Shown here piece after piece: positions 1 to 64,000 of a DNA stretch of 64,000 nucleotides. The notes under the pieces are model-generated. The model made no database searches. It was not told where the DNA came from and saw only the letters and a program-made list of their open reading frames with translations. The translations under genes were made by a program, and so were the position numbers. Source of the stretch: Chryseolinea serpens (GTDB lineage: Bacteria > Bacteroidota > Bacteroidia > Cytophagales > Cyclobacteriaceae); the NCBI RefSeq assembly GCF_900129725.1, contig NZ_FQWQ01000001.1:744001-808000 (forward strand), written 5' to 3'. Every line of letters starts with the position of its first letter. Position 1 is the first letter of the stretch.

Positions 1-2
1 GA

Positions 3-1325
3 AAAGCGCTGGCGATCAGCAAAACAACACATTATGTCGATGACGAGATGACCGCCCTCAAAGGACTGTACGAAGCGCACAAGGCCATGGGACACCCCGA
101 TGTGGCACTGAACTACCTGAAGACCTATCATGCCAGGAAAGACTCGCTGTACTCCATAGCCACCTCCAACGAGATCACCGACGTTATCATCCAACATCAA
201 ACCGCAGAAAAAGATAAAGAGCACGCCATCCTGGTAAACAACGAACTGCTTCAAAAAGCAGACTTGCGCACACGAGGCATCACGTTGATCATGGTGAGCG
301 CAGTGTTGCTGTTTGTTTTTTTGCTGGCCCTGGTGTTGGTCCGCGCCAACAAGATCAACCGGAAAAACAACCAGGTCCTCCATAGCAAGAACCAGGAGAT
401 CGCCGCGCAGAACGAGGAGATCATGTCACAAAACGAAGAGATCGAATCGCAACACAACCAGCTGAAGCAATCGCTGCACGATCTGAAATACACACAGGCC
501 ATGCTGATCCACTCCGAGAAAATGGCGTCACTGGGTCAACTCACTGCTGGCGTGGCGCACGAGATCAACAACCCTGTAAATTTCATTTCAAACGGTGTGG
601 AAGGATTGATCCAGCAAACGAAGATCCTCGTCACCGTTTTACAGCGCTATGAAAGCGCCGCCCCACACTTACCTCCGGAAAAAAGAACGTTGATCACGGC
701 CCTGAAAGAGAACCTTGGATTCGACGACACGCTGGACGATATCCAGGACCTGACCACGCTGATCAGGACGGGCGTGGAACGCACAGTCCATATCGTGAAG
801 AGCCTGCGGACTTTTTCGCACGAAGGACAAAAGGCTTTTAGCCGGGTGAATCTGAACGAACAACTGGACGCCACGCTCATCATGACCCAAAGCGAGGTCA
901 AGGGCCGCATTGAAGTGGTGCGCGTCTATGATCCCCAACTACCGCTGGTGGAGTGCAACATCGGCGAGATCAACCAGGTGTTCATGAACATGATCATGAA
1001 CGCCATCCAGGCCATCCGCGAAAAGGGGACGATCACGGTGACCACACAACAACTCCCTGGCGAGCGAAAGGTGCGGGTAGAAATCGCCGATACCGGACCG
1101 GGCATTCCCAGCGAACTGCAACACCTGATCTTCGATCCATTTTTCACGACCAAGGAAGTGGGCAAAGGCACGGGACTGGGCCTGGCCATTTCCGCCACCA
1201 TTGTTGAAAAGCACCAGGGAACGATCACCGTCGAGAGCGGGGAAGGACAGGGTGCCCGGTTCATCATTGTGCTCCCCACAACCCAGCCGCCCACCGTGAC
1301 ACGGCTCGCGCCGGAGGGAGCATGA
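3..1325 (+). CDS. TPR-containing sensor histidine kinase (5' end outside window)
   Basis: The reading frame is open from the first bases of the window, so the N-terminus lies outside; the ATG at 48 is probably internal. The visible N-terminal part reads like the end of a TPR sensor domain, followed by one membrane helix (about 285-345) and a coiled coil rich in Q, N and E. The HisKA H-box has its phospho-acceptor His at codon 558-560 (AHEINNP). An N-box, a DTGPGI G1 box, a DPFFTTK F-box and a GTGLGL G2 box complete the ATPase domain. It should autophosphorylate in response to a signal sensed outside the catalytic domain. No receiver domain follows, so the partner regulator is not visible here. 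Confidence 0.9.
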   Translation, partial: KALAISKTTHYVDDEMTALKGLYEAHKAMGHPDVALNYLKTYHARKDSLYSIATSNEITDVIIQHQTAEKDKEHAILVNNELLQKADLRTRGITLIMVSAVLLFVFLLALVLVRANKINRKNNQVLHSKNQEIAAQNEEIMSQNEEIESQHNQLKQSLHDLKYTQAMLIHSEKMASLGQLTAGVAHEINNPVNFISNGVEGLIQQTKILVTVLQRYESAAPHLPPEKRTLITALKENLGFDDTLDDIQDLTTLIRTGVERTVHIVKSLRTFSHEGQKAFSRVNLNEQLDATLIMTQSEVKGRIEVVRVYDPQLPLVECNIGEINQVFMNMIMNAIQAIREKGTITVTTQQLPGERKVRVEIADTGPGIPSELQHLIFDPFFTTKEVGKGTGLGLAISATIVEKHQGTITVESGEGQGARFIIVLPTTQPPTVTRLAPEGA

Positions 1326-1350
1326 AGACACGGTCGCCGAAAGCGAGACC

Positions 1351-2937
1351 TTAAAATTTCCGGATAATGAATTCCACCCGCCGGTTGAACTGCCGGGTTT
1401 CTTCGGTGTCATTGCTGGCGATGGGCTTGGTGCCGCCATAGCCTTTACCTGTGATGCGTTTGCTTTCCACTCCTTTCGAGATGAGATAGGCGCGCACTTT
1501 ATCGACGCGGGCCTGTGAGAGTTTCACGTTTTGTGCCGGGATGCCCCGGTTATCCGTGTGGCCGGCCAGTTCTATTTTTACTTTTGGATTGGTCTTCAAG
1601 AAGGAAACGACCAGGTCCATTTCCGGGTACGATTGCGCGAGCAGGTTGGTGGTGCCTTGTTCGAAAAGAATGTCTTTCAGGTTCACCGTCACGCCCATGG
1701 CCACAGGCTGCAGTTTAAAATTCATCTCCAGCTCCTTCATTTCGTAGGTGTTCACATTCAGCTTTTCCATGGTGCTGATGTAGCCGGGGGCTTCGATGGT
1801 GATGCTGTATTCGCGGGTGGATGGAATGAGGATAGCGTAGCCGTTGCCCACGGTGGCCTGTACGGTTTCCGATTGTTCAGGCGAAGAGAAAAGTACACTC
1901 GCCTGCAGGCTTTCCCCGGTTTTGGAGCTGGTCACTTTGCCGTGGATGCGGATGCGCTGATCTTCGTTGAAGGAACGGTTGAGGGCCACGATCTTGGTCA
2001 CCGTATCGGGTGTGTTGCGGACAGAGGCAACGACCGCACTATCCCGGTGGATGGGATCGTTGGAAATGAAAAGTTCTATGTTGGCGTAGCCGTCGCTGTT
2101 GTGCGTGCTGGTGTAGATGGAGAATCCTGACTTGTCGTAGTTGCGAAAGTACTCTTCGCGGCCTTCTGTATTGAAAGGCGAGCCCAGGTTCACCGGCGTG
2201 GTCCACGCCGTCCAGGTGTCATCGAGACGGCTACTGGAATAGATGTCAAAGCTGCCATAGCCTTTGCGGCCGTTGCTGGCGAAATAGAGGGTCTTGCCGT
2301 CGGCGCTCAGCGAGGGGCTCAGTTCCTGGAGTTGGGTGTTGATGGTGCTGCCCAGGTTCCGGGGCTCCGACCATTTGCCATCGGCGCCGCGCAACGTCAC
2401 GTACAGGTCTTCCACACCACGGGTGCCATAGGTCTCGGCGGAATAGACAAAGACCGATTGATCGGGCGAAATAAATCCCGCCAGGATATCAGACTTGTTC
2501 TGAAAATAAGGAATGGTGATGTTCTCCGGTCTGGACCAGCCGTTGCCGTTGTTACGCGAAACGGCGATGCCTTGCGTTCGCGAAACATTGCCGGAGGGAT
2601 CGTAGTGATTGACCAGGAAGAGTTGGCTTCCATCGGCAGAGAACCCGGCGACGGCATTGTAGCCCTTGTCGTTCAGGACCGGACCGGCGTGAACGGGTGC
2701 CGACCATTGCCCGGTTTCCGTGAGTACCGACACCCAGATATCGCCCGGGTCCTTTATTCCACCGCTGTTGGCAGAATGACCGGCCACCGTAATATAAAGG
2801 CTCCTGCCGTCGGGACTGACGACGGGATTAAGCTCGTCTTTTGGTGTGTTCACCAACTGGAGCGACTGACGCGTTAATGGCTGTGCGGAAAGGGTTTGGA
2901 GGATGCTATAGAACCCGATAACAAAGATTGCTCTCAT
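1351..2937 (-). CDS. OmpA-family envelope protein with PD40 beta-propeller repeats
   Basis: About 528 aa. I chose the ATG at 2937, which gives a clean signal peptide (MRAIFVIGF...LSAQ); an in-frame ATG at 2988 would add 17 unlikely residues. Residues about 25-300 carry PD40/WD40-like repeats with recurring LSPDG and LYFASNG motifs. A carboxypeptidase-regulatory-like segment follows. The last ~110 residues are an OmpA peptidoglycan-binding domain (AGHTDNRG, NRRVEFIIRKF end). Proteins of this build are common in Bacteroidota and are thought to tie the outer membrane to peptidoglycan. It converges with the kinase at 1325. Confidence 0.9.
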   Translation of the reverse strand: MRAIFVIGFYSILQTLSAQPLTRQSLQLVNTPKDELNPVVSPDGRSLYITVAGHSANSGGIKDPGDIWVSVLTETGQWSAPVHAGPVLNDKGYNAVAGFSADGSQLFLVNHYDPSGNVSRTQGIAVSRNNGNGWSRPENITIPYFQNKSDILAGFISPDQSVFVYSAETYGTRGVEDLYVTLRGADGKWSEPRNLGSTINTQLQELSPSLSADGKTLYFASNGRKGYGSFDIYSSSRLDDTWTAWTTPVNLGSPFNTEGREEYFRNYDKSGFSIYTSTHNSDGYANIELFISNDPIHRDSAVVASVRNTPDTVTKIVALNRSFNEDQRIRIHGKVTSSKTGESLQASVLFSSPEQSETVQATVGNGYAILIPSTREYSITIEAPGYISTMEKLNVNTYEMKELEMNFKLQPVAMGVTVNLKDILFEQGTTNLLAQSYPEMDLVVSFLKTNPKVKIELAGHTDNRGIPAQNVKLSQARVDKVRAYLISKGVESKRITGKGYGGTKPIASNDTEETRQFNRRVEFIIRKF

Positions 2938-3012
2938 GAATGTTTCAAAACAAAAGGCTGCAAATATATACAGACCCACCTGGATCACCCCCTACCATCC
3001 ATATATTCCAAC

Positions 3013-3612
3013 CTATTTGCTTACCCAGCGGTTTCCTTTCAGTGTAAAACGCCAGGGAAGTTTCGCGTCTTCGCCGGCATAGTCGATGCCGATGCGAGGG
3101 CTGGCTTCAATATTCTTCGAGGGGGTCTTTCGGCCGAAGTCTTCAATCCAAACTTCGTTATCCAGCAAAGACTTTCCATTCCACTTTCTGTCAATGCCCA
3201 ATGCTTTGGTCAGTTTGCCGGGACCGGAGGTAAGATGAAATGGGTTGGTCAATTTACCCCGGCGTGCCTTCATGATCTCCACGCCTTCCAGGGGTTCGAT
3301 CGCCCGGATCAGCACGGCGTCGGCAACGTCGGGCCGGTTGGTGACGACGTTGAAGAGGTAGTGCATGCCATAGATCAGGTAGACATAGGTGTGACCGCCC
3401 TTGTCGAACATGATGGCATTGCGTGGCGTCCTTTTGGCACCCTGGGGACCATAGGCATGGCTGCCCCGCTCCTTCCAGGAATAGGCCTCCGTTTCCACGA
3501 TGATGCCGCCCGTGACCTCGCCGTCGATCCGGGTATACAAACCTTTGCCCAGCAGTTGACGGGCGACTTTGACGACGTTGGTCTGTTGATAAAAGCTTTC
3601 TGGTAGCTTCAT
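3013..3612 (-). CDS. DNA-3-methyladenine glycosylase (AAG/MPG family)
   Basis: 199 aa when started at the ATG at 3612 (MKLPESFYQQ); an upstream ATG at 3660 adds 16 residues without family similarity. The protein matches the monofunctional alkyladenine DNA glycosylase family along its whole length. VETEAY contains the catalytic Glu, and YVYLIYGMHY and SGPGKL are family hallmarks. It removes 3-methyladenine and other alkylated purines to leave an abasic site for base-excision repair. Length is normal for bacterial members. It is a single gene, divergent from the DUF2911 gene. Confidence 0.93.
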   Translation of the reverse strand: MKLPESFYQQTNVVKVARQLLGKGLYTRIDGEVTGGIIVETEAYSWKERGSHAYGPQGAKRTPRNAIMFDKGGHTYVYLIYGMHYLFNVVTNRPDVADAVLIRAIEPLEGVEIMKARRGKLTNPFHLTSGPGKLTKALGIDRKWNGKSLLDNEVWIEDFGRKTPSKNIEASPRIGIDYAGEDAKLPWRFTLKGNRWVSK

Positions 3613-3644
3613 ACGGAGACTGATCGGGATGTGAAAAGATTGGC

Positions 3645-3652
3645 TAAATTTG
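3645..3652 (+). promoter_or_regulatory. Candidate Bacteroidota -7 box (TAAATTTG)
   Basis: TAAATTTG fits the Bacteroidota -7 consensus TAnnTTTG and lies 54 bases before the ATG at 3707, implying a leader of about 48 nt for the DUF2911 gene. I do not see a good -33 TTTG at the expected spacing, so the call rests on one box. Confidence 0.5.
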
Positions 3653-3706
3653 ACCGCCAAAATTTAAACAACTAACCTTTTTATACCACCAAAAATCAAA
3701 CAGCTC

Positions 3707-4555
3707 ATGAAAAAAACTCTAATGATCGTTGCCCTGGCATGTTTTAGCCTGATTACCTATGCCCAGGTGCTTACGCCCTCCGCCAGCCCTGCCGGATCGG
3801 TGTCTGCCACCGTCGGACTCACCAAGGTGAAGGTCGACTATTCCCGTCCGCGCGTGAAAGGCAGAAAGATCTTCGGTTCGGATCCCAGCGTGCTCCTGCC
3901 CTACGGACAGATCTGGAGAACCGGCGCCAACAACGGCACCAGGATCTCTTTTAGCGACGATGTGAAAGTAGAAGGCGTTGCCGTTCCTGCAGGTGAATAC
4001 CTCATCTTCAGCTGGCCCGGCGCTACCGAGTGGACGGTCTCTTTATACAAAGACCTTTCCCTTGGAGGAAACACAGCCGAGTATAACAAAGCCAATGAAG
4101 CTGCTAACTTCAAAGTGAAATCCGAAAAGCTCACCGAAAAGGTGGAGACGTTCACCATCAACATCGGCGACATCAGCGACGACTCTAAAAATGCCAAGGT
4201 TCAATTGGCTTGGGAAAACACTTCCGTGAAATTCGGCATCACGGTTGACTTCGACGCCAAAGTGATGGAGTCGATCAAAGAAAACACCCAGGTTGATCCC
4301 GGTAACTATTTCTCCGCCGCTGTCTACTACCTGGAAAATGGTAAAGACCTGAAGCAAGCCCTGGAGTGGGTGAACAAAGCAGCAGCAGCCGACCCTGCCT
4401 TCTACATCCTGTACCAGAAAGCCCGCATCCAAAAAGCATTGGGCGACAAGGCCGGTGCTATGACCACGTCTACGGCTTCGTTGGAAGCTTCTAAAAAAGC
4501 TGGCAACAAAGACTACCAGAAAATGAATGAAGAGCTGATGAAGTCGCTCAAATAA
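3707..4555 (+). CDS. DUF2911 domain secreted protein
   Basis: 282 aa with a signal peptide (MKKTLMIVALACFSLITYAQ). Residues about 25-180 match DUF2911: GLTKVKVDYSRP, LLPYGQIWRTGANN and PAGEYLIFSWPG are characteristic. The C-terminal ~90 residues are helical and TPR-like (ALEWVNKAAAADPAFYILYQKA). The family is widespread in Bacteroidota and has no established biochemical function. It is monocistronic: a TAnnTTTG box lies upstream and a strong terminator begins 23 bases after the stop codon. Confidence 0.88.
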   Translation: MKKTLMIVALACFSLITYAQVLTPSASPAGSVSATVGLTKVKVDYSRPRVKGRKIFGSDPSVLLPYGQIWRTGANNGTRISFSDDVKVEGVAVPAGEYLIFSWPGATEWTVSLYKDLSLGGNTAEYNKANEAANFKVKSEKLTEKVETFTINIGDISDDSKNAKVQLAWENTSVKFGITVDFDAKVMESIKENTQVDPGNYFSAAVYYLENGKDLKQALEWVNKAAAADPAFYILYQKARIQKALGDKAGAMTTSTASLEASKKAGNKDYQKMNEELMKSLK

Positions 4556-4577
4556 CAACGCGTTCCCTTAAAAAAAT

Positions 4578-4609
4578 AAAACCATCCTGATCGCTCAGGA
4601 TGGTTTTTT
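4578..4609 (+). terminator. Rho-independent terminator of the DUF2911 gene
   Basis: Perfect 10-bp stem ACCATCCTGA / TCAGGATGGT with a 4-nt loop (TCGC), flanked by A and T tracts, 25 bases after the DUF2911 stop. The T tract on the plus strand marks the direction. The A tract on the other side could also let it stop the small minus-strand gene ending at 4661. Confidence 0.9.
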
Positions 4610-4660
4610 ATTTCTCCCACACATTGGAGAAGCTAGACCTGGTTCAGGTTAAGACATTAC

Positions 4661-4768
4661 TTACTTGCTGCGCGCTTCTTTCTTTGCCTTCTTCTCGGCA
4701 CGTTTTTCTTTCAGCGTCTTAGTAGGCTGCTTTTTGGTTTCCTTTTTAGCATCTTGTGATTTAGACAT
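4661..4768 (-). CDS. Small highly basic protein (35 aa)
   Basis: An ATG at 4766-4768 opens a 35-codon frame ending at the TAA at 4661-4663. The product begins MSKSQDAKKETKKQ and ends KKAKKEARSK. It is nearly all Lys, Arg, Glu, Ala, Thr and Gln, with no hydrophobic core, so it is probably disordered or a single charged helix. I do not know a function; nucleic-acid or ribosome binding would suit the charge. A good promoter pair (TTTTG at 4820-4824, TATTTTTG at 4794-4801) sits 25 bases upstream and the convergent terminator lies past its end, which supports a real gene. Confidence 0.65.
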   Translation of the reverse strand: MSKSQDAKKETKKQPTKTLKEKRAEKKAKKEARSK

Positions 4769-4793
4769 GGCTATGTGATTTAAGTGTTCATTT

Positions 4794-4824
4794 CAAAAAT
4801 AATGAAAAACTGAATATCTCAAAA
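4794..4824 (-). promoter_or_regulatory. Promoter of the 35-aa basic protein gene
   Basis: Read on the minus strand: TTTTG (4824-4820), 18 bases, then TATTTTTG (4801-4794). Both boxes and the spacing fit the Bacteroidota sigma-A promoter, and the start codon follows 25 bases later. Confidence 0.65.
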
Positions 4825-4929
4825 TGAGGAAGCCGGAAAGTTGCAAAAAGTAAAAGTAGCCGGTTCAGGTTGGTTGTTCATGTGCATGGCCGTCGCCCGG
4901 TCTGTCGATGTGGTGCCGGGCGATCGGGT

Positions 4930-5271
4930 TCATTCATAGATGTGCCGCTTCAACACTTTCTCCACGTCGGCATAGAACAACTGCTCGTTGCCTTCCGAGA
5001 GGGAGGCCGTGTCGGTTTCCCGGATGTGGGTGATGAGCGACCGGTAGTGATTCATGTCCACGGGCGTTTGAAGAAGTTCCTTCAGGTCCTTGCGGATAAA
5101 TTCAACGCAGATGTGCGATAATTCTTTGATCTTGAACTGTTCGTTCACATAGGTTTTCAGGAAACGATCGTCGAGAAAATCTTTCAGGAGGTCGTTTCGT
5201 ACTTTGAGGATGAGTTCGGCAATCGTGTCGTCGGTCCAGCGGGTGTGTTTGATATCTTCCATAGGGTTCAT
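4930..5271 (-). CDS. Conserved-looking small protein of unknown function (second gene of a pair)
   Basis: 113 aa starting at the ATG at 5271 (MNPMEDIKH). This ATG overlaps the TGA of the upstream gene by four bases (ATGA), the arrangement expected for translational coupling; a frame running up to 5445 is open but antiparallel in content to the first gene. The product is soluble, largely helical and charged, with no signal peptide, membrane segment or recognisable motif. Its coupling to the 92-aa gene and the palindromes upstream suggest a co-regulated pair, possibly subunits of one complex. I do not recognise the family. Confidence 0.6.
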   Translation of the reverse strand: MNPMEDIKHTRWTDDTIAELILKVRNDLLKDFLDDRFLKTYVNEQFKIKELSHICVEFIRKDLKELLQTPVDMNHYRSLITHIRETDTASLSEGNEQLFYADVEKVLKRHIYE

Positions 5272-5546
5272 TTGTTCTTGAGGATCCAGCGCATGAGGTT
5301 GGTCCACGTGGGATGGTACTGCTCGCGTTTCAGGATGAGGTTCAGCAAGGGCTCGATCTTCTTTTTGCCAAACTCCGCGAACGCCTGTCGCTCGGAAATG
5401 CCACGCGCCTGGCTCTGACAATAGTGGTTGAAGTCTGCTTTCCACGCGCGCAGGTTGAAGGAAAATTTTTGCTCCAGGACCTTCCAGGTCCGCTCCATAT
5501 GGACCTCCTGAAACTGGCGCGTGATGTCTTGTGGAAGCTTCTCCAT
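5268..5546 (-). CDS. Small helical protein of unknown function (first gene of a pair)
   Basis: 92 aa, MEKLPQDITRQFQ to ILKNK. It is rich in aromatic and basic residues (ERTWKVLEQKF, LRAWKADFNHY), with no signal peptide or membrane segment, and I do not recognise a family. It is first in a two-gene unit whose second start overlaps its stop. A TATATTTG promoter box lies 25 bases upstream with one palindrome on each side of it, so transcription is probably controlled by a dimeric repressor that is not encoded next door. Confidence 0.6.
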   Translation of the reverse strand: MEKLPQDITRQFQEVHMERTWKVLEQKFSFNLRAWKADFNHYCQSQARGISERQAFAEFGKKKIEPLLNLILKREQYHPTWTNLMRWILKNK

Positions 5547-5563
5547 AACTAAATACGTTAGTT
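5547..5563. promoter_or_regulatory. Palindromic operator candidate between -7 box and start codon
   Basis: Inverted repeat AACTAA-N5-TTAGTT directly before the start codon of the 92-aa gene, downstream of the -7 box at 5571-5578. Position and symmetry fit a repressor site. Confidence 0.5.
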
Positions 5564-5570
5564 AATGGAT

Positions 5571-5578
5571 CAAATATA
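5571..5578 (-). promoter_or_regulatory. -7 box (TATATTTG) of the small gene pair
   Basis: Minus-strand TATATTTG fits TAnnTTTG, 24 bases before the ATG at 5546. The -33 region falls inside or just beyond the palindrome at 5582-5596. Confidence 0.55.
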
Positions 5579-5581
5579 CAA

Positions 5582-5596
5582 ACTAATATTATTAGT
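5582..5596. promoter_or_regulatory. Perfect 15-bp palindrome (second operator candidate)
   Basis: ACTAATA-T-TATTAGT, seven-base arms around one central base, immediately upstream of the -7 box. The arms share ACTAA/TTAGT with the palindrome at 5547-5563, so the same dimeric protein may bind both sites, one on each side of the core promoter. Confidence 0.55.
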
Positions 5597-5701
5597 ATTT
5601 GTGTGCCGGTGTGATTTTATTTTGCGCCCTGGAAGTACAGAAAACGCCTTTTGTTGGCCTCAGCAAAGGAGGGCCATAGCTTTAGCAAAGGCGAGTTAAA
5701 C

Positions 5702-6127
5702 CTACAGTTTAAAGGCCTGCCGACCGATCAGCTTCCACTGCCCCTTCTGTTTTTGCCACACCAGTAACACCCCCAGGTTGACCGTCCCAGGCTGACCGTC
5801 GTTGTTGGTCTCGCCGGTCAGTTTATGACGCACCAGCGCGAGGTTCTCTGAAATGGTGATGGTCTGATCGGCGAGCTCGATCGATTTAAAGTCCGACTTG
5901 CCCGTCACGATCGCCTCTACGAAGGCGGCTTTGTTTTCCACCTTGCCGCTGGAATGGCCATAGCTCAAAGCGTCGGCGGTGATCTTCTCCAGGCCTGCTT
6001 TGTCGGCGTCGACCATGGCCTTGCGCAGCGTTTCCACGGCGGCAGCCACAGCTTTCTCGTCGGCCGTTTGCGCCCGCATCACCAGCGAGCAACCGCAGAG
6101 CATAAGAAAAAGGAATGTTCTCTTCAT
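5702..6127 (-). CDS. Secreted NTF2-like (DUF4440/SnoaL-type) protein
   Basis: 141 aa with a signal peptide (MKRTFLFLMLCGCSLVMRAQ). The rest matches the NTF2-like cone fold of the DUF4440 group: an N-terminal helix (VAAAVETLRKAMVDADKAGLEKI), then ALSYGHSSGKVENKAAFVEAI and a C-terminal strand ending GQWKLIGRQAF. Members bind small ligands or act as isomerase-like or accessory domains; no catalytic set can be assigned here. It is monocistronic, in the same orientation as the symporter gene upstream, 73 bases away. Confidence 0.82.
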   Translation of the reverse strand: MKRTFLFLMLCGCSLVMRAQTADEKAVAAAVETLRKAMVDADKAGLEKITADALSYGHSSGKVENKAAFVEAIVTGKSDFKSIELADQTITISENLALVRHKLTGETNNDGQPGTVNLGVLLVWQKQKGQWKLIGRQAFKL

Positions 6128-6200
6128 GGTTGTTTATGTTTAATCAAAATGAAAATTGAAACATGTTGATGATCATCGGGCTTAGACGCCTGACGCTGTG

Positions 6201-7901
6201 CTATTTCTTCAAGGCCGGTGTCGCGGGCATCACCACCTGCAACAGGATCGACAACCCGATGACGACGGCACAACCGATCAGATTATAGAGCAGGTATGCG
6301 ATGTCTGTCGCCGCATAGCAATATAAAACAATTCCCTCAGCCACGATCGCCGCCCAAAAAACAGCGTGCCCTTGTACGCGCTTCACATAGAACGCCGCCA
6401 GGAAGATCCCCAATATGGTGCCATAAAAAAGCGACCCTACAATGTTCACAAACTGGATCAGGTTTTCGGCAAAGGTCGCCAGCATGGCGAAGATCATCGC
6501 CAACACCGCCCACAACACCGTGAACCACCGCGATGCTTTCAAATAATGCTCCGGCGCTTTCTCCACGCGGTTCGAGCGCTTGTAAATATCCATACACGTG
6601 GTCGTCGCCAGTGCACTCAACTCCCCTGCCATCGACGACATCGCCGCCGAGAACATCACCGCCATCAGCAACCCGATAATACCGTGTGGCAGGCTGCTGA
6701 GCACAAAGTTGAGAAAGATATAGTCGCGGTCCTGTGTTTTGGCGCGGGGGATGGCCCGGGCAATGGTGGCCTTCACCGAGTCGCGAATCTCGACCTCTTT
6801 GCCTTGCCATTCCTTCACCTGGTCGCGCGAAGCATTGACAGCGCTTTCGTCGCCTTCATGGATGGCATTCACCAATTTATCCACGGCTTCACGCTTCTGG
6901 GCGTAGAGCGAGTTGTATTCGCTTTCCAGCGATTGTAAAGTGGCGCCCTGTTCCGTTTTCATGGCCCGGTCTTTCAATACACCGTTGTGAAATACAGGGG
7001 GCTGGGTGAACAGGTAAAACACATACACCATCACCCCGATAAAGAGAATGATGAATTGCATAGGGATCTTCAACAACCCGTTGAAGAGCAATCCCAGCCG
7101 GCTCTCGGCCACCGAAACTCCGCCCAGGTAGCGCGCCACCTGCGATTGATCCGTCCCGAAATATGAAAGAAAGAGAAACGTGCCGGCGATAAGACCCGAC
7201 CAGATGTTGTAGCGGTCCGACAGGCTGAAGCGCAGATCCACGAGATTGAGCTTTCCCATCTTGCCGGCAATCTTCACCGAGTCGCCAAAGGAGACATTGT
7301 CGGGCAACAAGTTGAAGGCCAATATCCCGGCCAGGATCATCCCGCTCATGATCACCGTCATCTGTTGACGCTGCGTGAGGCTGACGGCTTTGGAACCGCC
7401 CGTGACCACATAGATCACCACCAGCGAGCCGATGAGCAGCGTTGTGATAGGAACAGGCCATCCCATAAGGGTCGACAGGATGAGCGACGGCGCAAACAAG
7501 GTGATCCCCGCCGAAAGCCCGCGCAACAAAAGGAACAATATGGCGGCCAGCCAACGCGTCTTTAAATCGAAACGGGTCTCGAGGTATTCATAGGCAGTGA
7601 ATACTTTCAGCCGATAATAGATGGGCACCATGGTCACGGAAATGATGACCATGGCCAGCGGCAATCCAAAATAAAATTGCAGGAAGCGCATGCCGTCCTC
7701 GATCGCCTGACCTGGCGTGGAGAGGAACGTGACGGCACTGGCTTGCGTGGCCATGATGGACACGCCGATCATCCACCACTTCATGGCATTATCCCCTTTC
7801 AGATAACCCTCCATGGTCTTGGCACCGCGCGTGCGCCAAACACCATAGAGCACGATGAAGGCCACCGTTCCTCCCAGTACAACCCAGTCGAGATAATTCA
7901 T
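6201..7901 (-). CDS. Sodium:solute symporter (SSS family)
   Basis: 566 aa from the ATG at 7901 (MNYLDWVVLGG). Upstream in-frame residues overlap another small gene and are rejected. Some 13 hydrophobic helices, the N-terminal AKTMEGYLKGDNAMKWW and SIMATQASAVTFLSTPGQA segments, and STPG/GG-rich loops are typical of Na+-coupled sugar, proline or sialate carriers. A soluble insertion of ~90 residues rich in E, K and Q lies between helices about 9 and 10. The start overlaps the stop of a 39-aa membrane protein, and a PIG-L deacetylase precedes both, so the substrate may be a sugar derivative (inference). Confidence 0.92.
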   Translation of the reverse strand: MNYLDWVVLGGTVAFIVLYGVWRTRGAKTMEGYLKGDNAMKWWMIGVSIMATQASAVTFLSTPGQAIEDGMRFLQFYFGLPLAMVIISVTMVPIYYRLKVFTAYEYLETRFDLKTRWLAAILFLLLRGLSAGITLFAPSLILSTLMGWPVPITTLLIGSLVVIYVVTGGSKAVSLTQRQQMTVIMSGMILAGILAFNLLPDNVSFGDSVKIAGKMGKLNLVDLRFSLSDRYNIWSGLIAGTFLFLSYFGTDQSQVARYLGGVSVAESRLGLLFNGLLKIPMQFIILFIGVMVYVFYLFTQPPVFHNGVLKDRAMKTEQGATLQSLESEYNSLYAQKREAVDKLVNAIHEGDESAVNASRDQVKEWQGKEVEIRDSVKATIARAIPRAKTQDRDYIFLNFVLSSLPHGIIGLLMAVMFSAAMSSMAGELSALATTTCMDIYKRSNRVEKAPEHYLKASRWFTVLWAVLAMIFAMLATFAENLIQFVNIVGSLFYGTILGIFLAAFYVKRVQGHAVFWAAIVAEGIVLYCYAATDIAYLLYNLIGCAVVIGLSILLQVVMPATPALKK

Positions 7902-8017
7902 GCGAACAATCGGGTTAACCAATAATACAATATCATCTGAACAGCCAGTGCACCCATCACCAGCCAATACCATTGGCGCCAAGAGTTGAAAACGGGAGGC
8001 TTCTCTTCAGGCTGCAT
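7898..8017 (-). CDS. Small single-pass membrane protein (39 aa) upstream of the symporter
   Basis: The ATG at 8015-8017 opens a 39-codon frame beginning MQPEEKPPVFNSWRQWYW. It continues into one hydrophobic helix and ends YYWLTRLFA. Its TGA overlaps the symporter ATG in an ATGA junction, strong evidence of coupled translation. Small membrane subunits preceding Na+/solute carriers are known in other families, so a role in folding or regulating the symporter is plausible but inferred. The PIG-L stop codon is only 58 bases upstream, which suggests a three-gene operon. Confidence 0.75.
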   Translation of the reverse strand: MQPEEKPPVFNSWRQWYWLVMGALAVQMILYYWLTRLFA

Positions 8018-8075
8018 GGTGGTGTATCGGTTTGTGGAAAATGTTTTTAGTGTAAGGACTTCAAAAGTGAGCCGC

Positions 8076-10604
8076 TTATTTTGCTTTTGTGGTCGACCGG
8101 GTTTTCGTCTTTACCTTCGGGCTTTCGGCTTTTTTCGGTTTGCCCATAGACACCAGGTTGGCAAAAAGTTTGTACGCACCCGCCACGCCTTCGGGAAGCT
8201 CGCGGAAGAAAGACAAACCGGTGTAGACATAATATCCTTCACCATAGGGCGCCACCAACAGGCTGGCGTCTTTCGGTGTCTCGTTCTTGTCGTTCATGGA
8301 CAAGATCGCTTCGAATTTCTCGTCCCACTTGTTGGGAAAGTAAAGGCCTCGCTCCTGCACCCAGCCCTCGAAGTCGCGGTCTGTTATTTTATTAGGCGTG
8401 TTCAGCACGGGATGTTCCGGTTTGAGGAAGCGTACGGTGGCGTCTTCTTCCGTCACGCGGTCGCGCGAAAGCGTGATGGGGTAAGGCGCGAACTTCTCGG
8501 TTTCCAACTCGTTGTTCACGTTGTATTGCACCACCAGCGTGCCGCCTTGTTTCACATAGTCGAGCAATGCCGGCATGAAGAACGGTGCCCGTGTATTGGT
8601 GTTCAGGATGCGAACCCCCAGCACCACGGCATCTGCCCGCTTCAAGTTTTCGGCCGTGATCTCTTCGTTCTTCATTTCCCACACATTGTAACCCATCGTG
8701 CGCAAGCCCGCCGGCACATCGTCGCCCGCACCGCGAATGTAGGCGATGGTGTGGCCTTCTTTTTTCAAGTTGATACGCACCAACTTGGCCTGGGCCTTGG
8801 GCAACAAGGTTTGGGTTGGAATATGATCATAGTTTATCGTCTGCAGCGCCTGGTCATAGACTTTGCCGTCGACTTCCGTCACGGCTTTCAGTGTAGAGGT
8901 GATTTCATTGCGCGACGGATATACCGTGAACGTTTTTTCATCCTCTTCGCCACGCGAGGCCAGTGTAAAGGCGATCATGGCCGGCTCGGCACGCCACCCG
9001 TCGGGAAGTTGCAATTTTACGTTTCCAGCGAGCGGCTTCTCGCTTGCCGATTTGATCTTTACCCGAACGTCGCGCGGCTGTTCGTCGCTAAACACGAGCA
9101 CGTTGTCGGTGAGGTTTACAAACACGGGGGGTACAATTTCAAACGGGCGGCTCAGTTCTCCCTTTACGGGATCGGTCCATTTATATTGGAGCGGCTTGGT
9201 TACGATCAGCGGCTGGCCCTCGACCGTGAGGTGAAAAGCAAAGTTTATCGCCGGATCGTTTTCCGGTTTGCCGATCAGGGCGGGATTGCTCACGGTGAAC
9301 AACCCGACGGTGTGCTCCTTTTGCAACCAATAGGGATCGCTATACCCCGTGCCGGTGGCCACTGCGTTGTTGCGCTTGAACACGACCGACGCATTGTTTC
9401 CCAACGGCTGGTTTAGGGTGGAATCGACCCCCAGCCCGGGGCTTTTGATGGCCGACAGGGTTATGGAAACGGGTGAACGGTTCACCAGTTCAAAGCTCGT
9501 CGCAACGTGCTGGCCGGGCGCCACCCAATATTGATCGGCCGTCACCTCGATGAACAGACCGGCGCAATCCACGATGAGCTGCTCTACTTCTGCCAGCTTT
9601 CGCTGCCGCCACACGCCGGGCTGCAACGCCGTGATGGCCTGGCGGATCTGCAGCAACCCCGGGATGCTGGCGTAGGGTTTCTCGATATCAAAATTTTTGA
9701 TGACGGCATCCACAAGCGGTTGTATCTTTTCGCCGCCTTTCAGCCGGCTCCACGTGGTGTTCACACCTTCGAAAATGTCTTTCTCCGCCCGCTCCCCTTT
9801 CATGTACTCGAGGAATTCCTGTTGCTGGCCGCGCATGCCTTTCGAACCGAAGCCCTGGCTCTTGTGCTGGCTCCTGCTCACTGCCGCGATCTCGGAATAG
9901 GACTCTCCCAACACCGGGCTAAAGCCGCCGACATTCAGCGTGACAATGCCCGGGGTGTTTTCATTAATACTTGTATTCCACCAGCGTCCGGTGTTGGTGT
10001 AGAGACGTTTCACCTGCCAGGTGCCGTATTCGGTGAGCTGCCCCTGAAACATGTCGGTCCGGGCGGCAGCGTCAAAGGCTTCCTGTGCGAGGATGGCCGA
10101 GGCCGTGTGATGACCATGGCCGGCACGTTCGTCGGGCGGAAAGCGGGTGATGATCACATCGGGTTGATATTGGCGAAACACTTTCACCACGTCGGAAAGC
10201 ACTTCATCTTTATTCCAGATGGCGAAGGTTTCGGTGGCCGACTTGGAGAAGCCAAAGTCGTTGGCGCGCGTAAAGAACTGGTGACCACCGTCGATGCGCC
10301 GGGCCGCCAGCAATTCCTGCGTGCGGATGAGCCCCAGCAGGTCGCGAATTTCGGGGCCGATCAGGTTTTGGCCACCATCGCCACGGGTCATGGACAGGTA
10401 GGCGGTCTCCACCTGGCGGTCGTTGGCCATATAGGTGATGATGCGTGTGTTTTCGTCGTCGGGATGGGCGGCTACGTAAAGCACGGAGCCCAGCACGTTC
10501 AGTTTTTTGAGTTCGGCTTTGATGTGCGCGGCATCCTTTGTGGACTGTTGTTGGGCAAAGGTTATTGCGGGGATAACAAAAAGGCAATAAAGAAACCTCC
10601 TCAT
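8076..10604 (-). CDS. PIG-L family (LmbE-like) deacetylase, long secreted form
   Basis: 842 aa from the ATG at 10604 (MRRFLYCLFVIPAITFAQ, signal peptide); the frame upstream to 10691 is not convincing. The metal-binding AHPDDE motif is at residues 46-51, with the family HTH-type ligand segment HGHHTAS further on. This zinc-dependent domain removes N-acetyl groups from sugars. It fills about the first 300 residues; the rest (NPALIGKPEN..., then a final domain with YVKQGGTLVVQYNVNN) is beta-rich and ends in a ThuA/GATase1-like segment. It leads a probable operon with a small membrane protein and an SSS symporter, suggesting it processes an acetylated glycan that is then imported. Confidence 0.9.
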   Translation of the reverse strand: MRRFLYCLFVIPAITFAQQQSTKDAAHIKAELKKLNVLGSVLYVAAHPDDENTRIITYMANDRQVETAYLSMTRGDGGQNLIGPEIRDLLGLIRTQELLAARRIDGGHQFFTRANDFGFSKSATETFAIWNKDEVLSDVVKVFRQYQPDVIITRFPPDERAGHGHHTASAILAQEAFDAAARTDMFQGQLTEYGTWQVKRLYTNTGRWWNTSINENTPGIVTLNVGGFSPVLGESYSEIAAVSRSQHKSQGFGSKGMRGQQQEFLEYMKGERAEKDIFEGVNTTWSRLKGGEKIQPLVDAVIKNFDIEKPYASIPGLLQIRQAITALQPGVWRQRKLAEVEQLIVDCAGLFIEVTADQYWVAPGQHVATSFELVNRSPVSITLSAIKSPGLGVDSTLNQPLGNNASVVFKRNNAVATGTGYSDPYWLQKEHTVGLFTVSNPALIGKPENDPAINFAFHLTVEGQPLIVTKPLQYKWTDPVKGELSRPFEIVPPVFVNLTDNVLVFSDEQPRDVRVKIKSASEKPLAGNVKLQLPDGWRAEPAMIAFTLASRGEEDEKTFTVYPSRNEITSTLKAVTEVDGKVYDQALQTINYDHIPTQTLLPKAQAKLVRINLKKEGHTIAYIRGAGDDVPAGLRTMGYNVWEMKNEEITAENLKRADAVVLGVRILNTNTRAPFFMPALLDYVKQGGTLVVQYNVNNELETEKFAPYPITLSRDRVTEEDATVRFLKPEHPVLNTPNKITDRDFEGWVQERGLYFPNKWDEKFEAILSMNDKNETPKDASLLVAPYGEGYYVYTGLSFFRELPEGVAGAYKLFANLVSMGKPKKAESPKVKTKTRSTTKAK

Positions 10605-10744
10605 GCGAGTGACTGTTGGTGGATGATGCGAATTAACAGAGAAAAATCGATTCGGCGTGCAGGGATTTATGTAACCTTCAGCCGGCCGCACAATGAGCGG
10701 TCAAAATCCGACGAATGACAGGATGGATATGACGAAGAACCGTT

Positions 10745-11218
10745 TCAGATCTTCCCGCGCTTTTCGCCGTTCACCAGGTAGGTGCCGTCTTCTTCAAAGC
10801 GGACCACGATACGGCTCAGACTCTTCTTGTCGTCGTCCTGGAAAAGAAGGGTGTATTCATAGGGGCTCACCCGGTCTTTGATGTCGTCGGTATAGCCCAA
10901 TTCCAGCTTTAATACGGTGGAGGTGTCGACTTTACGGGTGAGCATGATCTTTTCGTCATTCTTTACCACGCGTACGCGCACTTCGCCCGGTTTCAAGGTC
11001 AGCGCACGCACATTCAGGAATAAATATGGCAGCGGCCCCGAGGCTTGGGCCCGGGTCAGTTCCTTGTGGGTTTGTTCCATGTCGACCGTGTTCGGATCGG
11101 GCAACGGGCGCGTGCGGAACTCGAAATTGAGTTTGATCTCAAATTCCTCCTTGGGTTTGTAGGGCGCTTCTTCCTGCACAAAAAGGAAAAGCGCAAAAAG
11201 GAACGATGCAAATTTCAT
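10745..11218 (-). CDS. Secreted protein of unknown function
   Basis: 157 aa with a short signal sequence (MKFASFLFALFLFVQEE). The mature part is charged and beta-rich (KLNFEFRTRPLPD, GEVRVRVVKNDEKIM, YEYTLLFQDDDKKSLSRIVV), ending in VNGEKRGKI. No family is recognised and no catalytic motif is seen. Codon use matches the neighbours. It sits between the HExxH membrane protein (95 bases upstream) and the PIG-L gene, all on the minus strand. Confidence 0.72.
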   Translation of the reverse strand: MKFASFLFALFLFVQEEAPYKPKEEFEIKLNFEFRTRPLPDPNTVDMEQTHKELTRAQASGPLPYLFLNVRALTLKPGEVRVRVVKNDEKIMLTRKVDTSTVLKLELGYTDDIKDRVSPYEYTLLFQDDDKKSLSRIVVRFEEDGTYLVNGEKRGKI

Positions 11219-11313
11219 GTCGCCGTTGATGTTTAGCGAATGTAGTGATATTAACGCTCAGTGCCTAGCGCAACACCGGTTCCGGCACGCGAAATGCCTT
11301 GACCATTGCAAAG

Positions 11314-11841
11314 TTAACCTAATATGAGGGAGGGAATTCCCACGCCGATGGCAATGCCATAGAACAGGTCGGCCCACACCACGCGCAGCGCATTAAAAAT
11401 GTAGATCACCACCACGATGGGAAAGGAAAGGATCGCCAGCACATTACCCGACTTGGCGTGCACCTTGGCTTCCTCCCAAACATTTTGCGCGTCCTGGTTG
11501 GACGGAATGGCATTCATGCCAATGGAAACTCCCAGCCACATGAGCGCGAACGAGAGCGGGTGATCGATGTTGAAGTATTTGATGGGCAAATAGGCCGGCA
11601 AGCAAATGAGCAGGCAGAGAACGGTGTTCACAAAGAACGGACCCATCGAAACCAGGAAGGTGGTGAGGAAATCGCTGGTCTTCTCATGGATCACATACCC
11701 GGCAGGATTCCCTACGCGGAAATAGCAGACATCCAGCACGGCTACTTTTCTGAGCCTGCAAAAGAACATGTGTGCAAATTCATGCACGATAACACCTGGG
11801 AACGTGGCGAGGGAAATGAGTTGACCGGGAATGAAAAACAT
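11314..11841 (-). CDS. Membrane HExxH zinc metalloprotease-like protein
   Basis: 175 aa, four predicted membrane helices. The first carries VIVHEFAHMFFC, the HExxH zinc-binding motif of M50/DUF3267-type membrane zincins. A later N in MNAIPSNQDA may correspond to the second conserved site. It could act as an intramembrane or membrane-tethered protease, but the substrate is unknown. Its start is 5 bases after the stop of the zinc-ribbon/TPR membrane protein, so the two are almost surely co-transcribed. Confidence 0.78.
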   Translation of the reverse strand: MFFIPGQLISLATFPGVIVHEFAHMFFCRLRKVAVLDVCYFRVGNPAGYVIHEKTSDFLTTFLVSMGPFFVNTVLCLLICLPAYLPIKYFNIDHPLSFALMWLGVSIGMNAIPSNQDAQNVWEEAKVHAKSGNVLAILSFPIVVVIYIFNALRVVWADLFYGIAIGVGIPSLILG

Positions 11842-11846
11842 AGCGA

Positions 11847-12761
11847 TTAATTTTTAGCCCAACCGTTTGGGAATTTCTCTGAGAACTGTTTTGCCGTGAT
11901 GATGTCACCGGTCTCGATGCGATGATCCAGGCGATTGATATAGACCGCGAGTTCGTTTTGATTCGCACTGTCGGCGATGGCGAGCGCTTTGGTTCGATAG
12001 GCGATGTACCGATCCTTCAGGGAGTCGACTTTGGAGGTCGCATAAAGACAAGCATAGGCCGAAGCAACACCGGCCCACGACATGGCCTGCGTGGTGTCGT
12101 TCTGCAGGAAGCTTTTGGTATGCTGCAAGAAGAGACCATAATCTTTTGTGTCGAACGCGGCACCGATCTGTGCCTGGGTGATTAGCATAGAGACATTATA
12201 GTCAGCCGGCATAAACTCAAGACAAGCCTCCAGTTCCGGAAGCGCTTCTGCCGAATGGTCGTCCTGTAGAAACGTGACGCCACGGCAGAAGTGAACCAGG
12301 GGTTCAAAATCCTTTTGCTCGGGAACGTGCCGTGCCGCGGCCTCGAAACTCGCCAGCGCCGCTTTATAATCACCCACACCCATAGCCTTTCCTCCGGCCT
12401 GAATTTCTTTATAGCCTTCCACAAACCGCCAGTTGTAGACGGCAGAGAAAACCACCACGACAAGGATGCCGATAAAAAATGCCTTCACCCAGGTAGGAAA
12501 GGATTTCTCGTGAATGGCTTTTGTACATTCCGGGCACATGGGATATTGAGCCACCTTCTCCAGCGTGGTATCTCCAAAATCCTTGCTACAGTTGGAACAT
12601 ACGGTAGGATCAAATTCGTTGACCACCGTCCTGCCTTTCAGTTGGTCTTCGGTGAACGTGGTGTTGACGCAATTGTGACAATAAACAACATCATCAATAT
12701 GCAGGGATTCATTGACGGGAACATCCGTCCGGTTGCAGTGACTGCAGGTAACATGCCTCAT
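11847..12761 (-). CDS. Zinc-ribbon, single-pass membrane protein with TPR-like C-terminal region
   Basis: 304 aa from the ATG at 12761 (MRHVTCSHCNRTD). Residues 1-80 hold two CxxC pairs of a zinc ribbon (CSHC...CHNC) and two more (CSNC...CPEC). One membrane helix follows (AFFIGILVVVVFSAVYNW), then helical TPR-like repeats (MGVGDYKAALASFEAAARHVPE). The layout puts the zinc ribbons in the cytoplasm and the repeats in the periplasm, or the reverse. Operon context with the HExxH protein suggests it may present or regulate a protease substrate (inference). Confidence 0.75.
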   Translation of the reverse strand: MRHVTCSHCNRTDVPVNESLHIDDVVYCHNCVNTTFTEDQLKGRTVVNEFDPTVCSNCSKDFGDTTLEKVAQYPMCPECTKAIHEKSFPTWVKAFFIGILVVVVFSAVYNWRFVEGYKEIQAGGKAMGVGDYKAALASFEAAARHVPEQKDFEPLVHFCRGVTFLQDDHSAEALPELEACLEFMPADYNVSMLITQAQIGAAFDTKDYGLFLQHTKSFLQNDTTQAMSWAGVASAYACLYATSKVDSLKDRYIAYRTKALAIADSANQNELAVYINRLDHRIETGDIITAKQFSEKFPNGWAKN

Positions 12762-12963
12762 AGCGGAATAGGTAACGGGTGCTAAAGACGGCAAAAAAGT
12801 GGAAAGAATAAACCGCTGGTCATCAATTCTGGCCTTCGCAAAAACGATAACCGATTAGCGTCCTGATACCGAGCGGGTTAGGTAACTTCCCGAAGTGTTC
12901 GCCAACCGTAAAAACCAGGACTAAAAATTATCACTCGCTTATGGTCAAAATGACTTTTTGAAA

Positions 12964-12971
12964 TATCTTTG
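12964..12971 (+). promoter_or_regulatory. Candidate -7 box (TATCTTTG) for the DUF1080 gene
   Basis: TATCTTTG fits TAnnTTTG and lies 40 bases before the ATG at 13011. The -33 region at the expected distance is weak. Confidence 0.5.
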
Positions 12972-13010
12972 GTTCCCATTTAACCCTACGACCAAAACAC
13001 CCACACTCCC

Positions 13011-14867
13011 ATGCTGAAAAGAATTTTCCTCACGCCCTTGCTGCTTCTCGTGTTGCTGGAGATGGCGTCGGCACAAACTCAGTTTTACAAACTTACGCCC
13101 CTCCCCCTCAATGATCTGTCGGGATTTAAAACGCCCACCAAAAATTGGCAGATCGTGGGCGATGTTTCCGGAAGCTTCGACAGCCCGGCACTAAAATCAC
13201 AGAAAGGCACCGGAATACTCCTGAACGACTTCGACGAAAAAGCGCGTTTCAAACCCGAGACCAACCTGTTCACGGCTTTCGAACACGGTGATATCTATCT
13301 GTCGCTCGACTTTATGATGCCCAAAGGCTCCAATTCCGGGATCTACCTGCTGGGCCGCTACGAAATTCAACTCATGGACAGTTGGGGTGTGAAAATTCCC
13401 CACGTGCAGGATTGCGGAAGCATCTATGAACGCTGGGACGAAGCCCGCCCGGAAGGAAAAAAAGGCTACGAAGGCCACCCTGCCCGCACCAATGCCAGCC
13501 TGGCACCCGGTCTGTGGCAACATCTCGAGATAGAATTCAATCGTCCGCGTTTCGATGAAAAGAAAAAGAAGATCGCTCCTGCCCGCTTTGTGAAAGTGGT
13601 GTTGAATGGTATCGTCATCCACGAGAACATCATCGTCACCGGCCCCACGCGCGCTGCCGCTTTCCAGGACGAGGTGGCGAAAGGCCCACTGATGATCCAG
13701 GGCGACCACGGACCGGTAGCGTTTCGCAACATTCAATATGCGTTGCTGGATGATTTCAATATCAAGTTGAGCAATGTGCAGTACGAATATTACGAAGGCA
13801 ACTTCCAGGACTATACCCTCACACCCGACGCGCTCGTACGGAAAGGAACGGCCGAAGCCATCGACGCGAAGCTGGCCGACAATCCCAACAAACTCGGCCT
13901 CGTGTTCACCGGAACGCTCGACATCAAAGAGAAATCAGAATACCAATTTATCCTGCAGAAAGTAGGCAAGGCCAAGTTGACCCTCGATGGCGAAGTGATT
14001 GCGGCCGAGGAAGAATGGTTTGCCGATGCAAAGGCCACCCGAACCCTGGACGTGGGCAAACATACCCTTGTGCTGACCTATGTGAAAGGTTCTGCCTGGG
14101 GACCTGCCGGGGTGGGTGTCTTCATCGGAAAGACCAACGCACGCCCCCAGCCTCTTCACCTGCAAAGCTCACTGCCCGCCATACCGCCGACACCGCTTAT
14201 TAGCGTGAGCGCAGGATTGGAGCCGGAGTTGATCCGCTCTTTCATGTATTATAAAGGAAAAAAGAAAACCCACGTCATCTCCGTTGGCGACCTGGCCGGC
14301 GTTCACTATGCCTACAACCTGGACCAGGCCGCACTCTTGCAATGCTGGCGTGGCGATTTCCTGAACGTGACCGAGATGTGGTATGAACGCGGCGAGCCAC
14401 AAGTAGCCTCCCCGATGGGAGCCCCCGTGGTGTTGAGTGGAAAATGTCCGCTTGCCCTGGTTGCCGACAACAAAGCCGCGCTCCCCGATACGCTGAACGA
14501 CCGCAAAGACCTGATCTATAAAGGCTACCGCCTCGACGAAAAGCGGTATCCCAAATTCAAATATCAATATGGCAGCATCACTTTCGAAGACTCGTTTCAA
14601 CCCGACATCAACGGCCAGGGTCTCGCGCGCACGCTGACCGTGAGCCAGTTTCCGCAAGGCCAGACTGCCATCGTGCGGTTTGCAGAAGGAAGTCAGATCC
14701 GGGAAGTCTCCGACAATCTTTATGTGATCGACGAAGCGTATTACGTTCGCGTTCCGGCGATGGGAAAAACAAAACCATCGATCCGCGTCAATGGCAATAA
14801 AAAAGAATTGGTATTGGAATGGGGTGCACCCCTGTCAACTTCTTTAACCTATAGCCTGATATGGTAA
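13011..14867 (+). CDS. DUF1080 (3-keto-disaccharide hydrolase-like) and PA14-like domain protein
   Basis: 618 aa with a signal peptide (MLKRIFLTPLLLLVLLEMASA). Residues about 25-245 match DUF1080, a concanavalin-like sandwich found in glycan-processing enzymes (SGIYLLGRYEIQLMDSWG, CGSIYERW). Residues about 250-375 resemble PA14 (FTGTLDIKEKSEYQFIL, GKAKLTLDGE), a carbohydrate-binding fold. The C-terminal ~240 residues form another beta-rich domain without a name I can give. It is first in an operon with the propeller/cupredoxin gene 50 bases on; the pair is probably secreted and acts on plant-type sugars or polyols (inference). Confidence 0.85.
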   Translation: MLKRIFLTPLLLLVLLEMASAQTQFYKLTPLPLNDLSGFKTPTKNWQIVGDVSGSFDSPALKSQKGTGILLNDFDEKARFKPETNLFTAFEHGDIYLSLDFMMPKGSNSGIYLLGRYEIQLMDSWGVKIPHVQDCGSIYERWDEARPEGKKGYEGHPARTNASLAPGLWQHLEIEFNRPRFDEKKKKIAPARFVKVVLNGIVIHENIIVTGPTRAAAFQDEVAKGPLMIQGDHGPVAFRNIQYALLDDFNIKLSNVQYEYYEGNFQDYTLTPDALVRKGTAEAIDAKLADNPNKLGLVFTGTLDIKEKSEYQFILQKVGKAKLTLDGEVIAAEEEWFADAKATRTLDVGKHTLVLTYVKGSAWGPAGVGVFIGKTNARPQPLHLQSSLPAIPPTPLISVSAGLEPELIRSFMYYKGKKKTHVISVGDLAGVHYAYNLDQAALLQCWRGDFLNVTEMWYERGEPQVASPMGAPVVLSGKCPLALVADNKAALPDTLNDRKDLIYKGYRLDEKRYPKFKYQYGSITFEDSFQPDINGQGLARTLTVSQFPQGQTAIVRFAEGSQIREVSDNLYVIDEAYYVRVPAMGKTKPSIRVNGNKKELVLEWGAPLSTSLTYSLIW

Positions 14868-14917
14868 TGCTTCAAGAAAAATCCCATTCCAATCCATCAC
14901 ACAACGACTACTCCCCT

Positions 14918-16921
14918 ATGAAAATATTTGCAGGCTTATTCTTTCTCTCCCTGATCTTTCTTACATCCGGAAGCAACGCCCAAGCCACACGCCCCCAGGC
15001 CGAAGAAGACTACTATGCTCTGAAGACCATTTCCATCCCCGAAAATGTAAAATTGGAAGTTGGCGGTCTGGCTGTGTTACCCGACGGCCGTGTGGCCGTG
15101 AGCACGCGGCGGGGTGAGATCTGGATGATCGAAAATCCCTATGAAGGCGAACCCCGCTATTCGCGTTTTGCCTCGGGCATGCACGAGACGCTAGGATTGA
15201 ACTATCGCGACGGCGCTTTCTACTGCACACAACGCGGAGAACTCACCCGCATCACCGATACGGACAACGATGGTCGCGCGGACCTCTTTGAAACGCTCTA
15301 TAAATTTGATCTCAGCGGCAACTATCACGAATATGCCTATGGCCCTGTCTTCGACAAAAACGGGGACATGTTTGTCACTCTCAACGTGGCCTGGATCGGC
15401 TATGGCGAAGGTCTTGCGAAATGGCATGGATGGTTGTTGAAGATCAAGAAAGACGGCACTATGGAACCCATCGCTACGGGCCTCCGCTCCCCTGCCGGCA
15501 TCATAGTCAATTCTTCCAACGATATTTTCTATGCCGAAAATCAAGGCGACTGGGTTGGCTCCGGCCGGGTGACCCACCTGGAGAAGGGCGACTTTGCGGG
15601 AAACGCGGGTGGTCTGCGATGGACAAAAGAACCCGAATCGCCCGTGAAACTCACGCGCGAAGAGCTCGCCAAAGTTGACAATGGGCAGCCCATGTTCGAA
15701 GCAGCAAAAATCATCAAAGAGTTGAAGTTGCCTGCCGTTTGGTTCCCCCATACTTTAATGGGAATTTCTACTGCCGACATCCTGGAAGACACTACCCAGG
15801 GTGCGTTCGGCCCCTTTGCGGGGCAATATTTTGTGAGCGACCAGGGGCACTCCAAGATCATGCGCATGACGTTGGAAAAAGTGAACGGCAAATATCAAGG
15901 TGCCTGCTATCCTTTCCGCGAGGGTTTTGCATCGGGCCTCATCCGCCTCCGGTTTGGGTTGGACGGATCTGTTTTTGGGGGGATGACCAGCCGTGGTTGG
16001 AGCAGTACCGGTCCAGAGCTTTACGCTTTGCAACGCCTGGTCTGGACGGGAAAAGTGCCTTTTGAAATAAAAACGGTGCAGGCACGGCCCGACGGCTTCG
16101 AGCTTGAATTCACGTCGCCGGTGAACAAGGCAGTGGCTAAAGATGCGGCGCATTATGAATTCAATGGATTCACGTATCACTATCACCATCAATACGGTAG
16201 CGAGATCATCAACAATGAAAAGTGCACGCTGAAAGGCATCATTGTTTCCGAAGATGGCAAGAAAGTGCGCGTTGTGCTCGACAACTTGCGCGAGGGTTAC
16301 ATCCACGAGGTGAAGCTGACGGACTTCACGGGTGAAAACGGCTTGCCGTTGTTGCACAACACGGCATATTATACTTTGAATGCTATTCCAGCAGGCGAAA
16401 AAGTTGTGCTTACGGAAAGCCAGATGGTGCATGCCCACCACGCTATGGCTATGCCTGAAAAGACCACCGCTACCGCCGCTACCAAAGCTGTGACGCCGGC
16501 CAAAGCTACGGCCAAACGCCAGTTGAAGATGCCGGCAGATTGGAAACAACCTGACCAGGTGATTGCCATCGGCACCAAGCCAGGGTTGAAATTTGATATT
16601 ACGGAGTTGCAGGCGAAAGCGGGCAGTAAAATAAAGCTCGTTTTCAGCAACAATGATGACATGACGCACAACCTGGTGATTGTGGAGCCGGGGTCGGCGA
16701 AGGAAGTGGGTGATCAGGCGTTCAACTTAGGGTTGAAGGGGTCGCAAATGAGCTACATCCCTAACTCGGCGAAGGTGTTGTTTCATACCAACCTAATCCA
16801 GCCCGGAACTTCGGAGACAATTTATTTTACGGTGCCGGCGAAGCCTGGGGTGTACACTTATCTGTGTACCTATCCGGGGCATGCTATGATAATGCAGGGT
16901 ACTTTGAAAGTGACGAAGTAA
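14918..16921 (+). CDS. Sorbosone-dehydrogenase-like beta-propeller with C-terminal azurin-type copper domain
   Basis: 667 aa from the ATG at 14918 (MKIFAGLFFLSLIF, signal peptide); the frame back to 14861 overlaps the upstream gene. Residues about 35-400 are a six-bladed propeller of the L-sorbosone dehydrogenase/PQQ-like group (GGLAVLPDGRVAVSTRRGEIW, LRSPAGIIVNSSNDIFYAENQGDW). A linker of Ala, Thr and Lys leads to a cupredoxin. Copper ligands His584, Cys650, His655 and Met659 keep the azurin spacing (66, 5 and 4). The domain could carry electrons away from a propeller-catalysed oxidation. It is co-transcribed with the DUF1080 gene. Confidence 0.85.
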   Translation: MKIFAGLFFLSLIFLTSGSNAQATRPQAEEDYYALKTISIPENVKLEVGGLAVLPDGRVAVSTRRGEIWMIENPYEGEPRYSRFASGMHETLGLNYRDGAFYCTQRGELTRITDTDNDGRADLFETLYKFDLSGNYHEYAYGPVFDKNGDMFVTLNVAWIGYGEGLAKWHGWLLKIKKDGTMEPIATGLRSPAGIIVNSSNDIFYAENQGDWVGSGRVTHLEKGDFAGNAGGLRWTKEPESPVKLTREELAKVDNGQPMFEAAKIIKELKLPAVWFPHTLMGISTADILEDTTQGAFGPFAGQYFVSDQGHSKIMRMTLEKVNGKYQGACYPFREGFASGLIRLRFGLDGSVFGGMTSRGWSSTGPELYALQRLVWTGKVPFEIKTVQARPDGFELEFTSPVNKAVAKDAAHYEFNGFTYHYHHQYGSEIINNEKCTLKGIIVSEDGKKVRVVLDNLREGYIHEVKLTDFTGENGLPLLHNTAYYTLNAIPAGEKVVLTESQMVHAHHAMAMPEKTTATAATKAVTPAKATAKRQLKMPADWKQPDQVIAIGTKPGLKFDITELQAKAGSKIKLVFSNNDDMTHNLVIVEPGSAKEVGDQAFNLGLKGSQMSYIPNSAKVLFHTNLIQPGTSETIYFTVPAKPGVYTYLCTYPGHAMIMQGTLKVTK

Positions 16922-16940
16922 AAAATCATTTTGAACCGCT

Positions 16941-16970
16941 CTCCTTCGCTAAAGCTTCGGCGGGCAAGCC
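16941..16970 (+). repeat. Dispersed short repeat, copy 1 (TTCGCTAAAGCTTCGGCGGG)
   Basis: Core CCTTCGCTAAAGCTTCGGCG plus GGCAAGCC, 20 bases after the propeller/cupredoxin stop. The same sequence recurs at 43256-43282 and twice at 57266-57330, always just past gene ends. Confidence 0.75.
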
Positions 16971-17010
16971 CCTCCCTTTGGGTGAGCAAAAAAGGCCTTG
17001 CGGCTTGGGA

Positions 17011-17354
17011 CTATTTGTAAAAGGCTAGCATTTCTCGGAAGGCGGTGCGGAGTTTGCCTATGGAGATGTCTCTGTTGGCGATGAGAAGGATTTTCATGCG
17101 GGCGCGTTTTTCTGGAGCAATCCTGGATGGTGGATGCGGGCGCCTTCAACGATACCGATATACGGTTATTTTATATTTTTTGTGTCCAGCAGAGGTAACA
17201 GAACATTTTGCCGCGGATGCAATAGACGGGCATGCTTATTTCCAGGTCTCTCCACCTCCTCGTCTTGCGAGAAAATGATGTTACTCAGGGTATTGCAGTC
17301 AGCTTTTGTCGGGATCTTTTTTTGGAGGAAATATTCGCCGAGCGCGGAAACCAT
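17011..17354 (-). pseudogene. Frameshifted remnant of a DUF1801-like gene
   Basis: Three minus-strand frames join into one recognisable protein. The ATG at 17354 opens MVSALGEYFLQKKIPTK up to about 17260; a shift leads to RDLEISMPVYCIRGK and MFCYLCWTQK; another to PYIGIVEGARIHHPGLLQKN; a third to RARMKILLIANRDIS, ending EMLAFYK and a TAG at 17011-17013. The reassembled text follows the pattern I know from DUF1801 proteins (PVY, GK.FCYL, PYIG.VEG, HP.L, R.RMK). Three frame breaks in 350 bases mean it is no longer functional. It lies between the repeat at 16941 and a TPR gene. Confidence 0.65.
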
Positions 17355-17496
17355 GAGGGGGTGCTTCGTGTTGATTTAGCGCAGGCCGGTAAATGCAGTC
17401 ATTTCCTTTTTTTCTGATGGATGTGAGCTTTATGGCTTTTTTGCAGTTTTCGAAAGTACCGGTTTTTCGATTTTAGCAATCCTCAAAACCCACGTT

Positions 17497-17820
17497 ATGT
17501 CGTCCTCGCGCATCGACCAACTTCAGCAGTTCTACCAGGAAGATCCAACCGATCCCTTTAACCTTTATGCGCTCGCCCTCGAACAGCAAAAGATCGACGG
17601 TCAAAAAGCGATTGAGTTGTTTACCCGGCTCACCAAGGAGCATCCGGAATACATTCCAACCTACTATCATTTGGGAAGGGCCTACCAGGATCTGGGAAAC
17701 CGCGACCAGGCGTTGAAAACGTTTATGGCGGGCATTGAACAAGCCCGGCGTCATAGCGACCTGAAAGCCCTTCGCGAGTTACACGCGGCACACCAGGATT
17801 TGCTTTTCGATATCGAGTAA
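17497..17820 (+). CDS. Small TPR protein
   Basis: 107 aa, MSSSRIDQLQQFYQEDP. Two to three tetratricopeptide helices pairs are visible (PFNLYALALEQQKIDGQKAIELF, IPTYYHLGRAYQDLGNRDQALKTF). There is no signal peptide, so it is cytoplasmic, probably an adaptor for protein-protein contact. It converges with the SprB/cytochrome lipoprotein; the two stop codons are 3 bases apart. Confidence 0.88.
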   Translation: MSSSRIDQLQQFYQEDPTDPFNLYALALEQQKIDGQKAIELFTRLTKEHPEYIPTYYHLGRAYQDLGNRDQALKTFMAGIEQARRHSDLKALRELHAAHQDLLFDIE

Positions 17821-17823
17821 GAA

Positions 17824-18627
17824 TCAGTTGGCCAGCGCCCCGTCGTCTACCCAGCAGGCGATGAGTTGGATTTGGGCGTCGGTGAGCGATCCTTCGGCGG
17901 GCATGCTGCGGTCCTGGGTTTTCGACTTCATGCTTTTGGCGTAGGTTTTGGCGTTGGCAAAAACGCGGAGGTCGGGACGCGAACCGTTGTGGCATCCGCT
18001 CAGCGCACATTTGGTTTCGATGATGGGCTTGATGTCGTTCTCCCAACTCGTGCCGCTGAATCCGCGGGGAATGGTCACCCCCAAATTTACAACACACCCC
18101 TCATTGTCCTTCACCATAATGGTTTGATAGCCTTCCGGCAGATTGCTAAACGTATTGTTCTCTGTAAAATCGCCCGTCCCGATAGCAAACAGGTAAGGCG
18201 GGTTTCCGCTGGACACTTGTAGCGTAACGGCACCGTTGCTTCCCAGGCACGAATTGTCGTCGGTGATCTCGGCCGTGAACGTAAAGTCCTTTGCTTTTAT
18301 ATAAACATTGTCGAGGGTCGTGCTGCAACGGTTGGCGTCGGTCAGGACGATGGTGTAGATGCCGGGGGGTAAGTTGTTGAACTGGCCGTTGTCCTGGGTG
18401 GGACCGTTTTTGAGGGAAAACTGGTAGGGTTCCTTGCCCCCACTGCCAAACACTTTCAGACTGCCATCGGCCACGCCGCATTGGGTGGCATTCACCACGG
18501 TGCCCAGGCTTAGGAAGAGACCGGATTTTTCACAATCCACCGGGTCCTCATCACTGGAGCAGGCCATCACACCGAAGGCCACGGCCAAGCCAAACCAAAA
18601 CTTTTGCATGTTCATGCGATTGATCAA
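17824..18627 (-). CDS. Lipoprotein with SprB-type repeats and a C-terminal CX4CH haem domain
   Basis: 267 aa. A lipobox ends at Cys23 (VAFGVMACSS); starts at 18615 or 18609 are equally possible. Two SprB-like repeats follow (GSLKVFGSGGKEPYQFSLKN, GAVTLQVSSGNPPYLFAI), a fold of Bacteroidota surface adhesins. The last ~75 residues read as a compact cytochrome c: CALSGCH gives a CX4CH variant haem motif and MPAEGSLTDAQIQLIACWVDDG supplies a candidate axial Met and the usual closing helix. It is likely surface-exposed; redox partner unknown. Confidence 0.75.
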   Translation of the reverse strand: MINRMNMQKFWFGLAVAFGVMACSSDEDPVDCEKSGLFLSLGTVVNATQCGVADGSLKVFGSGGKEPYQFSLKNGPTQDNGQFNNLPPGIYTIVLTDANRCSTTLDNVYIKAKDFTFTAEITDDNSCLGSNGAVTLQVSSGNPPYLFAIGTGDFTENNTFSNLPEGYQTIMVKDNEGCVVNLGVTIPRGFSGTSWENDIKPIIETKCALSGCHNGSRPDLRVFANAKTYAKSMKSKTQDRSMPAEGSLTDAQIQLIACWVDDGALAN

Positions 18628-18708
18628 CAGCCAAAGGTAAGGAGAAGCGCCGTACGAAACAGGGCGTTGCTTGTCGGAATCGTAGATTGAACGAAAAATT
18701 CAGCGGTC

Positions 18709-20241
18709 CTAGAACGGCGTCTCGTCGTCGTCGCGCATAGGCGGTAACGACGGGGGTTCGCTGTCGGGGTTGAAGGTGTTGAGGCGGCTTTCGCGGGTGA
18801 TCATGCCCGAGAAGGGGTTGTCGTAGGATGACATCGGTGCGTCGAGGTCGCCAAACTTGGTGTACTTGCCAATGAACTTCAGCTTCACACTGCCCACCGA
18901 TCCGTTCCGGTGTTTGGCAATGATCACTTCGCCCATGCCTTGTGTGGGCAGGCCTTCTTCGTCGACGGTGATCTTATAATATTCAGGACGGTACAAGAAC
19001 ATAACGATATCGGCGTCCTGCTCGATGGAACCCGATTCGCGCAAGTCGGAAAGTTGAGGCCGTTTGTCGCCACCACGGGTTTCCACACCCCGGCTTAACT
19101 GCGAGAGGGCCAGCACGGGGACGCTCAATTCCTTGGCGATACCTTTCAGTGCCCGCGAGATGGAAGCGATCTCTTGTTCGCGGTTACCACCTTGATCGCC
19201 CCGCATCAGCTGCAGGTAGTCGATCACGATGATCTGGATGTTGTTCTCCGCTTTCAAGCGACGGCATTTGGCGCGAAGTTCCAACACGGAAAGTGCGGGT
19301 GTGTCGTCGATAAAGATCGGGGCGGTGGCCAGCTTGTTTGTTTTGTGGACCAATTGCGTCCACTCGTGATCGGCCAGGGTACCGCGTTTTATTTTTTCGC
19401 CTTCCAGTTCGGCTTCCGCCGAGATCATCCGGTTAACTAACTGGATAGACGCCATTTCCAACGAGAAGATGGCCACGGGAACTTTGAATTCCACCGCGGC
19501 ATTGCGAAGCGCCGACACCACGAAGGCGGTCTTACCCATACCGGGGCGGGCGGCGATGATGACCAAGTCTGATTTCTGCCAGCCTGACGTCATGCGGTCA
19601 AGGGCGGTAAAGCCGCTGGGCACGCCGGTGAGGCCGTCTTTGTGTTCTTTCAGGGATTGAAGTTCCTGGATCGCCCGCGTCATGAGGTTGCGCATGTTGT
19701 CGTAGTTCTTGCGCAGGTTGGAATCGGAGATCTGGAAAATGGATTGTTCGGTTTTGTCGAGCAGCTCGAACACATCGGTCGTGTCCTCATAGGCATCGTG
19801 CTGGATCTGCGACGACACCTGGATGAGTTCGCGCTTGATGGCCATCTCCATGATGACGCGCGCGTGATACTCGATGTTGGCTGCCGAGCTCACTTTGGAC
19901 GTAAGCTCCGCAATATAGTAAGCACCCCCAACCAGCTCGATCTTGCCGGACTTGCGCAGTTGGTTCACCACGGTACGCATATCGACGGGATCGGAAGACT
20001 TGAAGAGTTCGACGATGGCGGAATAGATTTCCTTGTGGGTCTCGCTGTAGAAATGTTCGGGCTTCAAAAATTCCACCACGGCGTTCAACGCATTCTTCTC
20101 CAGCATGAGCGCACCCAACACCGTCTCTTCAAGATCAAGTGCCTGAGGGGGTAACTTGCCCAACCCTTCCGAGATCTCTCTGGGAATGAGTTTGTTCGAC
20201 TTGTTACCGACCCTCAGTGACGTTGATCTTCCTTGCTCCAT
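18709..20241 (-). CDS. dnaB: Replicative DNA helicase DnaB
   Basis: 510 aa from the ATG at 20241 (MEQGRSTSLRVGNKSNK); the frame upstream to 20289 is rejected as non-conserved. An N-terminal DnaB domain (PPQALDLEETVLGALML) precedes a RecA-type motor with Walker A RPGMGKT at 232-238, Walker B IIVIDYLQLM and the LSQLSR and DLRESGSIEQDAD motifs. No intein is present. This hexameric 5'-3' helicase unwinds DNA ahead of the replisome. A TACGTTTG promoter box lies 38 bases upstream. It is divergent from mpl. Confidence 0.96.
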   Translation of the reverse strand: MEQGRSTSLRVGNKSNKLIPREISEGLGKLPPQALDLEETVLGALMLEKNALNAVVEFLKPEHFYSETHKEIYSAIVELFKSSDPVDMRTVVNQLRKSGKIELVGGAYYIAELTSKVSSAANIEYHARVIMEMAIKRELIQVSSQIQHDAYEDTTDVFELLDKTEQSIFQISDSNLRKNYDNMRNLMTRAIQELQSLKEHKDGLTGVPSGFTALDRMTSGWQKSDLVIIAARPGMGKTAFVVSALRNAAVEFKVPVAIFSLEMASIQLVNRMISAEAELEGEKIKRGTLADHEWTQLVHKTNKLATAPIFIDDTPALSVLELRAKCRRLKAENNIQIIVIDYLQLMRGDQGGNREQEIASISRALKGIAKELSVPVLALSQLSRGVETRGGDKRPQLSDLRESGSIEQDADIVMFLYRPEYYKITVDEEGLPTQGMGEVIIAKHRNGSVGSVKLKFIGKYTKFGDLDAPMSSYDNPFSGMITRESRLNTFNPDSEPPSLPPMRDDDETPF

Positions 20242-20278
20242 ACAGTGGTTGTTGTACGTGTTTTCTTTGTAAAGGCGA

Positions 20279-20286
20279 CAAACGTA
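20279..20286 (-). promoter_or_regulatory. Candidate -7 box (TACGTTTG) of dnaB
   Basis: Minus-strand TACGTTTG fits TAnnTTTG, 37 bases before the dnaB ATG. No clear -33 TTTG at the expected spacing. Confidence 0.5.
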
Positions 20287-20471
20287 CAATCATTACGAAT
20301 CAGTCTGCCCACAACTTATACACAATTCACCAACAAGGTAAATGTTAATAAATTCCAAACGACACTTTATCGGAAAGATTGTTGTGTGAAGCCAATGTGA
20401 AGCAGCGAACAGATAGTGAGGACTTTCAAACCCCAAACATTTTTGCTTACTTTAACCGGAATTTTTTTTCG

Positions 20472-21848
20472 ATGCAGCAAAAGAAGCAAAAGATTCATTT
20501 CATCGCCATTGGCGGAAGCGTTATGCACAATCTTGCCATTGCGCTGAAACAAGGCGGGCATGAAGTGAGCGGTTCGGATGATGAGATCGTTGATCCTTCA
20601 CGTAGTACATTAGCACAACACGGCTTACTGCCTGATACAGAGGGCTGGAACCCTGATAAAATCACCCCCGCCTTGGATGCCGTCATCCTCGGTATGCACG
20701 CCAAAGTGGACAACCCCGAGCTCTTAAAAGCGCAGCAACTGGGGCTTCGCATCTTCTCTTTCCCGGAGTATATCTATGAGCACTCCAAGAACAAACAGCG
20801 GATCGTGATCGCGGGCAGCCATGGAAAGACCACCATCACGGCCATTGTGATCCACGTGCTCCACTATTTTAAACATAAATTTGATTACGTGCTGGGGGCC
20901 AAGGTGAAAGGCATCGAGAACACCGTGAAGCTTTCGGATGCACCCATCATCGTGATCGAAGGCGACGAGTACTTATCCTCTGCGTTAGACCCCACACCGA
21001 AATTCATTCGCTATCAACATCATATCGGCCTCATCAGCGGCATCGCGTGGGATCACTACAACGTGTTTCCCAACGAGGAAGAATATGTAAAACAGTTTGA
21101 TCTCTTTGCCGACGCAACACCCAAAGGCGGCATCCTCATCTATTGTGAGCAAGATTCCATGGCACTCATGATCGGCAAGAAAGAACGCGCCGACACGTTG
21201 GAGCTCAGCTACAAAAATCATCCGCACACCTCCGACAACAACGGGCAATTCTTCCTCACCAACGGCAAGGAACGTTACCCCATCAAAATATTTGGAAGTC
21301 ATAACTACCAGAACATCAGCGGGGCTAAGGAGATCTTGAAGAAGATCGGCATCACTCCCGAGCAGTTCCTGGAAGCGATCACCAGTTTTGAAGGCGCCGC
21401 CGGCAGATTGCAGAAGATGAAAGAGTATCCCTCCACGTCGGTGTACAAAGATTTTGCACATGCACCCTCCAAGGTCAAAGCTACGGTGAAAGCCTTAAAG
21501 GAAATTGCGCCTTCGCGTGATTTAGTTGCTGTGTTTGAGCTTCATACGTTTAGCAGTCTCAACAAGAAATTCATTCCCCAATACAAAGACAGCATGAAGG
21601 CTGCCCAACAGCAGATCGTATACTTCAACCCCGCGAAAATGAAAGACAAGGGAATGGAGGTCCTCACGGAAGATGACATCCGCAAGGCGTTTGCCGCCCC
21701 GGGCCTTTTGGTTTTTCAGGACAAGACGGCGTTGGAGAATTTCCTGCTCCAGCAATCCTGGAAGAACAAGAACCTGCTGTTCATGAGCTCCGGCCAATTC
21801 GGCGGACTGGACATCCCTGCACTGGCCGAAAAACTCCAGGTATCCTGA
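20472..21848 (+). CDS. mpl: UDP-N-acetylmuramate:L-Ala-gamma-D-Glu-meso-DAP ligase (murein tripeptide recycling)
   Basis: 458 aa from the ATG at 20472 (MQQKKQKIHFIAIGGS); the upstream frame to 20379 lacks family similarity. It belongs to the Mur ligase family: N-terminal IHFIAIGGSVMHNLA, ATP loop GSHGKTT at 115-121, the IEGDEYLSSALD and AWDHYNVFP segments of Mpl, and DFAHAPSKVKATV in the C-terminal domain. Mpl reattaches recycled tripeptide to UDP-MurNAc and so bypasses MurC to MurE. It is divergent from dnaB and 39 bases ahead of the exonuclease gene. Confidence 0.93.
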   Translation: MQQKKQKIHFIAIGGSVMHNLAIALKQGGHEVSGSDDEIVDPSRSTLAQHGLLPDTEGWNPDKITPALDAVILGMHAKVDNPELLKAQQLGLRIFSFPEYIYEHSKNKQRIVIAGSHGKTTITAIVIHVLHYFKHKFDYVLGAKVKGIENTVKLSDAPIIVIEGDEYLSSALDPTPKFIRYQHHIGLISGIAWDHYNVFPNEEEYVKQFDLFADATPKGGILIYCEQDSMALMIGKKERADTLELSYKNHPHTSDNNGQFFLTNGKERYPIKIFGSHNYQNISGAKEILKKIGITPEQFLEAITSFEGAAGRLQKMKEYPSTSVYKDFAHAPSKVKATVKALKEIAPSRDLVAVFELHTFSSLNKKFIPQYKDSMKAAQQQIVYFNPAKMKDKGMEVLTEDDIRKAFAAPGLLVFQDKTALENFLLQQSWKNKNLLFMSSGQFGGLDIPALAEKLQVS

Positions 21849-21887
21849 AAAAACGGAGACCCATTTTTTACTTCTTTATCGCCCCTC

Positions 21888-22691
21888 ATGAAACTCAACT
21901 TACGGAATCCGCTTTGCTTTTTTGACCTCGAAACCACCGGCATCAACATCACCCAGGACCGCATCATCGAAATTGCCGTCATCAAGTTGATGCCCAATGG
22001 CGAAGCGATCCACAAGTCGAACGTGCTCAATCCCGGCATTCCCATTCCAGCCGAAACTTCGGCCATTCACGGCCTGCGCGAGGAAGATGTGAAAGACAAA
22101 CCCACGTTCAAAGAAGTGGCCAAGGACTATGCCCGCTTCTTCGACGGCGCCGACCTGGCAGGCTTCAACATCCTGAAGTTTGATGTGCCCATGCTGGTAG
22201 AGGAGTTCCTGCGCAACGACATCGAGTTCGACTATCACCGCAAGAAGATCATCGACGCCCAGAAGATCTTTCACCTCATGGAGAAACGGACGCTCGCCGC
22301 GGCATACCGTTTTTATGTAAATAAAGAAATCGAAAACTCCCACACCGCCGAGGCCGACACCCAGGCCACCATGGAAGTGCTGCTAGCCCAGGTGGAACGC
22401 TATGAAGGCCAGGAAGTGACCGACGGTCTCAACCGTAAGATTGGCGAAATCAAAAACGACATCGAGACGCTTCATAAGATCACCTCCACGGGCATGGTCG
22501 ACCTGGCGGGCCGCATGATCTTTAATCAAAAAGGGGAAGAGATCTTCAATTTCGGCAAGCACAAAAACAAGGTGGTCACCGAAGTGTTCAAGATCGAGCC
22601 GCCCTACTACGAGTGGATGATGAATGGCGATTTCCCACTCGATACCAAGCGCAAACTCACCGAGATCAAGCTGCGCGGCTTCCGGAAATAA
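21888..22691 (+). CDS. DnaQ-family 3'-5' exonuclease with ExoX-like C-terminal domain
   Basis: 267 aa. The DEDDh exonuclease core has Exo I FFDLETTG at 11-18 (D13, E15), a mid-domain Asp in NILKFDVPML (D99), and H152 and D157 in SHTAEAD. The C-terminal part (FNFGKHKNKVVTEV...YYEWMM) matches the small domain found after the exonuclease in ExoX-type proteins. It probably acts in repair or proofreading-like trimming of single-stranded ends. It may be co-transcribed with mpl, and it converges with the DUF1684 gene with one base between the two stop codons. Confidence 0.92.
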   Translation: MKLNLRNPLCFFDLETTGINITQDRIIEIAVIKLMPNGEAIHKSNVLNPGIPIPAETSAIHGLREEDVKDKPTFKEVAKDYARFFDGADLAGFNILKFDVPMLVEEFLRNDIEFDYHRKKIIDAQKIFHLMEKRTLAAAYRFYVNKEIENSHTAEADTQATMEVLLAQVERYEGQEVTDGLNRKIGEIKNDIETLHKITSTGMVDLAGRMIFNQKGEEIFNFGKHKNKVVTEVFKIEPPYYEWMMNGDFPLDTKRKLTEIKLRGFRK

Positions 22692-22692
22692 T

Positions 22693-23337
22693 TTAGTGTG
22701 ACGTTTCTTTGAATCGCTTCTCTCCTGCTCTCACCTCCACCGGCAGATTATTGGCGGCCGGCGGAATGGGACACGAAAACCTGGGGCTGTAGCTACACGA
22801 AGGATTGTAGCATAAATTGAAGTCCACGATCACTTCCTCTGCTTTTGGTATTTTGAAATCGATATACCGGCCTACGTCGTAGGTCTCTTCTCCGTTGGTA
22901 TCGTCCGTGAAGGGGATGAACAGGTAATCGGCAAACTCCTCGCGCTGCGACAGCACCGGATTCTGGTATACTTCCAAAACATAATCTTTTCCCTGCAGCA
23001 CAAAATGCACCTCGCCATACTTCAGGTATTCGGGCTGGCGCGTGGTGGTGGTTTGCATTTTGAAGAGCACAGGGTTCTCGGTTCGCACGAAGGTGGCCTT
23101 CACGCGATAGCTGAGATCGATGGGGTAATATTTCAGTCCTTTGAAATGTTTCCGGTCGCGTTTCTCCAGGGGTGAGGCATCGGGGTCGCGGAATTCCTTT
23201 TCTTGTTTTTGACGATGCTCGTTGATCTCGCGGACGGCGTCATCGTCGGTTTGGGCTGCGCTATAAAAAAATGCCAGGGTCAGGAGGACTAACACTCCTA
23301 ACCTTGGCATCATTGATCTCCTTAACGAAAGGGTCAT
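22693..23337 (-). CDS. DUF1684 secreted protein
   Basis: 214 aa with an N-terminal signal (MTLSLRRSMMPRLGVLVLLTLAFFYSAAQ; a start at 23313 would keep it). DUF1684 is clear from FKGLKYYPIDLSYRVKATF, GKDYVLEVYQNP, FIPFTDDTNG and the closing CYNPSCSYSPRFSCPIPP with its paired Cys. The family occurs widely in Bacteroidota and actinobacteria and has no proven activity. It starts 13 bases after the M48 peptidase gene, so both are on one transcript. Confidence 0.88.
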   Translation of the reverse strand: MTLSLRRSMMPRLGVLVLLTLAFFYSAAQTDDDAVREINEHRQKQEKEFRDPDASPLEKRDRKHFKGLKYYPIDLSYRVKATFVRTENPVLFKMQTTTTRQPEYLKYGEVHFVLQGKDYVLEVYQNPVLSQREEFADYLFIPFTDDTNGEETYDVGRYIDFKIPKAEEVIVDFNLCYNPSCSYSPRFSCPIPPAANNLPVEVRAGEKRFKETSH

Positions 23338-23350
23338 GACGGAACGGTTT

Positions 23351-24148
23351 CTATTTCTTCTTGTAGGTCAGTGCTTCGGGAATCCAGCCCTTCAGATCCT
23401 GGATGCGGGTGGCATGCGAGGGGTGAGTGGAGAGGAATTCCATGGGTTCGGAACCACCGCTCATGGAGGCCATGCGTTCCCAGAAAACAGGGGCCTGGTT
23501 CGGATCGTAGCCGGCCATGGTCATGAAGATGAGGCCGATGTGGTCGGCTTCGGATTCCTGGTCGCGGCTATACTTCAAGATCCCCAGGTTGGTGCCGGCG
23601 CCAACGGCCTGCATCAGCAGGTTCTGGCCGGCCGTGGGGTTTTGTCCAATCAACTCACCGAGCGTGGCCAGGCCATATTGGGCGACCATCTGCTGGCTCA
23701 TCCGTTCGCGGCCGTGGTTGGCAATCGCATGGGCCACTTCGTGACCCATTACAATGGCGACACCGGTTTCGTCTTTGCAAACCGGCATGATGCCGGTGTA
23801 GAAGGCCACCTTGCCACCGGGCATACACCAGGCGTTCACGGTCTTGGGGTCGTCGATGAGGTTAAATTCCCAGGCAAAGCCCGAAAGTTCGGAGGAGAGG
23901 CCTTTACTGGCCATGTACTCTTCTACGGCTTTTTCTATTTTAGCACCGACCTTTTTGACCATTTGGGTCTGTTCCTGGTTGGTGGAGAGAGGTCCTTTCT
24001 TGATCACTTCGGCATACTGTTGCTGCGACATCGGGATAACTTCCGCATTGGAAACGAGGCTAAGTTGCTTGCGTCCTGTCACCGCTACGGAGGCGCAGGC
24101 ATAAATAACCAAACCGGTAATAGAAAAGATGAATAGCTTCTTTAGCAT
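23351..24148 (-). CDS. M48-family lipoprotein metalloprotease (BepA/LoiP-like)
   Basis: 265 aa from the ATG at 24148 (MLKKLFIFSITGLVIYAC, lipobox Cys18). HEVAH at 136-140 gives two zinc-binding His and the catalytic Glu, and EADHIG about 65 residues later gives the third ligand. NAWCMPGGKVAFYTG and STHPSHATRIQ are typical of the M48C group, periplasmic proteases that check outer membrane protein assembly. The lipid anchor suits that role. It leads a two-gene unit with the DUF1684 protein. Confidence 0.92.
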   Translation of the reverse strand: MLKKLFIFSITGLVIYACASVAVTGRKQLSLVSNAEVIPMSQQQYAEVIKKGPLSTNQEQTQMVKKVGAKIEKAVEEYMASKGLSSELSGFAWEFNLIDDPKTVNAWCMPGGKVAFYTGIMPVCKDETGVAIVMGHEVAHAIANHGRERMSQQMVAQYGLATLGELIGQNPTAGQNLLMQAVGAGTNLGILKYSRDQESEADHIGLIFMTMAGYDPNQAPVFWERMASMSGGSEPMEFLSTHPSHATRIQDLKGWIPEALTYKKK

Positions 24149-24320
24149 ATGACTTATTTTTGGGTAAAAATACAAATCCGGGCGAGGATTGTTTCATAGA
24201 TTTGCTGGAATCCAGTTCATTTTCGCCCGGTGAGCGGAGTAGTTTGTACACACATCATGCCATCACACGAAACGCGCAAAGCCCAGATTGACAACCCAGC
24301 CTTAACCAAAATCGTAACCC

Positions 24321-24935
24321 ATGAGAATCTTCGCCATCGGCAGAAATTATGCAGAGCACATCAAGGAATTGAACAATGAAAGGCCCGACGAGCCCGTTAT
24401 CTTTACCAAACCCGACACCGCCATCTTGCGCGACAATGCGCCCTTTTACTATCCCGACTTTTCAAAGGACATCCACCACGAAGTGGAATTAGTGCTACGG
24501 GTGAGTAAAGAAGGCAAGAACATTGAGGAGAAATTTGCCCAAAAATACTACGATGCCATTGGCCTCGGAATCGATTTCACAGCACGGGATTTGCAGCAGA
24601 AGGCAAAAGAGAAAGGCTTGCCGTGGGATATCGCCAAGGGCTTTAACGGGTCCGCGCCGTTGGGGAACAGCTTCAAGCCCATCGCCGAGTTCAAAGACCT
24701 GAAGAACATCAACTTCAGTTTGAAGGTGGACGGAGAAATAAAGCAACAAGGGAACACAAGTCTTATGCTTTTTAGTTTTGATTATATAATTTCGTACTTA
24801 TCCAGATTTTTTACGCTGCGGACTGGCGATTTGATTTTTACGGGCACGCCAAAAGGTGTTGGCCCTGTCAAGGTTGGGAATGTGTTATCAGCTTACATGG
24901 AAGATGAAAAACTTTTGGAATTTGAAGTCAGGTAG
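24321..24935 (+). CDS. Fumarylacetoacetate hydrolase family protein
   Basis: 204 aa covering one FAH catalytic domain. HHEVELVLRVS holds the metal-binding Glu residues, GLGIDFTARDLQ and PWDIAKGFNGSAPLG are family motifs, and GDLIFTGTPKGVGPV closes the site. Small members act as acylpyruvases or oxaloacetate decarboxylases on 3-acylpyruvates; the exact substrate cannot be read from sequence. It starts a run of plus-strand genes; the M23 peptidase start overlaps its last 32 bases. Confidence 0.9.
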   Translation: MRIFAIGRNYAEHIKELNNERPDEPVIFTKPDTAILRDNAPFYYPDFSKDIHHEVELVLRVSKEGKNIEEKFAQKYYDAIGLGIDFTARDLQQKAKEKGLPWDIAKGFNGSAPLGNSFKPIAEFKDLKNINFSLKVDGEIKQQGNTSLMLFSFDYIISYLSRFFTLRTGDLIFTGTPKGVGPVKVGNVLSAYMEDEKLLEFEVR

Positions 24936-26850
24936 CGTCGCTGCAATACTTTTAGCGACCACCCCATTTTTTGCCTCTGCCCAATTTAGCAAGCCGGTGG
25001 AAAAATTCCCGGCCGACGGAGAGCGGTACCTCTATCCCATTTACCCGGGTCAACCCGGCTCCCTGGCCGGCACGATGGGTGAATTGCGGACCACCCACTT
25101 CCACTCGGGCATCGACATCCGCACCGACAACCGGATCGGCCTGCCCGTGCGGGCCTCGAAAAGTGGCTACATTTCGCGCATCGCCGTGACCTCGACGGGC
25201 TATGGCAACGTGATCTATATCACCCACCCCGACGGCTACACCACCCTCTATGCCCACCTGGACAAATTCCTGGGTCCCGTGGCCGAGCATGTTCGGAAGG
25301 AACAGTACACCCAAAAGACCGGCGAGATCGACCTCACCTTTACGGAGGACCAATTCCGCGTGAGACAAGGCGACACCATCGCCCTCTCCGGAAACTCCGG
25401 AGGCTCCAGCGGCCCGCACTTGCATTTCGACATCCGCGATCCACAGAATTTTGCCGTCGACCCCTTGAAGGTGGCCGGGTTTGCCGAACTGGTGGACAAG
25501 TTTCCGCCCTCCGCTGAAAAGATCGCCCTGCGCACCCTCGACATCAACTCCCGCATCAACGACCGCTTTGGCCGTTTTGAGTTTTATGCACAGCGCGTGG
25601 GCAACAACTACGTGATCACCTCGCCCATCCTGGCCCATGGCAACATCGGCGTGGAACTGGTAGCCAAAGACAAACTGGCCAACCAAAGCCCGTTCTTTGG
25701 CGGCGTGAATTATATCGAAATGAGTGTCGACAGCCAGCTCGTTTTCAGCCAGGCCATCGACAAGGTGAACGTGGCCGAGCCACGGGCCATCTATACGCTC
25801 ATGGACTTCAAGACCATGCGCAACAAAGGCACGCGTTTCTACAAACTCTATATTGATGATGGCAACGATCTCCAGTATTATGGAGCCTCGCCCGGACGCG
25901 GCATGATCAAAGTGGATTCATTAAAAGAATCCAACATTGTTATTCGCATGAAAGACAGCGACGGAAACGCCAGCAAGGTGAACTTCCGCTTGAGGCCATC
26001 GCCTCTTACCAAAAATGTGATTTCGCTCGAGAGCTACCCCTCTACCGAGTTGGCTTACGACATTACGGAAAACACCATGCTGGTGGTGGCCCAGCCTTGT
26101 GCTGCATCGGGCAACAAAGCCAGCGTGTATACGAAGGGCAACCTGCAGGAACTCGAGCCGGCCTATTTCAATGCCAACCGCGCGGTCTACCTGTTCGACC
26201 TGCGCAAGGGCCTCCCCGACTCCATTGGCGTGTGTCAGAAAATGATCGCACCAAAGATCAACGCGACCATTCCTTCGGCGACGGAGTACAAATACTATGG
26301 CGACCTGTTCGACATCGAATTTCCGCTGAACGCCCTGTATGACACTCTCTATTTGAACACGGACTATTCAAAAGAACCCGGCGATCAGGAGCTGTTCACC
26401 ATCGGCACGCGCACCGTGCCTCTGAACAAGAGCATCAACGTGTCGCTAAAAACACAACGCGTGTACCCCGACCAGAAAAATGTCGGAGTGTATCGCACCG
26501 CCGGAAAATCCTATACTTACCTGGGAGGCGAGTGGGTGAATGGTCGCATGAATTTTAGCACCCGCGAGTTTGGTGAATTCACCATTTTGAAAGATATAGA
26601 GCCTCCATCCATCCGGGTGGTGTCGGTCAATGGCCAGGGCGCGCGCTTCAAGATCAAGGACACCCTTTCGGGGATCGATAAATTTGAAGCCTACATCAAT
26701 GGTCAATGGCTGTTGATGGACTACGACGCCAAATCGTCGACCATCTGGTCGGAACGCCTTGACAACAAGGTGCCGTTGAAGGGGATGCTGGAGCTGCAGG
26801 TAACGGACAACGCCGGAAACACCTCTACCTACAGACACAAAATCCTCTAA
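24904..26850 (+). CDS. M23 family metallopeptidase, secreted
   Basis: 648 aa from the ATG at 24904 (MKNFWNLKSGSVAAILL, signal peptide to SAQ), which lies inside the end of the FAH gene. The LytM core has HFHSGID (His67, Asp71) and HLHFD (172-176), so all zinc ligands are present and it should cut peptidoglycan cross-links. The remaining ~430 residues are beta-sandwich repeats ending in a Big/fibronectin-like domain (IRVVSVNGQGARFKIKDTLSGID), probably for wall or glycan contact. Bcp follows 5 bases later. Confidence 0.92.
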   Translation: MKNFWNLKSGSVAAILLATTPFFASAQFSKPVEKFPADGERYLYPIYPGQPGSLAGTMGELRTTHFHSGIDIRTDNRIGLPVRASKSGYISRIAVTSTGYGNVIYITHPDGYTTLYAHLDKFLGPVAEHVRKEQYTQKTGEIDLTFTEDQFRVRQGDTIALSGNSGGSSGPHLHFDIRDPQNFAVDPLKVAGFAELVDKFPPSAEKIALRTLDINSRINDRFGRFEFYAQRVGNNYVITSPILAHGNIGVELVAKDKLANQSPFFGGVNYIEMSVDSQLVFSQAIDKVNVAEPRAIYTLMDFKTMRNKGTRFYKLYIDDGNDLQYYGASPGRGMIKVDSLKESNIVIRMKDSDGNASKVNFRLRPSPLTKNVISLESYPSTELAYDITENTMLVVAQPCAASGNKASVYTKGNLQELEPAYFNANRAVYLFDLRKGLPDSIGVCQKMIAPKINATIPSATEYKYYGDLFDIEFPLNALYDTLYLNTDYSKEPGDQELFTIGTRTVPLNKSINVSLKTQRVYPDQKNVGVYRTAGKSYTYLGGEWVNGRMNFSTREFGEFTILKDIEPPSIRVVSVNGQGARFKIKDTLSGIDKFEAYINGQWLLMDYDAKSSTIWSERLDNKVPLKGMLELQVTDNAGNTSTYRHKIL

Positions 26851-26855
26851 ACCCT

Positions 26856-27425
26856 ATGACCCTAAAAATCGGTGACAAAGCCCCCGCCTTCTCGGCAAAA
26901 GACCAGGATGGCAAAGACGTAAAACTTTCGGACTTCAAGGGCAAAAAACTGGTGCTCTATTTCTATCCCAAAGACATGACCCCCGGCTGCACGGCGGAAG
27001 CCTGCGACCTGCGCGACAACTACAACGTGTTGTTGAAGCGAGGCTATGAGGTGCTGGGCGTGAGCACCGACACCGAAAAGATGCACCAGAAATTTATCGC
27101 CAAGGAAAAACTCCCCTTCCGTCTGTTGGCCGATCCCGAGAAGACCGTGCACGATGCTTATGGCACCTGGGTCGAGAAATCCATGTATGGCCGCAAGTAT
27201 ATGGGCACCGCCCGCGTCACGTTCATCATCAACGAGGCCGGCGTCATCGAAGACCTCATCGAAAAGGTCGACACAAAAAATCACACCAGCCAGATCCTGA
27301 AAACCAACGGCGCCTCCGCCGCCCCGGCCAAAAAAGCTGCGACAAAGAAGGCTGCTCCCGCAAAGAAAGTTGTTGCTGCGAAGAAGGCTTCGCCGGCTAA
27401 GAAGACAGCAGCCAAGAAGAAATAA
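26856..27425 (+). CDS. bcp: Thioredoxin-dependent peroxiredoxin (Bcp/PrxQ) with lysine-alanine tail
   Basis: 189 aa. Residues 1-150 are a normal Bcp: peroxidatic Cys45 in TPGCTAEAC and Cys50 as the resolving partner, RKYMGTARVTFIIN. Bcp reduces peroxides with thioredoxin. Residues 152-189 form an extra tail of repeated AAPAKKA/TKKAAPAKK units, like bacterial histone H1 (HctA/Hc1) tails, positively charged and disordered. The tail could bring the enzyme to DNA or ribosomes (inference). It may be co-transcribed with the M23 gene and ends at a palindromic terminator. Confidence 0.93.
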   Translation: MTLKIGDKAPAFSAKDQDGKDVKLSDFKGKKLVLYFYPKDMTPGCTAEACDLRDNYNVLLKRGYEVLGVSTDTEKMHQKFIAKEKLPFRLLADPEKTVHDAYGTWVEKSMYGRKYMGTARVTFIINEAGVIEDLIEKVDTKNHTSQILKTNGASAAPAKKAATKKAAPAKKVVAAKKASPAKKTAAKKK

Positions 27426-27450
27426 GGGAAACGTTTCCCTTTAACTTTTG
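27424..27450 (+). terminator. Probable terminator at the end of bcp (or LacI-type operator)
   Basis: The 18-bp perfect palindrome AAGGGAAACGTTTCCCTT overlaps the bcp stop codon and is followed by TTAACTTTT. As RNA it folds into a 7-bp stem with an ACGT loop. The DNA symmetry around a central CG also resembles LacI/GalR operators, so a regulatory role for the transketolase gene downstream cannot be excluded. Confidence 0.55.
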
Positions 27451-27575
27451 CCATCCGTAAATCACTGATCCCCCTCGTTTTGCGACAAGTCATCGCTTGT
27501 GTTCGCGAACATCGGCGTGATTATAATGGCCTCAAAACAGACGGCCAAAATTTACAAAGTATTCTTCTTCTGCCA

Positions 27576-27607
27576 TTTGGTGGGGGTTATCGCGTGCGGT
27601 ATATTCG
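27576..27607 (+). promoter_or_regulatory. Promoter of the transketolase N-terminal gene
   Basis: TTTG (27576-27579), 20 bases, TATATTCG (27600-27607, one mismatch to TAnnTTTG). The start codon at 27631 follows after a short leader, which supports that start over ATG 27526. Confidence 0.5.
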
Positions 27608-27630
27608 CAGCCAAAACATGTGAAAAACCC

Positions 27631-28479
27631 ATGAGCCAAGCCGACATCCCACAACTGAAAAAAATTGCTTCCCAGGTCCGCAGAGATATTGTTCGCATGG
27701 TGCACGCCTGCCAGTCAGGTCACCCCGGCGGTTCGTTGGGCTGCACCGATTTCTTCGTGGCCTTGTATTTTCACATCCTGAAACACGATCCCAAATTCAA
27801 CATGGCCGGCAACGGTGAGGACCTTTTCTTCCTCTCCAACGGCCACATATCGCCGGTGTGGTACTCCACCCTGGCCCGCTCCGGCTACTTCGACATAAAA
27901 GAGCTGGCCACCTTCCGCAAGCTGGATTCCAGGTTGCAAGGCCACCCCGCTACCCATGAACATTTGCCCGGCATCCGCATCGCGTCAGGCTCCCTGGGAC
28001 AGGGACTCTCTGTAGCCCTGGGTGCAGCCCAAGCCAAGAAACTGAGCAACGACGACCGCTTCGTTTTCGTCCTCATGGGCGACGGCGAATTGCAGGAAGG
28101 CCAGGTATGGGAAGCTGCCATGTATGCAGCCCACAACAAAATGGACAACGTCATCGCCTCCATCGACTACAATGGCCAGCAAATCGACGGCCCTGTGAAT
28201 AAGATCCTCAACTTGCTGGACCTCAAGGCCAAGTGGGAAGCGTTTGGCTGGGAAGTGATCGACAGCAACGGCAACAACATGGAAGAGATCGTGAAGACCC
28301 TGGAGTATGCCAAGACCCAAGCCAAAAAAGGCAAGCCCGTCCTCAACCTCATGAAGACCGAAATGGGCTTCGGTGTAGACTACATGGTTGGCTCCCACAA
28401 ATGGCACGGCGTAGCCCCCAACGATGAAGAACTCGCCAAAGCCCTCGCCCAACTCGAACAAACCCTCGGCGACTACTAA
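27631..28479 (+). CDS. Transketolase, N-terminal (thiamine pyrophosphate-binding) subunit
   Basis: 282 aa from the ATG at 27631 (MSQADIPQLKK); a promoter lies just upstream. It equals the first half of a transketolase: HPGGSLGCTDF, SNGHISPVWYS, ASGSLGQGLS, and GDGELQEGQVWEA with the ThDP/Mg2+ ligand motif. The partner half is at 31857-32810, separated by three genes, while such halves are usually adjacent. Together they move two-carbon units between pentose-phosphate sugars. Confidence 0.93.
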   Translation: MSQADIPQLKKIASQVRRDIVRMVHACQSGHPGGSLGCTDFFVALYFHILKHDPKFNMAGNGEDLFFLSNGHISPVWYSTLARSGYFDIKELATFRKLDSRLQGHPATHEHLPGIRIASGSLGQGLSVALGAAQAKKLSNDDRFVFVLMGDGELQEGQVWEAAMYAAHNKMDNVIASIDYNGQQIDGPVNKILNLLDLKAKWEAFGWEVIDSNGNNMEEIVKTLEYAKTQAKKGKPVLNLMKTEMGFGVDYMVGSHKWHGVAPNDEELAKALAQLEQTLGDY

Positions 28480-28500
28480 ACAAACGTTGCGTCTCCTTTG

Positions 28501-28544
28501 CGCCTCTGCGCCTCTGCGGTAAAATAACCCAAGGCGCAGAGGCG
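28501..28544 (+). repeat. Inverted repeat after the transketolase N-terminal gene
   Basis: Arms CGCCTCTGCGCCT (28501-28513) and AGGCGCAGAGGCG (28532-28544) with an 18-base loop, and an extra direct GCGCCTCT copy before it. It can form a strong RNA hairpin 22 bases after the stop codon, but no clear T-tract follows, so it may be an RNA-stabilising element or a weak terminator. Confidence 0.65.
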
Positions 28545-28600
28545 TTATACTTTTACGACCACCCCAACCAACCCTCACGGCATATCCTTACCTTAACCGC

Positions 28601-30001
28601 ATGGAATTGAAGTTCCCCCCATCGTTGCTCCGCGTTTCACTGCTGATGCTCCTGTTCGCCCTTTCGCAAGGCGCCTTCGCCCAAACCAAGGTGGTGCAGA
28701 AGCTCCCCGACAAAACCCGCATCCTTTTCCTGCTCGACGCCTCCGGAAGCATGCTGGACCAATGGGAACGCCCCAACCAAACCCGCTGGAGTGTAGCCAA
28801 ATCCATCCTCACACACATCGTGGATTCGCTGGGGAAGAACACGAAACTGGAGCTGGCCTTGCGCGTGTATGGCCACCGTTCGCCGCAGGAAATAAAGAAT
28901 TGCAAAGACACGTGGCTCGAAGTCCCGTTCAGCTCAAAGAGCGCTTCGCTCATCATCGACAAACTCAAAGAGATCAAGCCGAAAGGCGTCACCCCCATCA
29001 CCTACTCGCTGGAGCAATCGGCCAACGATTTTCCCGCAGGACCCGGCTATCGCAACATCGTGATTCTGATCACCGACGGCATCGAGTCGTGTGGTGGTGA
29101 CTTGTGCGCGATGTCGCGGGCCATGCAAAAACGGGGTGTATTTCTGAGACCGTATATCATCGGGTTGGGGCTGCGCTCCGAGAAAACGCTGGAGTGCGCC
29201 GGTCGCTACATCGATGCCGACACGCCGGGAAAATTCAGCAATGTTCTGAACGAAGCCATCGAAACGAGCTTTGCCAAGACCACCGTGAGCATCGAGCTGC
29301 TGGACGCCAGTGGCAAGCCGCTGGAGACCAACGTGAACGTATCGTTTGTGAACGCTCAAACCGGCTCGCCCATGTTTGACTTTGTGCACTATCTCGACCG
29401 GCAAGGCCGGCCCGACACCGTGCAGATCGATCCCATCGTGGACTATGACCTGGTGGTGAATACGATCCCGGCCGTGGTGAAGCGGGGCATTGCGCTCGAA
29501 CCCGGCAAACACAACGTGATCCGCATCCCCGCGCCGCAGGGAAACCTGCTCATCAAACAAGAAGGCCGGAGAGACAACAGCCTGCAATCCATCGTGCGCG
29601 AAAAGGGCAAGGTCGAGATCATCAACACGCAACAAAGCAACGAGACCTTCCGCTACCTCACGGGAAAATATGAAGTGGAAACCCTCACGTTGCCACGCCG
29701 CATCTTTACCATCGACATTCAACCCAACAAGACGGAGAACATCCTGGTGCCCGCGCCGGGCGTGGTGAACTTTAACACTACGGCTACCGGCTACGGCAGC
29801 CTCTATACCTTGGCCGATGACGGAACACAGCAGTGGGTATGCAACCTCAACGAACTCAAGCCACAGTTTTCGCTGACGCTGTTGCCGGGGCAATACAAGA
29901 TCGTTTTCCGGGTGAAGCAGACCACGGGAAGCAAGTATACGGGATTTAAAAAATTCGGTGTACGTTCCGGGGAGACGGTGTCCGTGAACGTGTTCAAGTG
30001 A
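28601..30001 (+). CDS. Secreted VWA domain protein
   Basis: 466 aa with a signal peptide (to AFAQ). The von Willebrand A domain starts at about residue 40 with MIDAS DASGS at 46-50, plus a Thr in KGVTPITYS and ITDGIESCGG later, so metal binding is intact. Cys in IESCGGDLC may form a disulphide. The rest (about 240-466) is beta-rich, with carboxypeptidase-regulatory-like strands (VSIELLDASGKPLE). It is probably a periplasmic or surface adhesin or a sensor. It sits between the two transketolase halves. Confidence 0.85.
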   Translation: MELKFPPSLLRVSLLMLLFALSQGAFAQTKVVQKLPDKTRILFLLDASGSMLDQWERPNQTRWSVAKSILTHIVDSLGKNTKLELALRVYGHRSPQEIKNCKDTWLEVPFSSKSASLIIDKLKEIKPKGVTPITYSLEQSANDFPAGPGYRNIVILITDGIESCGGDLCAMSRAMQKRGVFLRPYIIGLGLRSEKTLECAGRYIDADTPGKFSNVLNEAIETSFAKTTVSIELLDASGKPLETNVNVSFVNAQTGSPMFDFVHYLDRQGRPDTVQIDPIVDYDLVVNTIPAVVKRGIALEPGKHNVIRIPAPQGNLLIKQEGRRDNSLQSIVREKGKVEIINTQQSNETFRYLTGKYEVETLTLPRRIFTIDIQPNKTENILVPAPGVVNFNTTATGYGSLYTLADDGTQQWVCNLNELKPQFSLTLLPGQYKIVFRVKQTTGSKYTGFKKFGVRSGETVSVNVFK

Positions 30002-30011
30002 GGCGTTCGTG

Positions 30012-30128
30012 TTAGTCCAGTGCGCCCAACACCAGCCAGGGCAACACGGCGATGATCAGTGCGACGATGAACCACCACCACAGTTTGCGGTTGGTTTGAG
30101 ATGCTTGTTGAACGCCTTCTTTGGCCAT
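30012..30128 (-). CDS. Small single-pass membrane protein (38 aa)
   Basis: The ATG at 30126-30128 opens 38 codons beginning MAKEGVQQASQTNRKLWWWF. A single helix of IVALIIAVLPWLVL type follows and the chain ends GALD, with its stop at 30012-30014. Topology is positive-in. It is convergent with the VWA gene (10 bases apart) and divergent from cardiolipin synthase. No family is known to me; a membrane-stress or phospholipid link would be a guess from position only. Confidence 0.6.
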   Translation of the reverse strand: MAKEGVQQASQTNRKLWWWFIVALIIAVLPWLVLGALD

Positions 30129-30267
30129 GATGGAAACGAATGTTTAAACCTTTTTACGCAACGGGCGCGGTCGGGGTTGATGACCCGGAAGGCAAAGGCC
30201 GGTGTTTAACAAATCATTAACAAGATGCTGGCATTCCTTGTTGAAATGCCGTTATCTTCACCCCGTG

Positions 30268-31743
30268 ATGAGCCCTGTAATTGAACTTTGGGAGTGGACC
30301 TTCGGCCTGCTAAAGAGCTGGTATTGGCTGCCCCTACTCCTGGCCTACATCGGCGTGATCATTTCCATTCTGCTGGACAATCGAAACCCCATCAAGTCCG
30401 TGGCCTACATCATGTTGCTGGTCTTCCTGCCGGGCCTGGGATTGGTCGTGTATTATTTCTTTGGCAGGGACCTGCGAAAGCAACGCATCTTCAACCTGAA
30501 AGGCGCCGGTGCCATGCCGTTGATGGAGCGATTCTGGAATACCAACCTGCACGAATTTGAAAGAAGGTTTGAACGCGCGGAAGAAAAATTCGGAGGCCTC
30601 GTTGCCGCCTCACGATTGGTCTTCAACCTGCACCAGACCGTGCTCACCGAAAACAATCACTTCGAACTGCTCATCAATGGCGAACAAAAATTCCCCAGCG
30701 TATATGCCGCGCTGGAAGAAGCCGAGCATCACATCCACATCGAATACTACATCTTCACCTACGACGACGTCGGGCGAAAAGTGGTGGACATCCTCATGCG
30801 CAAAGCCAAGCAAGGTGTGGAGGTTCGCCTGGTCATCGACGACATGGGTTCCAAGAACAACAAGCGCATGGTGCGCCGCCTGAAACGCGCCGGCATCGAT
30901 GTGTACCGGTTCATGCCCGTCACGTTCCCCTTCGCCGCCCAGGCCAACTACCGGAACCACCGAAAGATCATTGTGGTGGATGGTAAGGTCGGCTTTGTCG
31001 GGGGGATCAACATGGACGACCGTTACCTGAACAATGGGAAATACAAACTCTTCTGGCGCGATACGCATCTCAAGGTGGAAGGCCCCATGGTGAACCTGCT
31101 GCAGTTCCAATTTTTGTTGAGCTGGCACTTCACGGCGAAGAAGAACTTCGACTTGAAGCCGCCCTACTTCGAGAACACCGGCCCCGCCAAAGGCCGCTCC
31201 CCCGCCACGCTGATCGCGAGCGGCCCCGACTCGCCACGACCGTATTGCATGGAAGCCATCCTGACCGCCATTAACCGGGCATCCAAGATCATCCGCATCA
31301 CCACGCCCTACTTCATCCCTTCCGACCAACTCACCACCGCCCTGCTCATGGCCGTGGGCAACGGCGTGGAAGTGGAGTTGATGCTGCCGGGCAAAACGGA
31401 CTCCTACATCGTGCAGCATGCCTCCTTCTCCTACCTGACGCCCCTGCTGCGGGCCGGCGTGAGAGTGTTTCTCTACGAAAGAGGATTCATCCATGCCAAG
31501 AGCATCACCGTCGATCACCAACTGGCCATCGTGGGAACGGTGAACATGGACACCCGCAGTTTCTACATCAACTTCGAACTGGCAGCGCTGGCCTATGACG
31601 AGGCGTTGTGCAAGGCGCTGGACGACGCCTTCGAGGACGACCTCCAGTATTCGCGCGAACTGAACTATCACATCTGGGGAACCCGCCACATCGTCCGCCG
31701 CGTCACGGAGTCGGTTTGCCGGTTGCTGACGCCCTTGCTTTAG
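30268..31743 (+). CDS. cls: Cardiolipin synthase (phospholipase D family)
   Basis: 491 aa from the ATG at 30268 (MSPVIELWEWTF); an upstream in-frame start at 30202 lacks similarity. Two N-terminal membrane helices (YWLPLLLAYIGVIISILL, VAYIMLLVFLPGLGLVVYYFF) precede two PLD domains. HKD motifs are H231-K233-D238 (NHRKIIVVDG) and H409-K411-D416 (HAKSITVD). It joins two phosphatidylglycerols to form cardiolipin at the inner membrane. It is flanked by the 38-aa protein and the second transketolase half. Confidence 0.94.
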   Translation: MSPVIELWEWTFGLLKSWYWLPLLLAYIGVIISILLDNRNPIKSVAYIMLLVFLPGLGLVVYYFFGRDLRKQRIFNLKGAGAMPLMERFWNTNLHEFERRFERAEEKFGGLVAASRLVFNLHQTVLTENNHFELLINGEQKFPSVYAALEEAEHHIHIEYYIFTYDDVGRKVVDILMRKAKQGVEVRLVIDDMGSKNNKRMVRRLKRAGIDVYRFMPVTFPFAAQANYRNHRKIIVVDGKVGFVGGINMDDRYLNNGKYKLFWRDTHLKVEGPMVNLLQFQFLLSWHFTAKKNFDLKPPYFENTGPAKGRSPATLIASGPDSPRPYCMEAILTAINRASKIIRITTPYFIPSDQLTTALLMAVGNGVEVELMLPGKTDSYIVQHASFSYLTPLLRAGVRVFLYERGFIHAKSITVDHQLAIVGTVNMDTRSFYINFELAALAYDEALCKALDDAFEDDLQYSRELNYHIWGTRHIVRRVTESVCRLLTPLL

Positions 31744-31856
31744 GGTGATTATTTGTGAAAAAGCCTATGGGAAGAGTCCAAAACTTTTGCGACTTTCGCA
31801 ACGCTCAACTGAGAGCTTTAAACCCATTGATTTACTTTTAAACGCATTCCTACCGC

Positions 31857-32810
31857 ATGACCAAGTTCACCTTCACCGAAAAGAAAGATACCCGCTCCGG
31901 CTTTGGCGTGGGCCTGCATGAATTGGGACAAAACAACAACAAAGTCGTTGCCCTCTGCGCCGACCTGACCGGCTCGCTGAAGATGGATGCGTTCAAGAAA
32001 GATTTCCCCGAAAGATTCTACCAGGTAGGCATCGCGGAGGCCAACATGATGGGCCTCGCCGCCGGCATGAGCATCAGCGGAAAGATCCCCTTCACCGGCA
32101 CGTTTGCGAACTTTTCGACCGGCCGCGTATACGACCAAATCCGCCAATCAATCGCTTACTCAGGTAAAAATGTTAAGATTTGCGCCTCCCACGCGGGTTT
32201 GACCCTCGGTGAGGACGGAGCCACCCACCAGATCCTGGAAGACATCGGCATGATGAAAATGCTGCCCGGCATGACCGTGATCGTACCCTGCGATTATGCT
32301 CAAACCAAGGCCGCCACGATTGCCCTGGGCAACCACGTAGGCCCGACCTACCTGCGCTTTGGCCGCCCCAGCTGGCCCATTTTCACCACCGACCGCCCCT
32401 TCATCATCGGCAAAGCCGACAAGATGATCGAAGGCAAGGACGTGACCATCTTCGCTTGCGGCCACCTCGTGTGGAACGCCATCGAAGCCGAAGCCGTACT
32501 GGCCGCCAAAGGCATCAGCGTAGAACTGATCAATATTCACACCATCAAGCCCCTTGATGTTGAAGCCGTGCTGGCCTCTGTAGAAAAAACACGCTGCGTC
32601 GTCACGTGCGAAGAGCACCAAATGAACGGCGGCCTCGGCGACGCCATCGCCCAAGTCCTGGCCCGCACTAACCCAACGCCGCTCGAAATGGTAGCCGTGA
32701 ACGACTCCTTCGGCGAAAGCGGAACCCCCACCCAACTCCTCAAAAAATACGGCCTTGGCCCCGAGAACATCGTAGCCGCCGTTGAAAAGGTGTTGAAGCG
32801 TAAAAAGTAA
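31857..32810 (+). CDS. Transketolase, C-terminal (pyrimidine-binding and transferase) subunit
   Basis: 317 aa. It equals the second half of a transketolase: GIAEANMMGLAAGMS with the catalytic-site Glu, SHAGLTLGEDGATHQ, LRFGRPSWPIF, and the C-terminal domain EEHQMNGGLGDAIAQVL. It must pair with the N-terminal subunit at 27631-28479 to be active. The interval of 3.4 kb between the halves is unusual. Palindromic hairpins start 10 bases after the stop codon. Confidence 0.93.
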   Translation: MTKFTFTEKKDTRSGFGVGLHELGQNNNKVVALCADLTGSLKMDAFKKDFPERFYQVGIAEANMMGLAAGMSISGKIPFTGTFANFSTGRVYDQIRQSIAYSGKNVKICASHAGLTLGEDGATHQILEDIGMMKMLPGMTVIVPCDYAQTKAATIALGNHVGPTYLRFGRPSWPIFTTDRPFIIGKADKMIEGKDVTIFACGHLVWNAIEAEAVLAAKGISVELINIHTIKPLDVEAVLASVEKTRCVVTCEEHQMNGGLGDAIAQVLARTNPTPLEMVAVNDSFGESGTPTQLLKKYGLGPENIVAAVEKVLKRKK

Positions 32811-32820
32811 AACCCATCAC

Positions 32821-32845
32821 GGTTGTTGGTGTCCCACCAACAACC
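32821..32845 (+). repeat. Inverted repeat GGTTGTTGGTG / CACCAACAACC
   Basis: Perfect 11-bp arms with a 3-base loop, 10 bases after the transketolase C-terminal stop. It may stop transcription, although only a short TTCATT tract follows. It shares its core with the hairpin at 32913-32937. Confidence 0.75.
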
Positions 32846-32912
32846 TTCATTCAGCATTCACCGTGTTGACAGTAAAGACAGCCGCTCTGTCCTTCCTGTC
32901 TGATGCAACGCC

Positions 32913-32937
32913 GTTGTTGGTGTTCTTCACCAACAAC
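32913..32937 (+). repeat. Second copy of the GTTGTTGGTG / CACCAACAAC hairpin
   Basis: Ten-base arms with loop TTCTT; same core as the hairpin at 32821. The rest of 32846-33112 holds no gene; ACATCGCTACGG-like words recur twice near 32950 and 33005. Confidence 0.75.
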
Positions 32938-33112
32938 CCATTCGGCATCGCTACACGGAAAAACAAACACCCGCTCTGATTCCCTCATGCATTACACCGT
33001 AGACAACATCGCTACGGAATTCTATCGACCACCAAAAAATTCCATCCAACATCGCCGCAGTCAACGAAACCCGGCGTCACGTTCGCGAGTTTAAATTCCT
33101 AGTTTTATCACT

Positions 33113-33964
33113 ATGAACAGACGAACCTTTCTACAAAGTGCCTCTGCCCTTTCCGGTATCCTCACGATACCCTCCCGGGCATGGGCCAAGAAATCTCCTA
33201 TGAAAATTCACTTCCTCCGACACGCCACCTTCCTGCTGGAAGCCGATGGCGTAACGCTCCTCATCGATCCCATGCTCAGCCCCAAGGACGCCATGGACCC
33301 GGTAGCCAACGCCGCTACCACCAATCGCATCCCCATGGTGGACCTCCCGATCAACGAAGCATCACTAAAAGACAAATTGGCAAAAATCGACGCCGTAATC
33401 GTCACCCACACTCACCGCGATCACTGGGACGCTCGCGCCAAAGAACTCCTTGCCAAAGACATTTCCCTCATCTGCCAGCCATCCGATAAAGACGCGCTGA
33501 CCACCGCAGGCTTCACCAATCTCCTGCCTGTGGAAGACACCATCGAATTCAAAGGACTCAAGATCCATCGCACCGGCGGCCAACACGGCACTGGGGAGAT
33601 TGGCCAAAAGATGGGAAAGGTATCCGGCTTTGTGATCGAACAAAACGGTCATCGCCTCTACGTCGCCGGCGACACCATTTGGTGTGATGAAGTAGCCGAT
33701 GCTTTGAAGAAACACGCCCCGGATTTCATTGTTGTCAACGCCGGTGCTGCACAGTTTCTCCAAGGTGGCCCGATCACGATGAGTGGCGACGATGTAGCCA
33801 CCGTATGCGGCGCCCTCCCCTCGGCAAAAGTGATTGCCGTTCATATGGATACTGTGAATCACTGTCTCTTGAAACGCACCGACCTGCGAAGGATCCTGGA
33901 AGAAAAGAACCTCACGAAACGATGCGCCATCCCGAAAGATGGTGAAGTGCTGTCATTGATATAG
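33113..33964 (+). CDS. MBL-fold metal-dependent hydrolase (UlaG-like), Tat-exported
   Basis: 283 aa. The N-terminus MNRRTFLQSASALSG is a twin-arginine signal, so the protein is folded before export. A beta-lactamase-fold site has HTHRDH at 99-104, a further His in GGQHGTG, and Asp in YVAGDTIW, with HMDTVNH near the end. The closest group is UlaG/L-ascorbate-6-phosphate lactonase-like; the real substrate is unknown. It is monocistronic, and the inverted-repeat array begins 36 bases after its stop. Confidence 0.88.
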   Translation: MNRRTFLQSASALSGILTIPSRAWAKKSPMKIHFLRHATFLLEADGVTLLIDPMLSPKDAMDPVANAATTNRIPMVDLPINEASLKDKLAKIDAVIVTHTHRDHWDARAKELLAKDISLICQPSDKDALTTAGFTNLLPVEDTIEFKGLKIHRTGGQHGTGEIGQKMGKVSGFVIEQNGHRLYVAGDTIWCDEVADALKKHAPDFIVVNAGAAQFLQGGPITMSGDDVATVCGALPSAKVIAVHMDTVNHCLLKRTDLRRILEEKNLTKRCAIPKDGEVLSLI

Positions 33965-34000
33965 TCTTTAGTATTGGGCAGTACTACCGGCTTTCCGACA

Positions 34001-34740
34001 AGCACGTCATTCCGCAGGCACGCATTGCCTCGATCTTCGCGTGTGGCCCAAGGAACCCCGTGGATGGCACGTTGGATCTGTGTGGTGATGAAGTGGTCGC
34101 GCAACTATCGGTGTTTGCCAGTGTTCGTTTTAGCTCGTGTGCAGGTTATCCACTTTCAGTGCTCTCGAAATTCGGGATGTCTTGGATTACTAGCGTAGGT
34201 TTTTAAAAAACGCGTGCCTGCGACATGACGAAGGACTGCCACGCGTTCTGAGAAGCACGTCATTCCGCAGGCACGCACGTCCTCGAGCTTCGCATGTGGC
34301 CCAAGGAATCCCGTGGATGGCACGTTGGATCTGTGTGGTGATAAAGTGGGCGCGCAACTATCGGTGTTTGCCAGTGTTCGTTTTAGCTCGTGTGCAGGTT
34401 ATCCACTTTCAGTGCTCTCGAAATTCGGGATGTCTTGGATTACTGGCGTAGGTTTTAAAAAACGCGTGCCTGCGACATGACGAAGGACTGCCGCGCGTTC
34501 TGAAAAGCACGTCATTCCGCAGGCACGCACGTCCTCGAGCTTCGCATGTGGCCCAAGGAATCCCGTGGATGGCACGTTGGATCTGTGTGGTGATGAAGTA
34601 GGCGAGCGGCTATCGGTGTTTGCCGGTGTTCGTTTCAACCCGTGCGGAGGTTATCCAGGCTCAGTGCTCTCGAAATTCGGGATGTCTTGAACTACTGGCG
34701 TAGGTTTTTAAACAACTTGTGCCTGCGACATGACGAAGTA
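34001..34740. repeat. Three tandem ~252-bp units with terminal inverted repeats
   Basis: Units begin at 34001, 34254 and 34506 (periods 253 and 252). Each carries a left end CGTCATTCCGCAGGCACGC (34005-34023, 34258-34276, 34510-34528) and a matching right end GCGTGCCTGCGACATGACG (34212-34230, 34464-34482; degenerate at 34717-34735). The arms pair over 19 bases with two mismatches. Units 1 and 2 are nearly identical inside; unit 3 has diverged. No open frame is conserved and no transposase is nearby. The edges resemble the CGTCATTGCGAG-type palindromic repeats of other bacteria. The array fills the space between two convergent genes. Confidence 0.9.
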
Positions 34741-34761
34741 CCGACAGGCTCGTCTACAGGT

Positions 34762-35976
34762 CTATTTCCTGATGACTTCCTTCAACACCTCTTCCTTCCC
34801 ATCAATAAGCGACGTGACTTTCAATTCCAGCAACTTCGCAATGAATGGATATACATGAATGTTCTCAAACGGCGCAATGGTCTTCCCCCTCTTAATATGC
34901 GGCCCGCGGGCATAAAAGATCCCCCGCATTTCCTTGACCACCGACGGATCGAACCCATGCACTCCAAAATAAGGATTCCATTTCTGGCTGGGGTCGCGCG
35001 CCACGCGGATGTAGTGGCCGGGGTCCACCACGAGCAACAGGTCGCCGGCGCGGGGATGATCATAGTGCCATGACTTCGGGAGCATCTGGCGTTTATAGAT
35101 CTTGTAGTTTTCCTCTTGTTTTTTCAACACGTCATAGAGCGAGTCGGGCTTGGAGGTGTACAGGTGGGCCTGGGTGCCACCGTTGGCGATGACCACGGAC
35201 TTGTCGCTGATGTTGAACAACTTGCCGAGGGTGACATAGGTGGGTTCCTCTTCTTTGAGCTCTACCATGCCGTGGTCGGAGACGATGACCATGTCGACCG
35301 GGAGTTTCGTTTCATCGATGCCGCGCATGAGGGTGCCCAGGAGGCTATCGGCTTTCAGCACGGTGCGTTTCAGGGCTTCGGAATTGGGGCCGGTGTCGTG
35401 GCCTTCCGTGTCGACGAGAGAGAAATAGAGGGTGATGAAATGGGGGCGCTCCTGTTCGGGGAGCTTGAGCCATTCGAGGGTTTGCTGAACGCGTTTGTCG
35501 TTGGAAAACTTCTCGTCGTAGTTGAGATAATAGTCGGGCTTTTCGCCTTGAATGTCGGTCTCCGAGCCCACCCAGAAGCACGACGCCGATCGCACCCCCT
35601 GGCGTTTGGCCAGGATCCACAGCGGGGTGCCGCCATAGAAGGCCGGGTTTTGCACGACGGTCTTGTTGCTGATGGAGTATTTGATCTTGAGCTCGGGATC
35701 GTAGAACTGGTTGTCTACCAGGCCATGATGCCCCGGGTAGAGGCCTGTGACCAGGGTATAGTGATTGGGAAAGGTCTTGCTGGGGAAAGACGGGATCATC
35801 CCCTCGGCGGCGGTGCCTTCGCGGATAAACTTCTCAAAATTCGGAGGGTGAAAACGGCTTACGTAGTCGTAGCGAAACCCGTCGAAGGAAACGAGCACGA
35901 CATAAGGTGATGCCGTGTGTTGGGCCAGTGAGAAGTGGGTGATGAAGAGGAGAAGAACAATGAGAATCCGGTTCAT
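34762..35976 (-). CDS. Secreted nucleotide pyrophosphatase/phosphodiesterase (NPP/alkaline phosphatase superfamily)
   Basis: 404 aa with a signal peptide (MNRILIVLLLFITHFSLAQ). Metal-binding Asp32 (VSFDGFRYDY) and nucleophile Thr68 in PSKTFPNHYTLVTGLYPGHHG match the NPP group. Further ligands are in LVDTEGHDTGP, VIVSDHGMVEL and FGVHGFDP. It cleaves phosphodiester or pyrophosphate bonds outside the cytoplasm, perhaps on nucleotides or lysophospholipids. It ends next to the tandem repeat array; 5' context is the 80-aa gene. Confidence 0.92.
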   Translation of the reverse strand: MNRILIVLLLFITHFSLAQHTASPYVVLVSFDGFRYDYVSRFHPPNFEKFIREGTAAEGMIPSFPSKTFPNHYTLVTGLYPGHHGLVDNQFYDPELKIKYSISNKTVVQNPAFYGGTPLWILAKRQGVRSASCFWVGSETDIQGEKPDYYLNYDEKFSNDKRVQQTLEWLKLPEQERPHFITLYFSLVDTEGHDTGPNSEALKRTVLKADSLLGTLMRGIDETKLPVDMVIVSDHGMVELKEEEPTYVTLGKLFNISDKSVVIANGGTQAHLYTSKPDSLYDVLKKQEENYKIYKRQMLPKSWHYDHPRAGDLLLVVDPGHYIRVARDPSQKWNPYFGVHGFDPSVVKEMRGIFYARGPHIKRGKTIAPFENIHVYPFIAKLLELKVTSLIDGKEEVLKEVIRK

Positions 35977-36093
35977 TCAAGCGTCTGGAGTATCGCGGAA
36001 ATGTAGGAACAATTTTGGCAGCACCGGGCAAACCGGATGTAAAAAATATGGCGATTTTCGGCAGAAGGCTTCTACCCGATTCGTACCGTAGCC

Positions 36094-36336
36094 CTAGGGG
36101 TTCTCCGACAAAAAGTCGTCGAAGATCTTGGTCACCAACGGCACCAGGTCGTTCTCCGAACCCAACTCGTTGTTGATGTATTCATAGGGGTGATTGACCA
36201 CGCTGGTCTTCGTGCGCTCCACGAACGAAAGCCACTCTTCCCGCACCATCTTCCGCTTCTGGTGCATCATCATGACCTTCACCGGTTCCAGGGCATTGTT
36301 CAGCTTGCGTCTTACCGTTTTGAGTTCTTGATCCAT
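36094..36336 (-). CDS. Small charged protein of unknown function
   Basis: 80 aa, MDQELKTVRRKLNNALEPVKV to FDDFLSENP. It is rich in Lys, Arg and Glu, probably two long helices, with no signal peptide or known motif. Codon use is like that of its neighbours and the frame is intact, but no promoter or family supports it. It sits 117 bases upstream of the NPP gene in the same orientation. Confidence 0.5.
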   Translation of the reverse strand: MDQELKTVRRKLNNALEPVKVMMMHQKRKMVREEWLSFVERTKTSVVNHPYEYINNELGSENDLVPLVTKIFDDFLSENP

Positions 36337-36770
36337 AGCGATTTACGGGCAGAACAGGGTTTGAAAGCGCCATGACACGCCACCGTTCGGGGGACCTGTT
36401 CCATCCCATTCGCGAAAGTCCTGCGAATTTCAGACAACGAAAACAAAATCGTATTATCAAAATATTATCCTACAACGAAGAGACATAACATACAATTGAT
36501 GATCTCTAAACACAGGTCGGGTGAAGATTTTTGGAAAATAAAGAGAAATCGTTGGCACGGATTGCCAGTTCATACTGCTTCGGTTCGTTGGCTCCGGCCC
36601 CTAACGCTACCGTTGTGACATTCACTTGACCTCCCTTCTACCCTGCTGAGAGCACTTGAACGGGGCAGGGTTGAGGCTCTTTTTCGGGGTAAAACCATGA
36701 CCGATCTTGCCGGGCGGGGTCTTGGGGACAAAATCTTTGGATCAACTTCCTTTAAAATTTTTCGTCGAAA
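36337..36770. other. Non-coding stretch before tRNA-Asp
   Basis: No gene supported. One minus-strand frame exists but has no start, family or composition support. The right end holds the tRNA promoter. Confidence 0.5.
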
Positions 36771-36802
36771 TTTTGGAGAAAAGAAACCCAAAGCTATCTT
36801 TG
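36771..36802 (+). promoter_or_regulatory. Promoter of tRNA-Asp
   Basis: TTTTG (36771-36775), 19 bases, TATCTTTG (36795-36802): a full match to the Bacteroidota sigma-A promoter. The mature tRNA starts 41 bases later, leaving a short leader. Confidence 0.85.
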
Positions 36803-36842
36803 CACTCCCTTAAAGGACACACCCACACAAAAACAACAAATT

Positions 36843-36916
36843 GGTCCGGTAGTTCAGCTGGTTAGAATGCCTGCCTGTCACGCAGGAGGTCGCGGGTTCG
36901 AGTCCCGTCCGGACCG
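36843..36916 (+). tRNA. tRNA-Asp (anticodon GTC)
   Basis: 74 bases. Acceptor GGTCCGG pairs with CCGGACC, then discriminator G. The D-arm is AGTTCAGCTGGTTAGAAT, the anticodon arm CCTGC-CTGTCAC-GCAGG carries GTC, and the T-arm CGGGTTCGAGTCCCG is standard. No CCA is encoded. Confidence 0.97.
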
Positions 36917-36937
36917 CTTAAGTGAGAAGTCACCTTG

Positions 36938-36972
36938 AAAAAGGCCTCTGGTAGACCCCAGAGGCCTTTTTT
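36938..36972 (+). terminator. Strong terminator after tRNA-Asp
   Basis: Arms GGCCTCTGG / CCAGAGGCC, extended by A5/T5 to 14 pairs, loop TAGACC, T6 tail. It ends the single-tRNA transcript 22 bases after the gene. Confidence 0.93.
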
Positions 36973-37408
36973 ATTGCACTATTTTTCAAAAAGGTCCGTT
37001 TTGAGTCACTTTGAATGCGCTTGACAAAGCCACAATCAGGGTCATGAAAGTGGCTTGAACTCCAGTACACAAGGGCCGGTCGAGCCTGCACTTTTCCTTT
37101 AAATCCGCGGCTTCGCAGTCAACCGAAGACTTTCAGGTATTTCATAGGCATGCGCCTCACAGACCGACCGAACTTAAAGAGCGATCGTCAACTCCATTGT
37201 TGACAATGATCCACTGATTATTTAAATTGGTTAAGAAGGTTCCTTGCCCCTCCTGATCCCATCCGCCGCGAAATCTTCTTCAGAGGATGTGAATGATCGC
37301 ATAGCCCACCTGGAATCCCGATCATGTGATTATTTGAAAGTCATTAATACATGCATGGCTCTGACGGACTATCCATTAAGCTTCCGCCAAGTCCATCGCG
37401 GCTACAGT
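36973..37408. other. Non-coding stretch downstream of tRNA-Asp
   Basis: No gene, tRNA fragment or integrase recognised. I looked for a direct repeat of the tRNA 3' end further on, as expected of an integrated island, and found none. Confidence 0.45.
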
Positions 37409-37424
37409 TAAGGAGGGACATATT

Positions 37425-38066
37425 ATGCAATATTCAGTCTTCGCTCATGGCACATCACTTCACATCGAATCGCTCGGAGCAATCGCCAGCTCTACCGTTG
37501 TGGGCTGGGGAACGGTTTTGCGGTTCAAGGCTCCAGTCGGCCGCCAGGTTGACGACTTGCCCCTGGTTTATGCCGACGTTGAGCTTGGCACTTGGTGCCA
37601 CATCTCCATCCCCAGTACGCACGCAACCTTCGGCGCAAGGTCACCCCAACTTGAAAGTATCACCTTGCTGGTAGACACGACCCACTGCCATATCAGTGAG
37701 ATTCATGTCTACGACGGCGTGGATTTTCTAGAAGCACTTGGAGGCCTAAAGGGTGACTACCTCCGGCTGCGCGATTCAAGGGACGTCAACCCTGAGATCG
37801 ATCCTCCTTGGGGCACAGGGACCTATGATAATACCATGGCGCTTCGTCGTAGGCGTCGGCTTTTCTCAGCCGTCGGGATCTCCTTCTATGCGTGCGTACG
37901 CCACAACGACTTGATAGATAAGAACGGCATCTTAAGCGGGCCACCCTGGCCGGATTCCATTTTGACTTTTGCGGGCGCCGGGGCTCAGTTTTATGTGCCC
38001 GATCCTATTAGCCGGGAGACGGTCAAGGCTCAGCCTATAATTCAGATAATGCCACGCGACCACTAG
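37425..38066 (+). CDS. Protein of unknown function with strong Shine-Dalgarno (DUF6623-like?)
   Basis: 213 aa. A perfect AGGAGG (37411-37416) lies 8 bases before the ATG, exceptional in this window where start sites lack such sequences. Visible blocks are SVFAHGTSLHIE, VGWGTVLRFKAP, GTWCHISIP, ITLLVDTTHCHISEIHVYDG and FAGAGAQFYV. This order recalls a family I know as DUF6623 (HGTS...GWGT...HI.IPTP...HV.DG), not confirmed. No signal peptide is evident. Ribosome site and position after a tRNA suggest transfer from a non-Bacteroidota donor. Confidence 0.65.
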   Translation: MQYSVFAHGTSLHIESLGAIASSTVVGWGTVLRFKAPVGRQVDDLPLVYADVELGTWCHISIPSTHATFGARSPQLESITLLVDTTHCHISEIHVYDGVDFLEALGGLKGDYLRLRDSRDVNPEIDPPWGTGTYDNTMALRRRRRLFSAVGISFYACVRHNDLIDKNGILSGPPWPDSILTFAGAGAQFYVPDPISRETVKAQPIIQIMPRDH

Positions 38067-38203
38067 GAGTTCGTGCGTTGTCTGACAAACGCCAAAGGCC
38101 TTTCAAAAATCCAACTGATCAGATCGAAGTCCTATTTGCAGTTTTTGGTTCTAGTGTTGGCTTTTGTATAGGGCCATCTTAACATCTTAACTTGACAAAA
38201 ATT

Positions 38204-38932
38204 ATGAAAACCTTATTAATCGTTGCCTGTTTCTCATTAGCACAAATAGCATATGGTCAATGTCCATTTGTAAAGGACGGAAGTACGCACTATTTAAACA
38301 TAGGCAACGTCATAACAGCTGATGGTGTTAAGAAAGTATGTAAATGCAATCATACTGTTAAAGTTGGAGAAAAATGTAATTCTGCGGCTTGGGTTCCAGT
38401 AAATCAATCTCAATTACTGGAAGTGCCCCCAGCCCCCGCCCATCGCCCCGAAACCAATGAATATAATGATCCCAACGATACAACTCCATTAAATGGCGAA
38501 ATAGATGTGCCTTTTACTAGTCCTTCATTGTGGGCCAGTTTAGAAGGCGGACGAATATTGGGCTGTACACCAAACTATGCTTTTCAATGGAAAGGGAGAA
38601 ATGGAATCATGATCTATGCGACATTCGAAATAAATCGTTTGCAAGGAGCAACCTGCAAAATCTTCGCAAATTTCCAATACGAAGATGGTTCCCCAATAAA
38701 GGATGACCAGGATGGCAAATTTGACTCCAAGCAAGGAAATGTTGTTACCGGCAGCGAATTCACCCCGCGGTACGCGCAATCCAGATTTAGTAACTTTAGG
38801 CTGTTCATTCCGCTCGAAGAATTGGAAGTCTCAACGACTGCCGGAGCAGTTTCTTTAAAATTTTATCTATCCCTTGAAAGCGGGGAACGAGTATTGGCGA
38901 CAACACCCGCTTATGAATTTATTTTAAAATAG
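38204..38932 (+). CDS. Secreted protein of unknown function, AT-rich
   Basis: 242 aa from the ATG at 38204 (MKTLLIVACFSLAQIAYGQ, signal peptide). The first ~70 residues hold six Cys (CPFVKDG, VCKCNHTVKVGEKC), so a small disulphide domain. Residues about 110-242 form a beta-sandwich (MIYATFEINRLQGATCKIF, FTPRYAQSRFSNFRLFIP) like domains seen in other Bacteroidota secreted proteins; no function is established. GC is clearly lower than in neighbours, which with the preceding gene suggests a small acquired segment. Confidence 0.75.
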   Translation: MKTLLIVACFSLAQIAYGQCPFVKDGSTHYLNIGNVITADGVKKVCKCNHTVKVGEKCNSAAWVPVNQSQLLEVPPAPAHRPETNEYNDPNDTTPLNGEIDVPFTSPSLWASLEGGRILGCTPNYAFQWKGRNGIMIYATFEINRLQGATCKIFANFQYEDGSPIKDDQDGKFDSKQGNVVTGSEFTPRYAQSRFSNFRLFIPLEELEVSTTAGAVSLKFYLSLESGERVLATTPAYEFILK

Positions 38933-39232
38933 CTGGAGGTTCACGCGTTTCATGCAATGCACCAAATTCAAAAGGATGATCGCATTTGAGGGAGCGAATG
39001 AGTCTTGAAATTTTCTAAATTTCTTGCTCTCTTCTGCCTTATAACTCAATGTCCAAATTCTTTGTACACAAGCCAGGAGGGAAATGAGTTGTCACAAATA
39101 ACAGAATCACTTTTAATGTGGGGCTACGAAATATCCAAATCGAGCTAAGTTCTTTGACCTCACCGAGCCTGTGAACGTAACCAAGCAGCATAATTTTGGT
39201 GAAATCTGCAGTGGCAACCCCATCCCGATTTT
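38933..39232. other. Non-coding AT-rich stretch
   Basis: 300 bases without a supported gene. Composition stays low in GC up to about 39190 and then returns to the neighbouring level at the permease end. Confidence 0.4.
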
Positions 39233-41629
39233 TTACTCCGCCCTCAAAATCTTCGCCGGATTCACCAACGCCGCCTTGATCGCCTGCGCACTTATCGTCA
39301 GCACCGAAATCAACAACGGCACCACTAGCGCTATGCCCAGCACAATCCACCCCACATCCGTGTGATACGTAAACGTCTCCAACCACTCCCTCATCAACAT
39401 CCACCCTACCGGCCCGGCAATCAGCACCGACACCAGCACGAGCTTTGAAAAATCCTTTGTAAGCAACACCACAATTCCGGCCACCGGTGCGCCCAGCACT
39501 TTGCGGATGCTGATCTCTTGCAGGCGTTGGCGGATCATGAAGGTGGAGAGACCAAACAGCCCGAGGCAAGCAATGAAAAACGACAGGCTGGCAAAAACAT
39601 AGAACACGGTTTGCATCTTGCGTTCGGTGGCATATTGTTGTTCAAGCGAATCGTCAACAAACGCGTAGTGGAGCGGCACGTCCGCGACAAGCATGGTCCA
39701 CACGGTTTGGAGGTGTTTTATGGCGTCTTGAATGTTGGCTGTCTTCACGCGGAGGGACATGCTGCTGCCGCTCTTGGCGTAGCCCATGAGCAGGGGTTGG
39801 ACAGACATGTGGAGGTCTTCGAAGTGGAAGTCCCGGACCACGCCGATGACGTAGCGGATGTTATCGCCACCACCAAAAGGTTTGCCGAGGGCGTTTTCGG
39901 GTGTGCCCCAGCCGAGGTTTCGCACGGCGGCTTCATTGACGATGACGGCTTTTGATGAGTCGGCTGTGGCGCGTTGGAAGGCGCGGCCGGCTATGAAGTT
40001 CATTTTGTAGGTATCGAAGTAGTCGGGGTCTACGCTCATTTGGTAGATGCTCGTGGTCACTTCTTTGTCGTTGTTGTCGCGGGTGTTGATCCATCCGTTG
40101 CCGAGTCCTCCTACTACGGTGGCGTTGTGCAGGCTGGTTTGCTCGATGTAGGGGACGGAGAGCAGGGCATCGCGCAGGGTCTGATATTTCTTTTTCACGG
40201 CATCGTCACCGTTGAAGTCGACGGTGATCACGCCATGGCCTTCATAGCCCAGGGGCGTGCTGGCGATAAATTGCATTTGGCGGTTCACGGTGAGGATAGA
40301 AATGAGTAGCACGGTGGAGATGACGAACTGCACGATGACCAGTGCCTTGCGGAACGTTTGCCCTCCTTGGCTGCTAAAAAATTTACCGCGCAGGGCCGCC
40401 ATGGGTTGGAACGACGACAGCACAATGGCCGGATAGATGCCCGACAGCAACGTGACGATCAGCACAAAAGCGCCCAATGCCAACAGGTTGGTGGCATCAA
40501 ATGGCAAGTGATACGGTTGCCCCATCCACCACGAAAAGTACGGCAACACCACCTGTGCCAACGCGACACCCAGCACGACGGCCAGCAGCGTGGTGACAAA
40601 CGTTTCGAGAAAGAACTGGCGCATCAGGTTTGCTTTGCTTGCCCCGGCCACCTTGCGCAGCGAGATCTCTTTCGCGCGGTTCACCGACGTGGCGGTGGTG
40701 AGGTTAATATAGTTGAAACAGGCGAGCAGCAACACGAGGATGGCCACGGCAATGAAGACGCGCACGGTCATCATGTCGCCGTTGTTGGCGGAGTCGTAGC
40801 GATGGTGGGAACGGAGGTGGATGTCCTGGATGGGTTGGAGAAAATATTGGTAAGACATTTTGTTGTCGGCCCAGTCCTTTTTTGAATGTTCGGCCACCAC
40901 TTCATTGACCTTGCTCTCTACGGTCTTCCACTTCGACGGATCGTGGATCTCGATGTAGGTGTGGGGCCATCCTCCTACCCACTGGTTGTCGATATCGTTT
41001 TTCCAGTTCTTGAGGGCATAGGCATGCATGGTCACATAGGGAACCACGAAGTCGAACTGAATGTGCGAGTTGACCGGGGGATCTTCGGCGACGGCCGCCA
41101 CCGTGTAGGGCTCGTCGTCCATCAGCACGGTCTTGTCGAGGGCATTTTCAACACTTCCGAAATAGGCAATGGCCTTCGAGCGCGTAAACACCACCTGGTC
41201 GGGTGTGCGCAGGAGTTGGTGCGTCGAGCCGCCGATGATGGGAAAATTGAAGAATGAGAAGAAGGTGGAGTCGGCAAAAATGCCCTGTTGTTCGAAGTGT
41301 ACTTCTGTGTTGTAGCGGATTTTAAAGTTGGCCCGGAACACGCGGCAGGCGCTGGCGATGTCGGCAATTTCTTTGGGCAGGTGTGCCCCCAAGGCCACTC
41401 CCGAGGGTGCCTGGGAGAAGGTTTCGGCTTCACTCTTAAAGCGATTCCAGATGCGAAACTTGGCGTTGGCGTTCGGATGGAAATTATCGAAGGTCAGTTC
41501 TCGTTCGGCCCAGATGGCGATGACCAGGCAGGTGGCCAGGCCGATGGTGAGGCCCGTCACGTTGAGGAATGCCGGCACTTTGTTTTTGGCAAGGTGGCGC
41601 AAGGCAGTGGAGAAGATAGCTTTGAACAT
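39233..41629 (-). CDS. FtsX/MacB-type ABC transporter permease (1)
   Basis: 798 aa. Two halves each have a MacB periplasmic domain and FtsX helices: an N-terminal helix (LNVTGLTIGLATCLVIAIWA), then three-helix blocks with ATATSVNRAKEISLRKVAGAS and, near the C-terminus, RLQEISIRKVLGAPVAG. This doubled layout belongs to the MacB-PCD/FtsX family abundant in Bacteroidota, with antimicrobial-peptide efflux or lipoprotein-type mechanotransmission among known roles. No ATP-binding subunit is adjacent, so it must share one from elsewhere. Confidence 0.92.
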   Translation of the reverse strand: MFKAIFSTALRHLAKNKVPAFLNVTGLTIGLATCLVIAIWAERELTFDNFHPNANAKFRIWNRFKSEAETFSQAPSGVALGAHLPKEIADIASACRVFRANFKIRYNTEVHFEQQGIFADSTFFSFFNFPIIGGSTHQLLRTPDQVVFTRSKAIAYFGSVENALDKTVLMDDEPYTVAAVAEDPPVNSHIQFDFVVPYVTMHAYALKNWKNDIDNQWVGGWPHTYIEIHDPSKWKTVESKVNEVVAEHSKKDWADNKMSYQYFLQPIQDIHLRSHHRYDSANNGDMMTVRVFIAVAILVLLLACFNYINLTTATSVNRAKEISLRKVAGASKANLMRQFFLETFVTTLLAVVLGVALAQVVLPYFSWWMGQPYHLPFDATNLLALGAFVLIVTLLSGIYPAIVLSSFQPMAALRGKFFSSQGGQTFRKALVIVQFVISTVLLISILTVNRQMQFIASTPLGYEGHGVITVDFNGDDAVKKKYQTLRDALLSVPYIEQTSLHNATVVGGLGNGWINTRDNNDKEVTTSIYQMSVDPDYFDTYKMNFIAGRAFQRATADSSKAVIVNEAAVRNLGWGTPENALGKPFGGGDNIRYVIGVVRDFHFEDLHMSVQPLLMGYAKSGSSMSLRVKTANIQDAIKHLQTVWTMLVADVPLHYAFVDDSLEQQYATERKMQTVFYVFASLSFFIACLGLFGLSTFMIRQRLQEISIRKVLGAPVAGIVVLLTKDFSKLVLVSVLIAGPVGWMLMREWLETFTYHTDVGWIVLGIALVVPLLISVLTISAQAIKAALVNPAKILRAE

Positions 41630-41789
41630 AGGTTTTGGATGGAATCAGTTACCGGTCCTTGTTTGAATATCGTGCCAGCCCGTGAAACGACAAAATCCGT
41701 GTATTCAGGGCGCTGTCTTGTTCGATGTTGCGTCGCTCATGTTCATTTCCGGGACGAGTGTTTATCCCCAACGAGCGGATCACTCCATC

Positions 41790-43073
41790 CTAATCCGACG
41801 CCCAAAGGGCCTTGATCGTTTCCTCTTGTGAATAGCCCACCGGGCATGATTTGCTTTTCTGATTCGCCCGATAGCTACCGAATGTCTCGTTCGGACAAGA
41901 AAGCATCCGGCACCCCGGCATCTCCAGGTGGCCATTGGGATCATTCTTTTTGATCCATTGATGGGCATACTTCAGCCATTGATTTCTATCGGCTTCGGGC
42001 TGCAAAGAGAACCAGGAGATCTCATCCCATCCCCAGATAAAGTGTGAGGCAGTATCGGCTACGTTGGTTTTGTCGCTTCTTCCAAAATTGTCGAATTCAA
42101 CCAGGTAAGGCAGGCTTTTGGTTTGCCATCCGCTCGGCGAAAGGCATCCTTTACTTTTGTTGTAGAGCGCATCCAGGTGACCGGCTTCCAGTTTTCCTTC
42201 GTACGGTTTTTCCGGGATGGCTTTTATCCGTAGCGGAAAGGAATTAAAATCGATGAGGCTGACACCATCCTTGATCATATCGCCTTTCGGCACGTGGGCA
42301 TCGAGCAACACCCAATGCCGGCGGGCGTGTTTCGCTGCATAGCGCCGGATGTCCGACAGCAGGGTGGCCCAGGCCTTCCGGTCCGGGTCGTTCATGCCCA
42401 TCAGTTCCACTTGTCCCAGGTGAAAAGCCTCGCAGCCGATGTTGATGTAGGATGCGGCCAGGTAGTAGAACCACAGTTGGGTTTCCGGGCGGCTGATGTC
42501 GGGTACGCTACTCCCCTTTCTCCAATGGTCGACGCCTTTTCCAGCTGTGTTGAGCATGGATCGATATGAAAAATTACGCTCGACGACGGGCAACTGATGA
42601 TCTTTAAAAACCCAGGACGGTATTTTCACATGATCCACATCTTCGGTTATGATTTCGAACAGGCACCCTTGGAAAATGATCTCGGGATCGGTGTGGTGCA
42701 GGGTGTCAATGATGGTGCGCGCCTTCTTCCAGAAGTTTGGATCATTCAAGAGACTTTCTTCTCCCCAGCGGTAGATGGCGCGGCCTATAAATTTGGCGCC
42801 GATGTTTTGGATCATGCGCAGGTCATCGTCGTGATAGGGATAGACCCGTTTGCCTTCGGGTTTTTCGGGCACGAGGAAAAACGCCATGGTGATGGATTTG
42901 TCGAGGTAATTTTCGAGGACTTCCCTGGAGATGCCTTTTTCATCAAAGTAATAGGATCTTCGTACAGAGTTTGATACAGCGGAAATAAAGACCATGGTGA
43001 TCAAAGCCAATCCAACCAGGTGCTGGCATCGAACCACCCCTTCCTTCCTAACGATTTGTTTCATCTGTTCCAA
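41790..43073 (-). CDS. Membrane-anchored or secreted protein of unknown function
   Basis: 427 aa; an ATG at 43064 would also fit. A hydrophobic segment at about residues 17-35 (LVGLALITMVFISAVSN) is a signal or anchor. The body is rich in Trp, Asp and His and has glycosidase-like pieces (GAKFIGRAIYRWGEE, HWVLLDAHVP, LVEFDNFG, HFIWGWDEISWF), which would fit a TIM-barrel hydrolase, but no catalytic pair can be fixed. It lies between two permease genes in the same orientation. Confidence 0.68.
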   Translation of the reverse strand: MEQMKQIVRKEGVVRCQHLVGLALITMVFISAVSNSVRRSYYFDEKGISREVLENYLDKSITMAFFLVPEKPEGKRVYPYHDDDLRMIQNIGAKFIGRAIYRWGEESLLNDPNFWKKARTIIDTLHHTDPEIIFQGCLFEIITEDVDHVKIPSWVFKDHQLPVVERNFSYRSMLNTAGKGVDHWRKGSSVPDISRPETQLWFYYLAASYINIGCEAFHLGQVELMGMNDPDRKAWATLLSDIRRYAAKHARRHWVLLDAHVPKGDMIKDGVSLIDFNSFPLRIKAIPEKPYEGKLEAGHLDALYNKSKGCLSPSGWQTKSLPYLVEFDNFGRSDKTNVADTASHFIWGWDEISWFSLQPEADRNQWLKYAHQWIKKNDPNGHLEMPGCRMLSCPNETFGSYRANQKSKSCPVGYSQEETIKALWASD

Positions 43074-43255
43074 TTTTAAGGTTACGATAGCATAAAAATC
43101 AACTCGTGACCTTAAAGGTATGTCCGTGCAATTAATAAGAAGTTAATAAGTGATTAATCGATGCTCTTGCTGCGCTTTTCAAGGAAGGTTTGCGACATCT
43201 TTTATGGCAATATGCCAAAATCAAATTGTAGGTGGCTATTCAAATTTAACCGCCG

Positions 43256-43282
43256 TCCTTCGCTCAAGCTTCGGCGGGCAAA
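43256..43282 (+). repeat. Dispersed short repeat, copy 2
   Basis: TCCTTCGCTCAAGCTTCGGC continuing GGGCAAAC, one mismatch from the copies at 16941 and 57266. It lies 12 bases past the stop of the truncated haemoglobin gene. Confidence 0.75.
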
Positions 43283-43294
43283 CAGCAAAGGGCA

Positions 43295-43804
43295 TTATTG
43301 CTCTTTCTTTCGAAACAACGATCCAACAATTTCATAAGGTCCTTTGACCTCACCCCACCCCCATTCCGGAATATGATCTTCTTTCGTGACGGGGTTCTCC
43401 GAGAGCTGTGAATTGCTTATGGCGATGCGGGTCCCCCACTCCAGGTGGGCGACAAATGTCGACCTGAACTCGGGATCGTCGGGTAATCCAATTTCATCCG
43501 CACTTTCCAGGAGCAATTGCATCCATTTTTTGCGCTGCGGCTCCGTCAGCATCTTTCCGATGTGCTTGCCCACCATGTGCTTCAAGGCGTCGTCGCCGAT
43601 TTCTTCGCTGTAGAATTTCGGTCCCTTGAGAACTTCGGCGATAAAGTGGGCCACGTGTTTGGAGTGCTCGGGCGACATGTGTCTAAAAACTTTTTCGAGC
43701 AGGTCGTCTTTTAAGACTTTGACATAAAACACTTCGGTCAGTTTTTCAAAGACTCCGACACCTCCAGCCCATTCGTAGGGCGTCGGTATTTTTTTATTTT
43801 CCAT
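43295..43804 (-). CDS. Truncated haemoglobin, group II
   Basis: 169 aa. GVGVFEKLTEVFYVKVLKD is the first helix; the family string MSPEHSKHVAHFIAEVLKGP and HMVGKHIG follow, with His81 the likely proximal haem ligand, then LLESADEIGLPDDPEFRSTF and HLEWGTRIAISNS. Group II globins bind O2 and detoxify NO in the cytoplasm. It ends in a dispersed repeat. It is the only soluble gene between two membrane permeases, so its own promoter is expected. Confidence 0.9.
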   Translation of the reverse strand: MENKKIPTPYEWAGGVGVFEKLTEVFYVKVLKDDLLEKVFRHMSPEHSKHVAHFIAEVLKGPKFYSEEIGDDALKHMVGKHIGKMLTEPQRKKWMQLLLESADEIGLPDDPEFRSTFVAHLEWGTRIAISNSQLSENPVTKEDHIPEWGWGEVKGPYEIVGSLFRKKEQ

Positions 43805-43853
43805 GGTGATCCGGGGGTATGGCTTATGCGTTCCTTGAATCGTTATTTCCTGC

Positions 43854-46235
43854 TTATTCCGTTCTCAAGCTATTCATTGGATTGGCCAACGCCGCTTTGA
43901 GCGTCTGATAACTCACCGTGAATAACGTTATTAATACAACAAGGATGCTCGTTACAACAAAAATTAGCCATGATATTTCCACACGATATTCATATTGCTC
44001 CAGCCATTGGGTGGCTAAATAGTAGGCTAGCGGTGCACCCAATAAAATGGCCACCCCAACAAGACGCATAAAATCGGCGGAAAGCATTCTCCACAAGTTG
44101 AATACGGATGCCCCCAACACTTTACGAATGCCTATTTCTTTGGTGCGTTGGCTGGCGGCAAAGGTGGCTAATCCAAAAATGCCCAGGCAGCTGATAAAAA
44201 TTGTGAGAATAGCAAATACGGTGGCCAACTTGCCAATGCGTTCCTCGCTGTTGAACAGGCGCGCGTAATCTTCATCCTGAAATTTGTATTCAAAGAGAGC
44301 TCCCGCATCGAACTTCTTTATGACCGACTCGATCTTTTGCAAGGCTTCATGCGTCCCAACCTGGGCATTCAAGCGGATCGTTATATAGGCGCTGCTTGCA
44401 TAACTGACAAAGTATACATGTGGTGATTGCTTTGTAAAAGGAGTCCAACGTATCTGGTCTTTTATGACACCGATGATCTCTCTTTCGCGTCCATTAAAGG
44501 ACAGCTTTTTGCCAATGACATTTTTCGCTGAGATGAGTTTTGCCGCCATTTCATTTATGATCACCGCAGAAGAATCCGCACTGAATTCGCGTGAAAAGTC
44601 ACGGCCCTCAACGAATTGGAAACCATTTGTTTTTGGAAAGTCGTGACTGCAACTGTTCAGGGCCACCAAGGGTCGTAAGGCCGGGTCTTTTACTTCCCAG
44701 GTTAAGGATGCAACGGCAGCCATCCCACCCGTGATGGGGAAATCGGACATGGCCATATTTTCAACGGCGCCCGACGAAAGGAATTCGTTGCGCAGGGAGT
44801 TGTAGTTTGCCTTTGCCAGTTCGTCGGTGCGGATGGCAATATGGAGAATACCTTTCCGGTCGAAGCCAACCGGCCGGTCTTTTGCATGTTGAATTTGAAG
44901 AAACACAACCATCGTACTAATGATGAGCACAATGGACGTGGTGAACTGGAATATCACCATGACCTTTCGCGGCAAAGCAGCAAAACGGCTTGTTTTAAAC
45001 GTGCCTTTCAGAACCTTGACGGGGCTGAAAGAAGATAGATACAATGCCGGGTAGCTTCCTGCAAGAAAACCGGTGATCATGATGAACGCCAGGGATATTA
45101 AAATGAAATTTGGATCCCTCCACGGGATAGCCATTTTTTTGTCCGCCAATGTATTGAACCACGGCAGTGAAAAGGCCGCCATGGCCAGTGCCCATAAAAA
45201 ACTAATCGTTACCATCAAGAGCGACTCGCTCAGGAACTGGGCCACCAACTGGTTGCGTGCAGAGCCCATTACTTTCCGGACCCCAACTTCTTTCGAGCGT
45301 TTTTCGCTTCGGGCGGTGCTGAGGTTTGTGAAATTTATGCAGGCCAATAGCAGAACAAAAATTCCGATGATGCCAAACATCCATACAAACTTGATTTGGC
45401 CACCCACGTTAATGCCATCCTTAAATACGCCATAGAGATGCCATTTTTTCATGGGAAATATAATTCCCTGGGGTTTGATAGATTTCCCGTCGTTCGAAGC
45501 TTTTTCATAGAGGACATGTTTTATTTTGGGTTCAACCTGATCGAACAGCGTCTCATTTTTTAAGAGCACGAAACACTGAAATGCATAGCTTTCCCAGTTG
45601 TTCAAGGCCTTCCGATTCGTGTCACTGATCGTGAAGTAATATCCCAAGGGCAACAGCATTTTTATATCTGCGAATTCAGAGTTCGTTGGAAAATCTTCGA
45701 ATACACCCGTGACCACAAGCAGATCGCGATTATCGAACTTTATCATTTTACCAACGGGCGAGTCATCAAACAAAGAAGCTGCCAGTGTTCTGGATAGGAG
45801 GATGGAGTGAATATCGGTTAACGCGGCGGTGCCGTCCGTCATCTGAATGGAAAACATGCTGACAAACTGAGGCTCAACAAAAAGACCTGTTTTTGACAAT
45901 TTTGTTTCATTATTATAGGCAACAATATGTTCTCGCGGCCAGGAGGCCATGGCGGCGTCTTCAAACTCGGCGTAGTTGTTTTTTAATGCCTCACCGATCG
46001 GCGCGGGAACATCATTGATGGTCAGGATCTCTTCTCCGAACGTTACATGATGATAAAGCTGCCCCAGGCGATCATGGTTTTTGAATGACTTGTTATAATT
46101 CAATTCATCAAAAACCCATAGGCCAATCAGGATGGCAACGGTCATGCCGATGGCGAGCCCACAGATGTTAATAAATGAATATCCTTTGGTTCTGATAATG
46201 TTTCGCCAGCCAATCGTAAAGTAGTTCTTAAACAT
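43854..46235 (-). CDS. FtsX/MacB-type ABC transporter permease (2)
   Basis: 793 aa, same architecture as the permease at 39233: an N-terminal helix (INICGLAIGMTVAILIGLWV), a periplasmic domain, a three-helix block with RSEKRSKEVGVRKVMGS, and a second block near the C-terminus with SQRTKEIGIRKVLGASV. No ATPase neighbour is present. It is a distant paralogue, less GC-rich than the first, so the pair was probably not produced by a recent local duplication. Confidence 0.92.
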   Translation of the reverse strand: MFKNYFTIGWRNIIRTKGYSFINICGLAIGMTVAILIGLWVFDELNYNKSFKNHDRLGQLYHHVTFGEEILTINDVPAPIGEALKNNYAEFEDAAMASWPREHIVAYNNETKLSKTGLFVEPQFVSMFSIQMTDGTAALTDIHSILLSRTLAASLFDDSPVGKMIKFDNRDLLVVTGVFEDFPTNSEFADIKMLLPLGYYFTISDTNRKALNNWESYAFQCFVLLKNETLFDQVEPKIKHVLYEKASNDGKSIKPQGIIFPMKKWHLYGVFKDGINVGGQIKFVWMFGIIGIFVLLLACINFTNLSTARSEKRSKEVGVRKVMGSARNQLVAQFLSESLLMVTISFLWALAMAAFSLPWFNTLADKKMAIPWRDPNFILISLAFIMITGFLAGSYPALYLSSFSPVKVLKGTFKTSRFAALPRKVMVIFQFTTSIVLIISTMVVFLQIQHAKDRPVGFDRKGILHIAIRTDELAKANYNSLRNEFLSSGAVENMAMSDFPITGGMAAVASLTWEVKDPALRPLVALNSCSHDFPKTNGFQFVEGRDFSREFSADSSAVIINEMAAKLISAKNVIGKKLSFNGREREIIGVIKDQIRWTPFTKQSPHVYFVSYASSAYITIRLNAQVGTHEALQKIESVIKKFDAGALFEYKFQDEDYARLFNSEERIGKLATVFAILTIFISCLGIFGLATFAASQRTKEIGIRKVLGASVFNLWRMLSADFMRLVGVAILLGAPLAYYLATQWLEQYEYRVEISWLIFVVTSILVVLITLFTVSYQTLKAALANPMNSLRTE

Positions 46236-46393
46236 ATCTGTGTGATTAGTTGATATCCTTGAGCCTTTAAGATGACAGACCGATCAAAAAAGTTTAACCC
46301 GGTTATCCTGAGTCAAGAAGCCGTATTGTACTGATTGCCAATAGGGTAGCTCAATTTGGCCGCGGCATGAAGGTGCCACACCCATTTAAAATA

Positions 46394-46401
46394 TACGTTT
46401 G
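46394..46401 (+). promoter_or_regulatory. Additional TAnnTTTG box (TACGTTTG)
   Basis: TACGTTTG upstream of the STAS-like gene, 83 bases before the ATG. A -33 match is lacking, so it is secondary to the promoter at 46432-46462. Confidence 0.35.
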
Positions 46402-46431
46402 TTAAGCTACCCGACAGAGACAACACGAACA

Positions 46432-46462
46432 TTTTGCTGCTGACAGATAGTCGTTATCTTTC
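46432..46462 (+). promoter_or_regulatory. Promoter of the STAS-like gene
   Basis: TTTTG (46432-46436), 18 bases, TATCTTTC (46455-46462; one mismatch to TAnnTTTG). The ATG at 46484 follows 22 bases later. Confidence 0.6.
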
Positions 46463-46483
46463 GCACGATTTCGCCTAACTCCC

Positions 46484-46870
46484 ATGCCCCACATTTACAC
46501 CCTTCGCCAGGATGCTGATGAGATTCTCGTGGTCGACTATACGGGATGTAATGAGGCTCAGATGATGCAACTCGCCACGAAGTTCAGGGAATTGATCCAG
46601 ACCCGTTCCGAACCGGTGCTGGCCATGGCCATCTTCAACGACCGCACCTACGTTACCCCCACGTTTATGCGACATGCCGAGAAAGAGTCTGGCGCGGTGA
46701 TGCCTTTGTTGGAGAAGGTCGCGTTCGTCGGGCTATCGACGACCAAGCGGATCATTCTGCAGGGATACAACATCCTGTTCGGAAGAACCTTTCAACCTTT
46801 CGAAACACAGGAAGAGGCTATCCGGTATCTGGTGGACCGCAGCCAGTCGGACAAAAAAAGTCCCTACTAG
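46484..46870 (+). CDS. STAS/SpoIIAA-like protein
   Basis: 128 aa, cytoplasmic. A short beta strand and helix pattern (EILVVDYTGCNEAQMMQLATKF, VLAMAIFNDRTYVTP, AFVGLSTTKRIILQGYNILF) is typical of SpoIIAA-like/STAS folds of the anti-anti-sigma kind, though no phospho-Ser can be fixed with confidence. It may modulate a partner by binding. A consensus promoter lies upstream, and the GH20 gene follows 167 bases downstream. Confidence 0.7.
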   Translation: MPHIYTLRQDADEILVVDYTGCNEAQMMQLATKFRELIQTRSEPVLAMAIFNDRTYVTPTFMRHAEKESGAVMPLLEKVAFVGLSTTKRIILQGYNILFGRTFQPFETQEEAIRYLVDRSQSDKKSPY

Positions 46871-47037
46871 CCGTCCCGGAGAAGCACACGCACACACCGC
46901 AACCTTCTTTCATTCTCCGGTGTTTCAGTCGCTCGCGTTTACGTAATCCTTCGCTGATTTTGTTTTGCAAATTATTACATTCGCCGGAAGCTGATCGTGC
47001 GCGCGCGTCATCGCGGTATGTAAAAAACCTTTTGATC

Positions 47038-48585
47038 ATGAGAAAAATTTTATCCGCCTTTCTTCTCCTCGTGTGTATCTCGCACGGATCTGCCCAGCAG
47101 ACCAAGAGCAATGACTTTGTCGTAAAGGGTTTTCACCTGGATCTGCGCATCCAGGTAATGACCCCTCAGGCGTTGCGTGATTTGGCCTTACGGCTGAGTC
47201 GCAGCGGCATCAACACATTGGTCATGGAATGGGAAGGCACGTATCCTTTCGAGAAGCATCCGATGATCGCCAACCGGTATGCCTATAGTAAGGAAGAAGT
47301 TACGGGTTTTATACGCTATTGTCAGGGCCTCGGGATCGACGTGATCCCCCTGCAGCAAAGCTTTGGTCACGTGGAGTACATTTTGCGTAACCCACGCTAC
47401 AAAGACCTGCGCGAAGATCAGAAAGACTATTCGCAGGTTTGCCCACTAAAGGAGGATTTGAACCGCGAGCTGTTCAACGACCTGTTTACCGAACTTGTTG
47501 CCACACATCCCTCCAAGTATTTTCATATCGGCGGCGACGAAACCTATTTGCTGGGGCATTGCGATCAATGCCGCTTGAAGGCCGAGAAGGAAGGAAAATC
47601 CAAGCTCTATATCGATCACATCAAGATGCTGGCGGAGTTGGTGATCCGGTTGGGGAAACGCCCGGTGCTTTGGGCCGACATCGCGTTGAAATATCCCGAG
47701 GCTTTAAAGTCGTTGCCCCCACAGACGTTGTTTATCGATTGGAACTACGGATGGGACATGAACCGTTTCGGCGACCATCAAAAGCTGATGGAGAGTGGTT
47801 TTGAGATCTGGGGCTCCCCTTCCCTGCGCAGTCATCCCGACAATTACTTTTTGACGCAATGGGAAAAACATTTTAAGAACATCCGCGACTTTGTTCCGGC
47901 AGCCCGGAAATTAGGATACACGGGAATGGTGATGACCTCCTGGTCGACTTCCGGCATCTATTCATCGGTTTTTGAGAGCAGCAACGATATCATCGACCTC
48001 TATGCCATCCGCCACGTTTACCCACTCACGGGTTTCTCGATATTGCTGGCCGCGTACGCCGAAAGTCTGAAATCAACGGCTCCCCTGGATATTACTGCGT
48101 TCGTTCAAAAATACGGAAGCGAGACCTATGGTTTCACCAAAGAGCAGTCCCTTCAATTTTGGAAGGCGCTACGAACGGCGCCCTACGAAATACAACAAGG
48201 CGACGTGCAGGCACCAACGACCCTGTCGATCCAAAACGTGCTGGACAGTGCCTCGACAGCAGCCCGCTGGCTTCGCGAACTTCAGCCATCAAAAAACAAA
48301 GACGAATTTGAGCACTACCGGCTCATGGCCGACATCCGGGTGTTGTACCTGGACTACCAGCGCATCGAGAAGCAAGTGAACACGGCGGCCTTCAGTCAAA
48401 ACGATCTTCCGGAGGTTCTGAAAAAATTAAAAAGTATGATCGATCGCTCCGGGGAGCTGAATCAACGGTTCATTGCCTTGAATAAAGCATCTCTTCATCC
48501 CGCGGAAATGGAACAGGAAAATGCCTTGCGGATCGACAAGGCGAAACTGCTCTATGCACGGTTATCCAAACAGCGTACACAGTAG
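47038..48585 (+). CDS. GH20-type beta-N-acetylhexosaminidase-like secreted enzyme
   Basis: 515 aa from the ATG at 47038 (MRKILSAFLLLVCISHGSAQ). The TIM-barrel part is GH20-like: GFHLDLRIQVMTP, NTLVMEWEGTYPFEKHP and the catalytic Asp167-Glu168 in HIGGDE. It lacks the usual N-terminal GH20b domain. The C-terminal ~130 residues are helical. It releases terminal GlcNAc or GalNAc from glycans. The Gfo/Idh/MocA oxidoreductase starts 2 bases after its stop. Confidence 0.87.
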   Translation: MRKILSAFLLLVCISHGSAQQTKSNDFVVKGFHLDLRIQVMTPQALRDLALRLSRSGINTLVMEWEGTYPFEKHPMIANRYAYSKEEVTGFIRYCQGLGIDVIPLQQSFGHVEYILRNPRYKDLREDQKDYSQVCPLKEDLNRELFNDLFTELVATHPSKYFHIGGDETYLLGHCDQCRLKAEKEGKSKLYIDHIKMLAELVIRLGKRPVLWADIALKYPEALKSLPPQTLFIDWNYGWDMNRFGDHQKLMESGFEIWGSPSLRSHPDNYFLTQWEKHFKNIRDFVPAARKLGYTGMVMTSWSTSGIYSSVFESSNDIIDLYAIRHVYPLTGFSILLAAYAESLKSTAPLDITAFVQKYGSETYGFTKEQSLQFWKALRTAPYEIQQGDVQAPTTLSIQNVLDSASTAARWLRELQPSKNKDEFEHYRLMADIRVLYLDYQRIEKQVNTAAFSQNDLPEVLKKLKSMIDRSGELNQRFIALNKASLHPAEMEQENALRIDKAKLLYARLSKQRTQ

Positions 48586-48587
48586 CC

Positions 48588-49496
48588 ATGTTAAAAATAG
48601 GAATTATCGGGCTGGGGGACATTGCGCTAAAGGCCTATCTGCCGGTGATCTGCACCCGCGACGTTGAGGTTCACCTCTGCACGCGGGATGAAGTACGGCT
48701 CCTGCAGATCGGTGCGCAATACCGGCTCAGTCATTTGCATCGTTCGGTGGAATCGCTCATTCAAACCGGTGTTACGGGTGTCTTCGTGCATACGGCTACA
48801 TCAGCGCATGAGGCTATTGTGGAGCAGCTCTTGTCGCATAACATTCATGTTTATGTTGACAAACCGCTTACGTACCATTACGCTTCCGCGGAAAAACTGA
48901 TCGGGTTAGCGCGAAGGAACAAGCTACAGCTTCATGTCGGGTTCAACCGGAGGTTTGCGCCGGCGTATCAATATGCCAGCATGCTCCAGCATCCAAACCT
49001 CATCGTCCTGCAAAAGAACCGGAGTGCTTTGCCTGGAGAGGTCCGTACATTTGTTTTTGATGACTTTATCCACGTTGTCGATACGCTGCTCTTTTTGTTT
49101 CCTCATTCGATTGAGAAAATGATCGTCAACGGCAAAAAGAAAGACGAGCTTTTGTATCACGTCGTTGTGCAGTTCGTTGCTGCTGATGGCACTACGGCGA
49201 TCGGGATCATGAACCGCGACAGCGGCACGGTGGAAGAACGGTTGGAGGTCGCTAGTCCCGAGGAGAAACGGGTTGTGGTTAATTTAACCGATGTCACCCT
49301 CTATCGCGACCGGAACGAAACACGGCTGGTGCGCGACGATTGGGAACCTACATTACGAAAACGCGGCTTTGACCATGCTGTTGATCATTTTTTACAGGCC
49401 CTAAGATCCGGCACATCGCATCAAGCACCTCCCCCTGATTTCCTGCTCACCCATCGGATCTGCGAACAGATCGTGGAGCAATTGAAGGAGGTTTGA
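48588..49496 (+). CDS. Gfo/Idh/MocA-family oxidoreductase
   Basis: 302 aa. A Rossmann start MLKIGIIGLGDIALKAYLP binds NAD(P), and HNIHVYVDKPLTYHYASAEKLIGLA carries the family EKP-like motif as DKP. HVGFNRRFAP and the C-terminal sandwich complete the fold. Members oxidise or reduce sugar hydroxyls. Only 2 bases separate it from the hexosaminidase, so it probably processes the amino sugar released by that enzyme. Confidence 0.9.
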   Translation: MLKIGIIGLGDIALKAYLPVICTRDVEVHLCTRDEVRLLQIGAQYRLSHLHRSVESLIQTGVTGVFVHTATSAHEAIVEQLLSHNIHVYVDKPLTYHYASAEKLIGLARRNKLQLHVGFNRRFAPAYQYASMLQHPNLIVLQKNRSALPGEVRTFVFDDFIHVVDTLLFLFPHSIEKMIVNGKKKDELLYHVVVQFVAADGTTAIGIMNRDSGTVEERLEVASPEEKRVVVNLTDVTLYRDRNETRLVRDDWEPTLRKRGFDHAVDHFLQALRSGTSHQAPPPDFLLTHRICEQIVEQLKEV

Positions 49497-49552
49497 GTCG
49501 TTCAACATGCGAAAGTCCACCCAAGGTCCCCGCTTTCATCTAAAAAAAATTG

Positions 49553-49586
49553 CATAAAAAAAGGGCTGAATTTGTGATTCAGCCCT
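49553..49586. terminator. Hairpin with A-tract on the plus strand (terminator, minus-strand polarity)
   Basis: Arms AGGGCTGAAT / ATTCAGCCCT with loop TTGTG, 65 bases after the Gfo/Idh stop. The U-tract forms only on the minus strand (A7 on plus), so it would stop leftward transcription. A weaker plus-strand action is possible. Confidence 0.7.
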
Positions 49587-49858
49587 ATGACTTGGCATTA
49601 CCTATCTGCATTAAAAATGGGCTAAATTTATCAATTCCCCAAAAAACAGCAGGTGACAGGTCATCAACCAACTGATTATCAGTATATTTTTTTAAATATA
49701 CTGCCTACCTCCTCACGAAGCCAAACTGGTTTCATAGAAGCAACTGAACCCTACTACCTGGCATCGGATGCTATCCGCCCCAACACGCTAAGATTGCTAA
49801 TCCTGACTTGCTTAAAAAAAATATTTCAACTTCTGGAACCAAATAAACCCTTACCTTG
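49587..49858. other. AT-rich intergenic stretch before the Rrf2 gene
   Basis: No gene seen. Many A/T runs; a minus-strand RNA ending at the hairpin at 49553 would have to start here, but no promoter match was found. Confidence 0.4.
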
Positions 49859-49883
49859 TACTGTAATAAATAACATTACAGTA
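49859..49883 (+). promoter_or_regulatory. Rrf2 operator (TGTAA-N9-TTACA) at the Rrf2 start codon
   Basis: Inverted repeat TACTGTAAT-N7-ATTACAGTA ends at the first base of the Rrf2 ATG. Inner core TGTAA-N9-TTACA is found again at 50312-50330, suggesting autoregulation. Confidence 0.75.
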
Positions 49884-50293
49884 TGACCAACGGCCGCTTT
49901 TCGATCTCCCTCCACATCCTGACCCTGCTGGAGATGCTTTCGGACGAGCTTTTGACATCGGACTATATCGCCGGCAGCATCAACATCAACCCGGTGCTGG
50001 TGCGCAAGGAGATCAGCAACCTGAAAAAGCATGGGTTGGTAGAAAGCAAGGAAGGAAAAGCCGGTGGTTATGCGCTGGCCAAACCCGCCCGCCAGATCCG
50101 CCTCTCGGATGTTTACCAGGCCGTGCGGCAAGCTCCACTGCTGGGGACGGCCAAAAACTCGCCCAACCCTTCGTGCGTGGTGGGCAAACAGATCAACAAA
50201 CACCTCGACGCCCTCTATGCCGACGCGGAGGACGTGGTCGTAAAAAAGCTCGGGAAGACAACCCTGGCCGATTTTGCCCGGAAATTTGCCTGA
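49883..50293 (+). CDS. Rrf2-family transcriptional regulator
   Basis: 136 aa. A winged helix occupies residues 1-75 (FSISLHILTLLEMLSDELL, SININPVLVRKEISNLKKHGLVESK with EGKAGGYALAKPA as the wing). Only one Cys (PSCVV) is present, so no Rrf2-type Fe-S cluster; it belongs to the cluster-free group that answers other signals (e.g. YwnA/CymR-type). It overlies its own operator and the next gene carries the same site, so it likely represses both. Confidence 0.92.
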   Translation: MTNGRFSISLHILTLLEMLSDELLTSDYIAGSININPVLVRKEISNLKKHGLVESKEGKAGGYALAKPARQIRLSDVYQAVRQAPLLGTAKNSPNPSCVVGKQINKHLDALYADAEDVVVKKLGKTTLADFARKFA

Positions 50294-50311
50294 ATTTTTT
50301 TTGAACAAAAC

Positions 50312-50330
50312 TGTAACAATAATTATTACA
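50312..50330 (+). promoter_or_regulatory. Second Rrf2 operator (TGTAA-N9-TTACA)
   Basis: TGTAACAATAATTATTACA, 19 bases with the same half-sites and spacing as the one before the Rrf2 gene, 33 bases ahead of the oxidoreductase ATG. Confidence 0.75.
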
Positions 50331-50363
50331 ATAAACAAAAATCCACAACTAAAACTCAACTTT

Positions 50364-51017
50364 ATGAAAATTGCATTGATCGGCGCTTCCGGATTTGTTG
50401 GCTCACACGTGTTGACAGAGGCCCTGCAGCGCGGGCACACGGTGACGGCCATTGTGCGTCATCCCGAAAAAATCACTACGGTGCATCCCCACCTCACCCT
50501 AAAAAAAGGTGATATCCTCCGCGACGAGGAAGTAGCCGCCCTTGTAAAAGGTCACGACGCCGTGGTCGGGGCTTACAATCCGGGATGGGGAAATCCGAAC
50601 ATTTACAACGAGTTCCTCGAGGGCTCACAAGCCATTCAACGGGGCGTGAAAAAATCGGGCGTGAAGCGTCTGCTGACAGTTGGTGGGGCGGGTAGCCTCG
50701 AAGTGGCGCCCGGTGTGCAACTAGTGGATACTCCTGAATTTCCTGCCGAATACAAAGCCGGCGCCCAGGCCGCCCGCGATTATCTGAACATCCTCAAAAA
50801 AGAAGACCAACTGGACTGGACCTTCCTGAGTCCGGCCATCCTGATGCACCCTGGCATCAAAGACGGCCGCACGGGAAAATACCGTACCAACACTAACCAG
50901 CCTGTGTTCGACGCCAAGGGCGAGAGCCGGCTTTCGGTGGAAGATCTCAGCGTGGCCATCGTCGACGAGTTGGAGAACAACCGGTTCGTTCGCCAGCGGT
51001 TCACCGCAGCATATTAA
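50364..51017 (+). CDS. NAD(P)-binding oxidoreductase (NmrA/YwnB-like atypical SDR)
   Basis: 217 aa from the ATG at 50364 (MKIALIGASGFVGSH). GASGFVG at 7-13 is the dinucleotide loop; GHDAVVGAYNPGWGNP and TVGGAGSLEV follow. These atypical SDRs often reduce flavins or quinones or act as redox-sensing proteins. The Rrf2 gene precedes it with a shared operator, the same arrangement as known Rrf2/YwnB pairs. A terminator follows the stop by 24 bases. Confidence 0.9.
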   Translation: MKIALIGASGFVGSHVLTEALQRGHTVTAIVRHPEKITTVHPHLTLKKGDILRDEEVAALVKGHDAVVGAYNPGWGNPNIYNEFLEGSQAIQRGVKKSGVKRLLTVGGAGSLEVAPGVQLVDTPEFPAEYKAGAQAARDYLNILKKEDQLDWTFLSPAILMHPGIKDGRTGKYRTNTNQPVFDAKGESRLSVEDLSVAIVDELENNRFVRQRFTAAY

Positions 51018-51040
51018 GACCTGTATTTTTTGTTCTACCC

Positions 51041-51072
51041 AAAGCGCCTTGGGTTGTTCCAGGGCGCTTTCC
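51041..51072 (+). terminator. Terminator of the oxidoreductase gene
   Basis: Arms AAAGCGCCTTGG / CCAGGGCGCTTT (12 pairs with one G-T) around a 6-base loop, 24 bases after the stop. The following tail is short, so termination may be partial. Confidence 0.75.
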
Positions 51073-51087
51073 TATCCCTCATAAATT

Positions 51088-51948
51088 ATGTCAACCCTTC
51101 ATTATAAAACCATTGTCATTGACGGAATCTCCGTTTTTTACCGCGAAGCCGGAGATCCCAACCTCCCTACCCTTCTATTGTTGCATGGCTTTCCTTCGTC
51201 CTCGCACATGTATCGCGACCTGATCCGCGACCTGGGCGATCGCTATCACATCATCGCCCCTGACTACCCCGGCTTTGGCAACAGCGACATGCCGGCCCGC
51301 GAACGCTTTGCCTATACGTTCGACAATCTGTCGGTAGTCATGGAGAAATTTATCGATGCATTGAAGCTTACCCGCTTTGCTCTGTATATGCAGGACTACG
51401 GTGCTCCCGTGGGCTATCGCATCGCCGTGCGGCGGCCGGAACTGATCCGCGCCCTGATCCTTCAAAATGGCAATGCCTATGAAGAAGGCCTGGGGCCGGC
51501 GATCGATGATGGCAAACGTTTTTGGGCCAACCGGAATGAGGAAACTGAAAATGCGATGCGTGGCGCCCTCACGTTGGATGGAACGAAGTTTCAATATTTT
51601 GATGGGGTGGAAGATCCGTCAAAGATCAGCCCGGATGCGTATCTTCATGATCAGTATTTCCTGGACCGTCCGGGAAATGACGCGATCCAATTGGATTTGT
51701 TATACGACTACCGGAACAATCTCAAACAATACCCGGCCTGGCATCAATATCTCCGGGAACACCGGCCACCGGCGCTGATTGCGTGGGGAAAGAATGATCA
51801 GTTCTTTACCGAAAAGGGAGCACTGGCCTACTTACGCGACCTTCCTGACGCCGAGGTCCATTTGTTGAACACGGGGCATTTTGCCCTGGAGGAATTTCAT
51901 GGAGAGATCGCGGAATACATCGACGCGTTCCTAACCAAAATCCCTTAA
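51088..51948 (+). CDS. Alpha/beta hydrolase (haloalkane dehalogenase/epoxide hydrolase-like)
   Basis: 286 aa, cytoplasmic. The oxyanion loop is HGFPSS (33-38); nucleophile Asp103 sits in MQDYGAPVG, an acid Asp237 in WGKNDQFF and His264 in TGHFALEE. An Asp nucleophile rather than Ser points to dehalogenase, epoxide hydrolase or fluoroacetate-type hydrolase. It follows the Rrf2/oxidoreductase pair after a terminator, so it may be independent. Confidence 0.9.
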   Translation: MSTLHYKTIVIDGISVFYREAGDPNLPTLLLLHGFPSSSHMYRDLIRDLGDRYHIIAPDYPGFGNSDMPARERFAYTFDNLSVVMEKFIDALKLTRFALYMQDYGAPVGYRIAVRRPELIRALILQNGNAYEEGLGPAIDDGKRFWANRNEETENAMRGALTLDGTKFQYFDGVEDPSKISPDAYLHDQYFLDRPGNDAIQLDLLYDYRNNLKQYPAWHQYLREHRPPALIAWGKNDQFFTEKGALAYLRDLPDAEVHLLNTGHFALEEFHGEIAEYIDAFLTKIP

Positions 51949-51950
51949 CC

Positions 51951-52361
51951 CTAGCCGCCGATGATGGCGTTGAGGATCTCGGGATTCAAAGCGATGGTGC
52001 TTTTATCGACGCCGTAGAAAAGAACATAGGCGCCAAACAAGGCTTCCAGCATTTTACGACGCAGCTCGAGCTTCTTTTGTTGGAGCAACGAGGTTTGCTT
52101 CTGGTCGTCTTTGGTGTTGTTTTGCTTGAAGATGAGTTCCCGGTATTCATTGACCATCTGCATCATCGAGTAGTTTGCCCGGGAGGCAGCCAGCGAGAAA
52201 AGGTAGTCGTCGTCGAGGACTTTGATCGTGTGGCGGCCTTTGAGGTTGCCGAGGGTTTGCTTCAGATTATTTTTATACACCGTGGTTTGCGAACGTTTCA
52301 ACTGGGCGTATTCCTCTAGCGAGAATTTTTTGTTTAGATCCAATACTATGTCTTCCATCAT
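51951..52361 (-). CDS. Small helical protein of unknown function
   Basis: 136 aa, MMEDIVLDLNKKFSLEEYAQL to LNAIIGG. It is helical and charged, with a Q/K-rich stretch around residue 90 and a more hydrophobic C-terminus (MLEALFGAYVLFYGV). No signal peptide or family is recognised. It converges with the hydrolase (stops 3 bases apart). Coding bias supports a real gene. Confidence 0.65.
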   Translation of the reverse strand: MMEDIVLDLNKKFSLEEYAQLKRSQTTVYKNNLKQTLGNLKGRHTIKVLDDDYLFSLAASRANYSMMQMVNEYRELIFKQNNTKDDQKQTSLLQQKKLELRRKMLEALFGAYVLFYGVDKSTIALNPEILNAIIGG

Positions 52362-52570
52362 GATTTGAATTCGAAATTGTTTTGACGCACCGCTAAAAGG
52401 GTTTGTTTTCCGCTACCAAAAGTTTTTGGGAACTTTGTTTAAAAAATATAACCTTTTTCAACCGACGCGGTTAGATGTACAGCATGTGATGATTCACTGC
52501 ACCTTCTATATAACGCATTAAAGTAAACCGTTGTTCTGATTCGCTCTGAATTATTAAGGCCCAGAGAAAG

Positions 52571-52595
52571 CGGTAGTCGCAAGGCTACCGTTTTT
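52571..52595 (+). terminator. Hairpin with T-tract, no gene upstream on this strand
   Basis: Arms CGGTAG / CTACCG with loop TCGCAAGG followed by TTTTT. It stands in the plus direction although the flanking genes are on the minus strand, so it may end a small RNA from 52362-52570, or be chance. Short stem. Confidence 0.4.
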
Positions 52596-52607
52596 CGTTT
52601 TCTAGGC

Positions 52608-52922
52608 CTATTGATAGGTCCCACGATCAATCTGCAACTTCTTTATCATATCGGCGCTAATGGACTCCGCATATACGCCATAGGCATCCACCAGCAGCCC
52701 TTTTGCCCCGGAAGTGGACGAGACCGCATACAGCACGGCGCTGTCGTCGGGGTTGGTCATGCCTTCGAAGCGATGTACTTCATCGACATGAAACTCTTCG
52801 GGCCGGAACTTGACATTCAGGGGTGCACATTCGATCCACTCCGGGTGAAGGTTGAAATCATTGACATACCCCGCCCCTTTCAAGGCGTTGATGGCCTGGG
52901 AAAGTGTTTCGAATGTTTTCAT
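52608..52922 (-). CDS. Small Bacteroidota protein of the so-called phosphoribosylpyrophosphate synthetase type
   Basis: 104 aa. The pattern MKTFETLSQAINALKGAGYVNDF, CAPLNVKFRPEEFHVDE, HRFEGMTNPDDSAVLYAVSS and LLVDAYGVYAESIS matches a family often labelled phosphoribosylpyrophosphate synthetase in Bacteroidota. That label is not supported by its length or motifs, since no PRPP synthase signature is present. The role is therefore unknown. Cytoplasmic, single gene. Confidence 0.85.
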   Translation of the reverse strand: MKTFETLSQAINALKGAGYVNDFNLHPEWIECAPLNVKFRPEEFHVDEVHRFEGMTNPDDSAVLYAVSSTSGAKGLLVDAYGVYAESISADMIKKLQIDRGTYQ

Positions 52923-53040
52923 ATGCGTTAAAGCTATTTATGCCGAGGGGGTTCAAAAATACCCGGATCGCCATCTCCCGGTAGGATTAGTGTAAAGGTA
53001 AGACCATTTTTTGTGGCTTTGCAAAAAATCCATGAACGGC

Positions 53041-54525
53041 TTATCGCGTCTCGGGGAATTTAAAATAGAATTCGCCGATAATGTTAGAGCTATCCCACGT
53101 GTTCTGTTTGTTGGCCGAAAGCCGGAGCACACTTTGACGCACTTCCTTGAAAACCTGCTCGATGGTTAGCCCGGGTTTGCGCATGGCTTTAAGCAGTTCC
53201 TGGGTATACAGTCCATTGCGGCCTGGCCCGTCCGAGGCGATGGACCCCGGGGCGGTGGCATAGGCGATGAACGACCCGCGGGCGCGCCGCATCTCCATGA
53301 GGCCCTGCTCCCCCAGCGAGCGGCTCAAGGCGGGAAATGGGTTGTTGCGGCAAGCATCCAGGATCACGATGTTCATCCGGGAGTTGGAGCGTTCCATGTT
53401 GGTCAGGACCATGCGCTGGACGGGAAAGCAATAGCGGGCGATATCGTCCTCGAACTCTATCATGGCATCGATGGGCACCAGGTAGTTTTCGTCGTCGCGC
53501 TGCAGACCGTGACCGGCATAGTAGAACAACGACACGGTTTTGTCGCGGTCGCCGGCGTCTACCTTCTCTTTGAACCGGAGCATGGCGGCACGCATTTGTC
53601 CATAGGTGGCATTGGTGAGTAATTGCACCTCGAAGTTGGAGTTCTGCAGCTCCTTGGCGAAATCGGTTGCGTCGTTCACGGGATTTTTCAAAACGCCGAT
53701 GCTCTTGGGATAATTGCCGTTGCCGATCACGAGCGCATACCGTTTTTCATCTTTGTAAAAATCGGCGATCGAGGGTGTTGCCACTACCGGGGGTGGCACC
53801 ACCACTTTTTCCTGGGTCACCTGGGGTGTGACAGGGGGTAGTGCGGCTTCGTCCTTTTTCGCCACCACGGGTTCTTTTTTTACAGACTCGTCCTTTTTAA
53901 CCCCAGCGTCTTTCTTCACCCCCGCGGTATTGGTCGTTTGATTGGCGGCTACTCCACCCTCCGCGGTGTTCCGGCCCGCAACACTTTGCTTGTCCAGTTT
54001 CTCCAGGTCGCGCCGGATGTCGGCGTTGTTGGGTTGCAGGGCGGCCCCGCTCCTGAGATCGGCAATGGCCAACGGAATTTGCCCAAGCTTGGTGTACATC
54101 TGGCTGCGTTCGTAGAGCAACTTCGCTTTCGTTTCGGCATTGGCATCCAACTCGCGGAGCGCACTCGTGTAGGCACCCACGGCCTCTTTGGTGTCGCCGG
54201 TCTTGTCGCAGCTTTTGGCCACAAACCAATAGATGTTGCCTTTATTGGGATGGTCGAGCAAAACAGCCTCCTCAAAATCGGCGATGGCGTTTTTGAAATC
54301 GTTGGTCTTATAGTAAGAAAGCGCGCGCAGGTAATACACCTCGCCATCCATCGACTTGTCGCGGGTGGACTTGCCAAGGTATTCCGAAAAATTCTTGATG
54401 GCGTCGGCATATTGGCCTGACGTGTAGCTGTCGTGGCCTTTCTCGTAGAGCTTGAATTGGGCCGAAGCAGGGTGCATCAGCCCCAGCGTTAGAAATAAAA
54501 TGATGGTGAGTCTCCCGGTTTTCAT
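53041..54525 (-). CDS. Secreted TPR-caspase (peptidase C14) protein, copy A
   Basis: 494 aa with a signal peptide (MKTGRLTIILFLTLGLMHPASAQ). TPR repeats fill about 25-175 (YTSGQYADAIKNFSEYLGKS, YKTNDFKNAIADFEEAVLL). A low-complexity linker of Lys, Val, Pro and Thr follows. The caspase domain starts at KRYALVIGNGNYPKS (260); catalytic His339 (YYAGHG) and Cys392 (LDACRNN) are intact. As a secreted protein it acts in the periplasm or outside. Its paralogue at 55544 shares the layout, with a beta-barrel protein between them. Confidence 0.92.
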   Translation of the reverse strand: MKTGRLTIILFLTLGLMHPASAQFKLYEKGHDSYTSGQYADAIKNFSEYLGKSTRDKSMDGEVYYLRALSYYKTNDFKNAIADFEEAVLLDHPNKGNIYWFVAKSCDKTGDTKEAVGAYTSALRELDANAETKAKLLYERSQMYTKLGQIPLAIADLRSGAALQPNNADIRRDLEKLDKQSVAGRNTAEGGVAANQTTNTAGVKKDAGVKKDESVKKEPVVAKKDEAALPPVTPQVTQEKVVVPPPVVATPSIADFYKDEKRYALVIGNGNYPKSIGVLKNPVNDATDFAKELQNSNFEVQLLTNATYGQMRAAMLRFKEKVDAGDRDKTVSLFYYAGHGLQRDDENYLVPIDAMIEFEDDIARYCFPVQRMVLTNMERSNSRMNIVILDACRNNPFPALSRSLGEQGLMEMRRARGSFIAYATAPGSIASDGPGRNGLYTQELLKAMRKPGLTIEQVFKEVRQSVLRLSANKQNTWDSSNIIGEFYFKFPETR

Positions 54526-54555
54526 CGCGCGTCACATTTCACGTATCCTTCGATC

Positions 54556-55470
54556 TCAGAAATTATAAGAGGCCCCGAGCTGTACGTTGATCGACGGAAA
54601 TCCTTTGTTGACCATTGGGAATTTTTCGTCCCCGTAAGCTGTGGTCGTTTTGGCATACGATTGTGTACTGACAAACGACACCGGAAACGTATAGCCAAAC
54701 GCAGCCTGCAAAAAAAACGAAAACGACTTGGTGGGCATCACCTCTATCCCCGGGCCGATAAAGACGCCACCGGTTACTTTCGTTTCCGATTTCAAAGCAT
54801 CATAATTTTCCGGTCCCCATTTGCTGTTGTACCCATCGGGGTACCAGGTGTTGTCGCCAAGATTGTAGTACAGGATATCGTCCGCCGTGCTTGCGGTGTT
54901 TTGATTGTCTTCGTAGATCTCATAGGTATAACGTTTATCGGAACCATGCACCGCTTTGCGCGAGGATATACTGACAAAGGGTTTCACAAAACCATAGGCT
55001 GAGATCTTTGTGTTGTCCTTCACCGGGATGAAATTCAATTTCACATTCACCGATAGCGACGTAAGGCTGAGGTCGCCGCCTTCCAGGTTGAGCACGTAGC
55101 CGTAGTCGTATGAAAGCGAAGGAAATGCGTACTTGGTGCGCCATCCGTTAGGGTCGCCGTTACCAATGTAGGCATCACCGCTTTTTGCTGTGGTCACCTC
55201 CGGATCGTACATAAAACTTTGATAGGAAACCGAGGGGCCGACGGAGAGGACGCGGTTCAATCTTTTCAGAAAACCCAGCTCGACGTTGAACCCTGTGCTG
55301 TAATCACCGATGTTTTTCCCCAGGGTGAAAGAGGGGCCGAAATTGAGAAAGATACCTTTGCTTTTGTCGATCCGTTCACGTTTTACAATGGCACCTTCAT
55401 CCTGGGCCGAAAGAGAAAGCGCGCATCCTGCCAAAAGGCATGTGCACACGAATCTACTTGCATGATTCAT
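54556..55470 (-). CDS. Outer membrane beta-barrel protein
   Basis: 304 aa with a signal peptide (to SLSAQ). About twelve amphipathic strands (GIFLNFGPSFTLGKN, FNVELGFLKRLNRVLSVGPS, LTSLSVNVKLNFIPV) and a C-terminal strand ending in Phe (NVQLGASYNF) identify a barrel. It has no TonB features. It lies between two secreted caspases with 30 and 73 bases of spacing, so the three genes may form one operon and function together at the outer membrane (inference). Confidence 0.85.
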   Translation of the reverse strand: MNHASRFVCTCLLAGCALSLSAQDEGAIVKRERIDKSKGIFLNFGPSFTLGKNIGDYSTGFNVELGFLKRLNRVLSVGPSVSYQSFMYDPEVTTAKSGDAYIGNGDPNGWRTKYAFPSLSYDYGYVLNLEGGDLSLTSLSVNVKLNFIPVKDNTKISAYGFVKPFVSISSRKAVHGSDKRYTYEIYEDNQNTASTADDILYYNLGDNTWYPDGYNSKWGPENYDALKSETKVTGGVFIGPGIEVMPTKSFSFFLQAAFGYTFPVSFVSTQSYAKTTTAYGDEKFPMVNKGFPSINVQLGASYNF

Positions 55471-55543
55471 ACAGAGGGGGTTTTGATTAAAGCAAACTAT
55501 ATACGCGCACTGCTATACGCCCGCGGGCTCCTACAACTCCGGC

Positions 55544-56971
55544 TTATTGCAGCTTGAAATAAAATTCTCCAATGATATTCGAACTGTCCCACGTGTACTG
55601 CTTGTCGCCCGACAGGCGGAGCACATTCATGCGCACGTCCTTAAACACTTGCTCGATGGTGAGGCTCGGTTTCTTCAGGGCTTTCAGAAGCTCCTGCGTG
55701 TAGAGGCCGTTGCGGCCGTCGCCATCGGAGGCCACGGAGCCTGGCGCCGTGGCGTAGGCTATGAACGAGCCACGGGCCCGCTTCATTTCGCCCAGGCCCG
55801 AGCCAATGGATCGCGAAGTGGCGGGGAACGGGTTGTTGCGACAGGCATCCAGGATCACGATGTTCATGCGCGAGTTGGAGCGCTCCATGTTGGCCAGCAC
55901 CATGCGTTGCACAGGGAAACACATGCGGGCGATGTCGTCCTCAAATTTCACATCGGCGTCGATTGGCACCAGGTAGTTCTCGTCCTGGTATTGCACGCCA
56001 TGGCCGGCGTAGTAGAACAAGCCTACCGTTTGATCGCGCGGTCCGTTGGTGAGCTTTTCATGAAACTTGCGCATCGCCTCGCGCAATTGCACGTAGGTGG
56101 CGTTGGTCAGCAGTTGCACCTCAAAATTTGACCGTCTCAATTCAGTCGCCACATCGGTGGCGTCGTTCACGGGGTTCTTGAGGATGCCGATGTCTTTGTT
56201 ATAGTTGCTGTTGCCGATCACCAGCGCATAGCGTTTTTCATCTTTATACGTGGCCGCGATGGCCGACACTACTTCCGCATTGGCCGCGGGCTGATAGGGC
56301 TGGGTCGCCGGCTGTGAGACAGGCTGCGCGGCTTGCTGCTGGCCTTTTACCGCGGGTGTCTCTGTCTTTTTGTTTTGCGCATTGTTCTTCACGATCACCT
56401 GCGTTTTGCGGTCCTCGCCAGCGTTACGGGATGATGCGGGGGTACTGGCCAGCGTGGTGCCGGCCACTTCGGGGTTGGAAGGATCCAGCAGCTTGGCCTG
56501 GGCCAGGTCCTGGTCGGCGCCTGCCTTGTCGCCGTTGCGGGCCAGGAATTGGGCTCGGTCGGCCAGGATGCGGGCGGTGGTCTTTTTGTTGTTTTGGGCA
56601 GCGTCGAGGGCGTCTTTGTAGAGGGATATGGCCTCTGTTTTCTTGCCGAGTTTATCGGAGCAGCGGGCTTTATACCAGTAAATTACGCCTTTATTATAGG
56701 GGTTGAGCGTGAGGCAGTGGTCCAGGTCGCTCAGCGACTCACTGTATTTGTCGACGTGGAAATAAGATTGGCCGCGATAGAAATAGAGGTCCTCGTCGAA
56801 GCGTTTATCGTGGGAAGGCTTTGCGAGCAGGGCGGAAAATTTGTCGATCACCTCCTGGTATTCCTTGTTGCGGAATTGGGCCACCCCGGCATCAAATTCT
56901 TTGGAGTCCTGGGCCTGGCACAGGGTGACGGCCCATATGAAAACACACAGACTAGACAAGATCTGTTTCAT
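55544..56971 (-). CDS. Secreted TPR-caspase (peptidase C14) protein, copy B
   Basis: 475 aa with a signal peptide (to LCQA). TPR repeats (about 25-170) are followed by a Gln, Pro and Thr-rich linker, then the caspase domain from KRYALVIGNSNYNKD (246) with His324 (YYAGHG) and Cys377 (LDACRNN). In the caspase domain it is nearly identical to copy A in long blocks (NMERSNSRMNIVILDACRNN, RGSFIAYATAPGS), while repeats and linker have diverged, consistent with duplication. Likely first gene of the unit. Confidence 0.92.
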   Translation of the reverse strand: MKQILSSLCVFIWAVTLCQAQDSKEFDAGVAQFRNKEYQEVIDKFSALLAKPSHDKRFDEDLYFYRGQSYFHVDKYSESLSDLDHCLTLNPYNKGVIYWYKARCSDKLGKKTEAISLYKDALDAAQNNKKTTARILADRAQFLARNGDKAGADQDLAQAKLLDPSNPEVAGTTLASTPASSRNAGEDRKTQVIVKNNAQNKKTETPAVKGQQQAAQPVSQPATQPYQPAANAEVVSAIAATYKDEKRYALVIGNSNYNKDIGILKNPVNDATDVATELRRSNFEVQLLTNATYVQLREAMRKFHEKLTNGPRDQTVGLFYYAGHGVQYQDENYLVPIDADVKFEDDIARMCFPVQRMVLANMERSNSRMNIVILDACRNNPFPATSRSIGSGLGEMKRARGSFIAYATAPGSVASDGDGRNGLYTQELLKALKKPSLTIEQVFKDVRMNVLRLSGDKQYTWDSSNIIGEFYFKLQ

Positions 56972-57089
56972 ACGATCAATAGTAGGTTATATCAAAGGTA
57001 GTTATACGGCAAAAATTAATGAACCGTTTCTCAAAAGAGTTATCGCACCCGTAATGCAAAAAGTGGTATTTTTAGGCGATTTGGAATCC

Positions 57090-57263
57090 ATGAGAAGACT
57101 ATTCCTACTTTTTTTCGTCACACTCACCCTTTGTATGTCTGCCTGCAGCCCCAAGTCCGGATCAACCACTTCCGTGGTAAAGCCCAAATATCACCACCGT
57201 TGGTACGACCGTAAAAAGGACCGCCATACCAAGCGCACCAAAACCATTAGAATGAAAAGTTAG
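57090..57263 (+). CDS. Small basic lipoprotein (57 aa)
   Basis: From the ATG at 57090: MRRLFLLFFVTLTLCMSAC, a lipobox with Cys19, then SPKSGSTTSVVKPKYHHRW and a tail of Asp, Lys, Arg and His. The chain is very basic after the lipid site and could contact the wall or nucleic acid. An open frame continues upstream to 56841 but lacks coding support. It is divergent from the caspase module and followed by dispersed repeats. Confidence 0.7.
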   Translation: MRRLFLLFFVTLTLCMSACSPKSGSTTSVVKPKYHHRWYDRKKDRHTKRTKTIRMKS

Positions 57264-57265
57264 CC

Positions 57266-57380
57266 CTCCTTCGCTAAAGCTTCGGCGGGCAAAGCCCCCT
57301 AATCGCTAAAGCTTCGGCGGGCAAAGCCCTCACCGTTAAGGCTTCGGAGAACCGCCGGCTTCGTTAAAGTGGCGAGGAGT
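57266..57380 (+). repeat. Dispersed short repeat, copies 3 and 4 with inverted tail
   Basis: CTCCTTCGCTAAAGCTTCGG (57266-) continues GCGGGCAAAGCCCC; a second copy starts at 57303 (TCGCTAAAGCTTCGGCGGGC). A degenerate inverted form lies at 57345-57380 (CCGCCGGCTTCGTTAAAG). The block fills the gap between the lipoprotein and the TetR gene and can fold into a long imperfect hairpin. Confidence 0.75.
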
Positions 57381-57386
57381 TAAAAA

Positions 57387-58016
57387 TCACGCAATTCCCT
57401 TCATCAAAAGGTCCACATTCTTCCGAAAAAACGGCTTTAGCGGACTCTGCTGCCCCAGGTGCGCCATTACGATGCCCCCGATGAATACAGACATGATGAG
57501 ATTGGTGATCTCGCGGGTGTGAATAAATTTGGTGATCTCCTTCCGGAAAATGGCCTCCAGCGTAAATTTCTCAAACATCTGGTCGGTCGACATGATCTCG
57601 ACGGAAGTGATATTGGTGATCTCCGGGAAAAGCAGCTTCTTTTCTTCCGGCTTCACGGGAAAGGGTTTGGGTGGGCGTTTGAAATCCGACAGGTATCCCA
57701 TCAGGCTCAGCCAAAGACCGGGGTGTTCTTCGCAGCCTTCACTCAGTTTATCAAATAGGTAATAGATCCCTACCAAGCCTTCCTTGGGTTTCTGGGCCAG
57801 CTCCACTGAACGGGTGAGGCACCAAACGCGGAAATAGTATAAGAGGATATCTTCCTTTTGAGGGAAGTATTTGAACAAGGTAACTTTTGAGATCTTCACC
57901 TTCGCACAAATATCTTCCACATACAAATCGTCAAATGATTTTCTGCCTATTAATCTCAAGGTGTGGTCAAGCACGTGCACCTTCAATCGAGCGGCCTTTT
58001 CTTTTCGCAGGCTCAT
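57387..58016 (-). CDS. TetR-family transcriptional regulator
   Basis: 209 aa. An N-terminal helix-turn-helix (residues about 15-60: HTLRLIGRKSFDDLYVEDICAK, VKISKVTLFKYFPQKEDILLYYF) is the TetR DNA-binding region; the C-terminal ligand domain is helical with Cys in WCLTRS. It is divergent from the gamma-glutamyltransferase with 75 bases between, so it may regulate that gene, itself or both. The intergenic region holds ATAAGTTT/ATAAAGTTT direct repeats. Confidence 0.9.
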   Translation of the reverse strand: MSLRKEKAARLKVHVLDHTLRLIGRKSFDDLYVEDICAKVKISKVTLFKYFPQKEDILLYYFRVWCLTRSVELAQKPKEGLVGIYYLFDKLSEGCEEHPGLWLSLMGYLSDFKRPPKPFPVKPEEKKLLFPEITNITSVEIMSTDQMFEKFTLEAIFRKEITKFIHTREITNLIMSVFIGGIVMAHLGQQSPLKPFFRKNVDLLMKGIA

Positions 58017-58091
58017 GTACTATGCTTAATAAGTTTTTTATAAAGTTTCTCTGGAATTAATACTTTTATAACGACTAAACCAATAGCCCCA

Positions 58092-59783
58092 ATGATGAAT
58101 CGCGTATTTCCGCTTTTACTTGCCATAACACTGGTTGCCTGTAATCCGGCAACTCGAAAGGAAAGCATAAACGGACGCGTCACCGACTCCGCTATGGTGG
58201 TCTGTGCTCACCCTTTGGCGGCCCAAATCGGCACCGCTATTTTGCGCAAGGGCGGCCATGCCGTTGACGCCGCCATTGCTACCCAACTTGCGCTGGCCGT
58301 GGTCTACCCTGCTGCCGGCAACCTGGGCGGTGGCGGCTTCTTGTTGCTACGCGAACACGACGGCGCGTTGGCTGCACTCGACTATCGCGAAATGGCGCCC
58401 GGCTCGGCAGCCACCACCATGTACCTGGACGAGAGTGGCAACATCATCAATGGCCTTAGCTCGAAAGGACACCGCTCGCACGGCGTGCCTGGAACGGTTG
58501 CCGGTCTCATCGCCGCGCATGCCAAATACGGCAAGCTCCCCTGGAAAGAACTGGTCGAACCTGCGATTGCTCTTGCGTTGAATGGGTTTGTCCTCACCCC
58601 AAAAGAAGCGCACGGTCTGAACTCCATCCAACAGGACTTAAAGGAAAACAACTCCAGACCTCCTTTGTTTTTTCTGAAGGACAACTGGCAGGCTGGCGAC
58701 AGCCTGGTCCTCACGGACCTGGGCCACACCCTGGAACGCATCCGCGACCTTGGCGCAGCCGGTTTCTATGAAGGCCCCACGGCCGACAGCATCGTGGCCG
58801 AAATGAAACGCGGTGGCGGCCTCATCACACACGACGACCTGAAAGGCTACAAGGCCATCTGGCGCACGCCCCTCACGGGGACGTATAAAGACTACAAGAT
58901 CATCTCTATGCCACCGCCGTCCAGCGGTGGGGTGGCATTGTTGCAACTCCTCAAATCGGTGGAGCCCTACCCCATCAACGACTGGGGGCATAACACGGCT
59001 AAGACGATCCACCTGATGACCGAAGCAGAACGACGTGCCTATGCGGATCGCTCCGTATACCTGGGCGACCCGGATTTCTACAACGTGCCTGTGGGCCGGC
59101 TTACCGACAAACTCTACATCGATCAGCGCATGCGCGACTACGATCCCGAACATGCCACACCCAGCGGCAAAATAAAAGAAGGCATGATCGCTACGGTAGA
59201 ATCCGAGCAGACCACGCACCTTTCCATCGTCGATGCACAGGGCAATGCGGTGTCGGTAACGACCACGCTCAACGACAGCTATGGCTCTAAAGTGGTGGTC
59301 GGCGGTGCAGGCTTTCTGCTCAACGATGAGATGGACGACTTCAGCATCAAACCGGGCGTGCCCAACATGTATGGTGCCATCGGCGGCGAAGCCAACAAGA
59401 TCGAGCCTGGCAAACGCATGCTTAGCTCCATGACACCCACTATCGTTGAAAAAGATGGAAAACTTTTCATGGTCGTCGGCACACCCGGTGGCACAACGAT
59501 CATCACCTCAGTCTTTCAAATCATTGTCGACGTGCTCGACCATCGCATGACCATGCAGGAAGCCGTGGCCGCCAAGCGGTTCCACAGTCAATGGCTCCCC
59601 GACACCATCTCGATCGAACGCAATGCCATGCTTTCGGACGACAGTCTTACCTTGGTAAAGATGGGCCACTTTTTCCGGGGGCGTGGCGGAATCGGCCGTG
59701 TAGATGCCATCCTGGTACTCCCCAATGGTAAACTCGAAGGCGGCGCGGACCCCCGCGGCGACGACACCGCCGATGGGTACTGA
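58092..59783 (+). CDS. ggt: Gamma-glutamyltransferase, lipoprotein
   Basis: 563 aa. Lipobox Cys17 (AITLVACNP) anchors it to the outer or inner membrane. The large-subunit domain shows [26 protein letters not shown] and GVPGTVAGL; autoprocessing occurs before Thr374 in [10 protein letters not shown], which becomes the nucleophile of the small subunit. [11 protein letters not shown] and [12 protein letters not shown] are conserved. It breaks down glutathione and gamma-glutamyl compounds in the periplasm. A TetR gene is divergent to it. Confidence 0.95.
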
Positions 59784-59932
59784 GTCATTCAGGGGGCGAT
59801 GAGCGAAGTTGGTCCGGGAGAGACGGCCCTCGGGGCACCCCGGAAGTACATCCCCTTTGTTTCCCGTATTTTTACCCACGCAATCCACTGTCCGGATGAC
59901 CGTGATTTGATCATACTTTTAAAGCAAACGCC

Positions 59933-60973
59933 TTGCTAAAACGGAGACTCGATTGGCTGCTGCAGAACCGCATTTTACAACACCTCTTATTCTGGGTTTG
60001 TCATGTGGTCTTTTACGCTGTGTTGTACGGTAGCTTTGCCGATACGTACAAACAGAATTTTATTGAAGAACTGGAGTATCTGCCGGTAAAGATCATCTTC
60101 ACCTATTTCACATTGTACTTCCTGCTGCCGCGTTATTTGCTGCCGGGAAAATACGGGATGTTCTTTATCTGGCTTGTCGGCTCTTCTTTCCTCGCAGGGA
60201 TCGTTCAGCGGTATGTCGCGTTCAACTTTGACTATCCATATTATTACCCGGAAGCGCTCAACGATCCGTTCTTTTATTTTGCCAAGATCGTGAAGATGGT
60301 GGCGTCGATCTACCCGGTCACATTTTTTGCCGTGGCCATCAAGCTGCTAAAATATTGGTATGCCAACCAACAGGCACAGCAAATTCTGACGAAGGAGAAA
60401 CTGGAAGCGGAGTTGAAATTTTTGAAGACACAGATCCATCCGCATTTCCTGTTCAACACGCTCAATAATCTTTATGCACTGACGTTGAAAAAATCGGACA
60501 AGGCGCCCGATACCGTGTTGAAACTTTCGGAGTTGATCAACTACATGCTGTATGAGTGCACCAGCGAACACGTGCTGCTCAGCAAAGAACTCAAGTTCAT
60601 TCACAACTACATCCACATTGAACAAATGCGGCACGGCGACAAACTGGATATCGACGTGCGGGTGAACGGCGAATTGAACGACCGCAAGATCGCGCCGCTC
60701 ATTTTGTTGCCGTTCGTGGAGAACAGTTTTAAACACGGCGCAAGCGAGGAGTTGCAACACGCGTGGGTGAAGATCAGTGTCGACATTCAGCCGACGGTCA
60801 CCGTCATCAAAGTGGAGAACAACAAGGCGTCCCTGAACGGTGTGGCACGCAAGCCCGGCATCGGCATCCAGAATGTCCGCCGGAGGCTGGACCTGCTTTA
60901 TCCGGGGCTTCATGATCTGAAAATTATCAATGGCGAGGAAACTTTCCTGGTCATTCTCACGATTCAGCAATAA
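59933..60973 (+). CDS. LytS-like sensor histidine kinase
   Basis: 346 aa. Translation probably starts at TTG 59933 (MLKRRLDWLL): an in-frame stop lies 30 bases upstream and no ATG comes before residue 76. Four to five membrane helices fill residues 15-140. The His_kinase domain has the phospho-acceptor His171 in QIHPHFLFNTLNNL and a C-terminal ATPase domain with LPFVENSFKHGAS and GIGIQNVRRRLDLLY. It acts on the LytTR regulator, which begins 11 bases after its stop. Confidence 0.93.
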   Translation: MLKRRLDWLLQNRILQHLLFWVCHVVFYAVLYGSFADTYKQNFIEELEYLPVKIIFTYFTLYFLLPRYLLPGKYGMFFIWLVGSSFLAGIVQRYVAFNFDYPYYYPEALNDPFFYFAKIVKMVASIYPVTFFAVAIKLLKYWYANQQAQQILTKEKLEAELKFLKTQIHPHFLFNTLNNLYALTLKKSDKAPDTVLKLSELINYMLYECTSEHVLLSKELKFIHNYIHIEQMRHGDKLDIDVRVNGELNDRKIAPLILLPFVENSFKHGASEELQHAWVKISVDIQPTVTVIKVENNKASLNGVARKPGIGIQNVRRRLDLLYPGLHDLKIINGEETFLVILTIQQ

Positions 60974-60984
60974 ACCCGAATCCT

Positions 60985-61695
60985 ATGCCCGTGAAATGCA
61001 TTATAGTAGACGACGAGCCCCTGGCCATAGAGATCATCGAATCGTATGTGGCCAAAGTGGAACAATTGGAGCTGGCCGGCACATTTCGAAACGCCATTGC
61101 CGCCTTTGCGTTCCTGCAACAAAACACGGTGGACCTCATCTTCCTGGACATCCAGATGCCGAAACTTTCGGGGATCGAGTTCCTGCGAACCCTGAAAGAC
61201 CCACCCCGGGTGATCTTCACCACGGCCTATCGCGACTACGCCATCGAAGGGTTTGAGTTGGAAGTGGTGGATTACCTGCTGAAGCCTATCCCCTTCGACC
61301 GGTTTCTGAAAGCCGTGGCAAAATTCATGCACCAACCCACCGCGCTCCCGGTCATACCCAAAACAGACACCCTCACCGACGATCATGTCTATTTCAAAGT
61401 GGATAAGAAAATGATCAAGACGCGGATGGCCGATGTACTCTATATTGAAAGCATCAAGGATTACGTCAAAGTGAAAACGGCCGACAAGGAGATCATCACC
61501 CAGCAAAAGATCGGCTACCTCGAGGAAAGTTTGCCCCGTAACCAGTTCCTTCGCATCCACCGCTCGTTCATTATCAACATCGATAAGATCGACGCCTATT
61601 CGGCGGTTGGCGTGGAGATCGGCAAACACACCATTCCCATCGGTCGGAACTATAAGAACGATGTGATGAAAGTGTTAACAAAAAATGTCTTCTGA
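60985..61695 (+). CDS. LytTR-family response regulator
   Basis: 236 aa. The receiver domain has the acid pair DDE (9-11), phospho-acceptor Asp55 (FLDIQMP) and Lys in LLKPIPF. A LytTR DNA-binding domain (about 130-236: FKVDKKMIKTRMADVLYIES, LRIHRSFIINIDKID) follows. It pairs with the LytS-like kinase directly upstream, forming a complete two-component system that usually controls cell-wall, surface or secretion genes. Targets are not visible here. Confidence 0.95.
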   Translation: MPVKCIIVDDEPLAIEIIESYVAKVEQLELAGTFRNAIAAFAFLQQNTVDLIFLDIQMPKLSGIEFLRTLKDPPRVIFTTAYRDYAIEGFELEVVDYLLKPIPFDRFLKAVAKFMHQPTALPVIPKTDTLTDDHVYFKVDKKMIKTRMADVLYIESIKDYVKVKTADKEIITQQKIGYLEESLPRNQFLRIHRSFIINIDKIDAYSAVGVEIGKHTIPIGRNYKNDVMKVLTKNVF

Positions 61696-61725
61696 AAGAA
61701 AGTCCCGGCCTGAATGTTCACGGGT

Positions 61726-62469
61726 TTAGTGAAGTGCGCGAGGTCTGCGAAGGTTGTCGCACACTATGGCCGTGGCAATCCCTGCATTTAGTGACTCCGC
61801 CAGTCCATAGCGGGGAATGGTGATCTTGTCTGTGATGAAAGGCTCCAACGGTGGGGCAATACCTTTTGATTCGTTGCCAATCACGATGAGCCCCCCCACT
61901 CCGAAGTCGACCGTGTGCACATCCTTGCCATCCAGGAAGGTACCAAAGACGCGGTGTGACGTGTTGTTCAAATAGGCAGCCAGATCGGTGTAGAAGACCG
62001 AGACGCGGGTGAAGGAACCCATGGTGGCGCTGATCACTTTGGGACCATAAACATCGGCGGTTTCTTCGGAAGCGATGATCTTGGCGATGCCATACCAATC
62101 GGCGGTGCGGATGATGGTGCCCAGGTTGCCGGGGTCGCGCAGATCGTCCAGGACCAGGGCAAATTCGTTGGCAGCCAGGGAGAAGGGCTGGTTGGGCTTT
62201 TGCCGGGCCACGGCCAGGGCGGCATCATTCGTTTGAAATTCGCCCAAGCCTTCCAGCTCCGAGGGCTTCACCTCGATCACCTCCATGCGGGCGGTGGGCC
62301 GGTGGCCGGAAAGAAATTCTTCCGTGCCCAACAGCAGTGTCACCTCGAAATCGGAGGCCAACAATTCGCGCACACTCTTTGCTCCTTCCACCAGAAAACA
62401 TTGTTCCTGTTTGCGGTATTTCTTTATTTGCAAAGATTTAACAAACTTGATTTTAGCTTTTGATAGCAT
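61726..62469 (-). CDS. TrmH/SpoU-family RNA 2'-O-methyltransferase
   Basis: 247 aa from the ATG at 62469 (MLSKAKIKFVKSLQ); an upstream frame runs through the start of the divergent gene and is rejected. The substrate-binding N-domain has KYRKQEQCFLVEGAKSVREL. SPOUT knot motifs are NLGTIIRTADWYG, VIGNESKGIAP and IPRYGLAESLNAGIATAIV. It methylates ribose in tRNA or rRNA; the target nucleotide is not predictable. A TATATTTG box lies 28 bases upstream, inside the opposite gene. Confidence 0.92.
   Translation of the reverse strand: MLSKAKIKFVKSLQIKKYRKQEQCFLVEGAKSVRELLASDFEVTLLLGTEEFLSGHRPTARMEVIEVKPSELEGLGEFQTNDAALAVARQKPNQPFSLAANEFALVLDDLRDPGNLGTIIRTADWYGIAKIIASEETADVYGPKVISATMGSFTRVSVFYTDLAAYLNNTSHRVFGTFLDGKDVHTVDFGVGGLIVIGNESKGIAPPLEPFITDKITIPRYGLAESLNAGIATAIVCDNLRRPRALH
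62454..62462 (+). promoter_or_regulatory. Candidate -7 box of the Omp85 gene (TAGCTTTTG)
   Basis: TAGCTTTTG resembles TAnnTTTG with one inserted base, 18 bases before the TTG start. It lies within the first codons of the divergent methyltransferase gene. Confidence 0.35.
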
Positions 62470-62479
62470 TTTCCACCCC

Positions 62480-64000
62480 TTGACGACATCGAAGTTCAAA
62501 TATATAGTCTTGATGCTCTGGCTTTCCGCGTCCCTTTCAGGATGCTTGGGCATAAAGCACCTGAAAGAAAACGAAAAACTGCTGTTCCGCCAAACGATCC
62601 AGGCGCCGGGCACCATCAACCAGGAAAACCTCCGGAATTTATATATCCAACGGCCCAACCGTAAGATCCTCGGGACCCCGGTCACGCCCCTGGTGAGCAT
62701 CTACTATTTCGGCGAACGCCGCTATAACCAGGAGAAGTACATCCGCAAGAAAGAAGCGGTTGAAAAGAAGTACGACGACAAGATCGCCTCCACCACGTCG
62801 CAGCGCAAGATCAACAACTATCAGTTCAAAAAACTAAAGAAGGTCGACAAGCTCAACGGCTTCATCGAGAACGGCAACGTCTGGATGCAATGGGGCGAGC
62901 CCATCTCCGTGTTCGACAGTGCCAAGGCGGCCATGACCCGCGAGCGCTTCCAGGAATATCTTTTTGGCAAGGGCTATTTTAAGAACAAGGTCACCGAGCA
63001 TGTGGGCAACACCGGCAAACTCGTGACGGTGAACTACAAAGTCGATCCCGGGCAACCTTACTTTGTTGATTCTATCTTCTATGACGTGGCCGACACCGCC
63101 CTGCTGCACATTGTGAACGACAATGCCCGCGCCAGTTTTATCGTCAAGAACACGCGCTACGACCAGGACAACTTCACTAAGGAACGCGAACGCCTGGACC
63201 TGCTCATGAAGGACTACGGCTACTACGACTTCAACCGCCAATACATCGACTTCGAGATCGACACCACGTTCCACACACCGGAGCGGAAGATCGCCGTGGT
63301 CATCTCCATTAAAGATCCCGCCAAGCGCGGCTATCACAAGAAATTCACCATCGACGAGGTGACCTTCACCACCGATGTTGGAACGAGCATCCCAAACCAG
63401 CAACGACAGACCCGCTCCTATCGCGACATTCAGTACAAGTATTTCAAGAACCAATACAATCTGAAGATCCTCAGCCAGCGGGTGTTCCTGCAGCCCGGCG
63501 AAGACTACAGCCGTACCAAAACGCTTCGAACCCAGCAACAGCTGGCCAACGTGGAAGCGTTCAAGTTTGTGAACATCAACTATGACACCGCGGGCGGAAG
63601 GTTTATTGCCAACATCTTTGCCAGCCCAATGTCGCGCTACGAATGGACCAACGAAGCCGGTATGAGCGTGACTCAAGGTTTCCCCGGCCCGTTTTATAAC
63701 ATCTCCTTTAAAAAGCGCAACGTTTTCCACGGCATGGAAACTTTCGACCTGAACGGGCGTTTCGGTTTTGAAGGGGTGGCTTCGGCGACCAGTAGCGAGA
63801 ACGTTTATAAAAGCACAGAGGCCGGTCTCAACGCCTCGCTCACCTTTCCCCAATTTATCTGGCCTTTCAAGGAACGCCAGCGCTATAAGTTTGCCCAGTA
63901 CAACCCGAAGACCAAATTCACGGCAGGATATGCTTATACGGACCGCCCGGAATACCGGCGCACCGTGATCTCTGTCAACGGTACCTATACGTGGCAAAGC
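62480..64000 (+). CDS. Omp85/BamA-like outer membrane assembly protein (3' end outside window)
   Basis: 507 codons are visible with no stop. Start TTG 62480 gives TTSKFKYIVLMLWLSASLSGC, a lipobox-type signal with a positive n-region; ATG 62513 would shorten it. POTRA-like repeats are seen (FQEYLFGKGYFKNKVTEHV, DYGYYDFNRQYIDFEID, KKFTIDEVTFTTD, LANVEAFKFVNINYDT), then the beginning of a C-terminal barrel (YNISFKKRNVFHGMETFDL, GRFGFEGVAS). A lipidated Omp85 member is uncommon. It starts 10 bases from the divergent methyltransferase start. Confidence 0.88.
   Translation, partial: MTTSKFKYIVLMLWLSASLSGCLGIKHLKENEKLLFRQTIQAPGTINQENLRNLYIQRPNRKILGTPVTPLVSIYYFGERRYNQEKYIRKKEAVEKKYDDKIASTTSQRKINNYQFKKLKKVDKLNGFIENGNVWMQWGEPISVFDSAKAAMTRERFQEYLFGKGYFKNKVTEHVGNTGKLVTVNYKVDPGQPYFVDSIFYDVADTALLHIVNDNARASFIVKNTRYDQDNFTKERERLDLLMKDYGYYDFNRQYIDFEIDTTFHTPERKIAVVISIKDPAKRGYHKKFTIDEVTFTTDVGTSIPNQQRQTRSYRDIQYKYFKNQYNLKILSQRVFLQPGEDYSRTKTLRTQQQLANVEAFKFVNINYDTAGGRFIANIFASPMSRYEWTNEAGMSVTQGFPGPFYNISFKKRNVFHGMETFDLNGRFGFEGVASATSSENVYKSTEAGLNASLTFPQFIWPFKERQRYKFAQYNPKTKFTAGYAYTDRPEYRRTVISVNGTYTWQS
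62497..62504 (-). promoter_or_regulatory. -7 box of the TrmH-family gene (TATATTTG)
   Basis: Minus-strand TATATTTG fits TAnnTTTG, 27 bases before the ATG at 62469 and inside the coding region of the divergent Omp85 gene. Confidence 0.5.

Follow-up and report, generated by a model that had tools for sequence, protein, structure and literature searches.

Results

A three-unit array between two convergent genes

The window, i.e. the whole 64,000-nucleotide stretch of Chryseolinea serpens DNA that was analysed, holds an array of three head-to-tail units between two convergent genes (Table 1). Such units with near-complementary ends had been claimed in a preliminary description. The claim was confirmed by direct-repeat spacings of 253 and 252 bp and by the inverted arms of the units, CGTCATTCCGCAGGCACGC and GCGTGCCTGCGACATGACG, which are complementary at 17 of 19 positions. 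The period includes a 22-bp linker which precedes the left arm and begins with AAGGACTGCC in units 2 and 3. In unit 2 the arms are separated by 187 bp (206 bp start to start). Units 1 and 2 had been called almost identical. They are alike, with 93% identity in a 41-unit alignment (units 2 and 3, 92%; units 1 and 3, 87%), yet that wording was slightly too strong. The units had also been described as devoid of a reading frame, and neither codon-position divergence nor six-frame stops gave a coding signal. The three codon positions of the repeat diverge by 0.16, 0.17 and 0.18, respectively, and a coding element was rejected for this absence of codon periodicity; at most 22 of 68 copies were stop-free in any single one of the six frames.

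A second, small palindromic repeat is located at 32819-32945 of the window. It consists of GTTGTTGGTG, a short loop and CACCAACAAC, with two copies near 32820 and 32915. It had many short matches in the own genome (G000) and in a congener (G002), and nine in G003 (query positions mostly 7-58).

Table 1. Coordinates of the window array, its hairpins and the flanking genes.
Feature	Position	Strand	Remarks
Metallo-beta-lactamase-fold gene, 283 aa	33113-33964	+	upstream flank; ends 14 bp before unit 1
Unit 1 of tandem array	33979-34230	+	22-bp linker and double-hairpin element; from direct-repeat comparison and sequence
Unit 1, left CGTC-tagged hairpin	34005-34056	+	tag 34005-34008; stem 34009-34013 with 34052-34056; tail CCC; first pair A-C broken
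Unit 1, right inverted hairpin	34177-34230	+	stem 34177-34181 with 34222-34226; tag GACG 34227-34230
Unit 2 of tandem array	34231-34482	+	from direct-repeat comparison and sequence
Unit 2, left hairpin	34258-34309	+	tag 34258-34261; stem 34262-34266 with 34305-34309
Unit 2, right hairpin	34430-34482	+	stem 34430-34434 with 34474-34478; tag 34479-34482
Unit 3 of tandem array	34483-34735	+	from direct-repeat comparison and sequence
Unit 3, left hairpin	34510-34561	+	tag 34510-34513; stem 34514-34518 with 34557-34561
Unit 3, right hairpin	34682-34735	+	stem 34682-34686 with 34727-34731; tag 34732-34735
AAGTAC, 6 bp	34736-34741	+	possible remnant of a further unit start; from sequence
Type I phosphodiesterase/nucleotide pyrophosphatase gene, 404 aa	34762-35976	-	downstream flank; ends 26 bp after unit 3

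Copies are dispersed in the own genome and in a congener

When one unit served as the query, a DNA search matched the own genome 65 times and G002 18 times. The genome-wide search for the 19-bp arm, which the preliminary description had suggested, uncovered many further copies: with up to two mismatches the arm pattern occurred 52 + 49 times in the own genome compared to 0 + 1 times for a reversed control. A strand-aware profile run over the places fetched after these first searches gave 84 copies or fragments in both genomes. In the own genome 67 of these are located at 37 places (36 full, 22 without the left part, 9 without the right part); in G002 there are 17 at 15 places (8 full, 6 without the left and 3 without the right part). 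A later profile search returned 77 and 17 matches, respectively, some of them the same copies on the other strand, and added two distant copies (L110 and L111) in a third congener, G005. Thus, the repeat is more than a local duplication. That a chance palindrome was merely duplicated in tandem at this site would agree with the three window units being more alike than most other pairs; the reading is refuted by the 84 copies and fragments in two genomes. A further two-mismatch arm match in G002 (G002:C1:7499438-7499455), outside the fetched places, resembles a genuine right end and is possibly another fragment.

Of the 37 own-genome places 19 hold two to four units. Stepwise tandem growth, as originally proposed, was supported because 13 pairs within arrays had a median identity of 91% vs 76% for 807 other pairs. 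The right end of the arrays reads exactly CATGACG in 38 of 46 cases, and the flanks beyond look mostly unrelated. At the other side, 24 of 37 first units have a linker with no more than one mismatch to AAGTACT within the preceding 34 bases; such a linker is found in 2.3% of random flank stretches. Two arrays include shortened 168-bp units with the same start after TGCGGTTCGGC (L041 2933-3279 and L043 2494-2661), a secondary deletion variant.

The neighbouring ORFs, as predicted by a crude ORF caller, were tandem at 27, convergent at 19 and divergent at 6 of the 52 places; relative to tandem genes 11 elements had the same and 16 the opposite orientation. A predicted neighbour overlaps the element by 6-208 bp at 17 of the 52 places; therefore, only the remaining 35 can be called intergenic with confidence. 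The flanks of different own-genome copies have only four matches of 32-125 bp in common, hence no larger common element surrounds the copies.

Reach beyond the own genome

The DNA search covered 148 genomes from the family and 390 from the order and matched the own genome alone, a weak negative since few candidates were scored per genome and the same type of search missed the distant G005 copies. Within the genus it detected the repeat in two of six genomes, and the profile search added G005 as a third. Contamination of the G005 assembly is listed as 3%, and the contigs that carry the two copies are 11.1 and 4.1 kb long; consequently, the host of these copies is uncertain. A DNA search with a G005 copy gave nothing beyond its two copies in the six genomes. 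So far, the family is seen only within the genus, and single-sequence searches miss distant copies. An arm match in G001 was rejected: it had no profile hit and looks coding by eye.

An 18-base right-end pattern retrieved 20 records from named genomes, one match each and from mixed phyla. We read these as chance; records from the own genome or from one very close to it were possibly missing. Plasmids, phages and viral contigs gave no match (the viral contigs were searched with one exact 20-base pattern). A literature search in open-licence papers found no publication on this family.

Presence and absence between two species

For 22 own-genome places without a known G002 partner the corresponding G002 regions were located by pieces of the flanks. 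None of these 22 fetched regions had a profile match at E 0.001. At 12 of the 22 places the two flanks both match and are no more than 88 bp apart in G002, i.e. the site is compact and without element. At five places only one flank matches, and the actual counterpart may be located beyond the fetched region. Longer other DNA is present in G002 at L038, L039 and L042, and L045 has a longer gap on the own-genome side. At L040 the flank alignment continues through a 59-bp fragment, and at L028 and L034 it reaches 24-35 bp into the element. The place of the window array is without element in G002 and G001.

The cleanest filled/empty pair is L027/L092. Here, deletion at a CAA microhomology explains the difference as well as insertion does. 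By eye no target-site duplication was recognised in 13 filled/empty pairs, with most sites blurred by intergenic divergence.

Short TACTGGC-like repeats were observed in intergenic DNA (L085 around 1012-1086; flanks of L025, L046 and L028). In G002 a TACTGGC-like stretch occupies the place of the window array.

Paired changes support a local hairpin in each half

The left half of the unit contains the motif CGTC-[A/G]TTCC...GGAA[T/C]-CCC, the right half an inverted counterpart, GGG-ATGTC...GACAT-GACG. In the window units the 5-bp stems enclose loops of 38 nt (left) and 39-40 nt (right). In the 41-unit alignment these stems are co-varying local helices (columns 37-41 with 81-85 and 223-227 with 269-273) in which 99.0% of the cells are paired. 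Doubly changed cells numbered 18 vs 6.6 in shuffles (none of 500 reached this value), and six slid controls gave 0 or 1; further pair types were not in excess (6 vs 6.2). Because the helices were picked after a covariation scan of the same alignment, the 18 vs 6.6 result alone is not an independent test. Most other high-scoring pairs of the scan fit no helix and reflect subfamily linkage.

For the left stem the support comes largely from one pair position. The first pair, scored in 56 left halves of which 15 fall outside the 41-unit alignment, is A-T in 26, G-C in 23, A-C in 4, G-T in 1 and gapped in 2. When a tree was computed with the columns under test left out, both sides of this pair changed together on five branches; this was the highest value among 118 columns compared with column 37, ahead of 4 for the runner-up. 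Each of the other two changing pairs had a single joint change. A consensus fold of the 70 right halves recovered the right helix unaided; that of the left halves favoured a different, hardly varying stem. In the distant copy L110 the left stem reads ATGTC...GACAT vs ATTCC...GGAAT in the own genome, i.e. two pairs are changed on both sides. In L111 it reads ATGTC...GACAC with one pair broken, and the right tag is changed. Taken with the alignment, the paired changes support that the local hairpin of each half is kept.

One large palindrome had been among the initial readings of the unit. As a constrained structure this was unsupported in that form; paired changes speak for the local hairpin of each half. 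Folding one unit as RNA gave a mixed answer. In terms of energy, one long rod is the best fold of the complete unit, and 5-bp stems that close loops of around 40 nt are weak on their own, yet co-variation backs the local hairpins. A single rod-shaped RNA was rejected despite its good energy, as the outer arms do not co-vary: they are nearly invariant with 97.4% of the cells paired, and 168 of 500 shuffles reached their covariation score (41 units). Being too invariant for co-variation, the arms are uninformative and speak neither for nor against pairing with each other. Long inverted ends can thus mislead; the supported pairing sits inside each half.

Copies are maintained and some appear rewritten

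Against a null of uniform decay with the same mean, which ignores shared ancestry, 57 of 258 columns were invariant (0.16 expected) and 141 were at least 90% conserved (45 expected). Orthologous copies in the own genome and G002 (eight copy pairs at seven loci) differed at 17/392 conserved, 56/335 intermediate and 138/346 variable columns; three of ten locus pairs were excluded (L029/L056, right half missing; L049/L064, inverted; L052/L063, very divergent) and at multi-unit places the nearest unit was taken, both of which favour similarity. Flanking fourfold sites differed at 676/2649 (longest ORF of eight locus pairs). Comparing conserved columns with fourfold sites, we conclude that the copies are maintained and not simply decaying. 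The variable columns differ more than the fourfold sites, as if paralogs had overwritten some copies. At several loci the ortholog was not the nearest copy (L046/L055, rank 25; L051/L057, rank 8). One intergenic site carries the element in opposite orientation in the two species (L049 2515-3292 vs L064 2409-2642), by inversion or independent insertion. A shared site therefore need not always reflect simple descent, given that some orthologs resemble each other no more than random paralogs do and that one site is inverted.

Judged by the sequence, a structured RNA array, another of the initial proposals, is possible. As the whole explanation, i.e. a small RNA or 3' UTR element in arrays that the host selects for RNA function, with spread being incidental, it is improbable. 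Changes on both sides of the local hairpins, the strong column-wise constraint and the frequent siting near gene ends agree with it. However, Rfam had no match over the array (the sole Rfam match in the window is a tRNA at 36843), a search for sigma-70-type sites found no promoter-like site at the array, elements occur in both orientations relative to tandem genes, and presence or absence turns over between the species. Such an RNA reading overlaps with a REP/BIME-type explanation rather than excluding it.

What moves the repeat

The preliminary description had suggested looking for a Y1 transposase gene elsewhere in the genome. Y1 domains are indeed encoded at two places in the own genome (L009 and L010), yet among the matches listed no arm match is near either gene. 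That the units are GTAG-type REPs served by a RAYT transposase, for which these two genes could be cited, is highly improbable: the tag is CGTC and not GTAG, the arms keep no company with either Y1 gene among those matches, and the gene at L009 adjoins other palindromes. This gene (1980-2380) codes for an IS200-like Y1 transposase of 147 aa, and the palindromes next to it are GCCCGTAGGGCTTCCCCATCATAAC and its inverse. Together they are a candidate for a separate transposase-linked repeat.

An origin as a MITE had also been proposed at the outset. A MITE would be an internally deleted insertion sequence with terminal inverted repeats of 18-19 bp, moved by a transposase that is encoded elsewhere and recognises the ends. 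Terminal inverted repeats with complementary and nearly invariant arms, dispersed copies, the exact right end CATGACG at 38/46 array ends and presence or absence between species all conform to this. Nevertheless, we consider it unlikely. Among the arm matches listed in the own genome no parent autonomous element or other larger element was seen with these ends, although assemblies may be incomplete, and none was seen at the 15 fetched G002 places, a set from which four two-mismatch matches elsewhere are excluded. Furthermore, the own-genome flanks share only the four short matches mentioned above, no target duplication is visible in the 13 filled/empty pairs, the arms do not co-vary, and 22 of 67 own copies have no left end but keep the right. 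The latter had also raised target-primed retrotransposition, which was set aside; nine copies lack the right part instead.

Discussion

A probable REP/BIME-type family of CGTC-tagged double hairpins

BIMEs are paired inverted hairpins which are repeated between genes. The array in the window is, at a probability of roughly 0.7, one site of an interspersed, non-autonomous family of this REP/BIME type, built from CGTC-tagged head-head hairpin units. Its copies are dispersed, sit mostly between genes, have local hairpins, are constrained at the level of bases, differ in presence between the species and form in-register arrays. According to this proposal, two CGTC-tagged hairpins in head-head orientation would make up the unit of about 252-262 bp, with a spacer of about 120 bp, conserved in part, between them. 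The left hairpin would consist of CGTC, a 5-bp stem, a loop of about 38 nt and CCC, the right one of the inverted counterpart with a different stem. Copies would be placed in trans by an enzyme without a linked gene, which may act on the hairpins as single strands in the manner of REP transposases. Arrays would grow and shrink via in-register recombination or slippage, and gene conversion would partly rewrite the copies. Because many copies are close to gene ends, any effect on the host would probably be exerted on mRNA 3' ends, by RNA hairpins.

Tentatively, the unit may even be a cassette of about 250 nt that is mobile or replicates as a self-contained whole. Its two unlike hairpins and the central block would all be needed, an enzyme without linked gene would move it in trans, and conversion would keep rewriting it at its sites. 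This narrower version is doubtful. If true, long-loop CGTC double hairpins would be a third REP-like system beside the classical GTAG and CGTC REPs.

Comparison with known repeat systems

The preliminary description had noted a resemblance to CGTC-type repeats, and tag and head-head pairing bear this out. The left tag is CGTC in 50/56 copies and the right one GACG in 65/70, and the five-pair stem is complete in 48/56 left and 67/70 right copies. In the right stem the A-T pair is present in 64/70 and the T-A pair in 69/70 copies; the second pair of the left stem is T-A in 56/56. The left tail is CCC in 51/56 and CCA in 4/56, the right one GGG (complement CCC) in 63/70 and TGG (complement CCA) in 4/70. 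Full head-head units make up 36/67 own copies.

CGTC-tagged REPs have been reported from five phyla including Bacteroidetes (Di Nocera, De Gregorio and Rocco, 2013; PMC3733652). As presented in the sections of that survey used here, they have a terminal unpaired CGTC tag, a stem of 8-9 bp with complementary A and T at its first two positions, a loop of 4-5 nt and a 3-nt tail that is mostly CCA. Head-head dimers predominate, clusters are rare and no transposase gene is associated. Compared with these sections, our repeat is similar to the head-head heterodimers in its outer CGTC tag and in pairs with different stems. Its stem begins with A-T/T-A in most copies, its tail is short and C-rich, it is located mainly by tandem or convergent genes and, from the Y1 scan, it has no linked transposase. 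In contrast, it has a 5-bp stem with a loop of about 38 nt instead of 8-9 bp with 4-5 nt, a tail which is mostly CCC instead of CCA, a spacer of about 120 bp instead of mostly 20-100 bp, and common tandem arrays. A form of the classical CGTC repeat of Bacteroidetes, at which the preliminary description had also hinted, had no match with up to three mismatches in the six genomes of the genus. Because of the shorter stems, much larger loops, different tail and common arrays the repeat was not filed as a member of the CGTC-REPs. By comparison, the unit would be built like a head-head CGTC-REP dimer, the nearest described kind, and is best set apart as a variant.

With GTAG REPs associated with RAYT transposases, as far as they are treated in the same sections (PMC3733652), and with BIMEs the repeat shares paired inverted hairpins at repeated intergenic places, but it has no GTAG tag and no Y1 gene was seen beside it. 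Two MITEs of Bacteroidota, taken from parts of the respective reports, are likewise short, non-coding and have inverted ends: BrickBuilt of Porphyromonas (PMC4596501) and an IS982-derived element of Cardinium (PMC9769881). BrickBuilt is also intergenic and contains tandem repeats; however, there 23-nt units are repeated inside one element whereas the unit repeated in our family is the element as a whole. The Cardinium element has intact parent IS copies; here there is no parent among the matches listed.

The 2013 survey, in the sections used, did not settle by what route CGTC-tagged repeats spread if no dedicated transposase serves them (PMC3733652). This question becomes testable with the present family, which offers a pair of close species with both filled and empty sites, differences in copy number and measurable constraint.
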